From a virus, in the IMG/VR virus record IMGVR_UViG_3300036857_000265, positions 1 to 40,230 of that record: 40,230 nt of DNA; one strand, written 5' to 3'. The position numbers and the translations under genes are program-made. The notes under the pieces are model-generated. The model did not search any database and had not been told where the DNA came from. It saw only the letters and a program-made list of their open reading frames with translations. This document shows, in pieces, positions 1 to 40,230 of this stretch (positions are counted from its first letter, which is position 1; the number at the start of each line of letters is the position of its first letter).

Positions 1-2
1 TC

Positions 3-164
3 GAAACAGATGAATGGTCTCAGGAACAGGTGGTGCGGAATCTGACGCCCTGGTTGCTGATGTTCTTGCGGGATAATCCAAAGATGGTGAAGTGGTTACA
101 GGCCATACCACCCGAAACATTGTATAAGTTGTATAAGTGGAATACTACGGAGGATGTAGCATGA
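3..164 (+). CDS. C-terminal end of an unidentified early protein (partial)
   Basis: An open frame enters from the left edge and gives 53 residues ending DVA before TGA at 162-164. It is rich in Trp, Leu and Lys and has no motif I recognise. Its stop overlaps the ATG of the next gene (ATGA, 161-164), so the two are translationally coupled. The missing N-terminus prevents a functional call. Confidence 0.55.
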   Translation, partial: ETDEWSQEQVVRNLTPWLLMFLRDNPKMVKWLQAIPPETLYKLYKWNTTEDVA

Positions 165-418
165 ATTTCATAGAGTATCACAATCCGAGTCTACGACCAG
201 CGACCCTGGGCGGGCAGCCCAGTCCCAAGGAGGGGAATACTCCAGTTATTCTAGAAGCGATCAAGTACCTGTCGGATCGGGCACTGGCGGGCAAGCAGAA
301 ACATGGGCGACTCCTGGAGACCAACAATGGTAGGGACGCGGACCTAGATGCTCTCGAAGAATCCGCAGATCTTTTTATGTATTTGTTCCAGAAGCACCTG
401 GAGAACGGTGGTAAGTAA
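161..418 (+). CDS. Small MazG-like phage protein
   Basis: 85 residues from ATG 161, preceded by GGAGG at 149-153. An in-frame upstream ATG at 137 has no such site, so 161 is preferred. The middle carries an ALAGKQKHGRLL stretch, then NNGRDADLDALEESADLF followed by an amphipathic C-terminal helix. This Lys/Gly-GRD-x-DALEE pattern is common in small phage proteins related to all-alpha MazG-like NTP pyrophosphohydrolases, where the acidic helix binds metal. Nucleotide-pool house-cleaning is inferred, not shown. It overlaps both neighbours (ATGA and TAATG), so it belongs to one operon. Confidence 0.6.
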   Translation: MNFIEYHNPSLRPATLGGQPSPKEGNTPVILEAIKYLSDRALAGKQKHGRLLETNNGRDADLDALEESADLFMYLFQKHLENGGK

Positions 419-879
419 TGTACACTACAGCGTGGGTAGTCGGGGACGATCCAGAGGGACAAATGGAAAACATTTGGGCGCACTATTTAGATGCGGCTGA
501 GGAAGAAGAATTCGTTGGTCCACCGTGGTTTGATGGATGGCACGCTAGCCAGTCTCAGGCTAACATGCACGATGTTCCCCATCTGATTATAGTGAATGAG
601 GATGTTCACCAGGCCCCATATATTCAGACTATTCCAATGCCACAGCCTTTGGAAAATGAAGACCAACTGGAGTATTTGGTGCGTGCTGCCAAGGTGGTGT
701 TGGATTATGATGTTGACATTAACAAACTACGCGAGTTTACTGAGGACCAGTTGGTGCTGTTTGGGATGGGTTTGGCAACAACCCGCCAATTTAAGGAAGA
801 TACTCCCGAGGCAGCCCTGTGGCTAGCGCGGATGCGGGACTACGTGGATCAGGCCGCAGTATTTGAGGTCCACATCTAG
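418..879 (+). CDS. Hypothetical acidic protein, 153 aa
   Basis: It starts at ATG 418, overlapping the stop of the upstream gene (TAATG). The protein is acidic and Trp/Asp-rich, with no signal peptide or membrane span. The C-terminal half (LEYLVRAAKVVLDYDVDINK onward) looks helical. I do not recognise the family. It is the last gene of the short operon at the left edge; a TATAAT-like box follows at 881-886. Confidence 0.6.
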   Translation: MYTTAWVVGDDPEGQMENIWAHYLDAAEEEEFVGPPWFDGWHASQSQANMHDVPHLIIVNEDVHQAPYIQTIPMPQPLENEDQLEYLVRAAKVVLDYDVDINKLREFTEDQLVLFGMGLATTRQFKEDTPEAALWLARMRDYVDQAAVFEVHI

Positions 880-1050
880 GTATAATACTCCTGACAGCAG
901 AGTGTAGCAGGGACCGAAGGGGCAGCCGCTGGCTCGTCGTGTTCTCGCGGAAGCCGAACACGTTCACGTAGAAGTCCAGCACTTTTACTCGGGCCAGGAA
1001 ACGGCTCCCTGATTCGGTTCCTGACTAGCTGATAGCAGGAGTGTGGCACG
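880..1050. other. Spacer before the integrase; candidate attP region
   Basis: 171 bp between a 153-aa gene and int. It opens with TATAAT (881-886), but no good -35 box lies at the right distance. Positions about 905-985 are markedly GC-rich compared with the flanks. Further on, CAGGAA and TTCCTG lie as inverted arms about 17 bp apart near 996-1023. No gene is supported here. Phage attachment sites usually adjoin int, so this is one candidate location; the other is 2930-3774. Confidence 0.25.
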
Positions 1051-2139
1051 TTGGATCATCGAAGGATTCGAAGACCCCTGGCAGGCTCAGTATACCAGCG
1101 TAAGGATGGTCGTTGGGTTGGCGCCGTGCAGCTTTCAGGCGTTCGGCGGGTGGTGTATGGTAAGTCCAGGGCGGAAGCCCAGGAGAAATTGCGGGAGTTT
1201 CTCTACACCACAGGTGGTCAGCCCGTGCGGGCGACCAAGATCACGGTCAGAGAGTTTCTGATTGGCTGGCTGGGCCACAGTGCTAGGACTTACCGACCAT
1301 CGACCATTGCGGTCTACACCCGCATCTGCCGAGAAAAGATTTTCCCCATACTGGGGCATGTCAAACTCCAGCGGCTTCAGCCGCTCCACATTCTCCAGGT
1401 TATCAGCCCAAATTCCAGGGGTGGTATGGCGCTCGAAGTCCTAAAATCTGCGCTTTCCGATGCGGTAGACTGGGGCCTACTGAGTGAGAATCCTGCTGGT
1501 AAACTCAAGAAACCCCGACGCAGGCGGGTCGAACCAACGGTGTGGTCCCTGGAACAAACCCAGCAGTTTCTAGAGACTGCTAAAGCCAGCCACCTAAAGT
1601 ACACACCAGCTCTGGTGCTGGTGGTGTCCCTGGGTCTGCGGACCCAGGAGTTGTTGGGCCTGTACTGGGAAGATGTGGATGGCGAGTTTATCAAGGTGCG
1701 GCGAGCCGCGACTTGGGCTGAGAACGTGATGCATCTGGGGGAGACCAAAACCAGCTCTGGCAGGCGAATCATTCCCTTGAACACCAGCGCCCTGTGGGCC
1801 CTGGGGCAGCTACGTTCGGAGCATCAGCGGATCGTGGTCGGGCGTAACGGCTGCTACCCGACCAGGGAAAGTCTCAGGCTGACTCTGGTAGCACTCTGCG
1901 AACAGGCTGGTATACCCAGGCTGTCCATTCACCAGCTTAGACACCAACACGCGAGCTTGCTCTTTGCCGCGGGAGCGACCATCAAGGAAATCCAGGCCCA
2001 GCTTGGGCACAGCCAGGCCAGCACGACACTCGATATTTACGCCCACCTGATTAGTCGCGGCAGCCTGGAACTGGCCCGCCGCTTGGATACGCTCCTTAGC
2101 AGGAGCGACGCCACCACTCCAGACTCGGAGGGCAACTAG
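1051..2139 (+). CDS. int: Tyrosine site-specific recombinase (phage integrase)
   Basis: Catalyses integration and excision by DNA strand exchange between attP and the host attB. 362 residues. The N-terminal GSVYQRKDGRW stretch (12-22) is the usual start of the arm-binding AP2-like domain; a SAM-like core-binding domain spans about 62-150 and the catalytic domain about 165-345. The full catalytic set is present: R197 (LGLRTQE), K233, H294 and R297 (HQLRHQH), H320 (LGH) and nucleophile Y330 (LDIYAH). The start is TTG 1051, the only start codon after an in-frame stop, preceded by CAGGAG at 1036-1041. The 3' end overlaps a convergent gene by 44 bp. It looks functional, which argues for a temperate phage. 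Confidence 0.95.
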   Translation: MDHRRIRRPLAGSVYQRKDGRWVGAVQLSGVRRVVYGKSRAEAQEKLREFLYTTGGQPVRATKITVREFLIGWLGHSARTYRPSTIAVYTRICREKIFPILGHVKLQRLQPLHILQVISPNSRGGMALEVLKSALSDAVDWGLLSENPAGKLKKPRRRRVEPTVWSLEQTQQFLETAKASHLKYTPALVLVVSLGLRTQELLGLYWEDVDGEFIKVRRAATWAENVMHLGETKTSSGRRIIPLNTSALWALGQLRSEHQRIVVGRNGCYPTRESLRLTLVALCEQAGIPRLSIHQLRHQHASLLFAAGATIKEIQAQLGHSQASTTLDIYAHLISRGSLELARRLDTLLSRSDATTPDSEGN

Positions 2140-2422
2140 TCCAGGGATTGTAGGAATACGGATTGTACCACTGGCGGGTACCCCCATAACTCCAGTCGTT
2201 GTAACTCTGGCAGCCAAAGGCACAAATAGGTTGAGTCCTGGGTGAGTCGCAGAACGCGCAGAGCGGAGCTGGAGTCGCACTCCCGCAGAAAGCACACAGG
2301 TCACCGCCATAGTTTTGTTGGGCGTAAGCGGAGGTCAGGCCGATGGCCTGATCCCCCCACGGGCTGGGGACCACCAGTTGACACGCCAGTACCAAAGCTG
2401 CTAGAATAATACTGAACCGCAT
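2096..2422 (-). CDS. Exported Cys-rich small protein (possible lysogenic-conversion gene)
   Basis: 108 residues from ATG 2422, preceded by AAAGGAG on its own strand. A hydrophobic N-terminus (about 5-20) is followed by a Ser-Ala-Tyr-Ala site near 31-34, so export is likely. LVLAC at 10-14 is an imperfect lipobox, so a lipoprotein is an alternative. The mature part repeats a CAFC-type motif three times (CAFCGS, CAFCDS, CAFGC) about 15 residues apart, then becomes Trp/Tyr/Asn/Pro-rich. Function unknown. A lone exported gene transcribed against int is a typical position for a lysogenically expressed cargo gene. Confidence 0.6.
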   Translation of the reverse strand: MRFSIILAALVLACQLVVPSPWGDQAIGLTSAYAQQNYGGDLCAFCGSATPAPLCAFCDSPRTQPICAFGCQSYNDWSYGGTRQWYNPYSYNPWTSCPPSLEWWRRSC

Positions 2423-2469
2423 TGGACACTCCTTTCAGCGAGTGGTACCAGTATAACACAAGGAGAGAA

Positions 2470-2667
2470 ATGTCACGTCGGCAGATACGGCCCCAACCTG
2501 GGGCCTGGGTGAAACGGAGTCAGGTCGCGGATCGGTGTCCCGCCTGCGGGCGGGTGGAAGTGCTCACTGGCACCGATCTTCAGAAGCTCGCCAAGGAAAC
2601 CCTGGCCGCCATCGCGGCCCACGACAAGGAGTGTCGTGAGAGGGATAGATTTGCATTAACGGCGTGA
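2470..2667 (+). CDS. Small zinc-finger-like protein, 65 aa
   Basis: Starts at ATG 2470 with AAGGAGA just upstream; an in-frame TTG at 2422 has no ribosome site. The protein is basic at the N-terminus (MSRRQIRP) and has a CPAC pair followed about 30 residues later by HDKEC, a plausible C-C-H-C zinc site. It is probably a nucleic-acid-binding or adaptor protein; there is no specific family call. First gene of the rightward accessory cluster. Confidence 0.6.
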   Translation: MSRRQIRPQPGAWVKRSQVADRCPACGRVEVLTGTDLQKLAKETLAAIAAHDKECRERDRFALTA

Positions 2668-2779
2668 AGGTACAATCTACCAGGCGGGGTCAAAACAGGG
2701 GCCTCCCTGTGAACTGGCTGAGAACAAAATACCCCAATAGATTTGCATAATTTGGGAGACCGAGGAAAGGGGTTACAGG

Positions 2780-2929
2780 ATGTTCTGTCCGAACTGTGGA
2801 GAACAGAGTCAGGAACAGTGGCCCCCTGAAGATGATGACAGGGAGGATGGGGATTTGCCTGAACCTGCGGAGTACCGCTGTCTGCTGTGTGGTCAAACCT
2901 GGTATGATGAGTCCATCTATCAGCGATGA
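2780..2929 (+). CDS. Zinc-ribbon micro-protein, 49 aa
   Basis: The ORF begins ATG TTC TGT at 2780 with AGGAAAGG at 2763-2770 (9-nt spacing). It encodes MFCPNCGE at the N-terminus and CLLCGQTW near the C-terminus, separated by a strongly acidic stretch (EDDDREDGD). Two CxxC pairs in 49 residues make a minimal zinc ribbon. It is the last gene before the long non-coding region. Confidence 0.6.
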   Translation: MFCPNCGEQSQEQWPPEDDDREDGDLPEPAEYRCLLCGQTWYDESIYQR

Positions 2930-3003
2930 TAGGTGCGGTTCTGAAACTAGGCTCTATGATTGGGGGACTATAGGGGGATTATATATGATATATAAACTGG
3001 GTG

Positions 3004-3023
3004 ATCCCTCTGTTAAGAGGGAT
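3004..3023 (+). terminator. Hairpin after the zinc-ribbon gene
   Basis: ATCCCTC / GAGGGAT, 7-bp arms with a 6-nt loop. No T-run follows, so it may act together with the stronger hairpin 30 bp downstream. Confidence 0.35.
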
Positions 3024-3052
3024 TAGTATATAGTCATATACAATACCCCCTG

Positions 3053-3080
3053 CCCCCTTGAAAATTCAAGGGGGCTTTCA
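3053..3080 (+). terminator. Strong intrinsic terminator-like hairpin
   Basis: CCCCCTTGAA / TTCAAGGGGG, perfect 10-bp arms with a 2-bp centre, followed by CTTTCAT. The T-tract is short. It closes the rightward unit ending at 2929. Confidence 0.6.
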
Positions 3081-3319
3081 TCGTGTCACGAGAACCTTGT
3101 ATATTCTTTGAGGAATCCATGACACAACCTGGTCAAAGACTCTTGGTTCTAAAAAATTTACAGGGATAAGCGGTGCTCGTGCCTCGCCCATCGCCTGGCC
3201 TACAGAGTAGTATGGGCACTTTATATACGGGATACACACTTTGCTGATAATAAAAGACTTTATACATAGATGCACTAGCCTTAAGGCATTACTGCACCGT
3301 AATAGCCTATCTTGCGGGG

Positions 3320-3342
3320 TCATAGCACCTTAGGTGCTATGA
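3320..3342. promoter_or_regulatory. 23-bp odd palindrome (operator-like)
   Basis: TCATAGCACCT, a central T, then the exact reverse complement AGGTGCTATGA: 11-bp arms without mismatch. No T-run follows on either strand and the loop is too small for a terminator. A dimeric repressor or recombinase site is the best reading. Confidence 0.45.
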
Positions 3343-3455
3343 TCGGACCCTTAGGATTATGCGGGTACCCGTATGTACTACTGTATCCCTGTTACACTGA
3401 ATGGCCCAGCTTGTTGACAAGAGATAGTGGAATGTGGTACTCCAGAGCATTAGCA

Positions 3456-3468
3456 TATCCTACTTGTG
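3456..3468 (+). repeat. Direct repeat copy 1 (TATCCTACTTGTG)
   Basis: A 13-bp word identical to 3758-3770, and preceded in both places by related AGAG..TTAGC-like sequence. With several other TATCC words in the region it may be an iteron or arm-type binding site. Confidence 0.45.
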
Positions 3469-3705
3469 CATAGTGCCCAAACCCTATCCTGTTTATCCCT
3501 TATCTACCAATCCAGCATAGTTGGTGCCAAGCAATCCGATAGCCGCAGTCTAGCCAACAATAGTACCAGTCACTTTATATATTCCCCCACAGGTATAACA
3601 TCCCCCAGCTAGCCCGAGCATCCCAACTTGACAGAAGTTTGCAAACCCAGGATTTTCGTTCATTTCCATTGCTCGGAAGAAACGGCGTTCATCTTTCGGT
3701 CAGAT

Positions 3706-3727
3706 TTTCTCCACAATTTCTCCACAA
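3706..3727 (+). repeat. Tandem TTTCTCCACAA repeat (DnaA-box-like)
   Basis: Two exact head-to-tail 11-bp copies. Each contains TTCTCCACA, one base from the DnaA box TTATCCACA. Two tandem near-boxes in a non-coding AT-richer stretch are compatible with an origin, but chance cannot be excluded by eye. Confidence 0.4.
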
Positions 3728-3757
3728 TTTAGCCTAGAGTGCTTAGCGTATTAGGAG

Positions 3758-3770
3758 TATCCTACTTGTG
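3758..3770 (+). repeat. Direct repeat copy 2 (TATCCTACTTGTG)
   Basis: Identical to 3456-3468. This copy sits just 8 bp before the ATG of the next gene and includes the end of an AGGAG-containing stretch, so it could also affect translation. Confidence 0.45.
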
Positions 3771-3777
3771 ACGGTTG

Positions 3778-4011
3778 ATGACGAACCGCCCAGGGCTGAG
3801 CATGCCCAGAAAGGATACTGCCGTGGTGACTCATTTTCACATTGCCTACCCGCGGACCACGCGGCTAGTCATGCCCGCGAAGCGTTGGGCCTATGACACC
3901 CGTTCCGCTGCTGAGCAGCGCGTTGAGCGCATCCGAGCCTACTCCCCTGGATATGACGCCGCCATCGTGGAGCGGAAGGGCAGCTTACTAGACTGCCACT
4001 GTCGGAACTAG
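3778..4011 (+). CDS. Hypothetical basic protein, about 77 aa, ending at a ribozyme
   Basis: The coding-like part is the C-terminal two thirds, including KRWAYDTRSAAEQRVERIRA and a final CHC pair. The start is uncertain: ATG 3778 has its AGGAG about 20 nt upstream, while in-frame ATG 3805 has only a weak AGGG. No family recognised. Its stop codon TAG ends at 4011, and G4011 is the first base of the hammerhead's stem I, so self-cleavage would cut this mRNA about 50 nt after the stop. Confidence 0.5.
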   Translation: MTNRPGLSMPRKDTAVVTHFHIAYPRTTRLVMPAKRWAYDTRSAAEQRVERIRAYSPGYDAAIVERKGSLLDCHCRN

Positions 4012-4066
4012 TCCGCCTGATGAGCCGTGACGCGGCGAAACTAGGCCCACTGGCCTAGTCGCGGAC
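4011..4066 (+). ncRNA. Type I hammerhead self-cleaving ribozyme
   Basis: All conserved parts are present and in order. Stem I: GTCCGC (4011-4016) with GCGGAC (4061-4066), 6 bp, open-ended, hence type I. Core: CTGATGA (4017-4023). Stem II: GCCG (4024-4027) with CGGC (4033-4036), loop TGACG. Core: GAA(A) (4037-4040). Stem III: A4040 to C4047 with G4052 to T4059, 8 bp, loop CACT. The cleavage nucleotide is C4060, preceded by the required T (U16.1) that pairs with A4040 (A15.1). Predicted cleavage lies between 4060 and 4061. The first base overlaps the stop codon of the upstream gene. Every helix is perfectly paired, so chance occurrence is unlikely. Confidence 0.88.
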
Positions 4067-4104
4067 CTTTAACAACTGAACAAGACTCCCCCCACGTAAT
4101 GCGG

Positions 4105-4325
4105 GCCGACCAGGCCAACGGTCGAACAATGACCAATGGTGCGAGCAGTGGTCCTGCCACAAGGCAGGGTGCGATAGGATTATAACCTGTCGCCAGAACT
4201 ACTCAAAACGCTACGGCGCGATTGGGGCCAAACATCCAAGGGGAGTCCTTGGCAGCTACACTGCCTACGGGCCGTTGGGAACGTCGTTCCCAAGGTCTCT
4301 AAACTGCTAACAACGACTAGTACCG
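4105..4325 (+). ncRNA. Structured RNA with group I-intron-like pairing order
   Basis: The gene-free stretch 4067-4341 folds densely. Local hairpins: CCTGCC/GGCAGG (about 4153-4168), GCGATAGG/CCTGTCGC (about 4171-4193), CCAAGG/CCTTGG (about 4235-4251) and TTGGGAAC/GTTCCCAA (about 4274-4292). Longer pairings follow the group I core order: GCAGTG (4145-4150) with CACTGC (4259-4264) as P4, the TTGGGAAC hairpin as P6, then CGACTA (4314-4319), which resembles the R element and pairs with TAGTCG at 4911-4916, as P7. GTACC (4320-4324) can pair with GGTAC (4905-4909). P1, P3 and the A-rich J8/7 are not convincing, so the group I assignment is tentative; the presence of structured RNA is firmer. Confidence 0.35.
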
Positions 4326-4341
4326 AAAAGGATGGGCTTTT

Positions 4342-4545
4342 ATGCCTAAGCAGCATAAAAACGGTACTACCCACAGGAAAGGTTCCGCTAGAAACTCCGA
4401 ATCCATCAGGCTTGAGTGGTGCCTACTGTTCAGTAGCCTGGTACTGGGCGAAACACTTCTTCCCTTCATCAAGGCCACACTGGCAGGACTCCTAACCCAC
4501 ATCGGCGCACACGACGCCGCACTACTTGTGATGGGGCTACAGTAA
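4342..4545 (+). CDS. Small membrane-associated protein, 67 aa
   Basis: ATG 4342 with AAGGAT 8-9 nt upstream. The first 24 residues are basic and polar; residues about 26-58 are hydrophobic (LLFSSLVLGETLLPF and onward), enough for one or two membrane passes. It overlaps the HNH gene through TAATG, so the two form an operon located inside the predicted P8 loop. No known family. Confidence 0.5.
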   Translation: MPKQHKNGTTHRKGSARNSESIRLEWCLLFSSLVLGETLLPFIKATLAGLLTHIGAHDAALLVMGLQ

Positions 4546-4901
4546 TGTGTAAGTGGTGCTGTTCGCGTGGGGTCAAACCTGATCGCAACGGCCGTTGCTG
4601 GCATACTAAGCGCCGTAGCATGGAACAAAACGCCCGCCAAACTGGAAACTACAAACTGACCAGGGTCGCAATGGCCGCCCGATGGGAACTGTACGACCGC
4701 TGCTGCTATGTGTGCGGTCAAGACCTGCGCTCAGTCATCAAAGGCGAAAAAGCGAGCGATCATGTAAAACCTGTTAGTGCAGGCGGCAAGAACTATGCCT
4801 GCAACTTCCGTCCCATCTGTAGGTGGTGTAACGACGACAAGAACGGCAAGTCCTGGCGGTTGTACGTCAGGTCGTTCTCTGGGCGGCTTCCGCTGCCTTA
4901 G
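4545..4901 (+). CDS. HNH endonuclease (homing-type)
   Basis: 118 residues. Residues 2-20 form a possible zinc site (CKWCC then RCWH). The HNH fold spans about 45-103: CxxC at 54-57, catalytic DH at 72-73 (ASDHVKPVSAGG), N87, and the second CxxC pair CRWCN at 92-96 followed by DDKNGK. This is the zinc-stabilised HNH of free-standing or intron-borne phage nucleases, which nick or cut DNA to spread themselves. It lies between the two halves of the predicted group I-like P7 pairing, as expected for an intron-encoded homing enzyme; a free-standing HNH is the alternative. Confidence 0.85.
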   Translation: MCKWCCSRGVKPDRNGRCWHTKRRSMEQNARQTGNYKLTRVAMAARWELYDRCCYVCGQDLRSVIKGEKASDHVKPVSAGGKNYACNFRPICRWCNDDKNGKSWRLYVRSFSGRLPLP

Positions 4902-4904
4902 TCT

Positions 4905-4916
4905 GGTACGTAGTCG
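4905..4916 (+). ncRNA. 3' partner of the group I-like core (S-like element)
   Basis: GGTAC (4905-4909), a single G, then TAGTCG (4911-4916). Together they are the reverse complement of CGACTAGTACC at 4314-4324 with one bulged base. They lie 4 bp after the HNH stop codon. In a group I intron this would close P7 (and P8) around the endonuclease ORFs. Confidence 0.3.
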
Positions 4917-4932
4917 CATGGGAGTTAGTATC

Positions 4933-5061
4933 ATGGCCAAGCGTCCTGTGGTCTTAGATGTCGTGAACCGTGATGGCTACCAGGTTGTCTACCTGAGCAA
5001 CGGTCGGGTGGTGTACTCCCCCGAGAACCGCTATCGCGTGGGGTCAAGGGTTAAGGAATGA
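4933..5061 (+). CDS. Hypothetical 42-aa protein
   Basis: ATG 4933 follows GGGAG by 8 nt. The product begins MAKRPVVLDV and is a small beta-rich basic protein (repeated VVY). Its stop TGA overlaps the next ATG at 5058. Family unknown. Confidence 0.5.
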   Translation: MAKRPVVLDVVNRDGYQVVYLSNGRVVYSPENRYRVGSRVKE

Positions 5062-5267
5062 CTGAACTAGACGAGTTCAAAACCGCCCTTGCAGATGCCT
5101 GCAAGAGCGACCCGTTCCTAGAGTGGTACCTAACGCCGCACCAAGGAGAGCACAGCTATGGCATTGCTACCACCACAACCCAACGTGACCCCTACCAACT
5201 ACCACATAGCGAAAGTCAGCACCCTGCACGCCATATCCCGCCTGCTAGCACATATCGCAGACGATGA
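5058..5267 (+). CDS. Hypothetical protein with an abnormal C-terminal tail
   Basis: ATG 5058 overlaps the previous stop (ATGA). The first 35 residues (MTELDEFKTALADACKSD onward, then FLEWYL) look like normal coding sequence. From about residue 36 the composition becomes Thr/Pro/His/Arg-rich because the frame runs on into the start of the next gene, overlapping it by 110 nt. Probably a real gene whose original stop has been lost, or a frameshifted remnant. Confidence 0.4.
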   Translation: MTELDEFKTALADACKSDPFLEWYLTPHQGEHSYGIATTTTQRDPYQLPHSESQHPARHIPPASTYRRR

Positions 5268-5376
5268 TCTAGACGCCGCTAAGATAGTGGCCGCGGCCCT
5301 GCCATGTAGGATTCAGAACCTTGAGTGCATCCTGGACACTGACGGGCTAGTACAGCCATGGATCGGAGAATCTTAG
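5158..5376 (+). CDS. Hypothetical 72-aa protein
   Basis: ATG 5158 is preceded by AAGGAG with good spacing, making this the better supported of the two overlapping frames. Helical and acidic in the middle (RLLAHIADDDLDAAKIVAAA). No family recognised. The stop codon TAG (5374-5376) lies in the loop and stem of a hairpin. Confidence 0.6.
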   Translation: MALLPPQPNVTPTNYHIAKVSTLHAISRLLAHIADDDLDAAKIVAAALPCRIQNLECILDTDGLVQPWIGES

Positions 5377-5382
5377 ATTCTC
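5366..5382 (+). repeat. Hairpin across a stop codon
   Basis: GAGAATC / GATTCTC, 7-bp perfect arms around TTA; it includes the stop codon at 5374-5376. No T-run follows, so a simple terminator is unlikely. Confidence 0.5.
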
Positions 5383-5412
5383 AGACACCTGGAACGGAGA
5401 AGGTAACTAACG

Positions 5413-5613
5413 ATGACTCTCAAAGAAACTCGCCAGATACTATGGGACCACGAAACACCAGGCTATCACTCCTGGTCAACCGCTGTGGAGCAAGGATACC
5501 CATACGAGACTGCTGACTGTGACGAATGTATCTACGCCAGGGAACTAGTGAACGCTGCTGGTGCCCGCGAGTATTCGCGGAAGCACGACGCCCGCTTTAG
5601 CGGGCGCAACTGA
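5413..5613 (+). CDS. Hypothetical 66-aa protein with CDEC motif
   Basis: ATG 5413 follows a purine-rich GGAGAAGG site. It contains a single CDEC pair near residue 36 and ends in a basic tail encoded by a GC-rich hairpin. Small, Tyr- and His-rich, possibly metal-binding. Function unknown. Confidence 0.55.
   Translation: MTLKETRQILWDHETPGYHSWSTAVEQGYPYETADCDECIYARELVNAAGAREYSRKHDARFSGRN
5589..5606 (+). repeat. GC hairpin just before a stop codon
   Basis: CGCCCGCT / AGCGGGCG, perfect 8-bp arms with a 2-bp centre, 4 nt before the TGA at 5611-5613. A smaller hairpin, CCGCGA / TCGCGG, precedes it near 5563-5578. No T-tract follows. Confidence 0.5.
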
Positions 5614-5627
5614 TAGGAGAGTATATA

Positions 5628-6032
5628 GTGCTTACAGCAGAACAGGTCTACACCCTGCCACTAGCGGAGCGCATATGGCAGCTAGCCGATGCTAACGGGG
5701 GAGTCACCTACTCGGTGGGCGCAGATGCCCAGGTGACCCAAGGATACGCAGTAAGCGTATTCCCTGACCGAGAAGTGACCCTGACCAACTTGTGGCCCGA
5801 TGACGTGCAGCGGTTCATCGAACGAAACTCCGAGTTATGGGCTAACTCCGAGAACTGCCTAGGCGCATGGCGCGATCATACAGGACTCTGGTACCTGGAT
5901 GTGTCTAAAGTGTTGTCTGACAAGGGGCAAGCCTTGCTAGTAGGGCAACTGTACCACCAAGTAGCTATCTATGATCTGACCAACAACGCGGACATACCCG
6001 CAGTCTATCCAGAAGTGGAGAAGGCAGCATGA
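5628..6032 (+). CDS. Conserved phage-type hypothetical protein, 134 aa
   Basis: GTG 5628 with GGAGAG upstream. The C-terminal part has the pattern WYLDVSKVL...ALLVGQLYHQVAIYDL...IP, which I recall from small proteins in actinobacterial phages (a YLDVS...A..A....Q.AI.DL layout). Function is unknown in that group too. The stop overlaps the ATG of the next micro-gene (ATGA at 6029-6032). Confidence 0.65.
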   Translation: MLTAEQVYTLPLAERIWQLADANGGVTYSVGADAQVTQGYAVSVFPDREVTLTNLWPDDVQRFIERNSELWANSENCLGAWRDHTGLWYLDVSKVLSDKGQALLVGQLYHQVAIYDLTNNADIPAVYPEVEKAA

Positions 6033-6109
6033 AATTCCTTAAGTGGTGGTGGACTAACTGGGTCAAGTACAGCAAGTACAACTATCCTGAGTACTGGAGT
6101 CTGGGCTAG
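6029..6109 (+). CDS. Trp/Tyr-rich micro-protein, 26 aa
   Basis: ATG 6029 overlaps the previous stop codon. The product MKFLKWWWTNWVKYSK... contains five Trp and four Tyr in 26 residues. Translational coupling and the ribosome site AGAAGG upstream support expression. Possibly a membrane-interface peptide. Its stop codon sits in the loop of a perfect hairpin. Confidence 0.45.
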   Translation: MKFLKWWWTNWVKYSKYNYPEYWSLG

Positions 6110-6118
6110 TGCCCAGAC
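6099..6118 (+). repeat. Hairpin with a stop codon in the loop
   Basis: GTCTGGGC / GCCCAGAC, perfect 8-bp arms; the 4-nt loop TAGT contains the stop codon TAG at 6107-6109. No T-run follows. Confidence 0.55.
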
Positions 6119-6136
6119 TCCGAAGGAGCCTGTAAC

Positions 6137-6304
6137 ATGAAAACACCTACTACGCTGGTGGCTATCCGTGACTATCTAGAAGCAGCAAAGCGGGGCTTAT
6201 ACAGGTACCCACTCACCTACTACGACGAACACTATGAAAAGATGGACTTAGCTTACTACAAAGTACAAGAAGTCATAGACCTTGTTAAGTCCGCGATGGC
6301 ATAG
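6137..6304 (+). CDS. Hypothetical 55-aa protein
   Basis: ATG 6137, preceded by AAGGAG at 6123-6128. Tyr-rich helical protein (LTYYDEHYEKMDLAYYKVQE). It follows the 6099 hairpin and precedes a GTG-start gene with 9 nt between. No family recognised. Confidence 0.55.
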   Translation: MKTPTTLVAIRDYLEAAKRGLYRYPLTYYDEHYEKMDLAYYKVQEVIDLVKSAMA

Positions 6305-6313
6305 GAGTATACC

Positions 6314-6514
6314 GTGACGTACCTACACCGTTACACGTTCACAGACACCAGTGGCTCACACCTACTGGTAACAGAGCCCGCACCATACGCCCTGTACAAC
6401 GATGGCACTAACCTGGACTTGATAAGCCGCGCAGACGCGGCTGTGATGCTCCGCCGATGGCGCCGCTGGGCACAGGAACCGCTTACTACGCTAACACAGG
6501 AGAAACTGACATGA
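6314..6514 (+). CDS. Hypothetical 66-aa protein
   Basis: GTG 6314 with AGGAGT 6-7 nt upstream. An N-terminal beta-rich part is followed by a basic helix containing RRWRRW. The stop overlaps the ATG of the following membrane micro-gene (ATGA, 6511-6514). Confidence 0.55.
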   Translation: MTYLHRYTFTDTSGSHLLVTEPAPYALYNDGTNLDLISRADAAVMLRRWRRWAQEPLTTLTQEKLT

Positions 6515-6600
6515 TCGAGAACCTTGGTCTACTCTGGGCACTCGGAACTGTAGTAGTTATCGTTGGGCATGTCGCCCTGCGAGTACTGGGTGGACTATGA
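6511..6600 (+). CDS. Single-span membrane micro-protein, 29 aa
   Basis: ATG 6511 lies in an ATGA overlap with the previous gene, and CAGGAG stands upstream. Nearly the whole product is hydrophobic (LLWALGTVVVIVGHVALRVL), one membrane span. The stop again overlaps the next ATG. It could modulate a membrane complex or be toxin-like; unknown. Confidence 0.5.
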   Translation: MIENLGLLWALGTVVVIVGHVALRVLGGL

Positions 6601-6743
6601 ACTACAGGGTAACGCATCACACATGGCCTGGCAGTCGCCGTAGGCTCATAACGGTCATAGACCGTTTCGGGAACGTTGTCAGAAGATACGAGCAGTGTGT
6701 GGGTAAGCGGTGGACTGTGCAATATCGTAAAGGCGGTAGGTAA
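6597..6743 (+). CDS. Basic 48-aa protein
   Basis: ATG 6597 overlaps the upstream stop (ATGA). Highly basic (PGSRRRLITVIDRFGNVVRR, then a GKRW stretch). Its DRFGNVVRRYE layout resembles small beta-strand proteins that may bind nucleic acid. Ends with TAA one base before the next GTG. Confidence 0.5.
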   Translation: MNYRVTHHTWPGSRRRLITVIDRFGNVVRRYEQCVGKRWTVQYRKGGR

Positions 6744-6744
6744 C

Positions 6745-7011
6745 GTGGACACGAAACCTGATATCCCATCCCTGGCGCGAGCCAGGGTACAACTAGCCAA
6801 GCGGCTACTCGACCTGTGTCCAGAGTGTTTTGATTGCTGGGTTCCCCATACCAAGAAGGCGTTCATCCAGTTGAACTACAGGTTTCTCTGTGGCGATCTG
6901 GCCTGGCTACGCTCTAGGATCATGCGGGCAGGGGAATGTTGTGGGCACGGTTGTACAGGGTCGGGGGAGCTTGGCTCCCCTGGTCCGAAAGGGTCAGAGA
7001 ATCCTAGTTAA
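6745..7011 (+). CDS. Cys-rich hypothetical protein, 88 aa
   Basis: GTG 6745 has GGTAGG upstream. A helical N-terminus is followed by CPECFDCW, which could bind metal, and ECCGHGC near residue 70. The last 16 residues are encoded by a GC hairpin (6964-6980) and the first copy of a 13-bp repeat, so the C-terminus is probably not under protein-level selection. Confidence 0.5.
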   Translation: MDTKPDIPSLARARVQLAKRLLDLCPECFDCWVPHTKKAFIQLNYRFLCGDLAWLRSRIMRAGECCGHGCTGSGELGSPGPKGSENPS

Positions 7012-7049
7012 GGGGTCAGAGAATCTTACGGAGTCAGAGCAGGGCTCTG
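6964..7049 (+). repeat. Hairpins and direct repeats, possible attenuator or terminator
   Basis: GGGGAGC/GCTCCCC (6964-6980), two exact copies of GGGTCAGAGAATC (6991-7003 and 7013-7025), then CAGAGC/GCTCTG (7035-7049) followed by ATTCTTACAGGATTCTTATTG-like sequence. AGAATC in the repeats can also pair with GATTCT downstream, so alternative folds exist. A related GAGCAGGGCTCTG word recurs near 8056-8068. Confidence 0.45.
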
Positions 7050-7167
7050 ATTCTTACAGGATTCTTATTGCCAGCCAGTCACTAGTCGGATATAGTTAGG
7101 CGTAAAGAGTAACTGAGTTAGACAACCCCTCGGCAACAAAGGGAGTACCCAGTTTAGGAGAAGAAAA

Positions 7168-7365
7168 GTGATCGCTGTAGATGCAGTGTGTCGGGTATGT
7201 GGCAAGGCTATTAGAACGGCGCCTGGGTTGCTCCAATACTGCGCGGAGCACTATCGCTACAATCCTGGTGGCCTGGCTACGTGGTATGAAAGGGGTTTGC
7301 TTACTGAAGCAGAGTATCTAGAACTAGCTGGTATTGCCCAGCATTCAAGAAGCGGAAGCGCATAG
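7168..7365 (+). CDS. Small zinc-binding protein, 65 aa
   Basis: GTG 7168 follows AGGAGAAG. N-terminal CRVCGKAI, then a Cys/His pair in YCAEHYRYN, gives a C-C-C-H zinc site. It resembles short phage zinc-finger proteins that describe no known reaction. The stop overlaps the GTG of the next micro-gene (TAGTG). Confidence 0.6.
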   Translation: MIAVDAVCRVCGKAIRTAPGLLQYCAEHYRYNPGGLATWYERGLLTEAEYLELAGIAQHSRSGSA

Positions 7366-7448
7366 TGTTGCTGTTAGTGTTGGGGGTGGGGCTGTTCGCA
7401 GCCCCTTACCTACTCTACTGGCTACTAAGGAGCAACAATGCTACGTAG
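7365..7448 (+). CDS. Single-span membrane micro-protein, 27 aa
   Basis: GTG 7365 overlaps the previous TAG. The product starts MLLLVLGVGLFAAPYLLYWL and is one hydrophobic helix with a short polar end. It overlaps the following ATG by 11 nt. Small size makes the call tentative, but coupling and composition match the membrane micro-gene at 6511. Confidence 0.4.
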   Translation: MLLLVLGVGLFAAPYLLYWLLRSNNAT

Positions 7449-7623
7449 ACTAAATGCTCAAACACACCGCGGTATCCCCAAGCGTTACACTACCAGTGGC
7501 AGGGGCAAACAAACATGGCTCAATGAACAGCGCTGGGCCAGCGGACATGAGTCTAAGACTGGATTAAACCAGCCCATTATATCTAAGCAGATGCGTACAC
7601 ATCTGGAGAAAGCACATGCTTAG
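7438..7623 (+). CDS. Basic hypothetical protein, 61 aa
   Basis: ATG 7438 with AAGGAG 6 nt upstream. Rich in Arg, Lys, Gln and Thr (RGIPKRYTTSGRGKQTW), likely a nucleic-acid-binding or disordered protein. Overlaps the next gene by 8 nt. Confidence 0.55.
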   Translation: MLRRLNAQTHRGIPKRYTTSGRGKQTWLNEQRWASGHESKTGLNQPIISKQMRTHLEKAHA

Positions 7624-8038
7624 TCAGACTGAAATCACGGAACGGGTCAAGGAGTATGTTAAAAGGGGCCATCAGGCCCCCGCGCTCCTAGCGGTAGGCC
7701 AGAGCGGAACGCAGTTACTAGAGTTTCCTGGCACTATTTATTTGCCAGTGGTAGGAGTTGCCTATAGTCTATATTGCGCGGGCAGGTTTCTGCCCTATCG
7801 AGACAGGCTCGGAGAGCTTGAGCAGGTTGTGTGGATTGAACCTACTACCGTAGTTGGTGGCCCAGGCGCGAGCCTGGGTGTGCTCTTGGTCGCAGAGTAC
7901 AAAACTACTGGTGAACATACTATTGTTGGTGGTGTGGATAACCTGCAACCGCTAGACACCAATCCGTTCACGGAACAACTGGAAGCTTTTGTGCAGGGGT
8001 ACAACCGCCAGCCGTATATCGAGTATAGGAATGTGTAA
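7616..8038 (+). CDS. Hypothetical 140-aa protein
   Basis: ATG 7616 lies inside the previous gene's end, with GGAGAA upstream. The protein alternates beta strands (VVGVAYSLY, VVWIEPTTVV, GVLLVAEYK) and looks like a compact soluble domain. No motif recognised. It is the largest gene in this part of the cluster and the last before a promoter-bearing gap. Confidence 0.6.
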   Translation: MLSQTEITERVKEYVKRGHQAPALLAVGQSGTQLLEFPGTIYLPVVGVAYSLYCAGRFLPYRDRLGELEQVVWIEPTTVVGGPGASLGVLLVAEYKTTGEHTIVGGVDNLQPLDTNPFTEQLEAFVQGYNRQPYIEYRNV

Positions 8039-8137
8039 CTGAGGGAATACAGAGCGGAGCAGGGCTCTGCCGCTAGTTAGGCAAGGTTAAGATTTGGTGC
8101 AGCCTGAAGCACCGTAGTAGTGTGAGTGGAGAATAAC

Positions 8138-8166
8138 TTGACAAACTAACACGTTAAGGATACTCT
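8138..8166 (+). promoter_or_regulatory. Sigma70-type promoter, rightward
   Basis: TTGACA (8138-8143), 17-bp spacer, TACTCT (8161-8166). It lies in a 167-bp gap that also holds an inverted repeat around GAGCAGGGCTCTG (8056-8068). It would drive the 53-aa gene at 8206. Confidence 0.5.
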
Positions 8167-8205
8167 AAGACTGCGTTCATTCAGTCTTCATCTGGGGGCT
8201 CTACG

Positions 8206-8367
8206 GTGGTACAGTCATCCGACCTTACGGAGCAAGACTTGGTGCAACTTGGCAAAGCCTTTCTGGAGTACCTGACCACACCCTGCGAGTGTGGGCGCCA
8301 GGTCGGGATGGAGCGCCTATTAGAACTAGTCAAGCAGGCCACGGCAGCCTACGTCGCCGTACAATAA
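8206..8367 (+). CDS. Hypothetical 53-aa protein with CxC motif
   Basis: GTG 8206 preceded by GGGGG at about 8194-8198. The product contains TPCECGRQ near residue 26 and a C-terminal helix (LLELVKQATAAYVAV). Located between a good promoter and a strong terminator, so it forms its own transcription unit. Function unknown. Confidence 0.5.
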   Translation: MVQSSDLTEQDLVQLGKAFLEYLTTPCECGRQVGMERLLELVKQATAAYVAVQ

Positions 8368-8369
8368 GG

Positions 8370-8394
8370 AAAACCCCCTGGGAATCCAGGGGGG
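8370..8394 (-). terminator. Bidirectional terminator closing the late operon
   Basis: CCCCCTGG / CCAGGGGG with loop GAAT (8374-8393). On the minus strand the stem is followed by TTTTCC, a good U-tract, so it terminates the leftward late operon. On the plus strand it is followed by CTTGTT, which is weaker, but it can still stop the 8206 gene. Confidence 0.75.
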
Positions 8395-8412
8395 CTTGTT
8401 CCGCTCCTAGAG

Positions 8413-8874
8413 TTACAAGCTGAGCGGCTTCAGTAGGTCGTCTGGCACCTGCCAGTTACTAGGAGTGACAGGCGCTTGGGTCGGAGCAACGCTCGGACCT
8501 GTAGCAGTCGGCAGACTGCGCGGCCAGTTACCAAAGAAGCTGCTGCACGCCGCTTCAATGCGGTTGCTCAGGTCTAACACATCCACGGCCACGCCGTAGT
8601 GGGCCAGCTCTCGCTGGACTGCCGCCAGCGCGTACGCCTTTTTATCCTGCACAACTTGGGTACTCCCAAGCTTCTCCGCGGCGAGGACCGCGGTAGCGAC
8701 CACGGCATCAATCAGTTCCTTCTGGCGGGCGGGCGCCGCCCAGTAGAGTCGCGCGAGATACAGGCTTCCTTCTTGGAACAGGCGCCGCCCCAGCGGCACC
8801 AGCGCTACGGACACCAAGAGTAGCCCCAGGGGGCTGTTGAGAAAACCAACGACTGCGCTTGCTGCTTCAAACAT
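8413..8874 (-). CDS. Phage holin, LL-H-like
   Basis: 153 residues. Residues about 7-30 form a hydrophobic membrane segment (VVGFLNSPLGLLLVSVALVP). The following domain has the LL-H/holin_6 layout: AVLAAEKL, then KKAYALAAVQREL, then DLSNRIEAA. Holins form inner-membrane lesions that release the endolysin. The Pro/Thr-rich C-terminal tail is unusual but common in related proteins. It is the last gene of the late operon, downstream of the lysozyme-like genes and 45 bp before the terminator. Confidence 0.7.
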   Translation of the reverse strand: MFEAASAVVGFLNSPLGLLLVSVALVPLGRRLFQEGSLYLARLYWAAPARQKELIDAVVATAVLAAEKLGSTQVVQDKKAYALAAVQRELAHYGVAVDVLDLSNRIEAACSSFFGNWPRSLPTATGPSVAPTQAPVTPSNWQVPDDLLKPLSL

Positions 8875-8887
8875 AAAGGGCTATACT
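8859..8887 (+). promoter_or_regulatory. Candidate promoter for the 79-aa gene
   Basis: TTGCTG (8859-8864), 17-bp spacer, TATACT (8882-8887). It lies inside the start of the holin gene and points away from it. Confidence 0.4.
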
Positions 8888-8907
8888 CCAAAACACGGGG
8901 AGAAACT

Positions 8908-9147
8908 ATGAACATGGAACAACAGTTCTATAACTACCTAGCCAGCTTGCCCGTCGCTACTGGTGCTGAGACAGACGAAGAGTTAGCGGACTTGTCGGCC
9001 ACGTTGTTTCGGGCCTACGCCATGAGCACAGCATACCAGCTCGTGGATCGCCTAAATACCATGCAGCCCGAAGAACGCTTCTTCGTGGACTATCAGTACG
9101 GCGCGGGGGCTACATTCTACGTGGTGAGAAGTCGAGCAAAGCACTAA
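8908..9147 (+). CDS. Hypothetical 79-aa protein transcribed against the late operon
   Basis: ATG 8908 (or 8914) follows GGGGAGAAA. A helical acidic N-terminal half is followed by a short beta segment with FVDYQYGAGATFYVV. It stands alone on the plus strand between the holin and a 50-aa late gene, with its own promoter and a hairpin behind it, so it is an inserted cassette. Function unknown. Confidence 0.6.
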   Translation: MNMEQQFYNYLASLPVATGAETDEELADLSATLFRAYAMSTAYQLVDRLNTMQPEERFFVDYQYGAGATFYVVRSRAKH

Positions 9148-9170
9148 CTTAGGAGTGGGGCCAGATAGGT

Positions 9171-9192
9171 AAGCGGCGCATTAGCGCCGCTT
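9171..9192. terminator. Perfect hairpin between convergent genes
   Basis: AAGCGGCGC / GCGCCGCTT, 9-bp arms, loop ATTA. It terminates or protects the rightward 79-aa transcript and also contains the stop codon (TAA, 9183-9181) of the leftward 50-aa gene. Confidence 0.6.
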
Positions 9193-9333
9193 CCTAGCCC
9201 GTTTCGGAAGTGTTCTGTAATTCTGGCCCTGGACATATTCCTGGGCCTTTGCAGGGCTGAGCCCCTTCTTCTTAATACCGCCGTGAGCGACCGCTTCCAT
9301 GAAGCGGTATTGTTTCTGTGATGTGGCTGGCAT
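9181..9333 (-). CDS. Small conserved phage protein, 50 aa
   Basis: ATG 9333 overlaps the stop of the upstream 509-aa gene (TAATG). The sequence MPATSQKQYRFMEAVAHG, then KKKGLSPAKAQEYV and LPKR, is the familiar layout of a small, very basic phage protein of unknown function found beside late genes (QxRFM.A.AHG...GLSPAKA.E). Its last codons form half of a perfect hairpin. Confidence 0.65.
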   Translation of the reverse strand: MPATSQKQYRFMEAVAHGGIKKKGLSPAKAQEYVQGQNYRTLPKRARKRR

Positions 9334-10862
9334 TAGTGCCCACTATCGGGTGGCCCTGGCGTGCGCGTAATCAGGGTACCCTGGTATCCAAGACCTTGCA
9401 TCCATGAGGATGCGTCCACATTACCCCCGCCGCCACCTGTCGGCGCAAACTGGTCGGTGCCCTGATTTACGCTCAGGTCTAGGTGCTGCCAGCCATCAGG
9501 AAATGGAAACTGCCGCCAGGCGCTCGGGATCGGCCCGAGCTGATCGAGTGAGCTATCCCCCACCGCAGCAACCTGCTGACCCTGGCTGACCTGTTGGCCC
9601 ACGGTAACCGTGGCCTGCACGTGGCGATAGCGCCACGCCCACGACTTGTCAGGCAGTGCTAAGATGACTTCAGCCCCACCATTCAGGCCCACACCAGGGA
9701 TGACTTCCTCGACCACACAATCGGCGGGCGCCACCACGCTAGTCCCACGAGGGATAAACAGATCGCAGCCCAGGCTACCAGGTAGCCACTTAGTCTGACC
9801 GTATACTGCCCCGTTGGGAATGGGGCTAACAAACTGAGCCGTAGGCTCTGGGGTCGGTTCAGGCGCTTTTGGGAGTAGCTCCTCGATTTGCTGCGCCACA
9901 TCATAAATCGGACCAATGTCATGGTCCATAATCTGAACCATACTAGCCTGATACTGGGCCTTATTCGCGTCATACGCACAGCGGTCGGCCTGAGCCTGAG
10001 CCACCATTTCACGGAGCTGCTGGAGCTTGTCTCGAATCGCGGTTACGTCCACGTTATCATCCACGGGCGGCACAGGGGCCGCATGCTTAATTACCCACAC
10101 TTCTCGGACAATGTTTGCGGTGAAATACCCCGCAGGAAGCCAGTGGTAGCCGTTATCATCAAAATCTTGGCCCCACGAACCCTGACACCCGACATAGCCA
10201 TAGCCGCCTGGGGCGGCGTTGTTATTCGACCAATCAGTCACTTCGATGGCATGGCCCCCTAGGGCAGCGGACCACGGACCAGGCATTTGCTTTTTGCCAT
10301 CGGGGCTGGAGTTCTCAAACTCGGGGTACACATCTAGCGCGAGTACAATACTAATACTCGGATCATTCTCGGCCTGCGCGAGCGCGGCCCAGGTTCCCTG
10401 AAGTAGAGCTAGACCCGTGCCCTGTACTTGTGAGTAGGATTCAATCTTGACTGTCTGGGTATCCGCGGACGCGGGGGGCCGCTGGCTGAAGCGGCTGACA
10501 TCATACGGCCAGGCCGACTCGGGGGGAATACCGTACTGCTGAAGTGCCTTGCACAGAGCAAGCATCGTAGCGCCACCATCCACAGTGGCGGGAGTACCAT
10601 CTACCAGCCGATCATAATAGTACAAATACAGCGGACTCCGCTGCCCATCGTGAAGAATACCTTCTACCCCATTCGCTCCCGCATGGCCCGTACAGGAGCC
10701 TAGGTTTCCCTGATTGGTAACGGTTTGCTGACGATTCCGCAGGCTAATGTCCTGGGGCGGTGTCGCGGCTGCGACATGTTCAAATGCAAAGGTACGTGGA
10801 TCGGGTGTGCCCCAACGTACCCCCAGAGTGTGACCACCAGGGGTCGTGACTCGATTACTCAA
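9333..10862 (-). CDS. Papain-like peptidase fused to a degenerate M23-like domain
   Basis: 509 residues. N-terminal C1-type cysteine peptidase (about 40-245): NQGNLGSCTGH with nucleophile C57, GGHAIEV with H204, and QGSWGQDF...GY at 227-239, where the usual Asn of NSWG is Gly. A short helical linker (270-335) leads to an M23/LytM-like domain (about 345-480) recognisable by GTSVVAPADCVVEEV and VTVGQQVSQGQ. Its zinc ligands are altered: no first His, and QHLDL instead of HLH. Predicted role: processing of a virion or cell-envelope protein, with the M23 fold kept for binding. Sits between GH25 and holin; a lysis-module or tail-spike role are alternatives. Confidence 0.75.
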   Translation of the reverse strand: MSNRVTTPGGHTLGVRWGTPDPRTFAFEHVAAATPPQDISLRNRQQTVTNQGNLGSCTGHAGANGVEGILHDGQRSPLYLYYYDRLVDGTPATVDGGATMLALCKALQQYGIPPESAWPYDVSRFSQRPPASADTQTVKIESYSQVQGTGLALLQGTWAALAQAENDPSISIVLALDVYPEFENSSPDGKKQMPGPWSAALGGHAIEVTDWSNNNAAPGGYGYVGCQGSWGQDFDDNGYHWLPAGYFTANIVREVWVIKHAAPVPPVDDNVDVTAIRDKLQQLREMVAQAQADRCAYDANKAQYQASMVQIMDHDIGPIYDVAQQIEELLPKAPEPTPEPTAQFVSPIPNGAVYGQTKWLPGSLGCDLFIPRGTSVVAPADCVVEEVIPGVGLNGGAEVILALPDKSWAWRYRHVQATVTVGQQVSQGQQVAAVGDSSLDQLGPIPSAWRQFPFPDGWQHLDLSVNQGTDQFAPTGGGGGNVDASSWMQGLGYQGTLITRTPGPPDSGH

Positions 10863-11212
10863 ATTTCATATCCCCAAACATAACCTTCAACGGTCGAAGT
10901 CGCTGACACATCTAGAAGCAAGTTGTCATCCGCCGCGTTCGGCGCGTAAGCTAGATCGGAATACCCTGGCGGGTCGGTAGACACCGCTGCTGCCGCGTAC
11001 TTAGCGGTTCGGAGTAGTGTGCTGGGGCCTGAGCCATACTTAAAAATGAACGCGGCTGCTGCCGAGGTACTAAGCTGCCAACCCAGGAGCACAAACTTCT
11101 TACCAGCGGCAGGGTCCCAAGCGGTGATCGGTGTACCTGCAGTAATGGACTGAGAACTAATAGCCTTAAAGACTGTGGTGGGCTTCCCCGTGTTGAATGG
11201 ACTAACACTCAT
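10859..11212 (-). CDS. Small virion or receptor-binding-type structural protein
   Basis: 117 residues, beta-rich. The pattern FVLLGWQLSTSAAAAFIFKYG followed by a PPGY loop and DNLLLDVSATSTVEGYVWG matches small phage structural proteins made of one beta-sandwich, where a core Gly-Trp-x-Leu strand is followed by a terminal V.G.V.G strand. Four-nt overlaps join it to both neighbours. Likely decorates the tail tip or capsid; not certain. Confidence 0.5.
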   Translation of the reverse strand: MSVSPFNTGKPTTVFKAISSQSITAGTPITAWDPAAGKKFVLLGWQLSTSAAAAFIFKYGSGPSTLLRTAKYAAAAVSTDPPGYSDLAYAPNAADDNLLLDVSATSTVEGYVWGYEI

Positions 11213-11961
11213 GCGCTAACGTACTTCTCTAACTCAGTCGTAACCGACTGCACTTCCGACCAGTTTCTACTAGCCTTGGCCCGCTGTAAGCGGTCAATTA
11301 ACTCGGGCAGAACATCGTGGCTAAAGCCACCCCAGTAGGAAAGCTGTTCATCCACACTCACGTTGTCGTTCCCGCCATTCAAAGATTCCTCATGCCACAC
11401 ATCCAGGTCTATTGGGTTACCAGAATATTGCTTACCCGCACGTTCCGACCATCCCCCATAGTGGCTCCAATCATTGTCATCCGCCACGCCATCGTAGTCG
11501 GCATCCCACAGGGGCAGGTCGCTAAACTCTGCACTGTTGTCCATATATGGCACCCACCACCATTGGCCTGTGTAGATACCAGGCTTGCCGCCCTGCGCTT
11601 GAACAGCGCCCACAAAATCATGTATCCAGGCTACTCGCTGACTGGGGCTGGTGCCAGCCCATCTGGGGTCGGTTTCCTCACAGTCTAGCCAGTAGTGATC
11701 GGGGCTATATTCGCTGTACAGCGAAAGTGCTTCTTTTGCTGTAGTTACGGCATCTTCCGAGAAATACGCCCACACATATACTGCCAGGCGAAAGCCCGCA
11801 TCCCCGAGTACCTGTAGCTGTTGGTGCGCAATATCACTGAGTTCCTGGCGCTCTAACGAGGCGCGAACTACGACATGCTGAATACCCTGGTCTCGCCAGG
11901 ACTGAAGCTGCCCAGGACTAGGAACACCGTTGTAGTTGGATATATCCAGACCCTTTAGCAT
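11209..11961 (-). CDS. GH25 family lysozyme (endolysin)
   Basis: Hydrolyses the beta-1,4 MurNAc-GlcNAc bonds of peptidoglycan at lysis. 250 residues. GH25 barrel motifs: GLDISNYNG at the N-terminus with D6, VVVRASLE, YWLDCEETD with D93 and E95 as the catalytic pair, GIYTGQWWW and PLWDADYDG. No signal peptide, so release needs the holin encoded downstream. The C-terminal 50 residues (LIDRLQRAKASRNWSEVQ onward) form a helical appendage that may bind wall or oligomerise. Start ATG 11961 overlaps the receiver-domain stop (TAATG). Confidence 0.9.
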   Translation of the reverse strand: MLKGLDISNYNGVPSPGQLQSWRDQGIQHVVVRASLERQELSDIAHQQLQVLGDAGFRLAVYVWAYFSEDAVTTAKEALSLYSEYSPDHYWLDCEETDPRWAGTSPSQRVAWIHDFVGAVQAQGGKPGIYTGQWWWVPYMDNSAEFSDLPLWDADYDGVADDNDWSHYGGWSERAGKQYSGNPIDLDVWHEESLNGGNDNVSVDEQLSYWGGFSHDVLPELIDRLQRAKASRNWSEVQSVTTELEKYVSA

Positions 11962-12302
11962 TAACTCAATACCTTCTCGATCGCGTGTACAACTTCGGTA
12001 AGGTCAAACGGTTTGACCAGCGTAACGGTACCTGCTAACTCTTCCGTGGTCAGGGGTAGTCCTGTAACCAGGACCAGCGGCCGTTCTAGATGGAGCTGTT
12101 GTAGCTCGGCCATGACTTCGGGGCCTGTCCGCACGGGCATCACAAAATCCAACAGGATCACATCGGGCTCATGGGCAATCACCGCTTCGGGTACGTTGGT
12201 ACTGTGATCCATCAAATCTACGTGGTATCCCAGGTTTTCCAGATAGTCCCGTACAATGTGGCGGTATTCGTGGTCATCATCAATAACCAGCACTCGGGTC
12301 AT
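11961..12302 (-). CDS. Stand-alone response-regulator receiver domain (CheY-like)
   Basis: 113 residues, exactly one receiver domain with no output domain. The acidic pocket is VIDDD (D9, D10), the phospho-acceptor D52 in LLDFVMP, T80 in LVTG, and K97 in VKPF. All key residues are intact, so phosphorylation by a host histidine kinase is possible. It overlaps the GH25 lysozyme by one base and the coiled-coil membrane gene by four, so it is co-transcribed with lysis genes. Receiver domains are very unusual in a phage lysis cassette; sensing host state before lysis is a speculation. Confidence 0.92.
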   Translation of the reverse strand: MTRVLVIDDDHEYRHIVRDYLENLGYHVDLMDHSTNVPEAVIAHEPDVILLDFVMPVRTGPEVMAELQQLHLERPLVLVTGLPLTTEELAGTVTLVKPFDLTEVVHAIEKVLS

Positions 12303-12634
12303 GGGAAAACACCACCAAGTCTACGGACTTCTGCTTCTAGCTTCCGAACCCGACAGAGTAAATCATCCCTTTCTGCCTTGCAGGCGTGGACTTCTTCACG
12401 GAGACTGGTCACTTCCTGGCGTAGGTTGTCAAGAGCTTCTTGATACAGGTCGGCTACGGTCTTGGCCGCCTCCAGCGCGGCCTGGTGAGCGCGGGTTTCC
12501 GCCTCACGACTATCGACTTCGACCTTCTCCGCATCAATGTGGATTTCCTGACCCTTACGTTGCCAGTCCAGCAGTGCCTTGATGATTCCACCACCTAGCA
12601 GGGCGCCTACAGCGCCAGATAGTAATGTGTCCAT
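12299..12634 (-). CDS. Membrane-anchored coiled-coil protein (holin- or spanin-like)
   Basis: 111 residues. A Gly-rich N-terminal membrane helix (SGAVGALLGGGIIKALL, 6-22) is followed by an uninterrupted charged coiled coil to about residue 103 (heptads of Leu/Ala/Val, HIDAEKVEVDSREAETRAHQ and onward). This N-in membrane helix plus cytoplasmic or outer coiled coil is seen in accessory holins and in inner-membrane spanin-like proteins. Position directly before the receiver domain and lysozyme supports a lysis role. Confidence 0.6.
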   Translation of the reverse strand: MDTLLSGAVGALLGGGIIKALLDWQRKGQEIHIDAEKVEVDSREAETRAHQAALEAAKTVADLYQEALDNLRQEVTSLREEVHACKAERDDLLCRVRKLEAEVRRLGGVFP

Positions 12635-13479
12635 TAGGCAATTTCGTAGACCGCAACAACCATGACCTTATCGCCGCTGGCCGCTGCGATGTTCGGAGAA
12701 GACCCCAAGTAGTCCGCACGCTCACCGACCAGGAGCTTCATTGTAGTGGAACTGGCCGCGATTGCGTGGCCGTTGTAGTAGGAAGTACCACTATCCAGAT
12801 AGACTGCACTGCCACAAACAACCTCAGTGCCCGTTTGCTTAGGCTGTATAGCCGCGGGAATACCAGTGACAACCACCGCGCTACCTGCACTACCCGCACT
12901 GCTAATGGAAATCTGCATCTGGACAATGGCAGTCTTACCAAAGATCGCGTAGCGCGCAAACACGACCGAGACCGTTAATGCACTAGACTGAGTAACACCA
13001 GGAGTAAAATCAGTCCAGGCCCCTGTGTTCTGAATAGTATTAGTACCGACTAGTGTGGTGTTGGCATCAGGCAGGGTTAGGGTACGAGTAGTTCCTGTAG
13101 TAATTCCCGACAGTTGAAACTTGGCGTGCTTGCTGGTGTCGGTACCATCTTGCAGTGTTAGATTGTCATCTTTAACGGTAATGTCATTAGTATTATCCAG
13201 GCTCTTGTTCTGGACTGTCTGACTACCATCTGGGGTCAGGATGTTTGGCAGTAGCGCATTGGCCTTGATAAAGGCTACCTTCCCTGTCGGGCTGGTGATT
13301 CGCACATCATAGGAGCCATCAGCTAGGCTTATAGTCCACTTACCCGTGGTGCCATTACTGGTAGTCGAATCTACAGGCGTGCCCGTAGGAATTGCATCAT
13401 CAGCATCAAAGAAATCAATAGTGCAGACTAGGGCGTTGCCTGCGGTATCGAACGTGAATCCTGTAAGCGTGGTAGACAT
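12634..13479 (-). CDS. Tail fibre / receptor-binding protein
   Basis: 281 residues. A small N-terminal beta domain (about 1-75) is followed by TVQNKSLDNTNDI and KFQLSGITTGTTRTLTLPDA, a motif widely found at the neck of phage tail fibres. A C-terminal beta-sandwich head (about 155-281) ends with a repeated VVV/AVYEIA strand. It overlaps both neighbours by one base. Host recognition is the likely role. Confidence 0.75.
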   Translation of the reverse strand: MSTTLTGFTFDTAGNALVCTIDFFDADDAIPTGTPVDSTTSNGTTGKWTISLADGSYDVRITSPTGKVAFIKANALLPNILTPDGSQTVQNKSLDNTNDITVKDDNLTLQDGTDTSKHAKFQLSGITTGTTRTLTLPDANTTLVGTNTIQNTGAWTDFTPGVTQSSALTVSVVFARYAIFGKTAIVQMQISISSAGSAGSAVVVTGIPAAIQPKQTGTEVVCGSAVYLDSGTSYYNGHAIAASSTTMKLLVGERADYLGSSPNIAAASGDKVMVVAVYEIA

Positions 13480-14057
13480 TAATAACCGAACCTTGCTCCG
13501 CGAGAATGGTCGATATACATACGCGCCTGTTCTAGATAATAGACTGGATCACGTAGGGCATCATCTTCATCAATCCAAATCAATTGAATACCCCTGTTGG
13601 CGAGTTGGAGTCGTTGGAGCTGATCGCGGGCAATGGTCCCCGAACCCACTTCATAGTGCCAGTGGATGCCCTGCACGTTCACGCCCAGCCGCGGGTTTAA
13701 ATCGTACTCTTCAAAGTCCAACACCAACCCACCAAGATCGAGCCGACCACCCTGTAAACTGCTCTGGAAATGGAAATCAATTTCGGGGCGTAGGTTAATC
13801 TGTAGATGTGCCCAGTAGATCGCCCATTCATCGGTGGTGCCCAGGAAATCAGGCGGCTTAGGCGGGTAGGGAGTTGGTGGTTTCTGGAGTAGGCTACGCT
13901 GTAGGCCCTTGGGGCCACGGGTGAGAATGGGCTTGGGCTGGCGCAGGAGTCTGGTAGATGGTCGGCGCCTGTTGTGAAAAGGCTGAAGGGGACTAGTCCG
14001 CTGTCGGCCTAATGCAGTCTTACCCTGACTAGGAAACTGGGGGAATTGATCGGGCAC
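13479..14057 (-). CDS. VSR/PD-(D/E)XK nuclease-like protein in the late operon
   Basis: 192 residues. The first 70 are basic and Pro-rich (PSTRLLRQPKPILTRGPKG), probably disordered. Residues about 85-185 have a very-short-patch-repair-like layout: FQSSLQGGRLDLGGLVLDFE, then VNVQGIHWHY, then ARDQLQRLQLANRGIQLIWI with DEDD. In that fold the Asp in LDF, an acidic or Gln residue of VQG and the final helix-strand form the nuclease core. Similar proteins sit beside tail genes of other phages, with unproven activity. Alternative: structural protein built on a nuclease fold. Confidence 0.5.
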   Translation of the reverse strand: MPDQFPQFPSQGKTALGRQRTSPLQPFHNRRRPSTRLLRQPKPILTRGPKGLQRSLLQKPPTPYPPKPPDFLGTTDEWAIYWAHLQINLRPEIDFHFQSSLQGGRLDLGGLVLDFEEYDLNPRLGVNVQGIHWHYEVGSGTIARDQLQRLQLANRGIQLIWIDEDDALRDPVYYLEQARMYIDHSRGARFGY

Positions 14058-14218
14058 TAATACTTGACCCGCTTCAGGCGGGGGTTGGCTTTCTTGGCCG
14101 CAGGCGAAGCCTTGCGGGAGCTGGCTGCCAGGATGGCGCCAGCAGACTTCTTAGAGAGCCCTTCCGACTTGGCGATCTTGTTCTGAACTGCTTTAAAACC
14201 AGGGTGTGCTTTTGCCAT
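14057..14218 (-). CDS. Small basic conserved phage protein, 53 aa
   Basis: ATG 14218 to TAG 14057, whose last base overlaps the next ATG. Sequence MAKAHPGFKAVQNKIAKSEG, then SAGAILAASSRKASPAAKKA and NPRLKRVK, is a recurring small phage late protein of unknown function with Lys/Arg-rich helices (KAVQ..IA..G.S...AGAILA..RKAS). Probably DNA- or virion-associated. Confidence 0.65.
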   Translation of the reverse strand: MAKAHPGFKAVQNKIAKSEGLSKKSAGAILAASSRKASPAAKKANPRLKRVKY

Positions 14219-14248
14219 TATACTTCCACGAGGGGTCTGGGCTGGTGC

Positions 14249-16354
14249 CTAGACCTCGACCAGGGCCAATTCAAATCGGCCCCCTTCTTCAATACCTGTA
14301 TACGTACTAGCATGTGCCTGCGAAGGCTTAATCTTCCCGCTGAGAATAGATTCCCCAGCACGACGAAACTCGAAATCCACCAGGGTTTTCTTGGCAAGTG
14401 TGGCCTTGATCGCCACCAGCATTTCCCAGGGAGAGCGCCCGCTATAGGGCTGGCTTAGATCAACGGTCAGGTTGTACCCAAACAACGGGTCTAAGAGTCG
14501 TAGGAATTTCAGGGCCGCAAAACGGAACACTGGGGTCTTGGTCGTATCGGTACCCCGTGCTAACTCACCGCGGAAACGGATGTTACGGAACACGATGCCT
14601 GCGGCGTTATCAAACTCAAAGGTATCCTCGTTGGTACTACCAGACAGGGTTCCTAGCGTAGTCCAGGTTTGTGCCTCATCAATGGCATACTTGAGTGTAA
14701 TGGTCTCATCAGCGGTAATCTGCTCGGCTCGCGCCTTGACTTCCAGGGCCAGCTTATCTAACTCAGCCCAGCCCGCATCAAACCAGGGAGTCTCAAAGTA
14801 GCCGCTCGGCCCAAACTCCCAACCAGGCTCTTCCAGGGGATTGAATACCCCCTGCGGTAGGGGAATGTAGTTAAGCTCTTGATTAGCACCAAACCACAGT
14901 CTATTGGTCCCGCCCGCGGGTGACATTTTCATCCACTGGATTTGTGATCCAGCGGTACCCGAAGTCCAGAATGTGAACCAGCCCGTACCAGTCCAGGCAA
15001 AGATCGAGGCTAGTCCCGCAGAATCCCCAAACACCGTAGTGTCATAACCAGATGGAGCGGTAGATAAATCGGTCTCACTCTCGACAATGGCCCCATTCAT
15101 ACCAGCCATCAGCCAGTTGAAGGCATCCGCCAGGCAATCAATCGTCCCGCGGTAGTCCGCGGGCAGGCCGTTGTCCCGATTGAGCCCCACAGGAATGACC
15201 GTAGCACCTGTGAAACGGTAAGCATCTACACCAGCAGTGAGATAGAAATCTCCCTGATAGAGCACATGGCCCCTACCCCCATGCGTATGATGGGGAAAAC
15301 TCAGCCGAGTACGAAACCATTTATCGTTGGCATCGTCATATATCCACAGCCCTGTCTTGGTAGTAGCAACCACCTTTTCCGCTTCATCCGCGTTGAAGAA
15401 AGTATCAAGAGCGCTGACTTCACCAAACAGCACAGGCATTTGGGCTTTCTTGGCCCACCCATCATTAGCTGCCGTTAGATCGGCAGTCACCCAAAGGGTG
15501 TTATCAGTGTCCAGCGCCCACAGGCGACCATCCCAGACAGTCAGATACTTGGCCTCGGGCAGTGTACTACCATCCCCTGTTTTGATACTCCACGTAGTCC
15601 CGTCGTAGCGGATATACTGGCTGCCCGAGCAAAACACTAGCCAGTCGGTGTCACCAATACGGAGCGATGCCCCATCCGTGGCCGCTGAATCCAAGTCCCC
15701 ATAGGTCAACTCAGAAGGGCGGCCTACCATCGTAGCGCCCTCTAACCAATAGCGAATCTTCTCCGCAAACGCCACGTATAGGGTGTTGTTGTAATCTACT
15801 CCCGCTGCAACCTCACGGGTGCCTGTGGTACGAGTGTTAACTACTGCCCCAACACTATGAACCGCAGCGGATGATCCATCTGCGGCACGGGTGGTAACCA
15901 GCACATCCCCATCTTTAGCGGTAACAATTTCGGTCTCATTATCAATCAGGATTGGGAATGGCGGGCTTGGTAGCAGGTCTCCCGTATCGGTAGCAACAGT
16001 TAATCCTAGGCTAATTGCCGATTGCTCTACTGCAACCGTGGTAGTCAGGCTCGGGCCTGCCTGATTGGCTAGTGGGGGTAGGATAATCTGTTTGGTAAAC
16101 CGCCCATCCGCGGTCAGGAAATACAATCGGTCCTGCTGGGTGGACACATCCATTCGCAGGACTAACATACCCCCCTTAAAATCCGAGAATATCCAGGAGC
16201 TTGCAAGCTGTTCCGTGTCACGGGTAAAGTCACCAATTGTGACCTTGGGGGGAAAAATTGACACCAAGCTGACATTGACTGCACCCGACAAGGGATAGCG
16301 AATCCCATCCAGGTAGATCTCATCGGGACTAATAACATCCGTAGCAAGAGTCAA
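14249..16354 (-). CDS. Large tail structural protein (propeller-rich, nozzle- or hub-like)
   Basis: 701 residues. The middle (about 180-500) shows propeller-type repeats with Trp-Asp-Gly-Arg strands (LTVWDGRLWALD, LWIYDDANDKW, FYLTAGVDAY, WLMAGMNGA). The C-terminal 200 residues form beta-sandwich modules (LKYAIDEAQTWTTLGTLSGS). This layout fits podovirus tail nozzle proteins or virion-associated hub proteins with a beta-propeller. It overlaps the upstream adaptor gene by four bases. No enzymatic motif seen. Confidence 0.65.
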   Translation of the reverse strand: MTLATDVISPDEIYLDGIRYPLSGAVNVSLVSIFPPKVTIGDFTRDTEQLASSWIFSDFKGGMLVLRMDVSTQQDRLYFLTADGRFTKQIILPPLANQAGPSLTTTVAVEQSAISLGLTVATDTGDLLPSPPFPILIDNETEIVTAKDGDVLVTTRAADGSSAAVHSVGAVVNTRTTGTREVAAGVDYNNTLYVAFAEKIRYWLEGATMVGRPSELTYGDLDSAATDGASLRIGDTDWLVFCSGSQYIRYDGTTWSIKTGDGSTLPEAKYLTVWDGRLWALDTDNTLWVTADLTAANDGWAKKAQMPVLFGEVSALDTFFNADEAEKVVATTKTGLWIYDDANDKWFRTRLSFPHHTHGGRGHVLYQGDFYLTAGVDAYRFTGATVIPVGLNRDNGLPADYRGTIDCLADAFNWLMAGMNGAIVESETDLSTAPSGYDTTVFGDSAGLASIFAWTGTGWFTFWTSGTAGSQIQWMKMSPAGGTNRLWFGANQELNYIPLPQGVFNPLEEPGWEFGPSGYFETPWFDAGWAELDKLALEVKARAEQITADETITLKYAIDEAQTWTTLGTLSGSTNEDTFEFDNAAGIVFRNIRFRGELARGTDTTKTPVFRFAALKFLRLLDPLFGYNLTVDLSQPYSGRSPWEMLVAIKATLAKKTLVDFEFRRAGESILSGKIKPSQAHASTYTGIEEGGRFELALVEV

Positions 16355-17424
16355 CGAATAACCCTCGAACCTGGAAGTAACATACTAGTAGGTTTAATGG
16401 CTTCGGCCTGGGCGTGGTAGAACTGGGACACCTGAGCTGCGGATTCTCGGTCTTGTTGTTTAATGTGATCGCCTGCCAGGATGGCAGCCGCCCGCAGGGC
16501 TAGATAGTTAGCGTCAATGTCGGTGTAAGAGTCATCCGAGACCATCGGCTGTGGCCGAATCTGCCCCACCAAACGAAAGTTGTTAGCTGAAGCTGCGGAA
16601 GCGACCCGCAGTACCCTGCGCCCTGCCACCAAAGACCAATCCGACCTCAAGAGCTGGGTAAATCCATCCGTAGAATTCCCTGTCCACACTTGTTGGAGTG
16701 CGAAAAATGGTAGCGTAACCTGATACTCTAGCTGGCTATCCACCTGAGCAATGGATTCGTCTTCGACGGGAATAAGGAACTGATCGCCGTGCCAACCGAG
16801 AGCCGTGTTGATAGCGCGGTTGTATTCATCCACCGAGAACCGTTTGTGCAGCTCGTAATAACTGGTAGTGTCATACGCATTCGGGGCCGCGGTGCCAAAC
16901 GTTAGTGTGGCCGTGCCTTTACTAAAGGCGTTCGCAAAGGTCGATACCTTGCGTTCGATACCACGGTTCGTTCCCGCATAAACATATACCCAGGCCCCAC
17001 GACAAAAGTCGTTACCCTCAATTCGCTCGGAATCAATCAGAGTAGTCGTAGTGCCGCCCGTGGCAACACCCAGTAACAGATCACCTAGTAGCTGAGCAAC
17101 CATGTGGCGCAGTTCCCACCGCGCCTTAATATCCGCCCCAGGATAGACCGCTCGAAAAAACCGATCTTCTTGCCAGGTACCCAGACTCGTCGTGGTGGTC
17201 ACACGCTCGCGGTAGAAGCCTGGAGTAGTGATGTTAGCCCCAGTCGGTAGGTAGAAGTACACCCCTGGTAGGGCGGTATCTTCGGTCATATTCTGGGCAG
17301 TGACTAACTGGGTGCCTGCATAGTTCCACAGGGAATACAGGGGAACGAGCCCCGTTTGCGGGGCCCCCTTCGCAGTTACGCGATAGTCACGCCTGGTGGT
17401 GTTGCCGACTAGGGCCTCAGCCAT
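16351..17424 (-). CDS. Head-tail adaptor / connector-like protein
   Basis: 357 residues. An N-terminal beta-sandwich (VPLYSLWNYAGTQLVTAQNM onward) precedes a mixed domain with YNRAINTALGWHG and a C-terminal helical part with YTDIDANYLALRAAAILAGD, the signature helix I associate with phage adaptor/tail-tubular proteins placed after the capsid gene. ATG 17424 overlaps the previous stop. Likely joins portal and tail. Confidence 0.6.
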   Translation of the reverse strand: MAEALVGNTTRRDYRVTAKGAPQTGLVPLYSLWNYAGTQLVTAQNMTEDTALPGVYFYLPTGANITTPGFYRERVTTTTSLGTWQEDRFFRAVYPGADIKARWELRHMVAQLLGDLLLGVATGGTTTTLIDSERIEGNDFCRGAWVYVYAGTNRGIERKVSTFANAFSKGTATLTFGTAAPNAYDTTSYYELHKRFSVDEYNRAINTALGWHGDQFLIPVEDESIAQVDSQLEYQVTLPFFALQQVWTGNSTDGFTQLLRSDWSLVAGRRVLRVASAASANNFRLVGQIRPQPMVSDDSYTDIDANYLALRAAAILAGDHIKQQDRESAAQVSQFYHAQAEAIKPTSMLLPGSRVIR

Positions 17425-17591
17425 TACTTGTTGTCTGCCTTCACAGAAGCAGGGGTAATGTCCTTGTAGCCAAGATCACGAACAAGAAGCTCTGCCAGAG
17501 TTTCATCCTCGACCTGGGCCTTACCCTCAATGAACCGCACGCCATAGCGGCGTGCATCAAAAGCGTTGTTCTCGCAAGCAATAACTCGCAT
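17424..17591 (-). CDS. Small conserved late protein, 55 aa
   Basis: ATG 17591 to TAA 17424, with TAATG overlaps at both ends. The product MRVIACENNAFDARRYGVRF then IEGKAQVEDETLAELL matches a small phage family with an IEG.A.V.DE.LAELL core next to capsid genes. Function unknown; probably a minor head protein. Confidence 0.65.
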   Translation of the reverse strand: MRVIACENNAFDARRYGVRFIEGKAQVEDETLAELLVRDLGYKDITPASVKADNK

Positions 17592-18064
17592 TAAATCCTC
17601 TTTAGGGTAACCGTAACGGTGACACCAACTAGCTCCGTAGCACCAGCCGAGAAGTCCAGGGCAAGCCTGTCCCCAGCCGCAAGCTGAAGGTCCGATGCTG
17701 TAGTCGAGAGAGTACCCGTCTGAACCGTGTTGGCCGTAGACTTACAGTTAAACCCTGCGTTCGTGTTGTTGGTGAGCAGATTAGTGCCCGCCCCAGGGGC
17801 GTTCGTAGAAGTGTCCTTGACCACCTGTAGGCTCAACGAGCCCGCAGTAGCCTCGGCAACGGCCGATACAAAACTCACCGCCACCACCTGGTAGGCCCGA
17901 TTGGCTACAAAGAAAGTCTGGTCTACCATGAGCGCTGCACCGCCCACATGGGCGCTAACCTCTAGGTGCTGGGGAACAATAACCCCACCAACCGTGAAAT
18001 CATCCGCGGTAGCGGCCGAGCAGCCATTCAGGTTTCGTCCTGAAATTGTATGGGGAAGGAACAT
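17591..18064 (-). CDS. Capsid decoration or head-fibre-like protein
   Basis: 157 residues, preceded by AAAGGAG. Beta-sandwich pattern: YQVVAVSFVSAVAEATAGSL, SLQVVKD, FNCKSTANTVQTGTLS, LQLAAGDRLALDFS and a final VTVTVTLKRI. This combination is common in phage head-decoration or fibre proteins downstream of the major capsid gene. Confidence 0.65.
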   Translation of the reverse strand: MFLPHTISGRNLNGCSAATADDFTVGGVIVPQHLEVSAHVGGAALMVDQTFFVANRAYQVVAVSFVSAVAEATAGSLSLQVVKDTSTNAPGAGTNLLTNNTNAGFNCKSTANTVQTGTLSTTASDLQLAAGDRLALDFSAGATELVGVTVTVTLKRI

Positions 18065-18082
18065 GATTCTCCTTTAGTAAGG

Positions 18083-18100
18083 CCAGGGCTTGCGCCCTGA
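18083..18100 (-). terminator. Hairpin between decoration genes
   Basis: CAGGGC / GCCCTG with loop TTGC, followed on the minus strand by GGCCTTACT. A weak or partial terminator, or an RNA-stabilising hairpin. Confidence 0.3.
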
Positions 18101-18109
18101 CCCCACATC

Positions 18110-18493
18110 TTACATCCGCTCGGTATCCGCCCAGCCAATTTCAAACTTAGGAGAGCCATACACGTTGTCCGTGTTGTTAAGCGTAACCTTGGCCCGCACC
18201 CAAGCCTTGTTGGTGTTAAAACGGCGGCGGAAGAAACCCGCTTCAGTCGGGTCCGCCGAACTATCCCGCATCGTCACAAGGTCCTTGTAGTCAGCATCCA
18301 CATCATCATCTGAGTGCTGAATCACCACCTGGATAGTCGGACCCGTGCCACTAGCAGCGGCATCAACAGGACCAAACCGCGCCACAAGCGGCTGAAACAC
18401 TGGCGTCTTAGCGATGTTGAGACCCGTGGACTTGATCGTAGTACCGAGACTGCCCGTGAGGGCAACCGTAACCGAAAGATTGTTGTCGTACAT
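18110..18493 (-). CDS. Minor capsid or decoration protein
   Basis: 127 residues directly downstream of the major capsid gene. Starts at ATG 18493 after TAGGATAG. Beta-rich with IQVVIQHSDDDVDADYKDLV and a strand WVRAKVTLNN, a layout typical of small phage head/decoration proteins that bind the capsid surface. No catalytic residues. Confidence 0.6.
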   Translation of the reverse strand: MYDNNLSVTVALTGSLGTTIKSTGLNIAKTPVFQPLVARFGPVDAAASGTGPTIQVVIQHSDDDVDADYKDLVTMRDSSADPTEAGFFRRRFNTNKAWVRAKVTLNNTDNVYGSPKFEIGWADTERM

Positions 18494-18504
18494 TTTCTAT
18501 CCTA

Positions 18505-18522
18505 CGTAAGGAGAACCTTACG
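18505..18522 (-). repeat. Hairpin across the capsid gene stop codon
   Basis: CGTAAGG / CCTTACG, 7-bp perfect arms, loop AGAA; contains the TAA of the major capsid gene (18520-18518). No T-run. It may slow 3' decay or act in processing of the abundant capsid mRNA. Confidence 0.5.
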
Positions 18523-19462
18523 CAATCTTCAAACCCTTCAGGCGGCCCATCGAACGATCATTCCAGTTGGCAAGGCCAACGGGCCACTCCGTGCGGGTAC
18601 GAAGGACCGACTTATCGGGCAGCTCCCCCAGGTCACGCACATCCAGCTTAAACTCTTCAATACCGTGCAGGTATTCACCCACACCGAACCGACAAGCGTA
18701 GATGCTGGTAATGCCACTGGAGCCATCATGGTTATCCGCGATAATCTTCGTGGTCTGGTCTGCTTTAACGCCCATATCAATAAGCGGGACACCCATAAAC
18801 GTACTAACAGTACGGTCAAAAGAATCCTTGGTCGTGCTCAAAAGACCCGCACGGCGGACCACCGACTCCACATACAGATACGTAGTATCGTTCATATAGA
18901 GCGCATCGGCCTTGTGGCCCTCGATCACATAGATTAACTGGTGCAGGTAATCCAAAAGGGTCTGGGCGTTGGTGTCACGGGCGGTACCCGTGCTCAGGTC
19001 CAGCGAAGCCGCGTCAATCGTCTGCCGCGAAGCCAGGTTCGACACACGAACCTTCAGCCCATCAAAACCATCAGGCGTCGTCGCCTGGTCGCCATTGATG
19101 AAGAAGTCGTTGAAAGCGTAAGCAATTGCCTTCGTTTCCATCTTAGTCTGGAGCGCACGCGGGTCCATGATCGTGTTCTTATCACGGTTCAGGACAACAT
19201 CCACATCAATGTCACCACCCAGGATGTACACCGACTCAGATTGCTGTTGCGTAGTACCAGTGCTCTCGCTAAAAGCTTGCGAAATCTTACGGAAACCGAC
19301 CGTGGGAAGGGTCTGCCACTTCACCACACTGATACCCAGACCCCCGATGCCTTCAAAAGGCAAGGTCTGCATTACATACGACTCTTCCAACAGGCCCATA
19401 ATGATGCCCTTACGAAGGGGATCACGTTCTAGCTTGGCCTGCTCCGCAAGGGTCATAGCCAT
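18518..19462 (-). CDS. Major capsid protein (HK97 fold)
   Basis: 314 residues. Hallmarks: helical N-arm LAEQAKLERDPLRKGIIMGL, LPFEGIGG, LPTVGFRKISQAF, the ILGGDIDVDVVL strand, a P-domain with LDYLHQLIYVIEGHKADALY, and the C-terminal DLGELPDKSVLRTRTEWPVG. This is the family of HK97-fold capsids without a fused protease or delta domain, as in many podo- and siphoviruses. A separate scaffold gene lies immediately upstream, as expected. Preceded by CAGGAG and by two hairpins that may set its transcript level. Confidence 0.9.
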   Translation of the reverse strand: MAMTLAEQAKLERDPLRKGIIMGLLEESYVMQTLPFEGIGGLGISVVKWQTLPTVGFRKISQAFSESTGTTQQQSESVYILGGDIDVDVVLNRDKNTIMDPRALQTKMETKAIAYAFNDFFINGDQATTPDGFDGLKVRVSNLASRQTIDAASLDLSTGTARDTNAQTLLDYLHQLIYVIEGHKADALYMNDTTYLYVESVVRRAGLLSTTKDSFDRTVSTFMGVPLIDMGVKADQTTKIIADNHDGSSGITSIYACRFGVGEYLHGIEEFKLDVRDLGELPDKSVLRTRTEWPVGLANWNDRSMGRLKGLKIA

Positions 19463-19477
19463 TGGGGAAAACTCCTG

Positions 19478-19499
19478 CGCCCCCGTGGTTCAGGGGGCG
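19478..19499 (-). repeat. GC hairpin upstream of the capsid gene
   Basis: CGCCCCC / GGGGGCG with an 8-nt loop, ending about 3 nt before the CAGGAG ribosome site of the capsid gene. It could shape translation initiation or mark a processing site. Confidence 0.45.
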
Positions 19500-19501
19500 A
19501 A

Positions 19502-19528
19502 AACTCTAAGCCGTGGAATCGGGCTTAG
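19502..19528 (-). terminator. Terminator-like hairpin between scaffold and capsid genes
   Basis: CTAAGCC / GGCTTAG with a 9-nt loop (19506-19528), followed on the minus strand by AGTTTTCG. A short U-run makes it a weak intrinsic terminator. It could lower read-through or create a defined 5' end for the capsid mRNA. Confidence 0.45.
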
Positions 19529-19546
19529 GTAACAAACGGAACAGGT

Positions 19547-20320
19547 CTAGCGCTTCCGAGCGCGGGCCTGTGTATTACGGCGGTAGCCTTCTGAAATCAA
19601 ATCCATTGTGGACATGGTGTTCAGGGACTTCTGCGCGGGGGCCGCGCTGTTACCGCCCACGGGGTCAACGTGCTTGTTCGCACGTTCCAGGTTCCGCAAA
19701 GTGCGGAACTGCTCAACATAGATGCGGGCGCCGTGCGCCATCGACCGACCATCGGGGTACCCCGCAAGGGCCTGACGGAGATGCTCCCGATCTAGCCCAG
19801 GCTCAGCCTGAAGGGCCACATCAACAATCTGATTAGCCACCAAATGCTTGGCAGGCACTTCCAACGCCAGCCGCTCCATCTGGAGCTGTAGCTGCTGAGC
19901 AGCTACCTGGCGCTGCATACGCCGTTCCTGGAGCGTTCGGCCGAGAGTCTGAAGGTCTTCGGGCTTGTCCTGAAGGTGGAGCGCATGGGCCTGCGCCTGG
20001 GTATCTTCATCGCGCTGGGCCTGGACAAGCTGGTAGAGCTGGGTCTGGATAGCCTGGAGCTGCTGTTGCGCCTGCGGCGCGTACTGGGAATAATCCGCCT
20101 GGGGCTGCTGGCCTGCGGTCGGGGCACCGCTTGTAGGGGTGCTAACGTTCGGCTGAACGTTGGGAACAGGCTGGGCTTCGGGCTGACTTTCCGCTACGCT
20201 GGGGAGCTGCTGCTGGTCAGGGCGCTGGGGCTCGTAAGCCGTGGGACCACTGGGGTTGAAACTCTGTAGTCCATCACCGCCTTCGGTGGCTGGCGCCCCG
20301 CTCTGCGGGGTCGGGTCCAT
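19547..20320 (-). CDS. Capsid scaffolding protein
   Basis: 257 residues. A disordered N-terminal half rich in Pro, Gln and Ser is followed by a long coiled coil (about 80-150, QQQLQAIQTQLYQLVQAQRD onward) and a basic C-terminal tail (GYRRNTQARARKR). A central coiled coil with a positively charged C-terminus that docks on the capsid interior is the standard scaffold layout. Position directly before the capsid gene supports it. Confidence 0.75.
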   Translation of the reverse strand: MDPTPQSGAPATEGGDGLQSFNPSGPTAYEPQRPDQQQLPSVAESQPEAQPVPNVQPNVSTPTSGAPTAGQQPQADYSQYAPQAQQQLQAIQTQLYQLVQAQRDEDTQAQAHALHLQDKPEDLQTLGRTLQERRMQRQVAAQQLQLQMERLALEVPAKHLVANQIVDVALQAEPGLDREHLRQALAGYPDGRSMAHGARIYVEQFRTLRNLERANKHVDPVGGNSAAPAQKSLNTMSTMDLISEGYRRNTQARARKR

Positions 20321-20326
20321 AAATTA

Positions 20327-23245
20327 CTATCCTATAGGTAGTGTGTTGTTCTGGGGAACAGTCTGCATGAGCGGGGTCCGATTCTGGAGCATCCCGCGGG
20401 TTAGGGCCTGGAGTAGAAGAACCTGCATCACCTGGGGGTTGGTGGTCATGGCGGCGCGAGTCGCCGCATCACCATAGCGGTAGTCGTTCAGGACCGCGTT
20501 CCGTAGGTCGCTGGGCGCAAGCTGGGAATAGTCGGTAGGCTTGCGGATAAAGTCCTGGTAGCCCAGGACTTCGGGCCGCCCGAGACTGGCAATCACCTGG
20601 CGTAGGACTTCATTCCGCTGCGCGTTGGCGACTCGTTGCGCGGGGGTCATATCCGCGGTGGGCGGTTGGATGGGGGCGTTGGCCTGTTCGATAGCGGCCT
20701 GAGTATTGCCGCGGAACGTGATCGGGAGTCCTGCCAGAGACAGAAGTTGTTCGGCCAGTCGTTGTGTACCCGCCTGCTGGGACGCACTATTGAAGGCGGG
20801 ACTGGCCTGGCCCAGACGGGCCGCGGCGATCATGGCAGGGTTGTTGGTCTGCCCCGTTTGCTCAATCGACTGCTCTCCGAGCCTGAGCCGAGCTGCCCGC
20901 TCGGGGTCAAAGGCGGGTCGCCCGCCAAGCGCCTGAAGCGCAATCTGGAGCTGATCAAGGGGGGTTTGGACTTGCTGGCCTGTGGTAGCCTGGACCACGT
21001 TCTTAACCAGGGGTTCTACGGTCGGGACAAAACTGGTGGGCGCGTGGGCGCCTTCGGCCCCTGAAGCGTTGATCGCGGTGGCGATGAGCGGGTTAGGAGA
21101 CATACCAAGCTGCTGTGCAGTATCCAGGAAACGGCCAACCACAGGGTTTTCACCTGAACGATCATTAGTGTTCTGAAAGAGCTGCCCCAGGATACCAATG
21201 TACTGCTCGGGATTTAGATAGGCTTCGCCATTGCGCCCTACTAGCGCCTGCATGAGCAGGTCGCCAAAGCCCCCAAGGGGTACAGCATCTTCCTGGCCTG
21301 GCCGATGGATACCCTGCTGCTCGGCGTTCGCCTGCGCCGCATCGCGGTAGCGCCTAAACGCTTCAAAGAGTCCTGGCTTCTGGAGAAAGGTTTGCAGGTA
21401 GAACGGGATGTTGCGACTGGCCCAGTAATGGAACGCCATTACATTACCAAGTTTCTGATCGAGCGGAGTCACCATACGGGGGTCGAAATGAATCCTACTG
21501 GAGAGTTGGTTGCCTGCGGCCCAGGCTTCCGCCCGAGACTGATTAAGTTCTGCCAGTACCCGCGCTTGTACTTCAGAGTTAGCGCCCGCATCATTCAGGA
21601 TGCCCGACATTCGGGTTGGCCCGATGAACCCATCGGTCATATCCAACGCCTTGAGCGCATTGGTCGGGTCCACACCCTGAGCCGTTAGCTCCTGAGCAAC
21701 TTTATCCTGAAGATCACTAACACCAGCCTTGAGAGCTTCCTTGTAGCCGTGCATGAAGGTACCCATACGGGCTGACTGGTCAATAGCGTCTGCAACTTCC
21801 TGGGAGAACCGAATCAAGCCCCCAATAATCGGGGCGTTCTCCAGGCCACGGGCCTGCGACATTTCGGGGGTAATTACGTGACCATGCGTAGCCGCTAGCG
21901 TCGAACGGGGAAAAGCCTGTAGTTCAGCTTGATCGAGAAATTGCTGCGCATCAGGACCAAGGGCCTGACCCGCCAAACGTTCTGTCGAAGGAGAAACTGT
22001 TTCACCTGTGGCAGTCTTGGAAATCGCGCGAAGCGCGTCCTTCAGCATGCCCCCAAGATCGACAAACCCTGTATGGCCCAGATAAAGCAGATTTTTCAGC
22101 CCCTCATCGGTCAGGTTTTGCAGATTGAAACGTGGGGTCGTTAGGGCCAGTTGCTTCCAGCCAGCAAGAGACTGTCGGAGCGCGTTGGAATCCTGAAACT
22201 TCACCCCCAGTTCCTTTGCCATATCGGCCATGTGTCGAACAGTAATGGCTTCGTCTACGCCCGCGTCCAGCGGATCAATACCCCAGAATTTCCGCATCTG
22301 GTCAATGGTCTTTAGGGCCGCTTCATTCCCCTGGGCAAGCTTGGCCGCTTCGTCAAGGTTCGCTGGGGCGAGCGCTGGGAAGTTGAGCCCTTCCGCGAGT
22401 TTGGTAACGTCGGCCTTGTAACGGTCGATGAGGGCGGCGGTTTGGGTGCCCGCGGTGCGGGCGGTCTCTGCGGACCATTGGGGGTTGGTAACGGCTGATT
22501 CGACAAGCCTGGCTGCGTCAGCGTTGCTAATATTTTTTGTAAACTTTGAGACCGTGTTTGGGGTCGAGCCACTGGTTTGGGCTCCTTCTTCAATGATTTG
22601 CTGGAGTCGGGGCCGAACGGCCTGTATCGCGGCCTGAAATTCGGGGGTACCCTGGCCTGCCATAATCTGCGAAAATAGCTGGGTCGCAGGCAAGTCTTCG
22701 CCCATCAGGCCCTTGACGGCGTTAATGGTGTCACGGTAGTTATCGTGGTAGGCGGCGAGCTTAGCGGCTGGTGCTAACTGGAGAAACGGAATGTTCTTGG
22801 TGAGTCCCGAGAGCGCATCCTGCGCGACCTGAATAACCTTGCCCGTGCCCCGAGTGTAACCTTGATCGACAAGCTGTGCTGCCTTCAGCAGCTCGGGGAG
22901 CGCGGGGATTCCCGCGCTGGTGGCCGCTTTCGCGCCCAGTCCAGCCCCCTTACCCAGGGGGCCGCCCAGATAAGTCAGCGGATCGAAGGCTGTCTCGACA
23001 CCAAACTTCTGCCAGGCTGGAGCATTGGAATCCTGAAACCGCTGTTGGGCCGCTTCAATCGCCCCAGGGAGCCCCATTGAACCAATTTCCTGGAAGAATT
23101 CCAGGGGGTTATCTGGCGTGCCAGGCGCCAGGGTTTGCGGGGGAGTAATCAGCCCCCCGACCGTTTGAGCAGTTGCGCGGCCAGCATCCAGCAACGCCCG
23201 TATCTGAGCGATGACAGGAAGATCACCAATATCGGAAAGCTGCAT
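20327..23245 (-). CDS. Large helical virion protein (internal / ejection-type)
   Basis: 972 residues, almost entirely helical. Starts with LSDIGDLPVIAQIRALLDAG and contains PAWQKFGVETAFDPLTYLGG, a stretch common in very large phage polyproteins and internal head proteins. No enzyme motif seen; a hydrophobic Gly-rich stretch at about 95-115 could insert in membranes. It lies between the SLT/M23 lysin and the scaffold. In podoviruses such proteins are packed in the head and ejected to form the DNA channel; that is inferred from position and size. Confidence 0.55.
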   Translation of the reverse strand: MQLSDIGDLPVIAQIRALLDAGRATAQTVGGLITPPQTLAPGTPDNPLEFFQEIGSMGLPGAIEAAQQRFQDSNAPAWQKFGVETAFDPLTYLGGPLGKGAGLGAKAATSAGIPALPELLKAAQLVDQGYTRGTGKVIQVAQDALSGLTKNIPFLQLAPAAKLAAYHDNYRDTINAVKGLMGEDLPATQLFSQIMAGQGTPEFQAAIQAVRPRLQQIIEEGAQTSGSTPNTVSKFTKNISNADAARLVESAVTNPQWSAETARTAGTQTAALIDRYKADVTKLAEGLNFPALAPANLDEAAKLAQGNEAALKTIDQMRKFWGIDPLDAGVDEAITVRHMADMAKELGVKFQDSNALRQSLAGWKQLALTTPRFNLQNLTDEGLKNLLYLGHTGFVDLGGMLKDALRAISKTATGETVSPSTERLAGQALGPDAQQFLDQAELQAFPRSTLAATHGHVITPEMSQARGLENAPIIGGLIRFSQEVADAIDQSARMGTFMHGYKEALKAGVSDLQDKVAQELTAQGVDPTNALKALDMTDGFIGPTRMSGILNDAGANSEVQARVLAELNQSRAEAWAAGNQLSSRIHFDPRMVTPLDQKLGNVMAFHYWASRNIPFYLQTFLQKPGLFEAFRRYRDAAQANAEQQGIHRPGQEDAVPLGGFGDLLMQALVGRNGEAYLNPEQYIGILGQLFQNTNDRSGENPVVGRFLDTAQQLGMSPNPLIATAINASGAEGAHAPTSFVPTVEPLVKNVVQATTGQQVQTPLDQLQIALQALGGRPAFDPERAARLRLGEQSIEQTGQTNNPAMIAAARLGQASPAFNSASQQAGTQRLAEQLLSLAGLPITFRGNTQAAIEQANAPIQPPTADMTPAQRVANAQRNEVLRQVIASLGRPEVLGYQDFIRKPTDYSQLAPSDLRNAVLNDYRYGDAATRAAMTTNPQVMQVLLLQALTRGMLQNRTPLMQTVPQNNTLPIG

Positions 23246-24429
23246 TATCGACCAAGGGCTTGATGTAACAGGGCGAGCGCATCAAAATCGCCACCAGTGC
23301 CGCCAAGCGGACCAATCCCGTTAAGAATGTTTGGACCGATTCCAATGTGCAAATGTGCAGGAGTTGTCGCCGCATTACCTGTCCGACCAACTTGACCAAG
23401 TGGCGTACCTGCCTGGACTACTTGACCCCGACTCACCAGAGGCGCGTGCTGAAGATGAGCGTAATAATACTGATTGCCATCGGTGCCCTGGATAAGAATA
23501 TTATTCCCACCAGGACCACTGGAGCCTGTCGAGAGTACCCGACCACCATGCATCGCCACCACGGGCGACCCTTCGGGAGCCATTAGATCGGAGCCGCCGC
23601 GGACTGAGCCGTGGTGTGGTTGCACCTGACCCTGGTAGCCTTGTACAGGAAAGATATATTCATGGGTGGCGTCGCCACCTGTAATCGCGTTCGTCTGGTC
23701 AGGAACGAGAACGCTCTGGGCCGCGAGCAGCGGCCCCAGGAAACCCGCCACGGCTTGTGATCGCGCGGAGTTGGGATCGTTGTAGCCTTCAAACCGCTGA
23801 GCCAGAGCAATCGTCCGTAGACCGTGTTGGGATGTTCCTGGTTGGAGTCCTTCGTTAGTGGCTTGCTGGTAGGCGTGCTGGAATTCTGGGATAGCAATGC
23901 GTAGGTTGTATGCGGGGTTTTCAAGGTCTGCAACGGTGTGCCCTGACCCACGACCGCCTGCGCGGTTGGCCTGAAGAAGTCCAATACTGTTCCCGTTGTC
24001 GCCCACAGCGTTGGGATTGCCCTGTGATTCCGATTGAATGGCTGCGGCCCAGTAGGCGGCTGGGACACCCGACTCTTTAGCGGTTGCTTCGATAAGGGGA
24101 AGCCATTGGGTTAGCTCGCCTGGGACATTGCCCGTGAGCCTGGTAGCCGCGTTACTAGAGACCTGTTTGCTGACCCCAAGAATACGCGCTAGCGCAGCCT
24201 GGAGTGGACTACCTTGCTGGGTATTAACCTGTGGCCCCATCGGGGCCAGCCGCGCCGCGGGCTGTACAAACGGTGCAAATATATCCGAAGTTAGTAGTGG
24301 GTTCTGGTCTGGAATACCGAAGATATCCCCGCCAAAAGCGGGTTGATTCATTGGTGGGGACTGGGTATTAAACAGGTTGCCTACTACGCGACCGATGGCA
24401 TCATCCAGAAACACTATTGGCGCATCCAC
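23245..24429 (-). CDS. Virion-associated peptidoglycan hydrolase (SLT plus M23)
   Basis: 394 residues. A lytic transglycosylase domain (about 105-225) has the catalytic E134 in IQSESQGNPNAVG, then SIGLLQ and a GY motif. A C-terminal M23 metallopeptidase domain (about 265-365) has GSDLMAPEGSPVVA with D281, YYYAHLQH with H325 and AHLHIG with H359/H361. The usual first zinc His of the HxGxD motif is Arg277, so peptidase activity is uncertain. It cuts glycan and possibly peptide links to open the wall during DNA entry. Adjacent genes also encode virion proteins. Confidence 0.85.
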   Translation of the reverse strand: MDAPIVFLDDAIGRVVGNLFNTQSPPMNQPAFGGDIFGIPDQNPLLTSDIFAPFVQPAARLAPMGPQVNTQQGSPLQAALARILGVSKQVSSNAATRLTGNVPGELTQWLPLIEATAKESGVPAAYWAAAIQSESQGNPNAVGDNGNSIGLLQANRAGGRGSGHTVADLENPAYNLRIAIPEFQHAYQQATNEGLQPGTSQHGLRTIALAQRFEGYNDPNSARSQAVAGFLGPLLAAQSVLVPDQTNAITGGDATHEYIFPVQGYQGQVQPHHGSVRGGSDLMAPEGSPVVAMHGGRVLSTGSSGPGGNNILIQGTDGNQYYYAHLQHAPLVSRGQVVQAGTPLGQVGRTGNAATTPAHLHIGIGPNILNGIGPLGGTGGDFDALALLHQALGR

Positions 24430-24617
24430 TGTTGAATCGGATCATAGTACCACTGCGCGGTGTTGCCCGAATTCATCGGGCCAAGGGTTTGCGGCCAAAA
24501 CCGCTCCCAGCGGCGGTCTTCTACCTGGGATGGATCAAGCTGCACATTCGGATTAAAGTGCATCCCCTGGGGTTGCTGGCCCATCATCTGCATAAACATA
24601 TCAAGGAAGTTATTCAT
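24414..24617 (-). CDS. Hypothetical small virion-cluster protein, 67 aa
   Basis: Met/Gln/Trp-rich (MFMQMMGQQPQGMHF; RRWERFWPQT). Overlaps the lysin gene by 16 nt and the upstream gene by one base. Composition resembles the neighbouring Met/Gly/Gln-rich virion genes. Function unknown. Confidence 0.5.
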   Translation of the reverse strand: MNNFLDMFMQMMGQQPQGMHFNPNVQLDPSQVEDRRWERFWPQTLGPMNSGNTAQWYYDPIQQWMRQ

Positions 24618-24973
24618 TAGAAACCTGAGTAGCGTACTCGGGGTTGGTACGTTTGCTGGCGCTCACCACGTAACTCGGGAGAAAGCTGTCGGAATTGATA
24701 GGCATAGTCGCCACCATGCTGGCCCAGGTAATTCAGGAACGGGGTGCCCGTAGGCAAACTAGGGGCATCGGCTAGATAGTTTCGATGGATAGTGTTGTAC
24801 TGACCCTGAAGGTAACGGCCAAACGGGTTGTCGGGGCCGCCAAGACCAGCCTTGTTCAAAGCATACTGATATGCCACATCAGGATTATCCTGATAGTAAA
24901 CGTTGTTCAAGTCCAGACTTTGCGTTGGATCGAACGGACTAAAGAACCCGAAGGGGTTGGCGTATACACTCAT
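24617..24973 (-). CDS. Hypothetical virion-cluster protein, 118 aa
   Basis: Tyr/Asn/Pro-rich with PFGFFSPFDP near the N-terminus and a helical middle (NPDVAYQYALNKAGLGG). Coupled to both neighbours by one-base overlaps. No motif recognised. Probably a minor structural protein. Confidence 0.55.
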   Translation of the reverse strand: MSVYANPFGFFSPFDPTQSLDLNNVYYQDNPDVAYQYALNKAGLGGPDNPFGRYLQGQYNTIHRNYLADAPSLPTGTPFLNYLGQHGGDYAYQFRQLSPELRGERQQTYQPRVRYSGF

Positions 24974-26103
24974 TACTTAAACAAGTTGTCCAGTGCCCCA
25001 GGCACCAAGTAGTCCAAAATACTACGGTTCTGCTGAGCCTGGCCCAGCATCGGACCAGACCGACTCATATTAAACTCAGCGGCCAGCGGAAGCTGGGATG
25101 CCACGGGCTGAATCAATCGGGCCACATCAGATGGCAGGCCCGAACCGAGTGCATTACTGAGCAACTGAGAAATCAAACCCGAGTCACCCAATGATGCAAC
25201 CACGGCAAGTCTCGATAGTTGGTCAGGATCAGTGACCGTGCCCGAGTTCAGTAGTTGTGCGGCGTTCTGCGCACCACGAGCAATATCAAAGACCGAGCCC
25301 ACCGCATTGCGGGGACTGTAAACACCACCGCCTTGAAGGGCGTTACGGAACAGTGTCGGGGCTTCGGTGACTAGATCAGGATTCGCAGCAATTTGCGCTA
25401 GTACAGGGAGCTGGAAATCTTCTGCGTGCCGCTGGAATAGTTTAGTCGAAGGATTGGCGCTAATCGGATTAACACCAAGGGCTCTAAGATTCTGAGTGAC
25501 CGCATGCCCAGGATTTAGAACATCCCCGAAAATCGACAGGTCACGTAATGCTTCTGGAGACATATCCGTAGACCGTGCAGGAGCACCAGGAAAACTAGCC
25601 TGACCCGTTCCGTTCGGAACGCTATCCCCCGATGCCGTGGGATTCGGCGGGGCGCCTTGCCCGCTGGGTAGGAGCTTGGAAACACCAGGCTCAGGCTGAC
25701 CACTAGAACCACCAGTTTCTTCACCAGGCTCAGCAGTAGTCTCAGAAGAAGTCTCGGCTTCGGGCGCTGTGGCCGAAGGCAGAACATCCCCGTTGGCGGC
25801 AGCCGCCGACTTATCAATACCAGAGAGCACCTCGGGCTGGGGCTGTGCGCCCCGAGCCAGCGCATTAGCGAGACTGCCCAGCATATCACCCAACGGACCC
25901 ACGGTGTTACCAGCTAGGGCACTGGCGGCAGCGCCGCCACCCCAGCCCGCAAGCGAGAGAATCTTCTGAAGCTGCTGGAAGTTGTTATATGCGCCAAAAC
26001 CGCCGCTAGCGATAGCGCCCAATAGGTCAAGTGGATTTAGGCTTGGTCCCTGGCTCGGGACCTGGAAGCCCTGCTCAAGGGTACGGGGATCACTAAACGC
26101 CAC
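24973..26103 (-). CDS. Virion protein, paralogue C of a tandem family
   Basis: 376 residues. The N-terminal half is Gly/Ala/Pro/Ser-rich and probably disordered (a low-complexity Glu/Ser stretch near 115-140). The C-terminal domain (about 195-376) begins VTQNLRALGVNPISANPS, continues VLAQIAANPDLV, GGGVYSPRNAVG and SNALGSGLPSDV, and matches the C-terminal domains of the next two upstream genes. Likely a repeated assembly domain of a virion component. Confidence 0.6.
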   Translation of the reverse strand: MAFSDPRTLEQGFQVPSQGPSLNPLDLLGAIASGGFGAYNNFQQLQKILSLAGWGGGAAASALAGNTVGPLGDMLGSLANALARGAQPQPEVLSGIDKSAAAANGDVLPSATAPEAETSSETTAEPGEETGGSSGQPEPGVSKLLPSGQGAPPNPTASGDSVPNGTGQASFPGAPARSTDMSPEALRDLSIFGDVLNPGHAVTQNLRALGVNPISANPSTKLFQRHAEDFQLPVLAQIAANPDLVTEAPTLFRNALQGGGVYSPRNAVGSVFDIARGAQNAAQLLNSGTVTDPDQLSRLAVVASLGDSGLISQLLSNALGSGLPSDVARLIQPVASQLPLAAEFNMSRSGPMLGQAQQNRSILDYLVPGALDNLFK

Positions 26104-26112
26104 GGTAGTCTC

Positions 26113-27768
26113 CTAGAATCCGCCGTTCATAATCAGGTCTACAAAGGATGTGAAATTCTTGTTGCCAATGTTGGGGTGCTGCGATGCTAGGTACTCAGCC
26201 AGGGCTGGAAGCTGTCGGTAGGAACTGCCAATAGTGTTCTGCATGTTTGACGGAAGACCGCCCAGCATCAAATTGCTAAACAAGGAGAGTGCATCCTGGT
26301 CATTGGTTAGCGTGCCCAGTAGAAAATCCAACCCTGGGCTAAAAGTTGATCCACCGCCGTTGAGTAGCGCGTTCTGTGCTTGTGATGCGGCTTGAGAAAT
26401 ATTGGTCCATGCCTGGCGCCCCTCGGTCGGAGAAAACAGAACAGGTGAGCCCGCCATTGCCGCAGTTACTTGTTTGTCGATTAGGTCGGGTAGGTTGTCA
26501 ATCGACCCAGGATTAGCAGCAATCTGCGCGTACACGGGCGCCAGAACCGCCCCAGCCTTTCCTTCGATAGCCTTCACGCGGGGATCACCCGACATTGGAG
26601 AAATGCCGTGCTTACGTAACGCCTGCTCAACACTGGTAACAGGGCTGGTCAGGTTCCCAAAGACTTCCTGATTCAGCAGGTTTTGACTCGACTGCGGCGA
26701 AGGGCCAACGCCAGGAGCATCCCCAAACTGCGGCGCCGAGTAGGGCGCGGGGTTGCTACCCGTACCAAACATGCTCTGGCTACCGAACTGGGGCTGATTG
26801 CCAAAGCTGCTACCGCCGCTGATACCAGGAAAACTCGTTCCACCCCCGATACCAGGCAGACCACCCCCATAGGGGAGACTACCTGCACCCATGCTGCCAA
26901 AACTAGAGCCACCACCTGGCATGCCGAAATTACCGCCACCGAAGGAGCCCAGGCCGCCGCCCATCGGGCCACCAGACATTCCTGGGAACATTCCAGGGCC
27001 ACCCATGCCCATGCCTGGGCCACCGAACATTGGGGGCATTCCCATGCCCATCGGCGGCATCCCCATTCCCATCATGGGGGGCATGCCCATCATTCCCATA
27101 CCAGGCATGCCCATACCGCCAAACATGCCCATTCCCATGTCGCCCATCGGGCCACCAGACATTCCGCCCCCCATACCTTCGGGCGGACCAGGAGTACGCG
27201 GCACGACCTGCCCTGGGCGGAAACCGCCCTGGGTGAGAATCTGAAGTGCGTTGAGCTGCCCGCCCATCGGGCCATCTTTGAAGCCACCTGGGGAGTTGGC
27301 AAAGTCTACCTGCGCATGCTGATAGCCACCAGGCGCCTGCCCGTACTGGCCCCCAGGCCAGCGGAGCATGTCCATGCCAGGATCATCAACAATCGCTAGC
27401 GGCTGACCCTTTCGAACCTGACCACCCTTGACCAGCCCCTTGGTATGTACCAAGCGCATGCTGAACCCCGTGCGGGGATCGGTCAGCATCACCAGCTCAC
27501 CAGGGACAGGACCATTCATGGTCTGCATCGTTTGAACGATGCCATCGAAAGGCGCGGAAATTACAGCACCCTTGGGGGTGAACACGTCGGTCGAATTACC
27601 ACCACCTGACCATTTCTGCTGTCCAACGAGCGTAGGCACATTCCCAAACATCTGGGAGAAATCGTAGCCGCCCTGGCTACCGCCGAACACATCTTGCTGA
27701 GCCCCATACGGACTAGTTTGATAATGCTGGCGCACCGCGGCAGGACTGTAATAATCCAGGAAGCCCAT
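26113..27768 (-). CDS. Virion protein with M23-like domain and Met/Gly-rich linker (paralogue A)
   Basis: 551 residues. An M23/lysostaphin-like domain at about 50-165 (VFTPKGAVISAPFDGIV, MRLVHTKGLVKGGQVRKGQP, GGYQHAQVDF) with substituted zinc ligands (HAQ in place of HLH; no first His). Residues about 195-340 are an extreme Gly/Met/Pro linker (repeats of GMGMPPMG). The C-terminal domain (about 380-551: VEQALRKHGISPMSGDPRVK, LAPVYAQIAANPG, LFSPTEG, LMLGGLPSNMQNT) is shared with the adjacent genes. Probably a flexible, wall-binding virion protein. Confidence 0.6.
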   Translation of the reverse strand: MGFLDYYSPAAVRQHYQTSPYGAQQDVFGGSQGGYDFSQMFGNVPTLVGQQKWSGGGNSTDVFTPKGAVISAPFDGIVQTMQTMNGPVPGELVMLTDPRTGFSMRLVHTKGLVKGGQVRKGQPLAIVDDPGMDMLRWPGGQYGQAPGGYQHAQVDFANSPGGFKDGPMGGQLNALQILTQGGFRPGQVVPRTPGPPEGMGGGMSGGPMGDMGMGMFGGMGMPGMGMMGMPPMMGMGMPPMGMGMPPMFGGPGMGMGGPGMFPGMSGGPMGGGLGSFGGGNFGMPGGGSSFGSMGAGSLPYGGGLPGIGGGTSFPGISGGSSFGNQPQFGSQSMFGTGSNPAPYSAPQFGDAPGVGPSPQSSQNLLNQEVFGNLTSPVTSVEQALRKHGISPMSGDPRVKAIEGKAGAVLAPVYAQIAANPGSIDNLPDLIDKQVTAAMAGSPVLFSPTEGRQAWTNISQAASQAQNALLNGGGSTFSPGLDFLLGTLTNDQDALSLFSNLMLGGLPSNMQNTIGSSYRQLPALAEYLASQHPNIGNKNFTSFVDLIMNGGF

Positions 27769-28703
27769 TAGTAGTAAGCACCATTAACCATAGCGGTACT
27801 AGGCAGAGTACGGAAATTAGGATTCAGGAACCAATCAAGCCAGGACATGCTAATGTTCGACTGTGGGTGTTGCTGCACCCAGACCTGATTAACGTTTGGA
27901 AGTTGGTTGTACTGGCTTTGGAGCGTGTTCTGCATTGTGGGGTCAAGCCCGCCCAGCATGAAACTGTTAAGAAGCTGCATCGGGTCACCGCTATTGGCGC
28001 TGCCAGTAAACATGCTGTGCATGTTAGCCAGGGCTTGATTAGCCAGAACACTAGGATCACCCATGCCACGGGTGGCGTTATCATAGGCCCACAGGTTTTG
28101 CATCAGCCCATTAAGTGCCTGGCCGCCCTCGTAAGGGCTGTAGAACACTCCACCGCCGTGGAGAGCGGAAGTCACCTGCTGGCGCACCATTGCTTCCAGA
28201 CTATCCATACTCGCCCCACTGCCCAACTGAGCAAAGATCGGGGCCATAAGTTGATTAGCGTGCTGGAGTAGGGAGCGTATGCGGGGATCGCCGCCGTTGG
28301 GGTTAATGCCCATTGACATGAGCACACGCTGAACGGTGCTCGTAGGGTCTTGTAGATCGGTGTACAGGCCGCTAAAGAGATTCCCGCTAGGGTTTGGCGG
28401 TGCTACCACACCGTTGTTACCAGTCGTAGTGCTGGCTTGGCCCGTGAGCGGGCCCTTGGGCTCGACCGTTGTACCATTCACAGGCGCATCGCCTGACGGC
28501 TGAGCGTTGGACTGATTAGCATTCCCCAACGAAAATGGGGCCGCCACGGGAGCGGGGGTACTATATGGAGAACTGCCCTGGGCAGGACTGGCCGCGGGCG
28601 GCATCAGCGAGCCCGACTGGAACGGATCAAACTGGGGCTGCTTGGGGTTGGGGAGCCCGAACGGATCGGCCTGGAACGGGTCACCGAAGAAAGAGAATGC
28701 CAT
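27768..28703 (-). CDS. Virion protein, paralogue B of a tandem family
   Basis: 311 residues directly after the portal gene. A Pro/Gln/Ser-rich N-terminus (about 1-115) precedes the shared domain: VQRVLMSMGINPNGGDPRIR, LMAPIFAQLG, GGGVFYSPYEGGQA and FMLGGLDPTMQNTLQSQYNQ. The domain is closest to paralogue A, with the same MLGG-L-MQNT block. One-base overlaps with both neighbours. Role in the head or tail is unknown. Confidence 0.6.
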   Translation of the reverse strand: MAFSFFGDPFQADPFGLPNPKQPQFDPFQSGSLMPPAASPAQGSSPYSTPAPVAAPFSLGNANQSNAQPSGDAPVNGTTVEPKGPLTGQASTTTGNNGVVAPPNPSGNLFSGLYTDLQDPTSTVQRVLMSMGINPNGGDPRIRSLLQHANQLMAPIFAQLGSGASMDSLEAMVRQQVTSALHGGGVFYSPYEGGQALNGLMQNLWAYDNATRGMGDPSVLANQALANMHSMFTGSANSGDPMQLLNSFMLGGLDPTMQNTLQSQYNQLPNVNQVWVQQHPQSNISMSWLDWFLNPNFRTLPSTAMVNGAYY

Positions 28704-30508
28704 TATTGATTCTGTCCTGCAAGCGTGTCAAGGGGCGGGGGTGCCCCTGGGCGATGTGACCCTGGCGGGCCAAGGTTTTCCTGACCTGGACCAGCACCAA
28801 TGTTCGAACTGGCTTCAGATGGGTTGGCTTGAGACTGAACACCCACACCAGGCTGGGGAACGTTGCCCTGGCCTGGACCGCCCTGGGGCGGGGGAGCTGC
28901 ACCAGCAGCTCCAGGTGGACCGCCCTGACCCTGCATAGCAGCCGCCTGTTGGGCCTGAAGCGCCTGCGAGACAAGATACTGCACAATGGGGTCTTTAGAC
29001 TGGCCTGCGGCAGCAAGCGCGCCAAAGCGCGTCATCATCGGGTCTAGGTAAATCAGGTCCGCAAGAACCTCAAGGTTCTCTTCCTCAACATCTTCCACAT
29101 CCAGATAACGGTCACGGATACGTGGGAGCGACAGTAGGTGACTCTGGGAAGCCAGGGCAGCCATCTGCATTTTCTGCATTTCGTTTTGCGGGGTCACATC
29201 CTGGTACTCGACTTCGATACGAACATCCAAGCCCGTATAGTCCACACCGTTCATCTTCTGGATGTAACTACCGCGCATCCCAGGCTGGGGCGCGACTACC
29301 GTAATCTGACCCGCATTCATCGTAAAGAGCGTGAAAGCGTTGTTGTACAGGGTTTCGTAGTAGTGCTCTAGCGCCCGCACAAACGGGAAGATCATATCGC
29401 GGGCGGTGCCCGCGGCGATGGACTCGTGGAACCCAGAAGTAAACTTGTTGCCTTCTGCGAAGGCGGCGGGGCCAAGGGCGCCGCGGTAAATTTCATCCTG
29501 TACGGCCTGGATCAGGGCCATCAGATTGTTAAGTGCTGGACCCAGCACCATTGGCGCAAAGTCATCCTGGCGACCAACTTGGGTAATGCCACCTGCTTCG
29601 GTATCAGGCTCGGAAACCTGACTGGGGGTGTCGGTTTTCATGATCCATGGGGGGTTGGCCTGCTTCGCAATCAGGGTCTTAAGCATCGCCATCAGTTCTT
29701 CTTTATCGGCAATGGGACCTTTGACTGCGGAGAGAATACCAGCTCCCATGAATTCAGTGAAGTCTGGAGCATTGGGGGTAGCGCGGTAGAACGCGCCTGC
29801 GGCGGTGGAAATAATGATGGGGTTAAACCCATAGCCGTGCTGGGTGGGCTGTACCAGGAAATCGTTGTCTACAACAATTGCGTACTCTAGTGGGGTATAA
29901 ATACCTGTCATCTTGACAGGTTCTTTGGGGTCACGATCCCCCATGAGAGTATCGGCTATGTCGCCCCAGTCACCAAGAATGTCGCCTACGGTAGTGTCTT
30001 GTACGTGGGCAATATAGAGCGGGCTTTTGCCGCCTAGGCGGGGGTACACATGGATCGGGTCTAGTAGGTCGTAGACAAAAGGGAACTGCGGATCACTGGG
30101 GTTGTAAAGGAGTCGGCCCACAACCCAGCCGCGAAGCAAAATGGACTGCGCTTCATCATAGGCCAGGGGATTCCGAACACCGTTCTGGTAGCGCCGTGCA
30201 AACTCACGGCGTAGGTACATGCACAGGTTGGCTGCCATACGGGCGGCGTGCTGCTCAGGCATCGCGCCACCAATCCCGCGGACACGCGGCGGCTTATTAG
30301 CCAGCATCGCAGCAGGTTTCATCACCAACACCCGACCATCGTTGATGGTCATGGTTTGCCCGCCCGTTACGGGGGCAGTGGAGCTATTCTGCATTTCATA
30401 GAGCTGCTGCTCATCATCCATGCGCGTATCGCGCTGAGAGTAGAACGACTGAGCATCAGTCCCGAGCGATGAAATGGCCGCTGGGTCCATACCTGAAAGC
30501 TGGAACAT
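28703..30508 (-). CDS. Portal protein
   Basis: 601 residues. Directly after terminase, with the portal layout: helical clip/wing region, YDLLDPIHVYPRLGG, the stretch PLEYAIVVDNDFLVQPTQHG, stem helices (ADKEELMAMLKTLIAKQANP), then a crown region ending in a long Pro/Gly/Gln-rich tail (about 515-601). The dodecameric ring is the DNA gate of the capsid and the docking site for terminase. The low-complexity tail resembles that of neighbouring virion proteins. Confidence 0.8.
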   Translation of the reverse strand: MFQLSGMDPAAISSLGTDAQSFYSQRDTRMDDEQQLYEMQNSSTAPVTGGQTMTINDGRVLVMKPAAMLANKPPRVRGIGGAMPEQHAARMAANLCMYLRREFARRYQNGVRNPLAYDEAQSILLRGWVVGRLLYNPSDPQFPFVYDLLDPIHVYPRLGGKSPLYIAHVQDTTVGDILGDWGDIADTLMGDRDPKEPVKMTGIYTPLEYAIVVDNDFLVQPTQHGYGFNPIIISTAAGAFYRATPNAPDFTEFMGAGILSAVKGPIADKEELMAMLKTLIAKQANPPWIMKTDTPSQVSEPDTEAGGITQVGRQDDFAPMVLGPALNNLMALIQAVQDEIYRGALGPAAFAEGNKFTSGFHESIAAGTARDMIFPFVRALEHYYETLYNNAFTLFTMNAGQITVVAPQPGMRGSYIQKMNGVDYTGLDVRIEVEYQDVTPQNEMQKMQMAALASQSHLLSLPRIRDRYLDVEDVEEENLEVLADLIYLDPMMTRFGALAAAGQSKDPIVQYLVSQALQAQQAAAMQGQGGPPGAAGAAPPPQGGPGQGNVPQPGVGVQSQANPSEASSNIGAGPGQENLGPPGSHRPGAPPPLDTLAGQNQ

Positions 30509-30532
30509 TTATAACCTTGGACCTTAGAAACT

Positions 30533-31966
30533 CTAAGGCCGACGCTTCTTGCCTCTGGTGTAGCGATTTTCGCGCAAGTATTCCCAGGATGCCTTATGAC
30601 GAGCAAACCTGGGGCGGTAGATTTCTTTGCCTACCAGGCCGAAATGATGGACCAGGCCGTAGGCGATGGCCTTAGCCGAGTGGTTGTTCTTGTCATCTGG
30701 AGTTTCTTTGGTGGGTTGGTTAGACTGGTCGAGCTTGTACTTGTAACCAGCCGTGAATTCCCAGATGGTCTTTTCACACTTAGGGTCTATGTAGAGTCGT
30801 GGTCTGGCAGGAGTAAAGCCCTCATCAACCTTGAGAAAACTGCGGGTTCTAAGGATGCCGTCAAGGATGCCAACAGGACGGCTTTCAATAGGGAGTCCCG
30901 CGCCGCCGCGCTCAGGCGCAAAGGTCCACCATTCATAATCAGAGCGTTGGTTGTGGTGTTGTTTTCCTGCAATGTCCATCACTCCGTTGGTCACGTTGCG
31001 CCACAGGGGATGGGTGATTGCGCGCTGGATTACGTCGCCTACCTGGACATACTGAGTGTAGATTTCGTCTAGGATGTATACGGTTTCGTTGTAAACGGCG
31101 ACAAAGAGCACCGCGTAGCCGCCAGCATAGCCAGGGTCGATCCAGCACTCCAGGGGCATGTCTTTGGGAATCCAGAGCGTTGGGTTGGTAGGATCACTGT
31201 CAGGAATACCCAGTCGAATCGGTCGGCCCGCGTGGATCATGTTCTTAAATTCGGGAAAAACTAACCCCTTCGGGGGTTGGGGGCGACCGCCATAGCGCTC
31301 CCAGAAAAAATCTTCGGGTAGGCTCTTATAGAGCCGCTGGATTTCCTCATTCTCCCAGCCACCAGGATAACGGGTCAGGTTGGACCAGCTCGGCATTTCA
31401 TACGAAACGCCATCTTCGTCGTTGCGGGCCTTCCATTTCAGGCCCAGGTCAGCAAACCAGCCGCCGCCTGGCTCCAGGGTACCGTTGATACAGAGCCAAC
31501 CCCTACGGGGTCCCGTGCGGCCAAGGCAGCGTAGATACGCTTCAAATGGCTGCTGGGCAGCCTCAACCATCAAGATACCATCGGGAGCTTCGTTAGCGAT
31601 CCTGCTAACATCCGTAGCAGAAATGACTTTCCAGTTGATACCGCCCTTAAGGGTCATCGACCAGGGACCATGCTCAGGAGTGGATGCGGTGTCAATTGCC
31701 CCCATTGGCCCGAAAATATCGTTAATCAGATATTTCATTTCGGGTTTGCCCTGGTCATACTGCGGGGCAACGATCCAGAACTGGCGACCGTGGAAGGTTT
31801 TACTGGCGCCTTCCATTGCAGCCGAGAGAGACTTACCCGCCTGCTCTCCACCAAAGGTGAGCTTGGCCCTGGCTTCGCCAGCGTGGCCGTGGGATGCTCC
31901 CAGGTGGAAAAGGAGCTGTTCCTGGGAAGGGCCATAGCCCGCTTGGTCCCAGATGGCCTGGCGCAT
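30533..31966 (-). CDS. terL: Terminase large subunit
   Basis: Packages DNA into the prohead with an ATPase motor and cuts it with a nuclease. 477 residues from ATG 31966. Walker A GGEQAGKS (39-46), Walker B GILMVEAAQ with E135, a C motif near NGT (161-163), and an RNase H-like nuclease domain with D277 in CWIDPGYAGG, D331 in GVMDIAGK and a final acidic helix in TPDDKNNHSAKA. The true start may be further upstream: the same frame stays open and protein-like for 33 codons (REFPIPSFRSNLADAPYR and onward) without ATG, GTG or TTG. ATT at 32038 or CTG at 32017 are candidates. Confidence 0.9.
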   Translation of the reverse strand: MRQAIWDQAGYGPSQEQLLFHLGASHGHAGEARAKLTFGGEQAGKSLSAAMEGASKTFHGRQFWIVAPQYDQGKPEMKYLINDIFGPMGAIDTASTPEHGPWSMTLKGGINWKVISATDVSRIANEAPDGILMVEAAQQPFEAYLRCLGRTGPRRGWLCINGTLEPGGGWFADLGLKWKARNDEDGVSYEMPSWSNLTRYPGGWENEEIQRLYKSLPEDFFWERYGGRPQPPKGLVFPEFKNMIHAGRPIRLGIPDSDPTNPTLWIPKDMPLECWIDPGYAGGYAVLFVAVYNETVYILDEIYTQYVQVGDVIQRAITHPLWRNVTNGVMDIAGKQHHNQRSDYEWWTFAPERGGAGLPIESRPVGILDGILRTRSFLKVDEGFTPARPRLYIDPKCEKTIWEFTAGYKYKLDQSNQPTKETPDDKNNHSAKAIAYGLVHHFGLVGKEIYRPRFARHKASWEYLRENRYTRGKKRRP

Positions 31967-32037
31967 CTCCCAGGTAGGAGACTCCCCGAGTAGTGGGCGG
32001 TACGGGGCATCAGCCAGGTTGGATCGGAAGGAAGGAA

Positions 32038-32066
32038 TTGGAAATTCTCTACCGTTGTGGTAAACT
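32038..32066 (+). promoter_or_regulatory. Promoter for the lone rightward gene at 32144
   Basis: TTGGAA (32038-32043), 17-bp spacer, TAAACT (32061-32066), pointing right. It overlaps the presumed 5' end of terL on the other strand. Confidence 0.4.
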
Positions 32067-32087
32067 TAGACAAGTAATGAAAGGAGC

Positions 32088-32106
32088 TTGGAATCTATGA
32101 TTCCAA
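32088..32106. promoter_or_regulatory. Inverted repeat around a candidate start codon
   Basis: TTGGAATC, TAT, GATTCCAA: 8-bp perfect arms. The ATG at 32097 of a short leader frame (32097-32168) is in its centre. Behaves like an operator or a translation-control hairpin between divergent genes. Confidence 0.4.
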
Positions 32107-32168
32107 CGCCCCGTCTGAAACAAAGTTTCAAAGGAGTCTACCAGTGGCTAAAATCAACACCACGGTGA
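32097..32168 (+). CDS. Possible 23-aa leader peptide
   Basis: ATG 32097 has AAAGGAG with good spacing and encodes MIPTPRLKQSFKGVYQWLKS plus three residues. It overlaps the next gene's GTG start by 25 nt in another frame. Could couple or attenuate translation of that gene; could also be fortuitous. Confidence 0.25.
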   Translation: MIPTPRLKQSFKGVYQWLKSTPR

Positions 32169-32461
32169 AACTCGCGGATATTCAGGAACAGATTAAGGTA
32201 TCGGGGGTGAAACAACCGAGTCAGGAAACCGTCGAGCTACGAGACATGATTTCTAAGCTGAAAGTTGGCCGTGCCAACGGGTTTGCCTACGAGCTGGATG
32301 AAACGGATAACGCCAACAAGATCAAGGCCCGTATTGCGGGGGCCGCAAAGTTTCTCGACAGGTGGATTCATGCCGAGTCCGTGGAAGATGGTTCTACGTT
32401 CTGGGTGTGGTTGGACCCACGCCCACGACAGACTAGGAAGAAGTCTGAAGATGAAGAGTAG
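32144..32461 (+). CDS. Hypothetical 105-aa DNA-associated-type protein
   Basis: GTG 32144 follows AAAGGAG at 32131-32137. A Lys-rich helical N-terminus (MAKINTTVKLADIQEQIKVS) is followed by LKVGRANGFAYELDETDNAN, AAKFLDRWIHAES and a C-terminal charged tail (RPRQTRKKSEDEE). It stands alone on the plus strand between terL and the terS-like gene with its own promoter and a classic terminator, so it is an independent unit. No family call. Confidence 0.6.
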   Translation: MAKINTTVKLADIQEQIKVSGVKQPSQETVELRDMISKLKVGRANGFAYELDETDNANKIKARIAGAAKFLDRWIHAESVEDGSTFWVWLDPRPRQTRKKSEDEE

Positions 32462-32477
32462 CATCGGCGGGGAGTCG

Positions 32478-32502
32478 GGGGAGCGAAAGCTCCCCTTTTC
32501 TT
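32478..32502 (+). terminator. Rho-independent terminator
   Basis: GGGGAGC, GAAA tetraloop, GCTCCCC, then TTTTCTT. Textbook form; ends the 32144 transcription unit 17 bp after its stop. Confidence 0.85.
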
Positions 32503-32560
32503 ATAAACGTCTAGCTTCATCATTTAACGGGCAGAGAAACTAGAGAACAGGCCCGACCGA

Positions 32561-32959
32561 TCACCACTCGCTACCCATCCCAGAATCAGGGACTTCACAC
32601 TTTACACCCCTCGCACTTGATTCTGAGCTAACAGCCTTGTCCGTGTCGGTCTTTTGCATAGTCATTAAGGTTTTAACGAATTCTCCGAACGCATCCAGCT
32701 TCTCGCCAGAACGATCCATCACAGGACCGACTCTTCGATCCACAAGATACTGAGCCACCTTGGCATCGCCCTGGTCAATCGCCTTCTTAATCAGCACATC
32801 AAGTAGGTCGTCCCAGTGTTCGGCAATCTTCTGGTCAATCCGTTGGAATAACTCTTCTGCGGTCGAGTCGGCTTTGGGCTGGTTGAATTTCTTGGCGCGT
32901 CTCCGCGCTCGGAGCTGTTCCTGGTATGCTTTGTCTTTAAAGAGCGGGTTGCCAGCCAT
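32561..32959 (-). CDS. Putative terminase small subunit
   Basis: 132 residues if started at ATG 32959 (MAGNPLFKDKAYQEQLRARR); longer in-frame starts lack a ribosome site, and the site here is weak too. A basic N-terminal helix, a linker, then LLDVLIKKAIDQGDAKVAQY and LVDRRVGPV, the helix pair typical of small-terminase oligomer domains (L...A..G...A...L.DR..G). It is the second gene after the leftward late promoter and upstream of terL, which is the expected place, although a divergent cassette separates the two. Confidence 0.5.
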   Translation of the reverse strand: MAGNPLFKDKAYQEQLRARRRAKKFNQPKADSTAEELFQRIDQKIAEHWDDLLDVLIKKAIDQGDAKVAQYLVDRRVGPVMDRSGEKLDAFGEFVKTLMTMQKTDTDKAVSSESSARGVKCEVPDSGMGSEW

Positions 32960-32984
32960 CAGGTACCTGAATCGGCGTCTGAGC

Positions 32985-33146
32985 TTACAGCTCAGGTGGG
33001 TCTTCGTATGGAAGACCGTAAGTGTCGTCTGCGTAAAGACCGCGAGCAATCTTGCTTTTGAGAACCACTAGCCTGTCAATTTCCCATTCGGTAAGGTGGC
33101 TCTGGGCGTTGCCCCACTGGTAGGGCTTGTCTAGGTCTTTGGACAT
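32985..33146 (-). CDS. First gene of the late operon, 53 aa
   Basis: ATG 33146 has AAGGA 10 nt upstream; the same frame could start at GTG 33185, but that would leave almost no leader. Sequence MSKDLDKPYQWGNAQSHLTE then EIDRLVVLKSKIARGLY suggests a small helical protein. Directly downstream of the consensus leftward promoter. Function unknown. Confidence 0.5.
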   Translation of the reverse strand: MSKDLDKPYQWGNAQSHLTEWEIDRLVVLKSKIARGLYADDTYGLPYEDPPEL

Positions 33147-33187
33147 GCTCACATTATCCTTAGTTCCAGGTTCCACTGCTTCCACCT

Positions 33188-33226
33188 TACATGTGTATTA
33201 TAACATATTTCGTACTACTTTGTCAA
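33188..33226 (-). promoter_or_regulatory. Late leftward promoter with start-site operator
   Basis: Read on the minus strand: TTGACA (33226-33221), 18-bp spacer containing TAGTACG, perfect TATAAT (33202-33197), then ACACATGTA, a variant of the TACATATGTA palindrome. Near-consensus, so probably strong and in need of repression. Drives the late operon from 33146 leftward. Confidence 0.8.
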
Positions 33227-33256
33227 GTCCTATCTGTGCTTAGAACGCCCGTTCTA

Positions 33257-33285
33257 TTGTGATGCCCTTGGTTAGGGTTTATACT
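33257..33285 (+). promoter_or_regulatory. Promoter of the repressor-like gene
   Basis: TTGTGA (33257-33262), 17-bp spacer, TATACT (33280-33285), about 57 bp before the ATG. A further TTGACA at 33303 has no -10 partner at the right distance. It lacks the TACATATGTA element of the four other promoters. Confidence 0.55.
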
Positions 33286-33342
33286 CATGATACGAAGCTT
33301 ATTTGACAGAGCGTACTGCTTTGAAAATCTGGAGGTATGCCC

Positions 33343-33747
33343 ATGAACACTCCGACTAGTTGGAGCTATCGCCTAGCTCGATTCTTACGGGACAAACGGA
33401 TTGAACACGGCTTAAGCCAGGAAGAAGCCGCGAAGCGGCTTGGCTGGACCCAGACCGAAGTGTCGCGCCTTGAGCGCGGGTTTAGTACCAGACCCCCGTT
33501 CGGGAGCGTGATTCAGTTGGGTACTTCGTATGGCACTACTCCTAATTCGCTAGCCAGGGCTGCTGGTCTCTGGACTGATAACAAGGATTCTCGGGATGGC
33601 GCTTCGCGTTTGGAACTGGCCCGCCTGGAAGCCATCCTAGCGGACCTGCCGCCCGAGCGGCGAACTGAGTTGATTACGACCTTGGAAAACTTTGCGCTCT
33701 CCACGCGCAACACCTGGGCCAGAGCAGACCGTGTGGAAGTCCGCTAA
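33343..33747 (+). CDS. Xre/Cro-family HTH regulator (repressor-like)
   Basis: 134 residues from ATG 33343, GGAGG at 33331-33335 giving 7-nt spacing; ATG 33337 would be too close. HTH_3 domain at about 8-62: RLARFLRDKRIEHGLSQEEA, AAKRLGWTQTEVSRLERG as the helix-turn-helix. A short C-terminal helical domain (RLELARLEAILADLPPERRT) may mediate dimerisation; there is no LexA-like peptidase part, so RecA-induced self-cleavage is not expected. It sits between divergent leftward and rightward promoters, the usual place for the lysogeny regulator. Its binding site is inferred to be TACAYATGTA. Confidence 0.8.
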   Translation: MNTPTSWSYRLARFLRDKRIEHGLSQEEAAKRLGWTQTEVSRLERGFSTRPPFGSVIQLGTSYGTTPNSLARAAGLWTDNKDSRDGASRLELARLEAILADLPPERRTELITTLENFALSTRNTWARADRVEVR

Positions 33748-33782
33748 CTTGTTTTACCCTTCGTGGCGCTGCCACTGTGGAC

Positions 33783-33799
33783 AGGAGCACTCTGCTCCT
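33783..33799 (-). repeat. Hairpin in the 5' end of the antisense transcript
   Basis: AGGAGCA / TGCTCCT with a 3-nt loop. For the leftward promoter at 33842 it would form within about 10-25 nt of the start, before the transcript runs antisense to the repressor gene. Confidence 0.4.
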
Positions 33800-33803
33800 A
33801 CCC

Positions 33804-33842
33804 TACATATGTATTTTAGCACACACCGTACTAGCTTGTCAA
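33804..33842 (-). promoter_or_regulatory. Leftward promoter antisense to the repressor-like gene
   Basis: Minus strand: TTGACA (33842-33837), 18-bp spacer with TAGTACG at the same place as in the late promoter, TAAAAT (33818-33813), then TACATATGTA (33813-33804). No leftward gene lies directly below; the RNA would cross the repressor-like gene in antisense. Confidence 0.75.
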
Positions 33843-33907
33843 GGCCACTTAGGACTGCGGCCAGAGCAATGCTCTGACCACTGCCGCTCTCGCGTTAGTC
33901 TTTGATA

Positions 33908-33956
33908 AGCCCCTGTGTATACAGGGGCTCTAAGACTCTCCCCTAAGGGGGGAGAG
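33908..33956. terminator. Two adjacent strong hairpins
   Basis: AGCCCCTGT / ACAGGGGCT (33908-33929, loop GTAT) and CTCTCCCC / GGGGAGAG (33936-33956). Neither has a long T-run on the plus strand; the minus strand after the first reads TTATCAAAG. Placed between oppositely directed promoters, they probably insulate the two units. Confidence 0.45.
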
Positions 33957-33964
33957 AGTACCAG

Positions 33965-33993
33965 TTTATTAGTAATATATAAATATATTTATA
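33965..33993. other. AT-only stretch, possible unwinding element
   Basis: 29 bp with just one G (TTTATTAGTAATATATAAAT and onward), flanked by hairpins on the left and a GCGCGC patch on the right. Such a stretch in a phage switch region can be an origin unwinding element; no iterons are obvious next to it. Confidence 0.3.
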
Positions 33994-34043
33994 GCGCGCC
34001 CACGCGCGAGGGGCAGAGCGAGAGCCGCCCCGATTAGACCCAC

Positions 34044-34081
34044 TTGACAGACCCATGGTTGGCGTGGTAAGATACATATGT
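34044..34081 (+). promoter_or_regulatory. Rightward early promoter 1 with operator
   Basis: TTGACA (34044-34049), 18-bp spacer, TAAGAT (34068-34073), ACATATGT (34074-34081). Same design as the other three operator promoters. Confidence 0.8.
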
Positions 34082-34134
34082 GGGGTCCAGACAGCGAGCC
34101 TTTTTCTGTTGGTTTCAGCCAGTACGGACAGGAC

Positions 34135-34173
34135 TTGACAAGCCACCCGCAAACGTGTTAAGATACATATGTA
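34135..34173 (+). promoter_or_regulatory. Rightward early promoter 2 with operator
   Basis: TTGACA (34135-34140), 18-bp spacer, TAAGAT (34159-34164), TACATATGTA (34164-34173). The operator touches the AAGGAG ribosome site (34173-34178) of the first replication gene, so the transcript would be almost leaderless upstream of that site. Confidence 0.82.
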
Positions 34174-34185
34174 AGGAGAAAACAG

Positions 34186-34680
34186 ATGCCCAAGAAGCAG
34201 ACCCCAGCCGAGAGCCTGAGCGATTTTGATCTGGACGAAGAGTCCCAGTTGGAGACCGTGGTGGATGACCGCGTGAACGGTTTTGTCAGTGTCACGTTCC
34301 AGTTCACGAATTCCGATGGAATCAGCGGTAGCTCCACCGTGCAGCACCAGGGGACTCTCCAGGAAGGCCGCGGCCTTGCCGCGGATTGGTACCAGCACTT
34401 GCAGGCCGAGTTTGGTATCCAGCCCCAGGTCTCGCGGTACGCGCAGAGCAACAGCAGCAATCGGAATACGCCCACCAACAATCGGAACCAGCGCAGTGCG
34501 GCGCCCCAGCGCCGTCAGGGTAGTAATCCCAAGTGTGTGGACTGTGGGAGCCCTATCCAGGACTGGACTTCGAAGGCGGGTAAGACGGTTACGGGTGCTG
34601 ACTTTGCGACTATTCGTGAGCGGAAGTATGGTCGGGCGTTGTGCTATGAGTGTATGAAAGCCGAGGATGATTTGGGTTAA
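34186..34680 (+). CDS. First replication-operon protein: OB-like plus zinc ribbon
   Basis: 164 residues, ATG 34186 after AAGGAG. An acidic N-terminus, a beta-rich part (VNGFVSVTFQFTNSDGIS), a disordered Asn/Arg/Gln linker (about 90-115, RYAQSNSSNRNTPTNNRNQR) and a C-terminal zinc ribbon with CVDCG and CYECM pairs. This resembles phage single-strand-binding or recombination-mediator proteins, where a beta domain is linked to a zinc ribbon, but no direct family match is claimed. Ends in a one-base overlap with the helicase gene. Confidence 0.6.
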   Translation: MPKKQTPAESLSDFDLDEESQLETVVDDRVNGFVSVTFQFTNSDGISGSSTVQHQGTLQEGRGLAADWYQHLQAEFGIQPQVSRYAQSNSSNRNTPTNNRNQRSAAPQRRQGSNPKCVDCGSPIQDWTSKAGKTVTGADFATIRERKYGRALCYECMKAEDDLG

Positions 34681-35537
34681 TGAGCCATTTCCGTACAGCA
34701 GTCAAAGAGTATGACCAGTACCTTGATAAGCTCAAGGAGCGGCAATATCAGGTGGGACTCCCGACAGGGCTAACCACCTATGACAGACTGACTGGCGGAC
34801 TTAAGGCGAGTGAGTTAATCATTCTCGCGGGGTCTACTAGTGCTGGTAAGACTGCCCTGGCAATGCAAATTACATTTAATATTGCCGATTATCTGCGGAG
34901 TCAGGGAGACGACAGCCCCATCGTGGTATTCAGTGGGGAAATGCCGAAGTACCAGCTAGTGGCCCGCGAAATCGCTCGCCAAACAGGAGTACCCATCATC
35001 CGCCAATTTCAGGGGGAGTTTGATGAACTAGAGCGACAGGACATTGAACGTGTGAAGGCCGACTTGGCAGACTTGTCAATCTTTATTACCGACAAGCCTG
35101 GGCTGGATACGAACCATGTCAAACGGGTACTGAGCAACTTCCAGGCTCCTGCAATGGTGGTGGTGGATCATCTACAGCTTGCCGCCAAGCGCGGTGTGCC
35201 GCCCTACCAGGCGGTGACGGATGCTATCGAGACCTTGCGGGAGCTGCGCGGAGAAAAAGAATGCCCGTTCCTGGTACTGAGCCAGTTTAGCCGCGACAAG
35301 TCCGAAGTACCGCAGCGACCAGTCCTGAACCGTTTACGGGACTCGGGGAAAATCGAAGAAGCTGCCAGTGTGGCTCTGCTGCTGCATAACCCAGCAGCCT
35401 TGGATCGGAGCACAGAACTGGATGGCCCTGCCCCCGCGGAGCTGATTGTTGCCAAGAATCGGGATGGCTGGACTGGGCACCTGAACCTGATCTTCAAGCC
35501 TGAGCAACTAAGTTTTGAGGAAAAGACTAATGAGTAG
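34680..35537 (+). CDS. DnaB-type replicative helicase (RecA-fold domain only)
   Basis: Unwinds DNA ahead of the replisome as a ring of RecA-fold ATPases. 285 residues. LPTGLTTYDRLTGGL leads to Walker A GSTSAGKT (51-58), catalytic E87 in FSGEM, Walker B MVVVDHLQL with D163, the H3 motif LVLSQFSR, LRDSGKIEEAA, and AKNRDGWTG with the arginine finger. The DnaB N-terminal domain is missing, as in short phage helicases. Two-gene start of the replication operon together with the zinc-ribbon protein. Confidence 0.9.
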   Translation: MSHFRTAVKEYDQYLDKLKERQYQVGLPTGLTTYDRLTGGLKASELIILAGSTSAGKTALAMQITFNIADYLRSQGDDSPIVVFSGEMPKYQLVAREIARQTGVPIIRQFQGEFDELERQDIERVKADLADLSIFITDKPGLDTNHVKRVLSNFQAPAMVVVDHLQLAAKRGVPPYQAVTDAIETLRELRGEKECPFLVLSQFSRDKSEVPQRPVLNRLRDSGKIEEAASVALLLHNPAALDRSTELDGPAPAELIVAKNRDGWTGHLNLIFKPEQLSFEEKTNE

Positions 35538-35892
35538 CACGCTACATGACATGTTGGGTGTTCTACGGGATCGGGCCTGGCAGTCCGCTGCCGTTCGGCA
35601 GGAGGAGTTTGAGCGCATTGCCCTGGGGGGCCTTGACCCTAACAGCTCCAATGACCTGGGGCTAGCCCAGGTGGCGGCCATGCTGGTGGCCGCGGAAATC
35701 ACGCACAGGGGGCTTGTCGAGATTGTGGAGCCCGAGCCGCTTGTTGAGCTTGACCAGTACGATGTTGACTGGGCTGATGAGTCCCCCGATGAGTACTCAG
35801 ACTATGATGACTACTATGACCATTACGAGTCGGATGATGACTACTGGGACCTTTCTGAGCCCGAAGAGTTAACTCCTGAGTCTGATGACTGA
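35530..35892 (+). CDS. Acidic Tyr/Asp-rich protein, 120 aa
   Basis: ATG 35530 overlaps the helicase end by 8 nt. The N-terminal half is helical (MSSTLHDMLGVLRDRAWQSA onward). The last 45 residues are extremely acidic and Tyr-rich (DYDDYYDHYESDDDYWD). Such tails occur in DNA-mimic or helicase-partner proteins; a helicase-loading or anti-restriction role is only conceivable, not shown. Confidence 0.6.
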   Translation: MSSTLHDMLGVLRDRAWQSAAVRQEEFERIALGGLDPNSSNDLGLAQVAAMLVAAEITHRGLVEIVEPEPLVELDQYDVDWADESPDEYSDYDDYYDHYESDDDYWDLSEPEELTPESDD

Positions 35893-36181
35893 CCGTAGTT
35901 GGAAAGCCCACGAAAGAGCGGTGGCAAAGATGTTGGGAACCACTCGTATCCCCAGTACGGGGATGGCCGATCCTGATATTATCGCCCACGGCTTTGCTAT
36001 CGAGCACAAGTACACCCAGAACATTCCTAAGTGGTTCCAAGATTATTGGGATCAAGCGGTTCGCAACAAGCACGACCTAAAGCCAATGGTAGTCATATCC
36101 CGTGCAGGGAAACCCGCCCAACGCTGGGCAGTAGTAGACTTGAAAGATTTAGTGGAGTTATTGGATGCGTCTGACTTTTAG
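35885..36181 (+). CDS. PD-(D/E)XK nuclease, Holliday-junction-resolvase-like
   Basis: 98 residues, ATG 35885 overlapping the previous gene. Core: helix ERAVAKMLGTTRIP, then MADPDII with D at about 29-31, FAIEHKYTQNIPKW with the ExK pair, and a helix QAVRNKHD followed by the strand KPMVVISR. This is the minimal resolvase/endonuclease fold found in phage replication operons, cutting branched DNA during replication or recombination. Confidence 0.75.
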   Translation: MTDRSWKAHERAVAKMLGTTRIPSTGMADPDIIAHGFAIEHKYTQNIPKWFQDYWDQAVRNKHDLKPMVVISRAGKPAQRWAVVDLKDLVELLDASDF

Positions 36182-36350
36182 TTACTTGGGGCAGACCCGC
36201 CGTACTCATTACGGTGAAGATGCGGATGATCTTGTGACCGATCTTAGGGGGTTTCTCCAGGATACGCTGGACCGTTTTGAGGGTGAGGAGCTGCATATCG
36301 TTACTTCAGTAACGGTGGATGTTGTTGATCCAGATGCAACCAATATTTGA
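36165..36350 (+). CDS. Hypothetical 61-aa protein
   Basis: ATG 36165 with GGAG about 8 nt upstream, overlapping the nuclease gene by 17 nt. Begins MRLTFSYLGQTRRTHYGE and ends in a beta strand rich in Val and Asp. Operon position and coupling support expression. No family. Confidence 0.5.
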   Translation: MRLTFSYLGQTRRTHYGEDADDLVTDLRGFLQDTLDRFEGEELHIVTSVTVDVVDPDATNI

Positions 36351-36516
36351 CATTGGCTATGCTACAGGGTTTCACAACGGGTTGATTCTGGGGGCGTCCA
36401 TTGGGGCGCTCGCCAGCGGGTTATTTGCAGTAATTGTTGAACAATTAGGGAAGGTGATATTTGGTTCACTTCGTTCTAGCGGGGTACTTCCTGGGACAGA
36501 CCATCGCTCACGTTGA
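36334..36516 (+). CDS. Single-span membrane protein, 60 aa
   Basis: ATG 36334 lies inside the end of the previous gene. GLILGASIGALASGLFAVIV forms a membrane helix (about 16-35). The C-terminal 20 residues run on into the start of the next gene (overlap 56 nt). Weak ribosome site; call depends on composition. Confidence 0.4.
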   Translation: MQPIFDIGYATGFHNGLILGASIGALASGLFAVIVEQLGKVIFGSLRSSGVLPGTDHRSR

Positions 36517-36628
36517 GGAGAATCGAACCCTGATGGAGTCAGAAAAGCAGTCCTTACTCAGGGCACTGAGCACCACACTCTCAGCGCTAGCAGATGGTGT
36601 GAACGATATGGAAGGTTCTGATGAGTGA
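36461..36628 (+). CDS. Hypothetical 55-aa protein (TTG start)
   Basis: TTG 36461 with GGGAAGG upstream. MVHFVLAGYFLGQTIAHVEE, then an acidic/Ser-Leu helix (SLLRALSTTLSALADGVNDM). It overlaps the previous gene and its stop overlaps the next ATG by 8 nt. Composition is protein-like throughout. Confidence 0.45.
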   Translation: MVHFVLAGYFLGQTIAHVEENRTLMESEKQSLLRALSTTLSALADGVNDMEGSDE

Positions 36629-36824
36629 GTTTCTGACAATTGCTGGTCTGGCGGTTCTGCTCTTGGGGCTAGCCGTGTTGGTTGGTACCGTGGTTATGCT
36701 TTGGGCGTGGAACACCTTAGCAGTTGGCCTTTTCGGGGCTCCAGTTATGGAGTGGTATCACGCATTAGCAGCAACAGTGTTAATTGGTATTATCGGTGGG
36801 GCGTTTAGTCGTGGCACGTCTTGA
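36621..36824 (+). CDS. Two-span membrane protein, 67 aa
   Basis: ATG 36621. Hydrophobic segments at about 5-30 (LTIAGLAVLLLGLAVLVGTV) and 46-61 (ALAATVLIGIIGGAF). Unknown function; could be an accessory holin or superinfection-exclusion protein, or a membrane anchor of the replication complex. Confidence 0.55.
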   Translation: MSEFLTIAGLAVLLLGLAVLVGTVVMLWAWNTLAVGLFGAPVMEWYHALAATVLIGIIGGAFSRGTS

Positions 36825-37155
36825 TTCCGATGAACGGTTCACCTTGGGTCGGTACCTGAACTGGCGGGAAGCCATGTTGCATCGCCCGCTCACGGAGCGG
36901 GAACTAACCAAGGTAGCCCAGGACCGAAACCTGACCTATCGGTTTATCAAGCGGGTGCGGTCGCACTACCGCGTGTTCTGTAGGGGACTGGGCTTCGGCC
37001 CCGAGGTGTTCCGTATCCCGCAGGAGCGGCTAGATAAGCTGTCAACAGAAGTTGACTGGAATAAAACTGAACAAAGGATAATGTCGGGGTTATATGGAAA
37101 GCTTAATGCAAGACAGGCCCGTGCAAAAGTCCGAGGAATCCTGGAGTCGTTGTAG
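36811..37155 (+). CDS. Basic helical protein, 114 aa
   Basis: Start chosen at GTG 36811, with GGTGGGG about 9 nt upstream; earlier in-frame starts (GTG 36796, TTG 36784) lie deep in the previous gene. Highly basic helical protein with LTERELTKVAQDRNLTYRFI and FIKRVRSHYRVFCRGLGFGP, suggestive of nucleic-acid binding with an HTH-like pair. Unassigned. Confidence 0.55.
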   Translation: MARLDSDERFTLGRYLNWREAMLHRPLTERELTKVAQDRNLTYRFIKRVRSHYRVFCRGLGFGPEVFRIPQERLDKLSTEVDWNKTEQRIMSGLYGKLNARQARAKVRGILESL

Positions 37156-37348
37156 TCGCTGTATCAAGGGTCAGATGTACACAGAATCTACTGGGGATCG
37201 GGTTTGTCTCCAGTGTGGTGAGCGAGTTTGCAGCGAGGATACGTATCCATATTACATTTCTCCAAGCCCCGAACATGTTTATTCGCAGGCGTATGACCAT
37301 CGGAGCGGTAAACGCCCCGTGCTAACCAAGAAGACAGGAATTCGATAA
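37094..37348 (+). CDS. Zinc-ribbon protein, 84 aa
   Basis: ATG 37094 (ATG 37106 possible). CSRC at residue 20 and CLQCGERVC near 39 make a treble-clef-like zinc ribbon, followed by a Tyr/Pro-rich tail. Overlaps the previous gene by 62 nt. Its stop TAA is immediately followed by the phosphoesterase ATG. Possibly a DNA-binding accessory of the replication module. Confidence 0.6.
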   Translation: MESLMQDRPVQKSEESWSRCSRCIKGQMYTESTGDRVCLQCGERVCSEDTYPYYISPSPEHVYSQAYDHRSGKRPVLTKKTGIR

Positions 37349-38383
37349 ATGGAGTGGACACCCACAAAGGATGCCAAGTTACTTTCACTGAGAGACAGCG
37401 GCCTAACCTTTACCGAGTGTGCGGAAGCGATGACCAACTGGTACGGCGAGACCTGTACCAAGGATGCTTGTTCCAACCGCATGAAGGTGATTGTCAGGCC
37501 CCCAGGTCTCAGCGACCAACCGCCCAGTATCCATATGCCATTCTTCCACAAGTATTTTGATGAGGAAGGCCAACCGCTCAACGAGCCCAAGAAGTATGAC
37601 CTGCAACTCTATATCGACAGTGGGATGGTCGCACCGAACAACAAGCAGGAAATCCTGCATATCTCCGATCTACACATCCCGTTCCAGAATGAAGAGTTGC
37701 TGGACACTATCCTGCGGCGGCACGCCGCGGCGGACCTGGTAGTGGTCACGGGGGATGCCCTGGATTGCTATGCGTACTCACGGTTCCCAAAGGATCGGAA
37801 TGTGCCCATCGAACAGGAAATTGAGTCCTGGATTCGCCTGCAAGCCTTCCTGGCGGCGCGGTTCCCCAACGTGGTGATCGTGGATTCCAACCACGCGGAT
37901 CGGGTCAAGCTGGCGCTGGCAACAGTCCCACTGGGCCTGAGTTTCCTGGTAGAGCCCAACATCCATCGGTACCTGGCACGCCCGTTCAACAATGTTCACG
38001 TAGTCGGAAACTGGTATTTCCAGGTGGGTGACGCGATCTTTGCTCACGCGGATTATGCTCGGGGCCGAGCGCCGCAGTCTGTGGTGAAGGTGGCGGAATT
38101 CTTGGAGAACAACCGCCAGGTTGGACAGCTTGACATTCAGCCGTTTCGCCTGCTGGTGCAGGCCCACACCCATAAGGTCGGTACACTGATCTTCAAGGGG
38201 CGCAAGCTGGTTGAGTCGGGCTGCCTAGCCAGGCTGCCACTGGACTACACGGTGAGTGCGGGGTCGGTTTCGTTTCCTGAGCCCCAGGTGAATGGGTATG
38301 TGTCGGTAGTCCAGGAGAATGGCCGCACCGATCTTAACGCCAGCAGGGAGCACTATCTTGGGGATTTTGAAACAGCAGCCTGA
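37349..38383 (+). CDS. Calcineurin-like metallophosphoesterase with N-terminal HTH
   Basis: 344 residues. The first 45 residues (EWTPTKDAKLLSLRDSGLTF, ECAEAM, SNRM) form a SANT/HTH-like DNA-binding helix bundle. The phosphoesterase domain follows with D107/H109 (HISDLHI), G135D136 (VTGDALD), N181H182 (DSNHADR), H233 (FAHAD) and H273/H275 (QAHTHK), a complete dinuclear-metal site. Phage homologues act as phosphodiesterases or single-strand nucleases near replication genes. The next gene starts inside its end. Confidence 0.85.
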   Translation: MEWTPTKDAKLLSLRDSGLTFTECAEAMTNWYGETCTKDACSNRMKVIVRPPGLSDQPPSIHMPFFHKYFDEEGQPLNEPKKYDLQLYIDSGMVAPNNKQEILHISDLHIPFQNEELLDTILRRHAAADLVVVTGDALDCYAYSRFPKDRNVPIEQEIESWIRLQAFLAARFPNVVIVDSNHADRVKLALATVPLGLSFLVEPNIHRYLARPFNNVHVVGNWYFQVGDAIFAHADYARGRAPQSVVKVAEFLENNRQVGQLDIQPFRLLVQAHTHKVGTLIFKGRKLVESGCLARLPLDYTVSAGSVSFPEPQVNGYVSVVQENGRTDLNASREHYLGDFETAA

Positions 38384-40230
38384 GCGGATTTACTGTCGCA
38401 CTCCTGACGAACTGCGGGAAGCTTTGCTTCCCTGGTTTCCGAAGGCTGCTCGCCCAGCTCGGCTCGGGTTCGATATTGAAACCACAGGGCTCAAGCCCTG
38501 GCTAGAGAAGCCCCTACTGGGACAGCTCTCCGATGGTCAGCGGACGATCATCGCCCACTGGAAGGCCGACCTAACCCAATTCCGCCCATTCCTGGTAGCC
38601 CAGAGCATTCAGAAAGTGATCCAGAATGCTGCGTTTGAGTGCATGTGGTTTGAGCATCATTTCGATATTCGCGTTGGTCCTGTGTGGGATACTAAGCTTG
38701 CGGACCTGGTACTACGTTGTGGGCTCCCGTTGTTCGACAGGCAGAACTCTCTTGGGGACATTGTTCTCCGCTATACGGGGAAAGAAATTGATAAAGAAAC
38801 AGGTGGCGCCCTTACTTTCGTCGCCGCCGATCCTGAGACCTTTGAGCCCACGGATGCACAGATTACTTACGCCGCGCAGGATGCAGAGGTTGTCCTTCCA
38901 GTCCAAAAGATTCAGCAGGAGCGGATTACGCGGTTCGGCCTTGCCCCCACCATGGAACTGGAAAATCGGGTGGTGCCCATACTAGCTCGGATGATGCTCA
39001 GTGGAATGCCTGTGGATGTGGATGCCTGGCGGCAACTACTAACTGATCTTCGGGAACGCACCCAGGGTATTGAGCGGTTTCTGATTGATAATCTTACCGT
39101 GCCAATGGCACGGGTGCGCCGTCAGAAGTATCAGGCGATGCTTGGTCCTTGGCAGGAGTGGAAATCCAACTACGCGAGTTATGTCGAAGACTTGGAAGAT
39201 TCTCTACTGGTGGAAGATTTTGATTCCAGGGGGGAACGCCGTAAGACTGTCCAACGCTACCAACGCGAATATCGGGAGTTACACCCAGAGCCCAAGAAAC
39301 CCAGTCAGGCCGACGGCCCGATCAACCTGGACAGTCCACAGCAGCTCTTGGATGCCCTACGGGAGTTAGGAGTCGAGACCCAATCCACAGACCTGAAAAG
39401 CCTGACGGAACTAGCCCGCACGGGCGGGCCTGAGACCACAATCATCGAAGCGCTGATGGAGTGGCGCAGCCTACACAAACTGGAGACAGGTTTTGGAGAA
39501 ACCGTTTTAGCAAAGGTGGACACCGATGGCCGAATCAGACCAGAGCTTAACCAGGTTGTCTCAACGGGAAGAATGTCCTGTCGGACACCAAATCTCCAAC
39601 AGATTCCTAATGGCCGTGCTGGTCGGGCTAGCGCAGACCTATCCAAACGATTCCGAAGTTGCTTTGTGGCTCCAGCAGGACGGGTCTTTGTCGTTGCGGA
39701 CTACGGCTCAATTGAATTCCGAATCGCCGCCGAGCTTGCCAGCGAGCAGCACGTACTTGGGGTTCTTGAGAGTGGGGGCGATCCGCATGTTGATGCGGCA
39801 GTCCGAATCCTGGGAATCCCAGCCGACCAAGTGACCAAAGCGCAGCGTGATGCGGCTAAGACTATCAACTACGGGGTGGTCTACCGACTCTCGGCCTACG
39901 GGCTTGCCTGGCGGCTAGGGATTACCAAGGATGAAGCGCAGGAGCTATTAACTCGGTGGAACGAAGAGCACCCAAACATGGCGCGCATGCTGCGCGACCT
40001 GGGCCAGCGGGCTATGACCCCCGAGCTGGGCAACCGCGGAGCGGTGCGGACTCTGAATGGCCGCTGGCGCCTGTTCCAGCTCCCCAGGCGCGGGGAGGAG
40101 GAGTACTACAAGAAGAAGGCCCGCATCGAGCGGGCTGGCGCGAACGCCCCCATCCAGGGGACCAGTGCGGATATTACCAAGCTGGCGCTAATCTACCTGG
40201 ACCAGGCACAGTCTAGTCATCCAGTTGTGT
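38358..40230 (+). CDS. polA: DNA polymerase I, family A (partial, runs off the window)
   Basis: Replicative phage polymerase with proofreading. TTG 38358 follows GGGAG by 7 nt; no ATG nearby. Exonuclease domain: GFDIETTG (D39, E41), NAAFECMWFE, and YAAQDAEV. Polymerase domain: STGRMSCRTPNLQQIP, motif A VADYGSIEFRIAAE, and motif B RDAAKTINYGVVYRLSAYG; motif C (HDE) would lie beyond 40230. At least 624 residues. No 5'-nuclease domain at the N-terminus. The start overlaps the phosphoesterase gene by 26 nt. Together with helicase and nuclease it indicates a self-encoded replisome. Confidence 0.95.
   Translation, partial: MGILKQQPERIYCRTPDELREALLPWFPKAARPARLGFDIETTGLKPWLEKPLLGQLSDGQRTIIAHWKADLTQFRPFLVAQSIQKVIQNAAFECMWFEHHFDIRVGPVWDTKLADLVLRCGLPLFDRQNSLGDIVLRYTGKEIDKETGGALTFVAADPETFEPTDAQITYAAQDAEVVLPVQKIQQERITRFGLAPTMELENRVVPILARMMLSGMPVDVDAWRQLLTDLRERTQGIERFLIDNLTVPMARVRRQKYQAMLGPWQEWKSNYASYVEDLEDSLLVEDFDSRGERRKTVQRYQREYRELHPEPKKPSQADGPINLDSPQQLLDALRELGVETQSTDLKSLTELARTGGPETTIIEALMEWRSLHKLETGFGETVLAKVDTDGRIRPELNQVVSTGRMSCRTPNLQQIPNGRAGRASADLSKRFRSCFVAPAGRVFVVADYGSIEFRIAAELASEQHVLGVLESGGDPHVDAAVRILGIPADQVTKAQRDAAKTINYGVVYRLSAYGLAWRLGITKDEAQELLTRWNEEHPNMARMLRDLGQRAMTPELGNRGAVRTLNGRWRLFQLPRRGEEEYYKKKARIERAGANAPIQGTSADITKLALIYLDQAQSSHPVV

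Follow-up and report, generated by a model that had tools for sequence, protein, structure and literature searches.

What does a hammerhead ribozyme (HHR) do at the end of a small phage gene, when its first stem starts on the stop codon itself? What bacterial and phage hammerheads are for has been a standing question since 2011, and the locus described here allows it to be asked of a single ribozyme and of a large group of relatives. The ribozyme lies in what we call the window, that is, the whole stretch of 40,230 nucleotides that was analysed (positions 1 to 40,230 of the IMG/VR virus record IMGVR_UViG_3300036857_000265).

The ribozyme and its surroundings

The element at 4011-4066 is a complete, intact type I HHR (Table 1). 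Its stem I is open and its stems II and III are closed, which is the type I order, and sequence and descriptor alike give the type I core (CUGANGA, GAA, A15.1-U16.1 and H17); no core base and none of the 18 stem pairs is disrupted, in sequence or in fold. The minimum free energy (MFE) fold of RNA 4005-4072 is exactly the hammerhead structure (-29.4 kcal/mol, z = -4.4, with none of 200 shuffles as stable). Sequence and identical fold together bear out the first-pass annotation of this DNA, which had described a complete type I HHR with stems of 6, 4 and 8 bp. It was also correct in placing the HHR on the coding strand, where it is predicted to part upstream from downstream RNA, and in starting stem I on the last base of a stop codon: G4011 closes the TAG at 4009-4011 and opens stem I. 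The position of the cut is assigned from hammerhead numbering, which we take to be established. A second copy of GCGGAC, upstream at 3852, was considered as a switch for stem I and rejected, being unused in the computed folds.

Table 1. Features of the ribozyme and its neighbourhood in the window
Feature	Position	Strand	Basis or remark
Upstream small ORF, 62 aa	3823-4011	+	GTG start; ribosome-binding site AAAGGA 7 nt before it; ends in TAG
TAG stop codon	4009-4011	+	A4010 and G4011 are conserved ribozyme positions -7 and -6
Type I hammerhead ribozyme	4011-4066	+	Sequence, fold, descriptor, R1 covariance model
Stem I 5' strand GTCCGC	4011-4016	+	Pairs with 4061-4066; sequence, fold, R1 model
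Catalytic core CTGATGA (C3-A9)	4017-4023	+	Sequence
Stem II hairpin GCCG-TGACG-CGGC	4024-4036	+	Strands 4024-4027/4033-4036; 4 bp and a possible U-G
Core GAA (G12-A14)	4037-4039	+	Sequence
Stem III hairpin ACTAGGCC-CACT-GGCCTAGT	4040-4059	+	Strands 4040-4047/4052-4059; 8 bp, closed by A15.1-U16.1
C17	4060	+	Sequence
Predicted cleavage site, after C17	4060/4061	+	Hammerhead numbering
Stem I 3' strand GCGGAC	4061-4066	+	6 bp with 4011-4016; sequence, fold, R1 model
Non-coding leader, 281 nt	4061-4341	+	Predicted 5'-OH start after cleavage; several stable hairpins
Next ORF, 67 aa	4342-4545	+	No family match
HNH / endonuclease VII-like gene, 118 aa	4545-4901	+	Start overlaps preceding stop (TAATG)

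The frame that ends at this TAG is open from 3775, with GTG 3823 as its likely start, and the G+C content of the upstream ORF is 0.71 at third codon positions against 0.63 and 0.52 at positions 1 and 2, as in other genes of the window. We found no family match and no relative for its 62-aa product. Farther upstream lies a phage integrase (1051-2139), and after the integrase module some 750 nt (3030-3770) pass without a convincing gene before the first early ORF. The terminase is distantly like those of actinobacterial phages; searching with it brought up, at 100% identity, a single contig from this same phage, which ends short of the HHR site.

Downstream of the predicted cut, the leader at 4061-4341 has no convincing ORF, no Rfam match and no similar DNA in phages or plasmids. 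The first-pass annotation had called the downstream RNA densely folded; its predicted structure has a stability only moderately above that of shuffles (z = -3.0), and neither an Rfam family nor a relative supports it. A group I intron was considered for the leader and rejected, the region 2140-5100 having no Rfam match besides the hammerhead. The HNH gene beyond is recognised by Pfam (HNH_5, 9e-7; HNH, 7e-6) and PHROG (HNH, 6e-11) models and has distant relatives among the HNH / endonuclease VII genes of Mycobacterium, Gordonia and Synechococcus phages. The start of ORF 4342 falls inside a possible hairpin at 4319-4372 (TAGTACCG/CGGTACTA enclosing TTTTATGC/GCATAAAA), which may limit translation of that ORF.

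Detection and relatives among phage hammerheads

Our strict descriptor tolerates short stems (from 4/3/3 bp upwards). It picks out a single site in the window, and 16.1 Mb of first-order Markov sequence matched in dinucleotide composition yields no hit. The standard library behaves differently. Rfam 15 at its gathering thresholds has no match in the window; at relaxed E-values it gives Hammerhead_3 (RF00008) at 25.7 bits, against a cut-off of 48.5, in a wrong register, where the start of stem III is paired with sequence preceding stem I. Hammerhead_1 (RF00163) has no match over the whole record, a null result that is uninformative because none of the control genomes passed its cut-off either. 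The window HHR has the catalytic core and three-stem fold common to both families while scoring below both cut-offs, and a gathering score is a detection threshold, not a defining feature of an HHR.

We therefore turn to relatives in IMG/VR, which was scanned with a pattern limited to the core and part of stem II and neutral between types I and III; two general scans yielded at least 120 contigs. From the core pattern alone, a complete HHR was present at 224 of 234 loci (among the matches listed), and the HHRs so listed, the window's included, number 381 (304 of type I and 77 of type III). A covariance model, R1, was built from 45 other phage type I HHRs with the window excluded, and it matches the window once, at 4008-4069 (48.1 bits, E = 1.1e-9). 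In the R1 alignment 98.5% of cells are paired and 14 of 16 pairs have two-sided changes, covariation that is supportive only, as the rows were picked by a descriptor that demands pairing. At E <= 0.001, R1 identifies 49 HHRs in 12 loci, and Rfam 15 at its cut-off recovers one of them; because it misses the other 48, the absence of an Rfam hit is of little weight for phage hammerheads. The first-pass annotation had proposed that the lack of an above-threshold Infernal hit to the Rfam models would count against the ribozyme. Such a hit is indeed lacking, and the yardstick itself is invalid for ribozymes that the library so regularly passes over. It follows that annotation of phage genomes with the standard RNA library overlooks almost all ribozymes of this kind.

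Phage type I HHRs are conserved beyond the core: the foot of stem I has A-7 and G-6 on one side and C+6, A+7 and A+8 on the other, and loop II follows a five-base consensus (U-N-R-N-N); the combination A-7 G-6 ... C+6 A+7 occurs in 86 of the 102 HHRs that have the UNRNN loop. We infer that these conserved positions probably take part in a tertiary contact. The window HHR agrees with the phage consensus in loop II (UGACG), A4010 (-7), G4011 (-6) and C4066 (+6), and has C4067 and U4068 in place of A+7 and A+8, so that the tertiary contact between stem I and loop II, and hence the speed of cleavage in the cell, is uncertain for it. An identical stem II, with a near-identical loop (TGATG, or UGAUG in the RNA), is present in five other phage contigs, where AA follows stem I and the scores are 66-72 bits. 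Judged by sequence, the window HHR is a somewhat divergent member of the phage type I group.

Placement relative to stop and start codons

We evaluated placement on 245 distinct type I HHRs with enough flank from IMG/VR phage contigs (among the matches listed), counting an HHR as stop-linked if an ORF of at least 60 codons on the same strand had a stop codon starting between -12 and +1 relative to core base C3, and repeating the count after displacing the positions by 60-3000 nt within their contigs (200 trials). Among these matches a stop codon lies in the range for 139 of 245 HHRs, compared with a shifted mean of 7.3 and maximum of 15; a ribosome-binding site and start codon follow 12-60 nt past the cut for 124 (26.6 shifted), at a median distance from cut to start of 26 nt; and both occur together for 80 (1.2 shifted). 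The sample derives from two stem II patterns, its contigs are not all independent, and gene calling was simple.

The stops are unevenly distributed along the ribozyme. The core's own TGA at +1 serves in 36 cases, a class that is possibly inflated, given that an open frame running into the core must stop at UGA; TAA or TGA at -3, on the last three bases of stem I, accounts for 21, and TAA at -5 or -4 for 5, making 62 of 139 inside the ribozyme. A further 61 begin at -9 to -7, at the foot of stem I, where a TAG at -8 uses the conserved A-7 and G-6. The -3 and -9 to -7 classes are free of the core-UGA bias. The TAG of the window, at -8, thus falls within the stop range and in one of its commonest classes. 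Its next ORF starts beyond the 12-60 nt range; a start at that distance is a tendency of the group rather than a requirement. Pseudomonas phage PaP3 conforms as well: its single R1 match (E = 6.8e-6) has stem I directly after the annotated stop of orf67 (44113-44115, offset -9), on the minus strand between orf67 and orf66 (44032-44115). An HHR from an intergenic region of PaP3 was tested and listed as active by Perreault et al. (2011, PMC3088659), and the two are presumably the same ribozyme.

The arrangement that the first-pass annotation regarded as possibly undescribed hence turns out to be the usual one for type I HHRs in uncultured phages, and its recurrence suggests that phages use HHRs to cut long messages into single-gene pieces. 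Several records carry many R1 matches (up to 13 in G003, 11 in G002 and 9 in G019), and in loci L003, L121, L012 and L081 many HHRs stand at successive gene boundaries on the coding strand; with L002, these loci and records have 5-13 hammerheads per record. The window holds one, neither descriptor nor R1 finding a second in the 40.2 kb record (which may be incomplete), and so differs from the arrays of two or more of the Perreault 2011 type. In bacterial genomes, 22 contigs from many phyla have the same core with a variant stem II; the descriptor recognises a complete HHR in 13 of these, and just one of the 13 is stop-linked; because this small sample did not reproduce the rule, we regard it as a result for phage contigs. 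We found no description of a stop-codon rule for phage type I HHRs in the openly accessible papers covered, and the main text of Perreault et al. (PMC3088659) leaves stop codons aside and describes gene flanking only generally. An HHR that begins at or contains a stop, with a start a median of 26 nt past the cut, makes the idea of mRNA separation directly testable.

Proposed role and competing explanations

We consider it probable (about 0.72) that the element is a self-cleaving type I HHR acting as a gene-boundary RNA processing site of an early polycistronic phage transcript. The RNA would fold as transcription passes and then cut itself between 4060 and 4061; the upstream product would end just past the stop codon, with the stem II and III hairpins and a 2',3'-cyclic phosphate, and the downstream product would begin as a 5'-OH leader and continue into the operon of ORF 4342 and HNH. 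The likely benefit would be separate fates, in stability and translation, for the two messages. There is precedent in prophages: Perreault et al. (2011, PMC3088659) report HHRs that flank single genes and cut long transcripts in vitro, in one instance also in E. coli, and propose a role in mRNA processing. The sequence and structure of the HHR, its membership of a widespread phage group and the stop-to-start statistics are direct observations; we infer that the window RNA cuts itself, also during infection, and that this affects the fate of the mRNA. Some features of the window sit less well with this role: cleavage is a prediction, of uncertain speed where A+7 and A+8 are lacking; the HHR is alone, and the next ORF lies 281 nt past the cut instead of the usual 26. 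Local folds reaching 4400 keep the ribozyme (stem I pairing 0.85-0.91), and in transcript folds extended to 4600 pairing by 4381-4417 displaces stem I. In the folding models this displacement would require RNA made more than 300 nt later, well after a cut could have occurred.

The missing A+7 and A+8 outside stem I might also mark a decayed, inactive hammerhead retained as sequence only, which we hold to be improbable for an element whose core and 18 stem pairs, including eight perfect pairs in stem III, are whole. A tentative alternative, though still an unlikely one, is that the HHR serves mainly to stabilise RNA ends, the upstream product being protected by its hairpin and cyclic phosphate and the downstream 5'-OH being poorly read by decay of the RNase E/RppH type. 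The stem III hairpin of a type I HHR falls 1 nt from the new 3' end, and phage HHRs are largely of type I (304 of 381 among the matches listed) under a core pattern unbiased between types I and III; the 77 type III HHRs among those matches, however, leave other ends, and stabilisation overlaps with gene-boundary processing instead of excluding it. We give very little credence to a mobile unit of ribozyme, structured RNA and HNH homing endonuclease, intron-like or as circular RNA. The HNH gene does start 484 nt past the cut with a structured leader between, but it is the second ORF there, the leader matches no group I or II intron or other Rfam family, and the lone ribozyme has no partner in the window. 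Searches with the HNH protein, the upstream ORF and the DNA, in phages and plasmids, found neither a relative of the locus nor another copy of the region. The genes after phage HHRs are mixed and mostly without known family, and because none of 107 matches an HNH family of Pfam the HNH neighbour looks incidental, which leaves the link between ribozyme and HNH gene drawn by the first-pass annotation without support.

The positions of the stops raise another alternative, in which translation gates the ribozyme. It is conceivable, if doubtful, that stem I and the core lie under the ribosome that terminates at UAG 4009-4011; just as doubtful is the corollary that the ribozyme folds and cuts only when no ribosome is finishing the upstream ORF, so that cleavage would both report on and respond to translation. 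Stops at set ribozyme positions (62 of 139 inside and 61 more at -9 to -7, among the matches listed) are consistent with gating, as is a UAG class built from the ribozyme's own conserved A-7 and G-6. From stops built into conserved ribozyme bases (UAG at -8, UAA at -3 and the core UGA) one might go on to propose a general translation-gated mRNA cutter at many boundaries, which we likewise think unlikely. Tightly packed phage genes would place a compact intergenic element at such sites anyway, an effect that the shift control cannot separate, and 43% of the HHRs (among the matches listed) are not stop-linked. Processing at the gene boundary is the reading that we retain as best supported.

Among described systems, the phage and prophage HHRs of Perreault et al. 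(2011), such as those of PaP3 and the triple array of Agrobacterium, are the same ribozyme and likewise lie between phage genes, whereas the window has a lone HHR followed by a leader of 281 nt. The HHphage of haloviruses HF1 and HF2 immediately precedes a virus early gene, 13 nt from its start (PMC3088659); its core carries insertions, whereas that of the window is standard. The HDV-like theta ribozymes of gut phages (Kienbeck et al. 2024, PMC10879173) are also phage-encoded, self-cleaving and located at a gene boundary, but they belong to another ribozyme class and are tied to tRNA genes, not mRNA boundaries. Neither descriptor nor R1 finds a match in Bcep176, one of the phages of the 2011 paper; a variant core is the probable reason. 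Type III hammerheads occur in other phages (L001:3110-3190, L005, and three in a row in L031), the records of L001 and L031 having no match to the type I model. Finally, Acetobacter sicerae and A. estunensis (L244 and L257) share a near-identical type I-like hammerhead with a stem I of 8-9 bp and a stem III of 10 bp.
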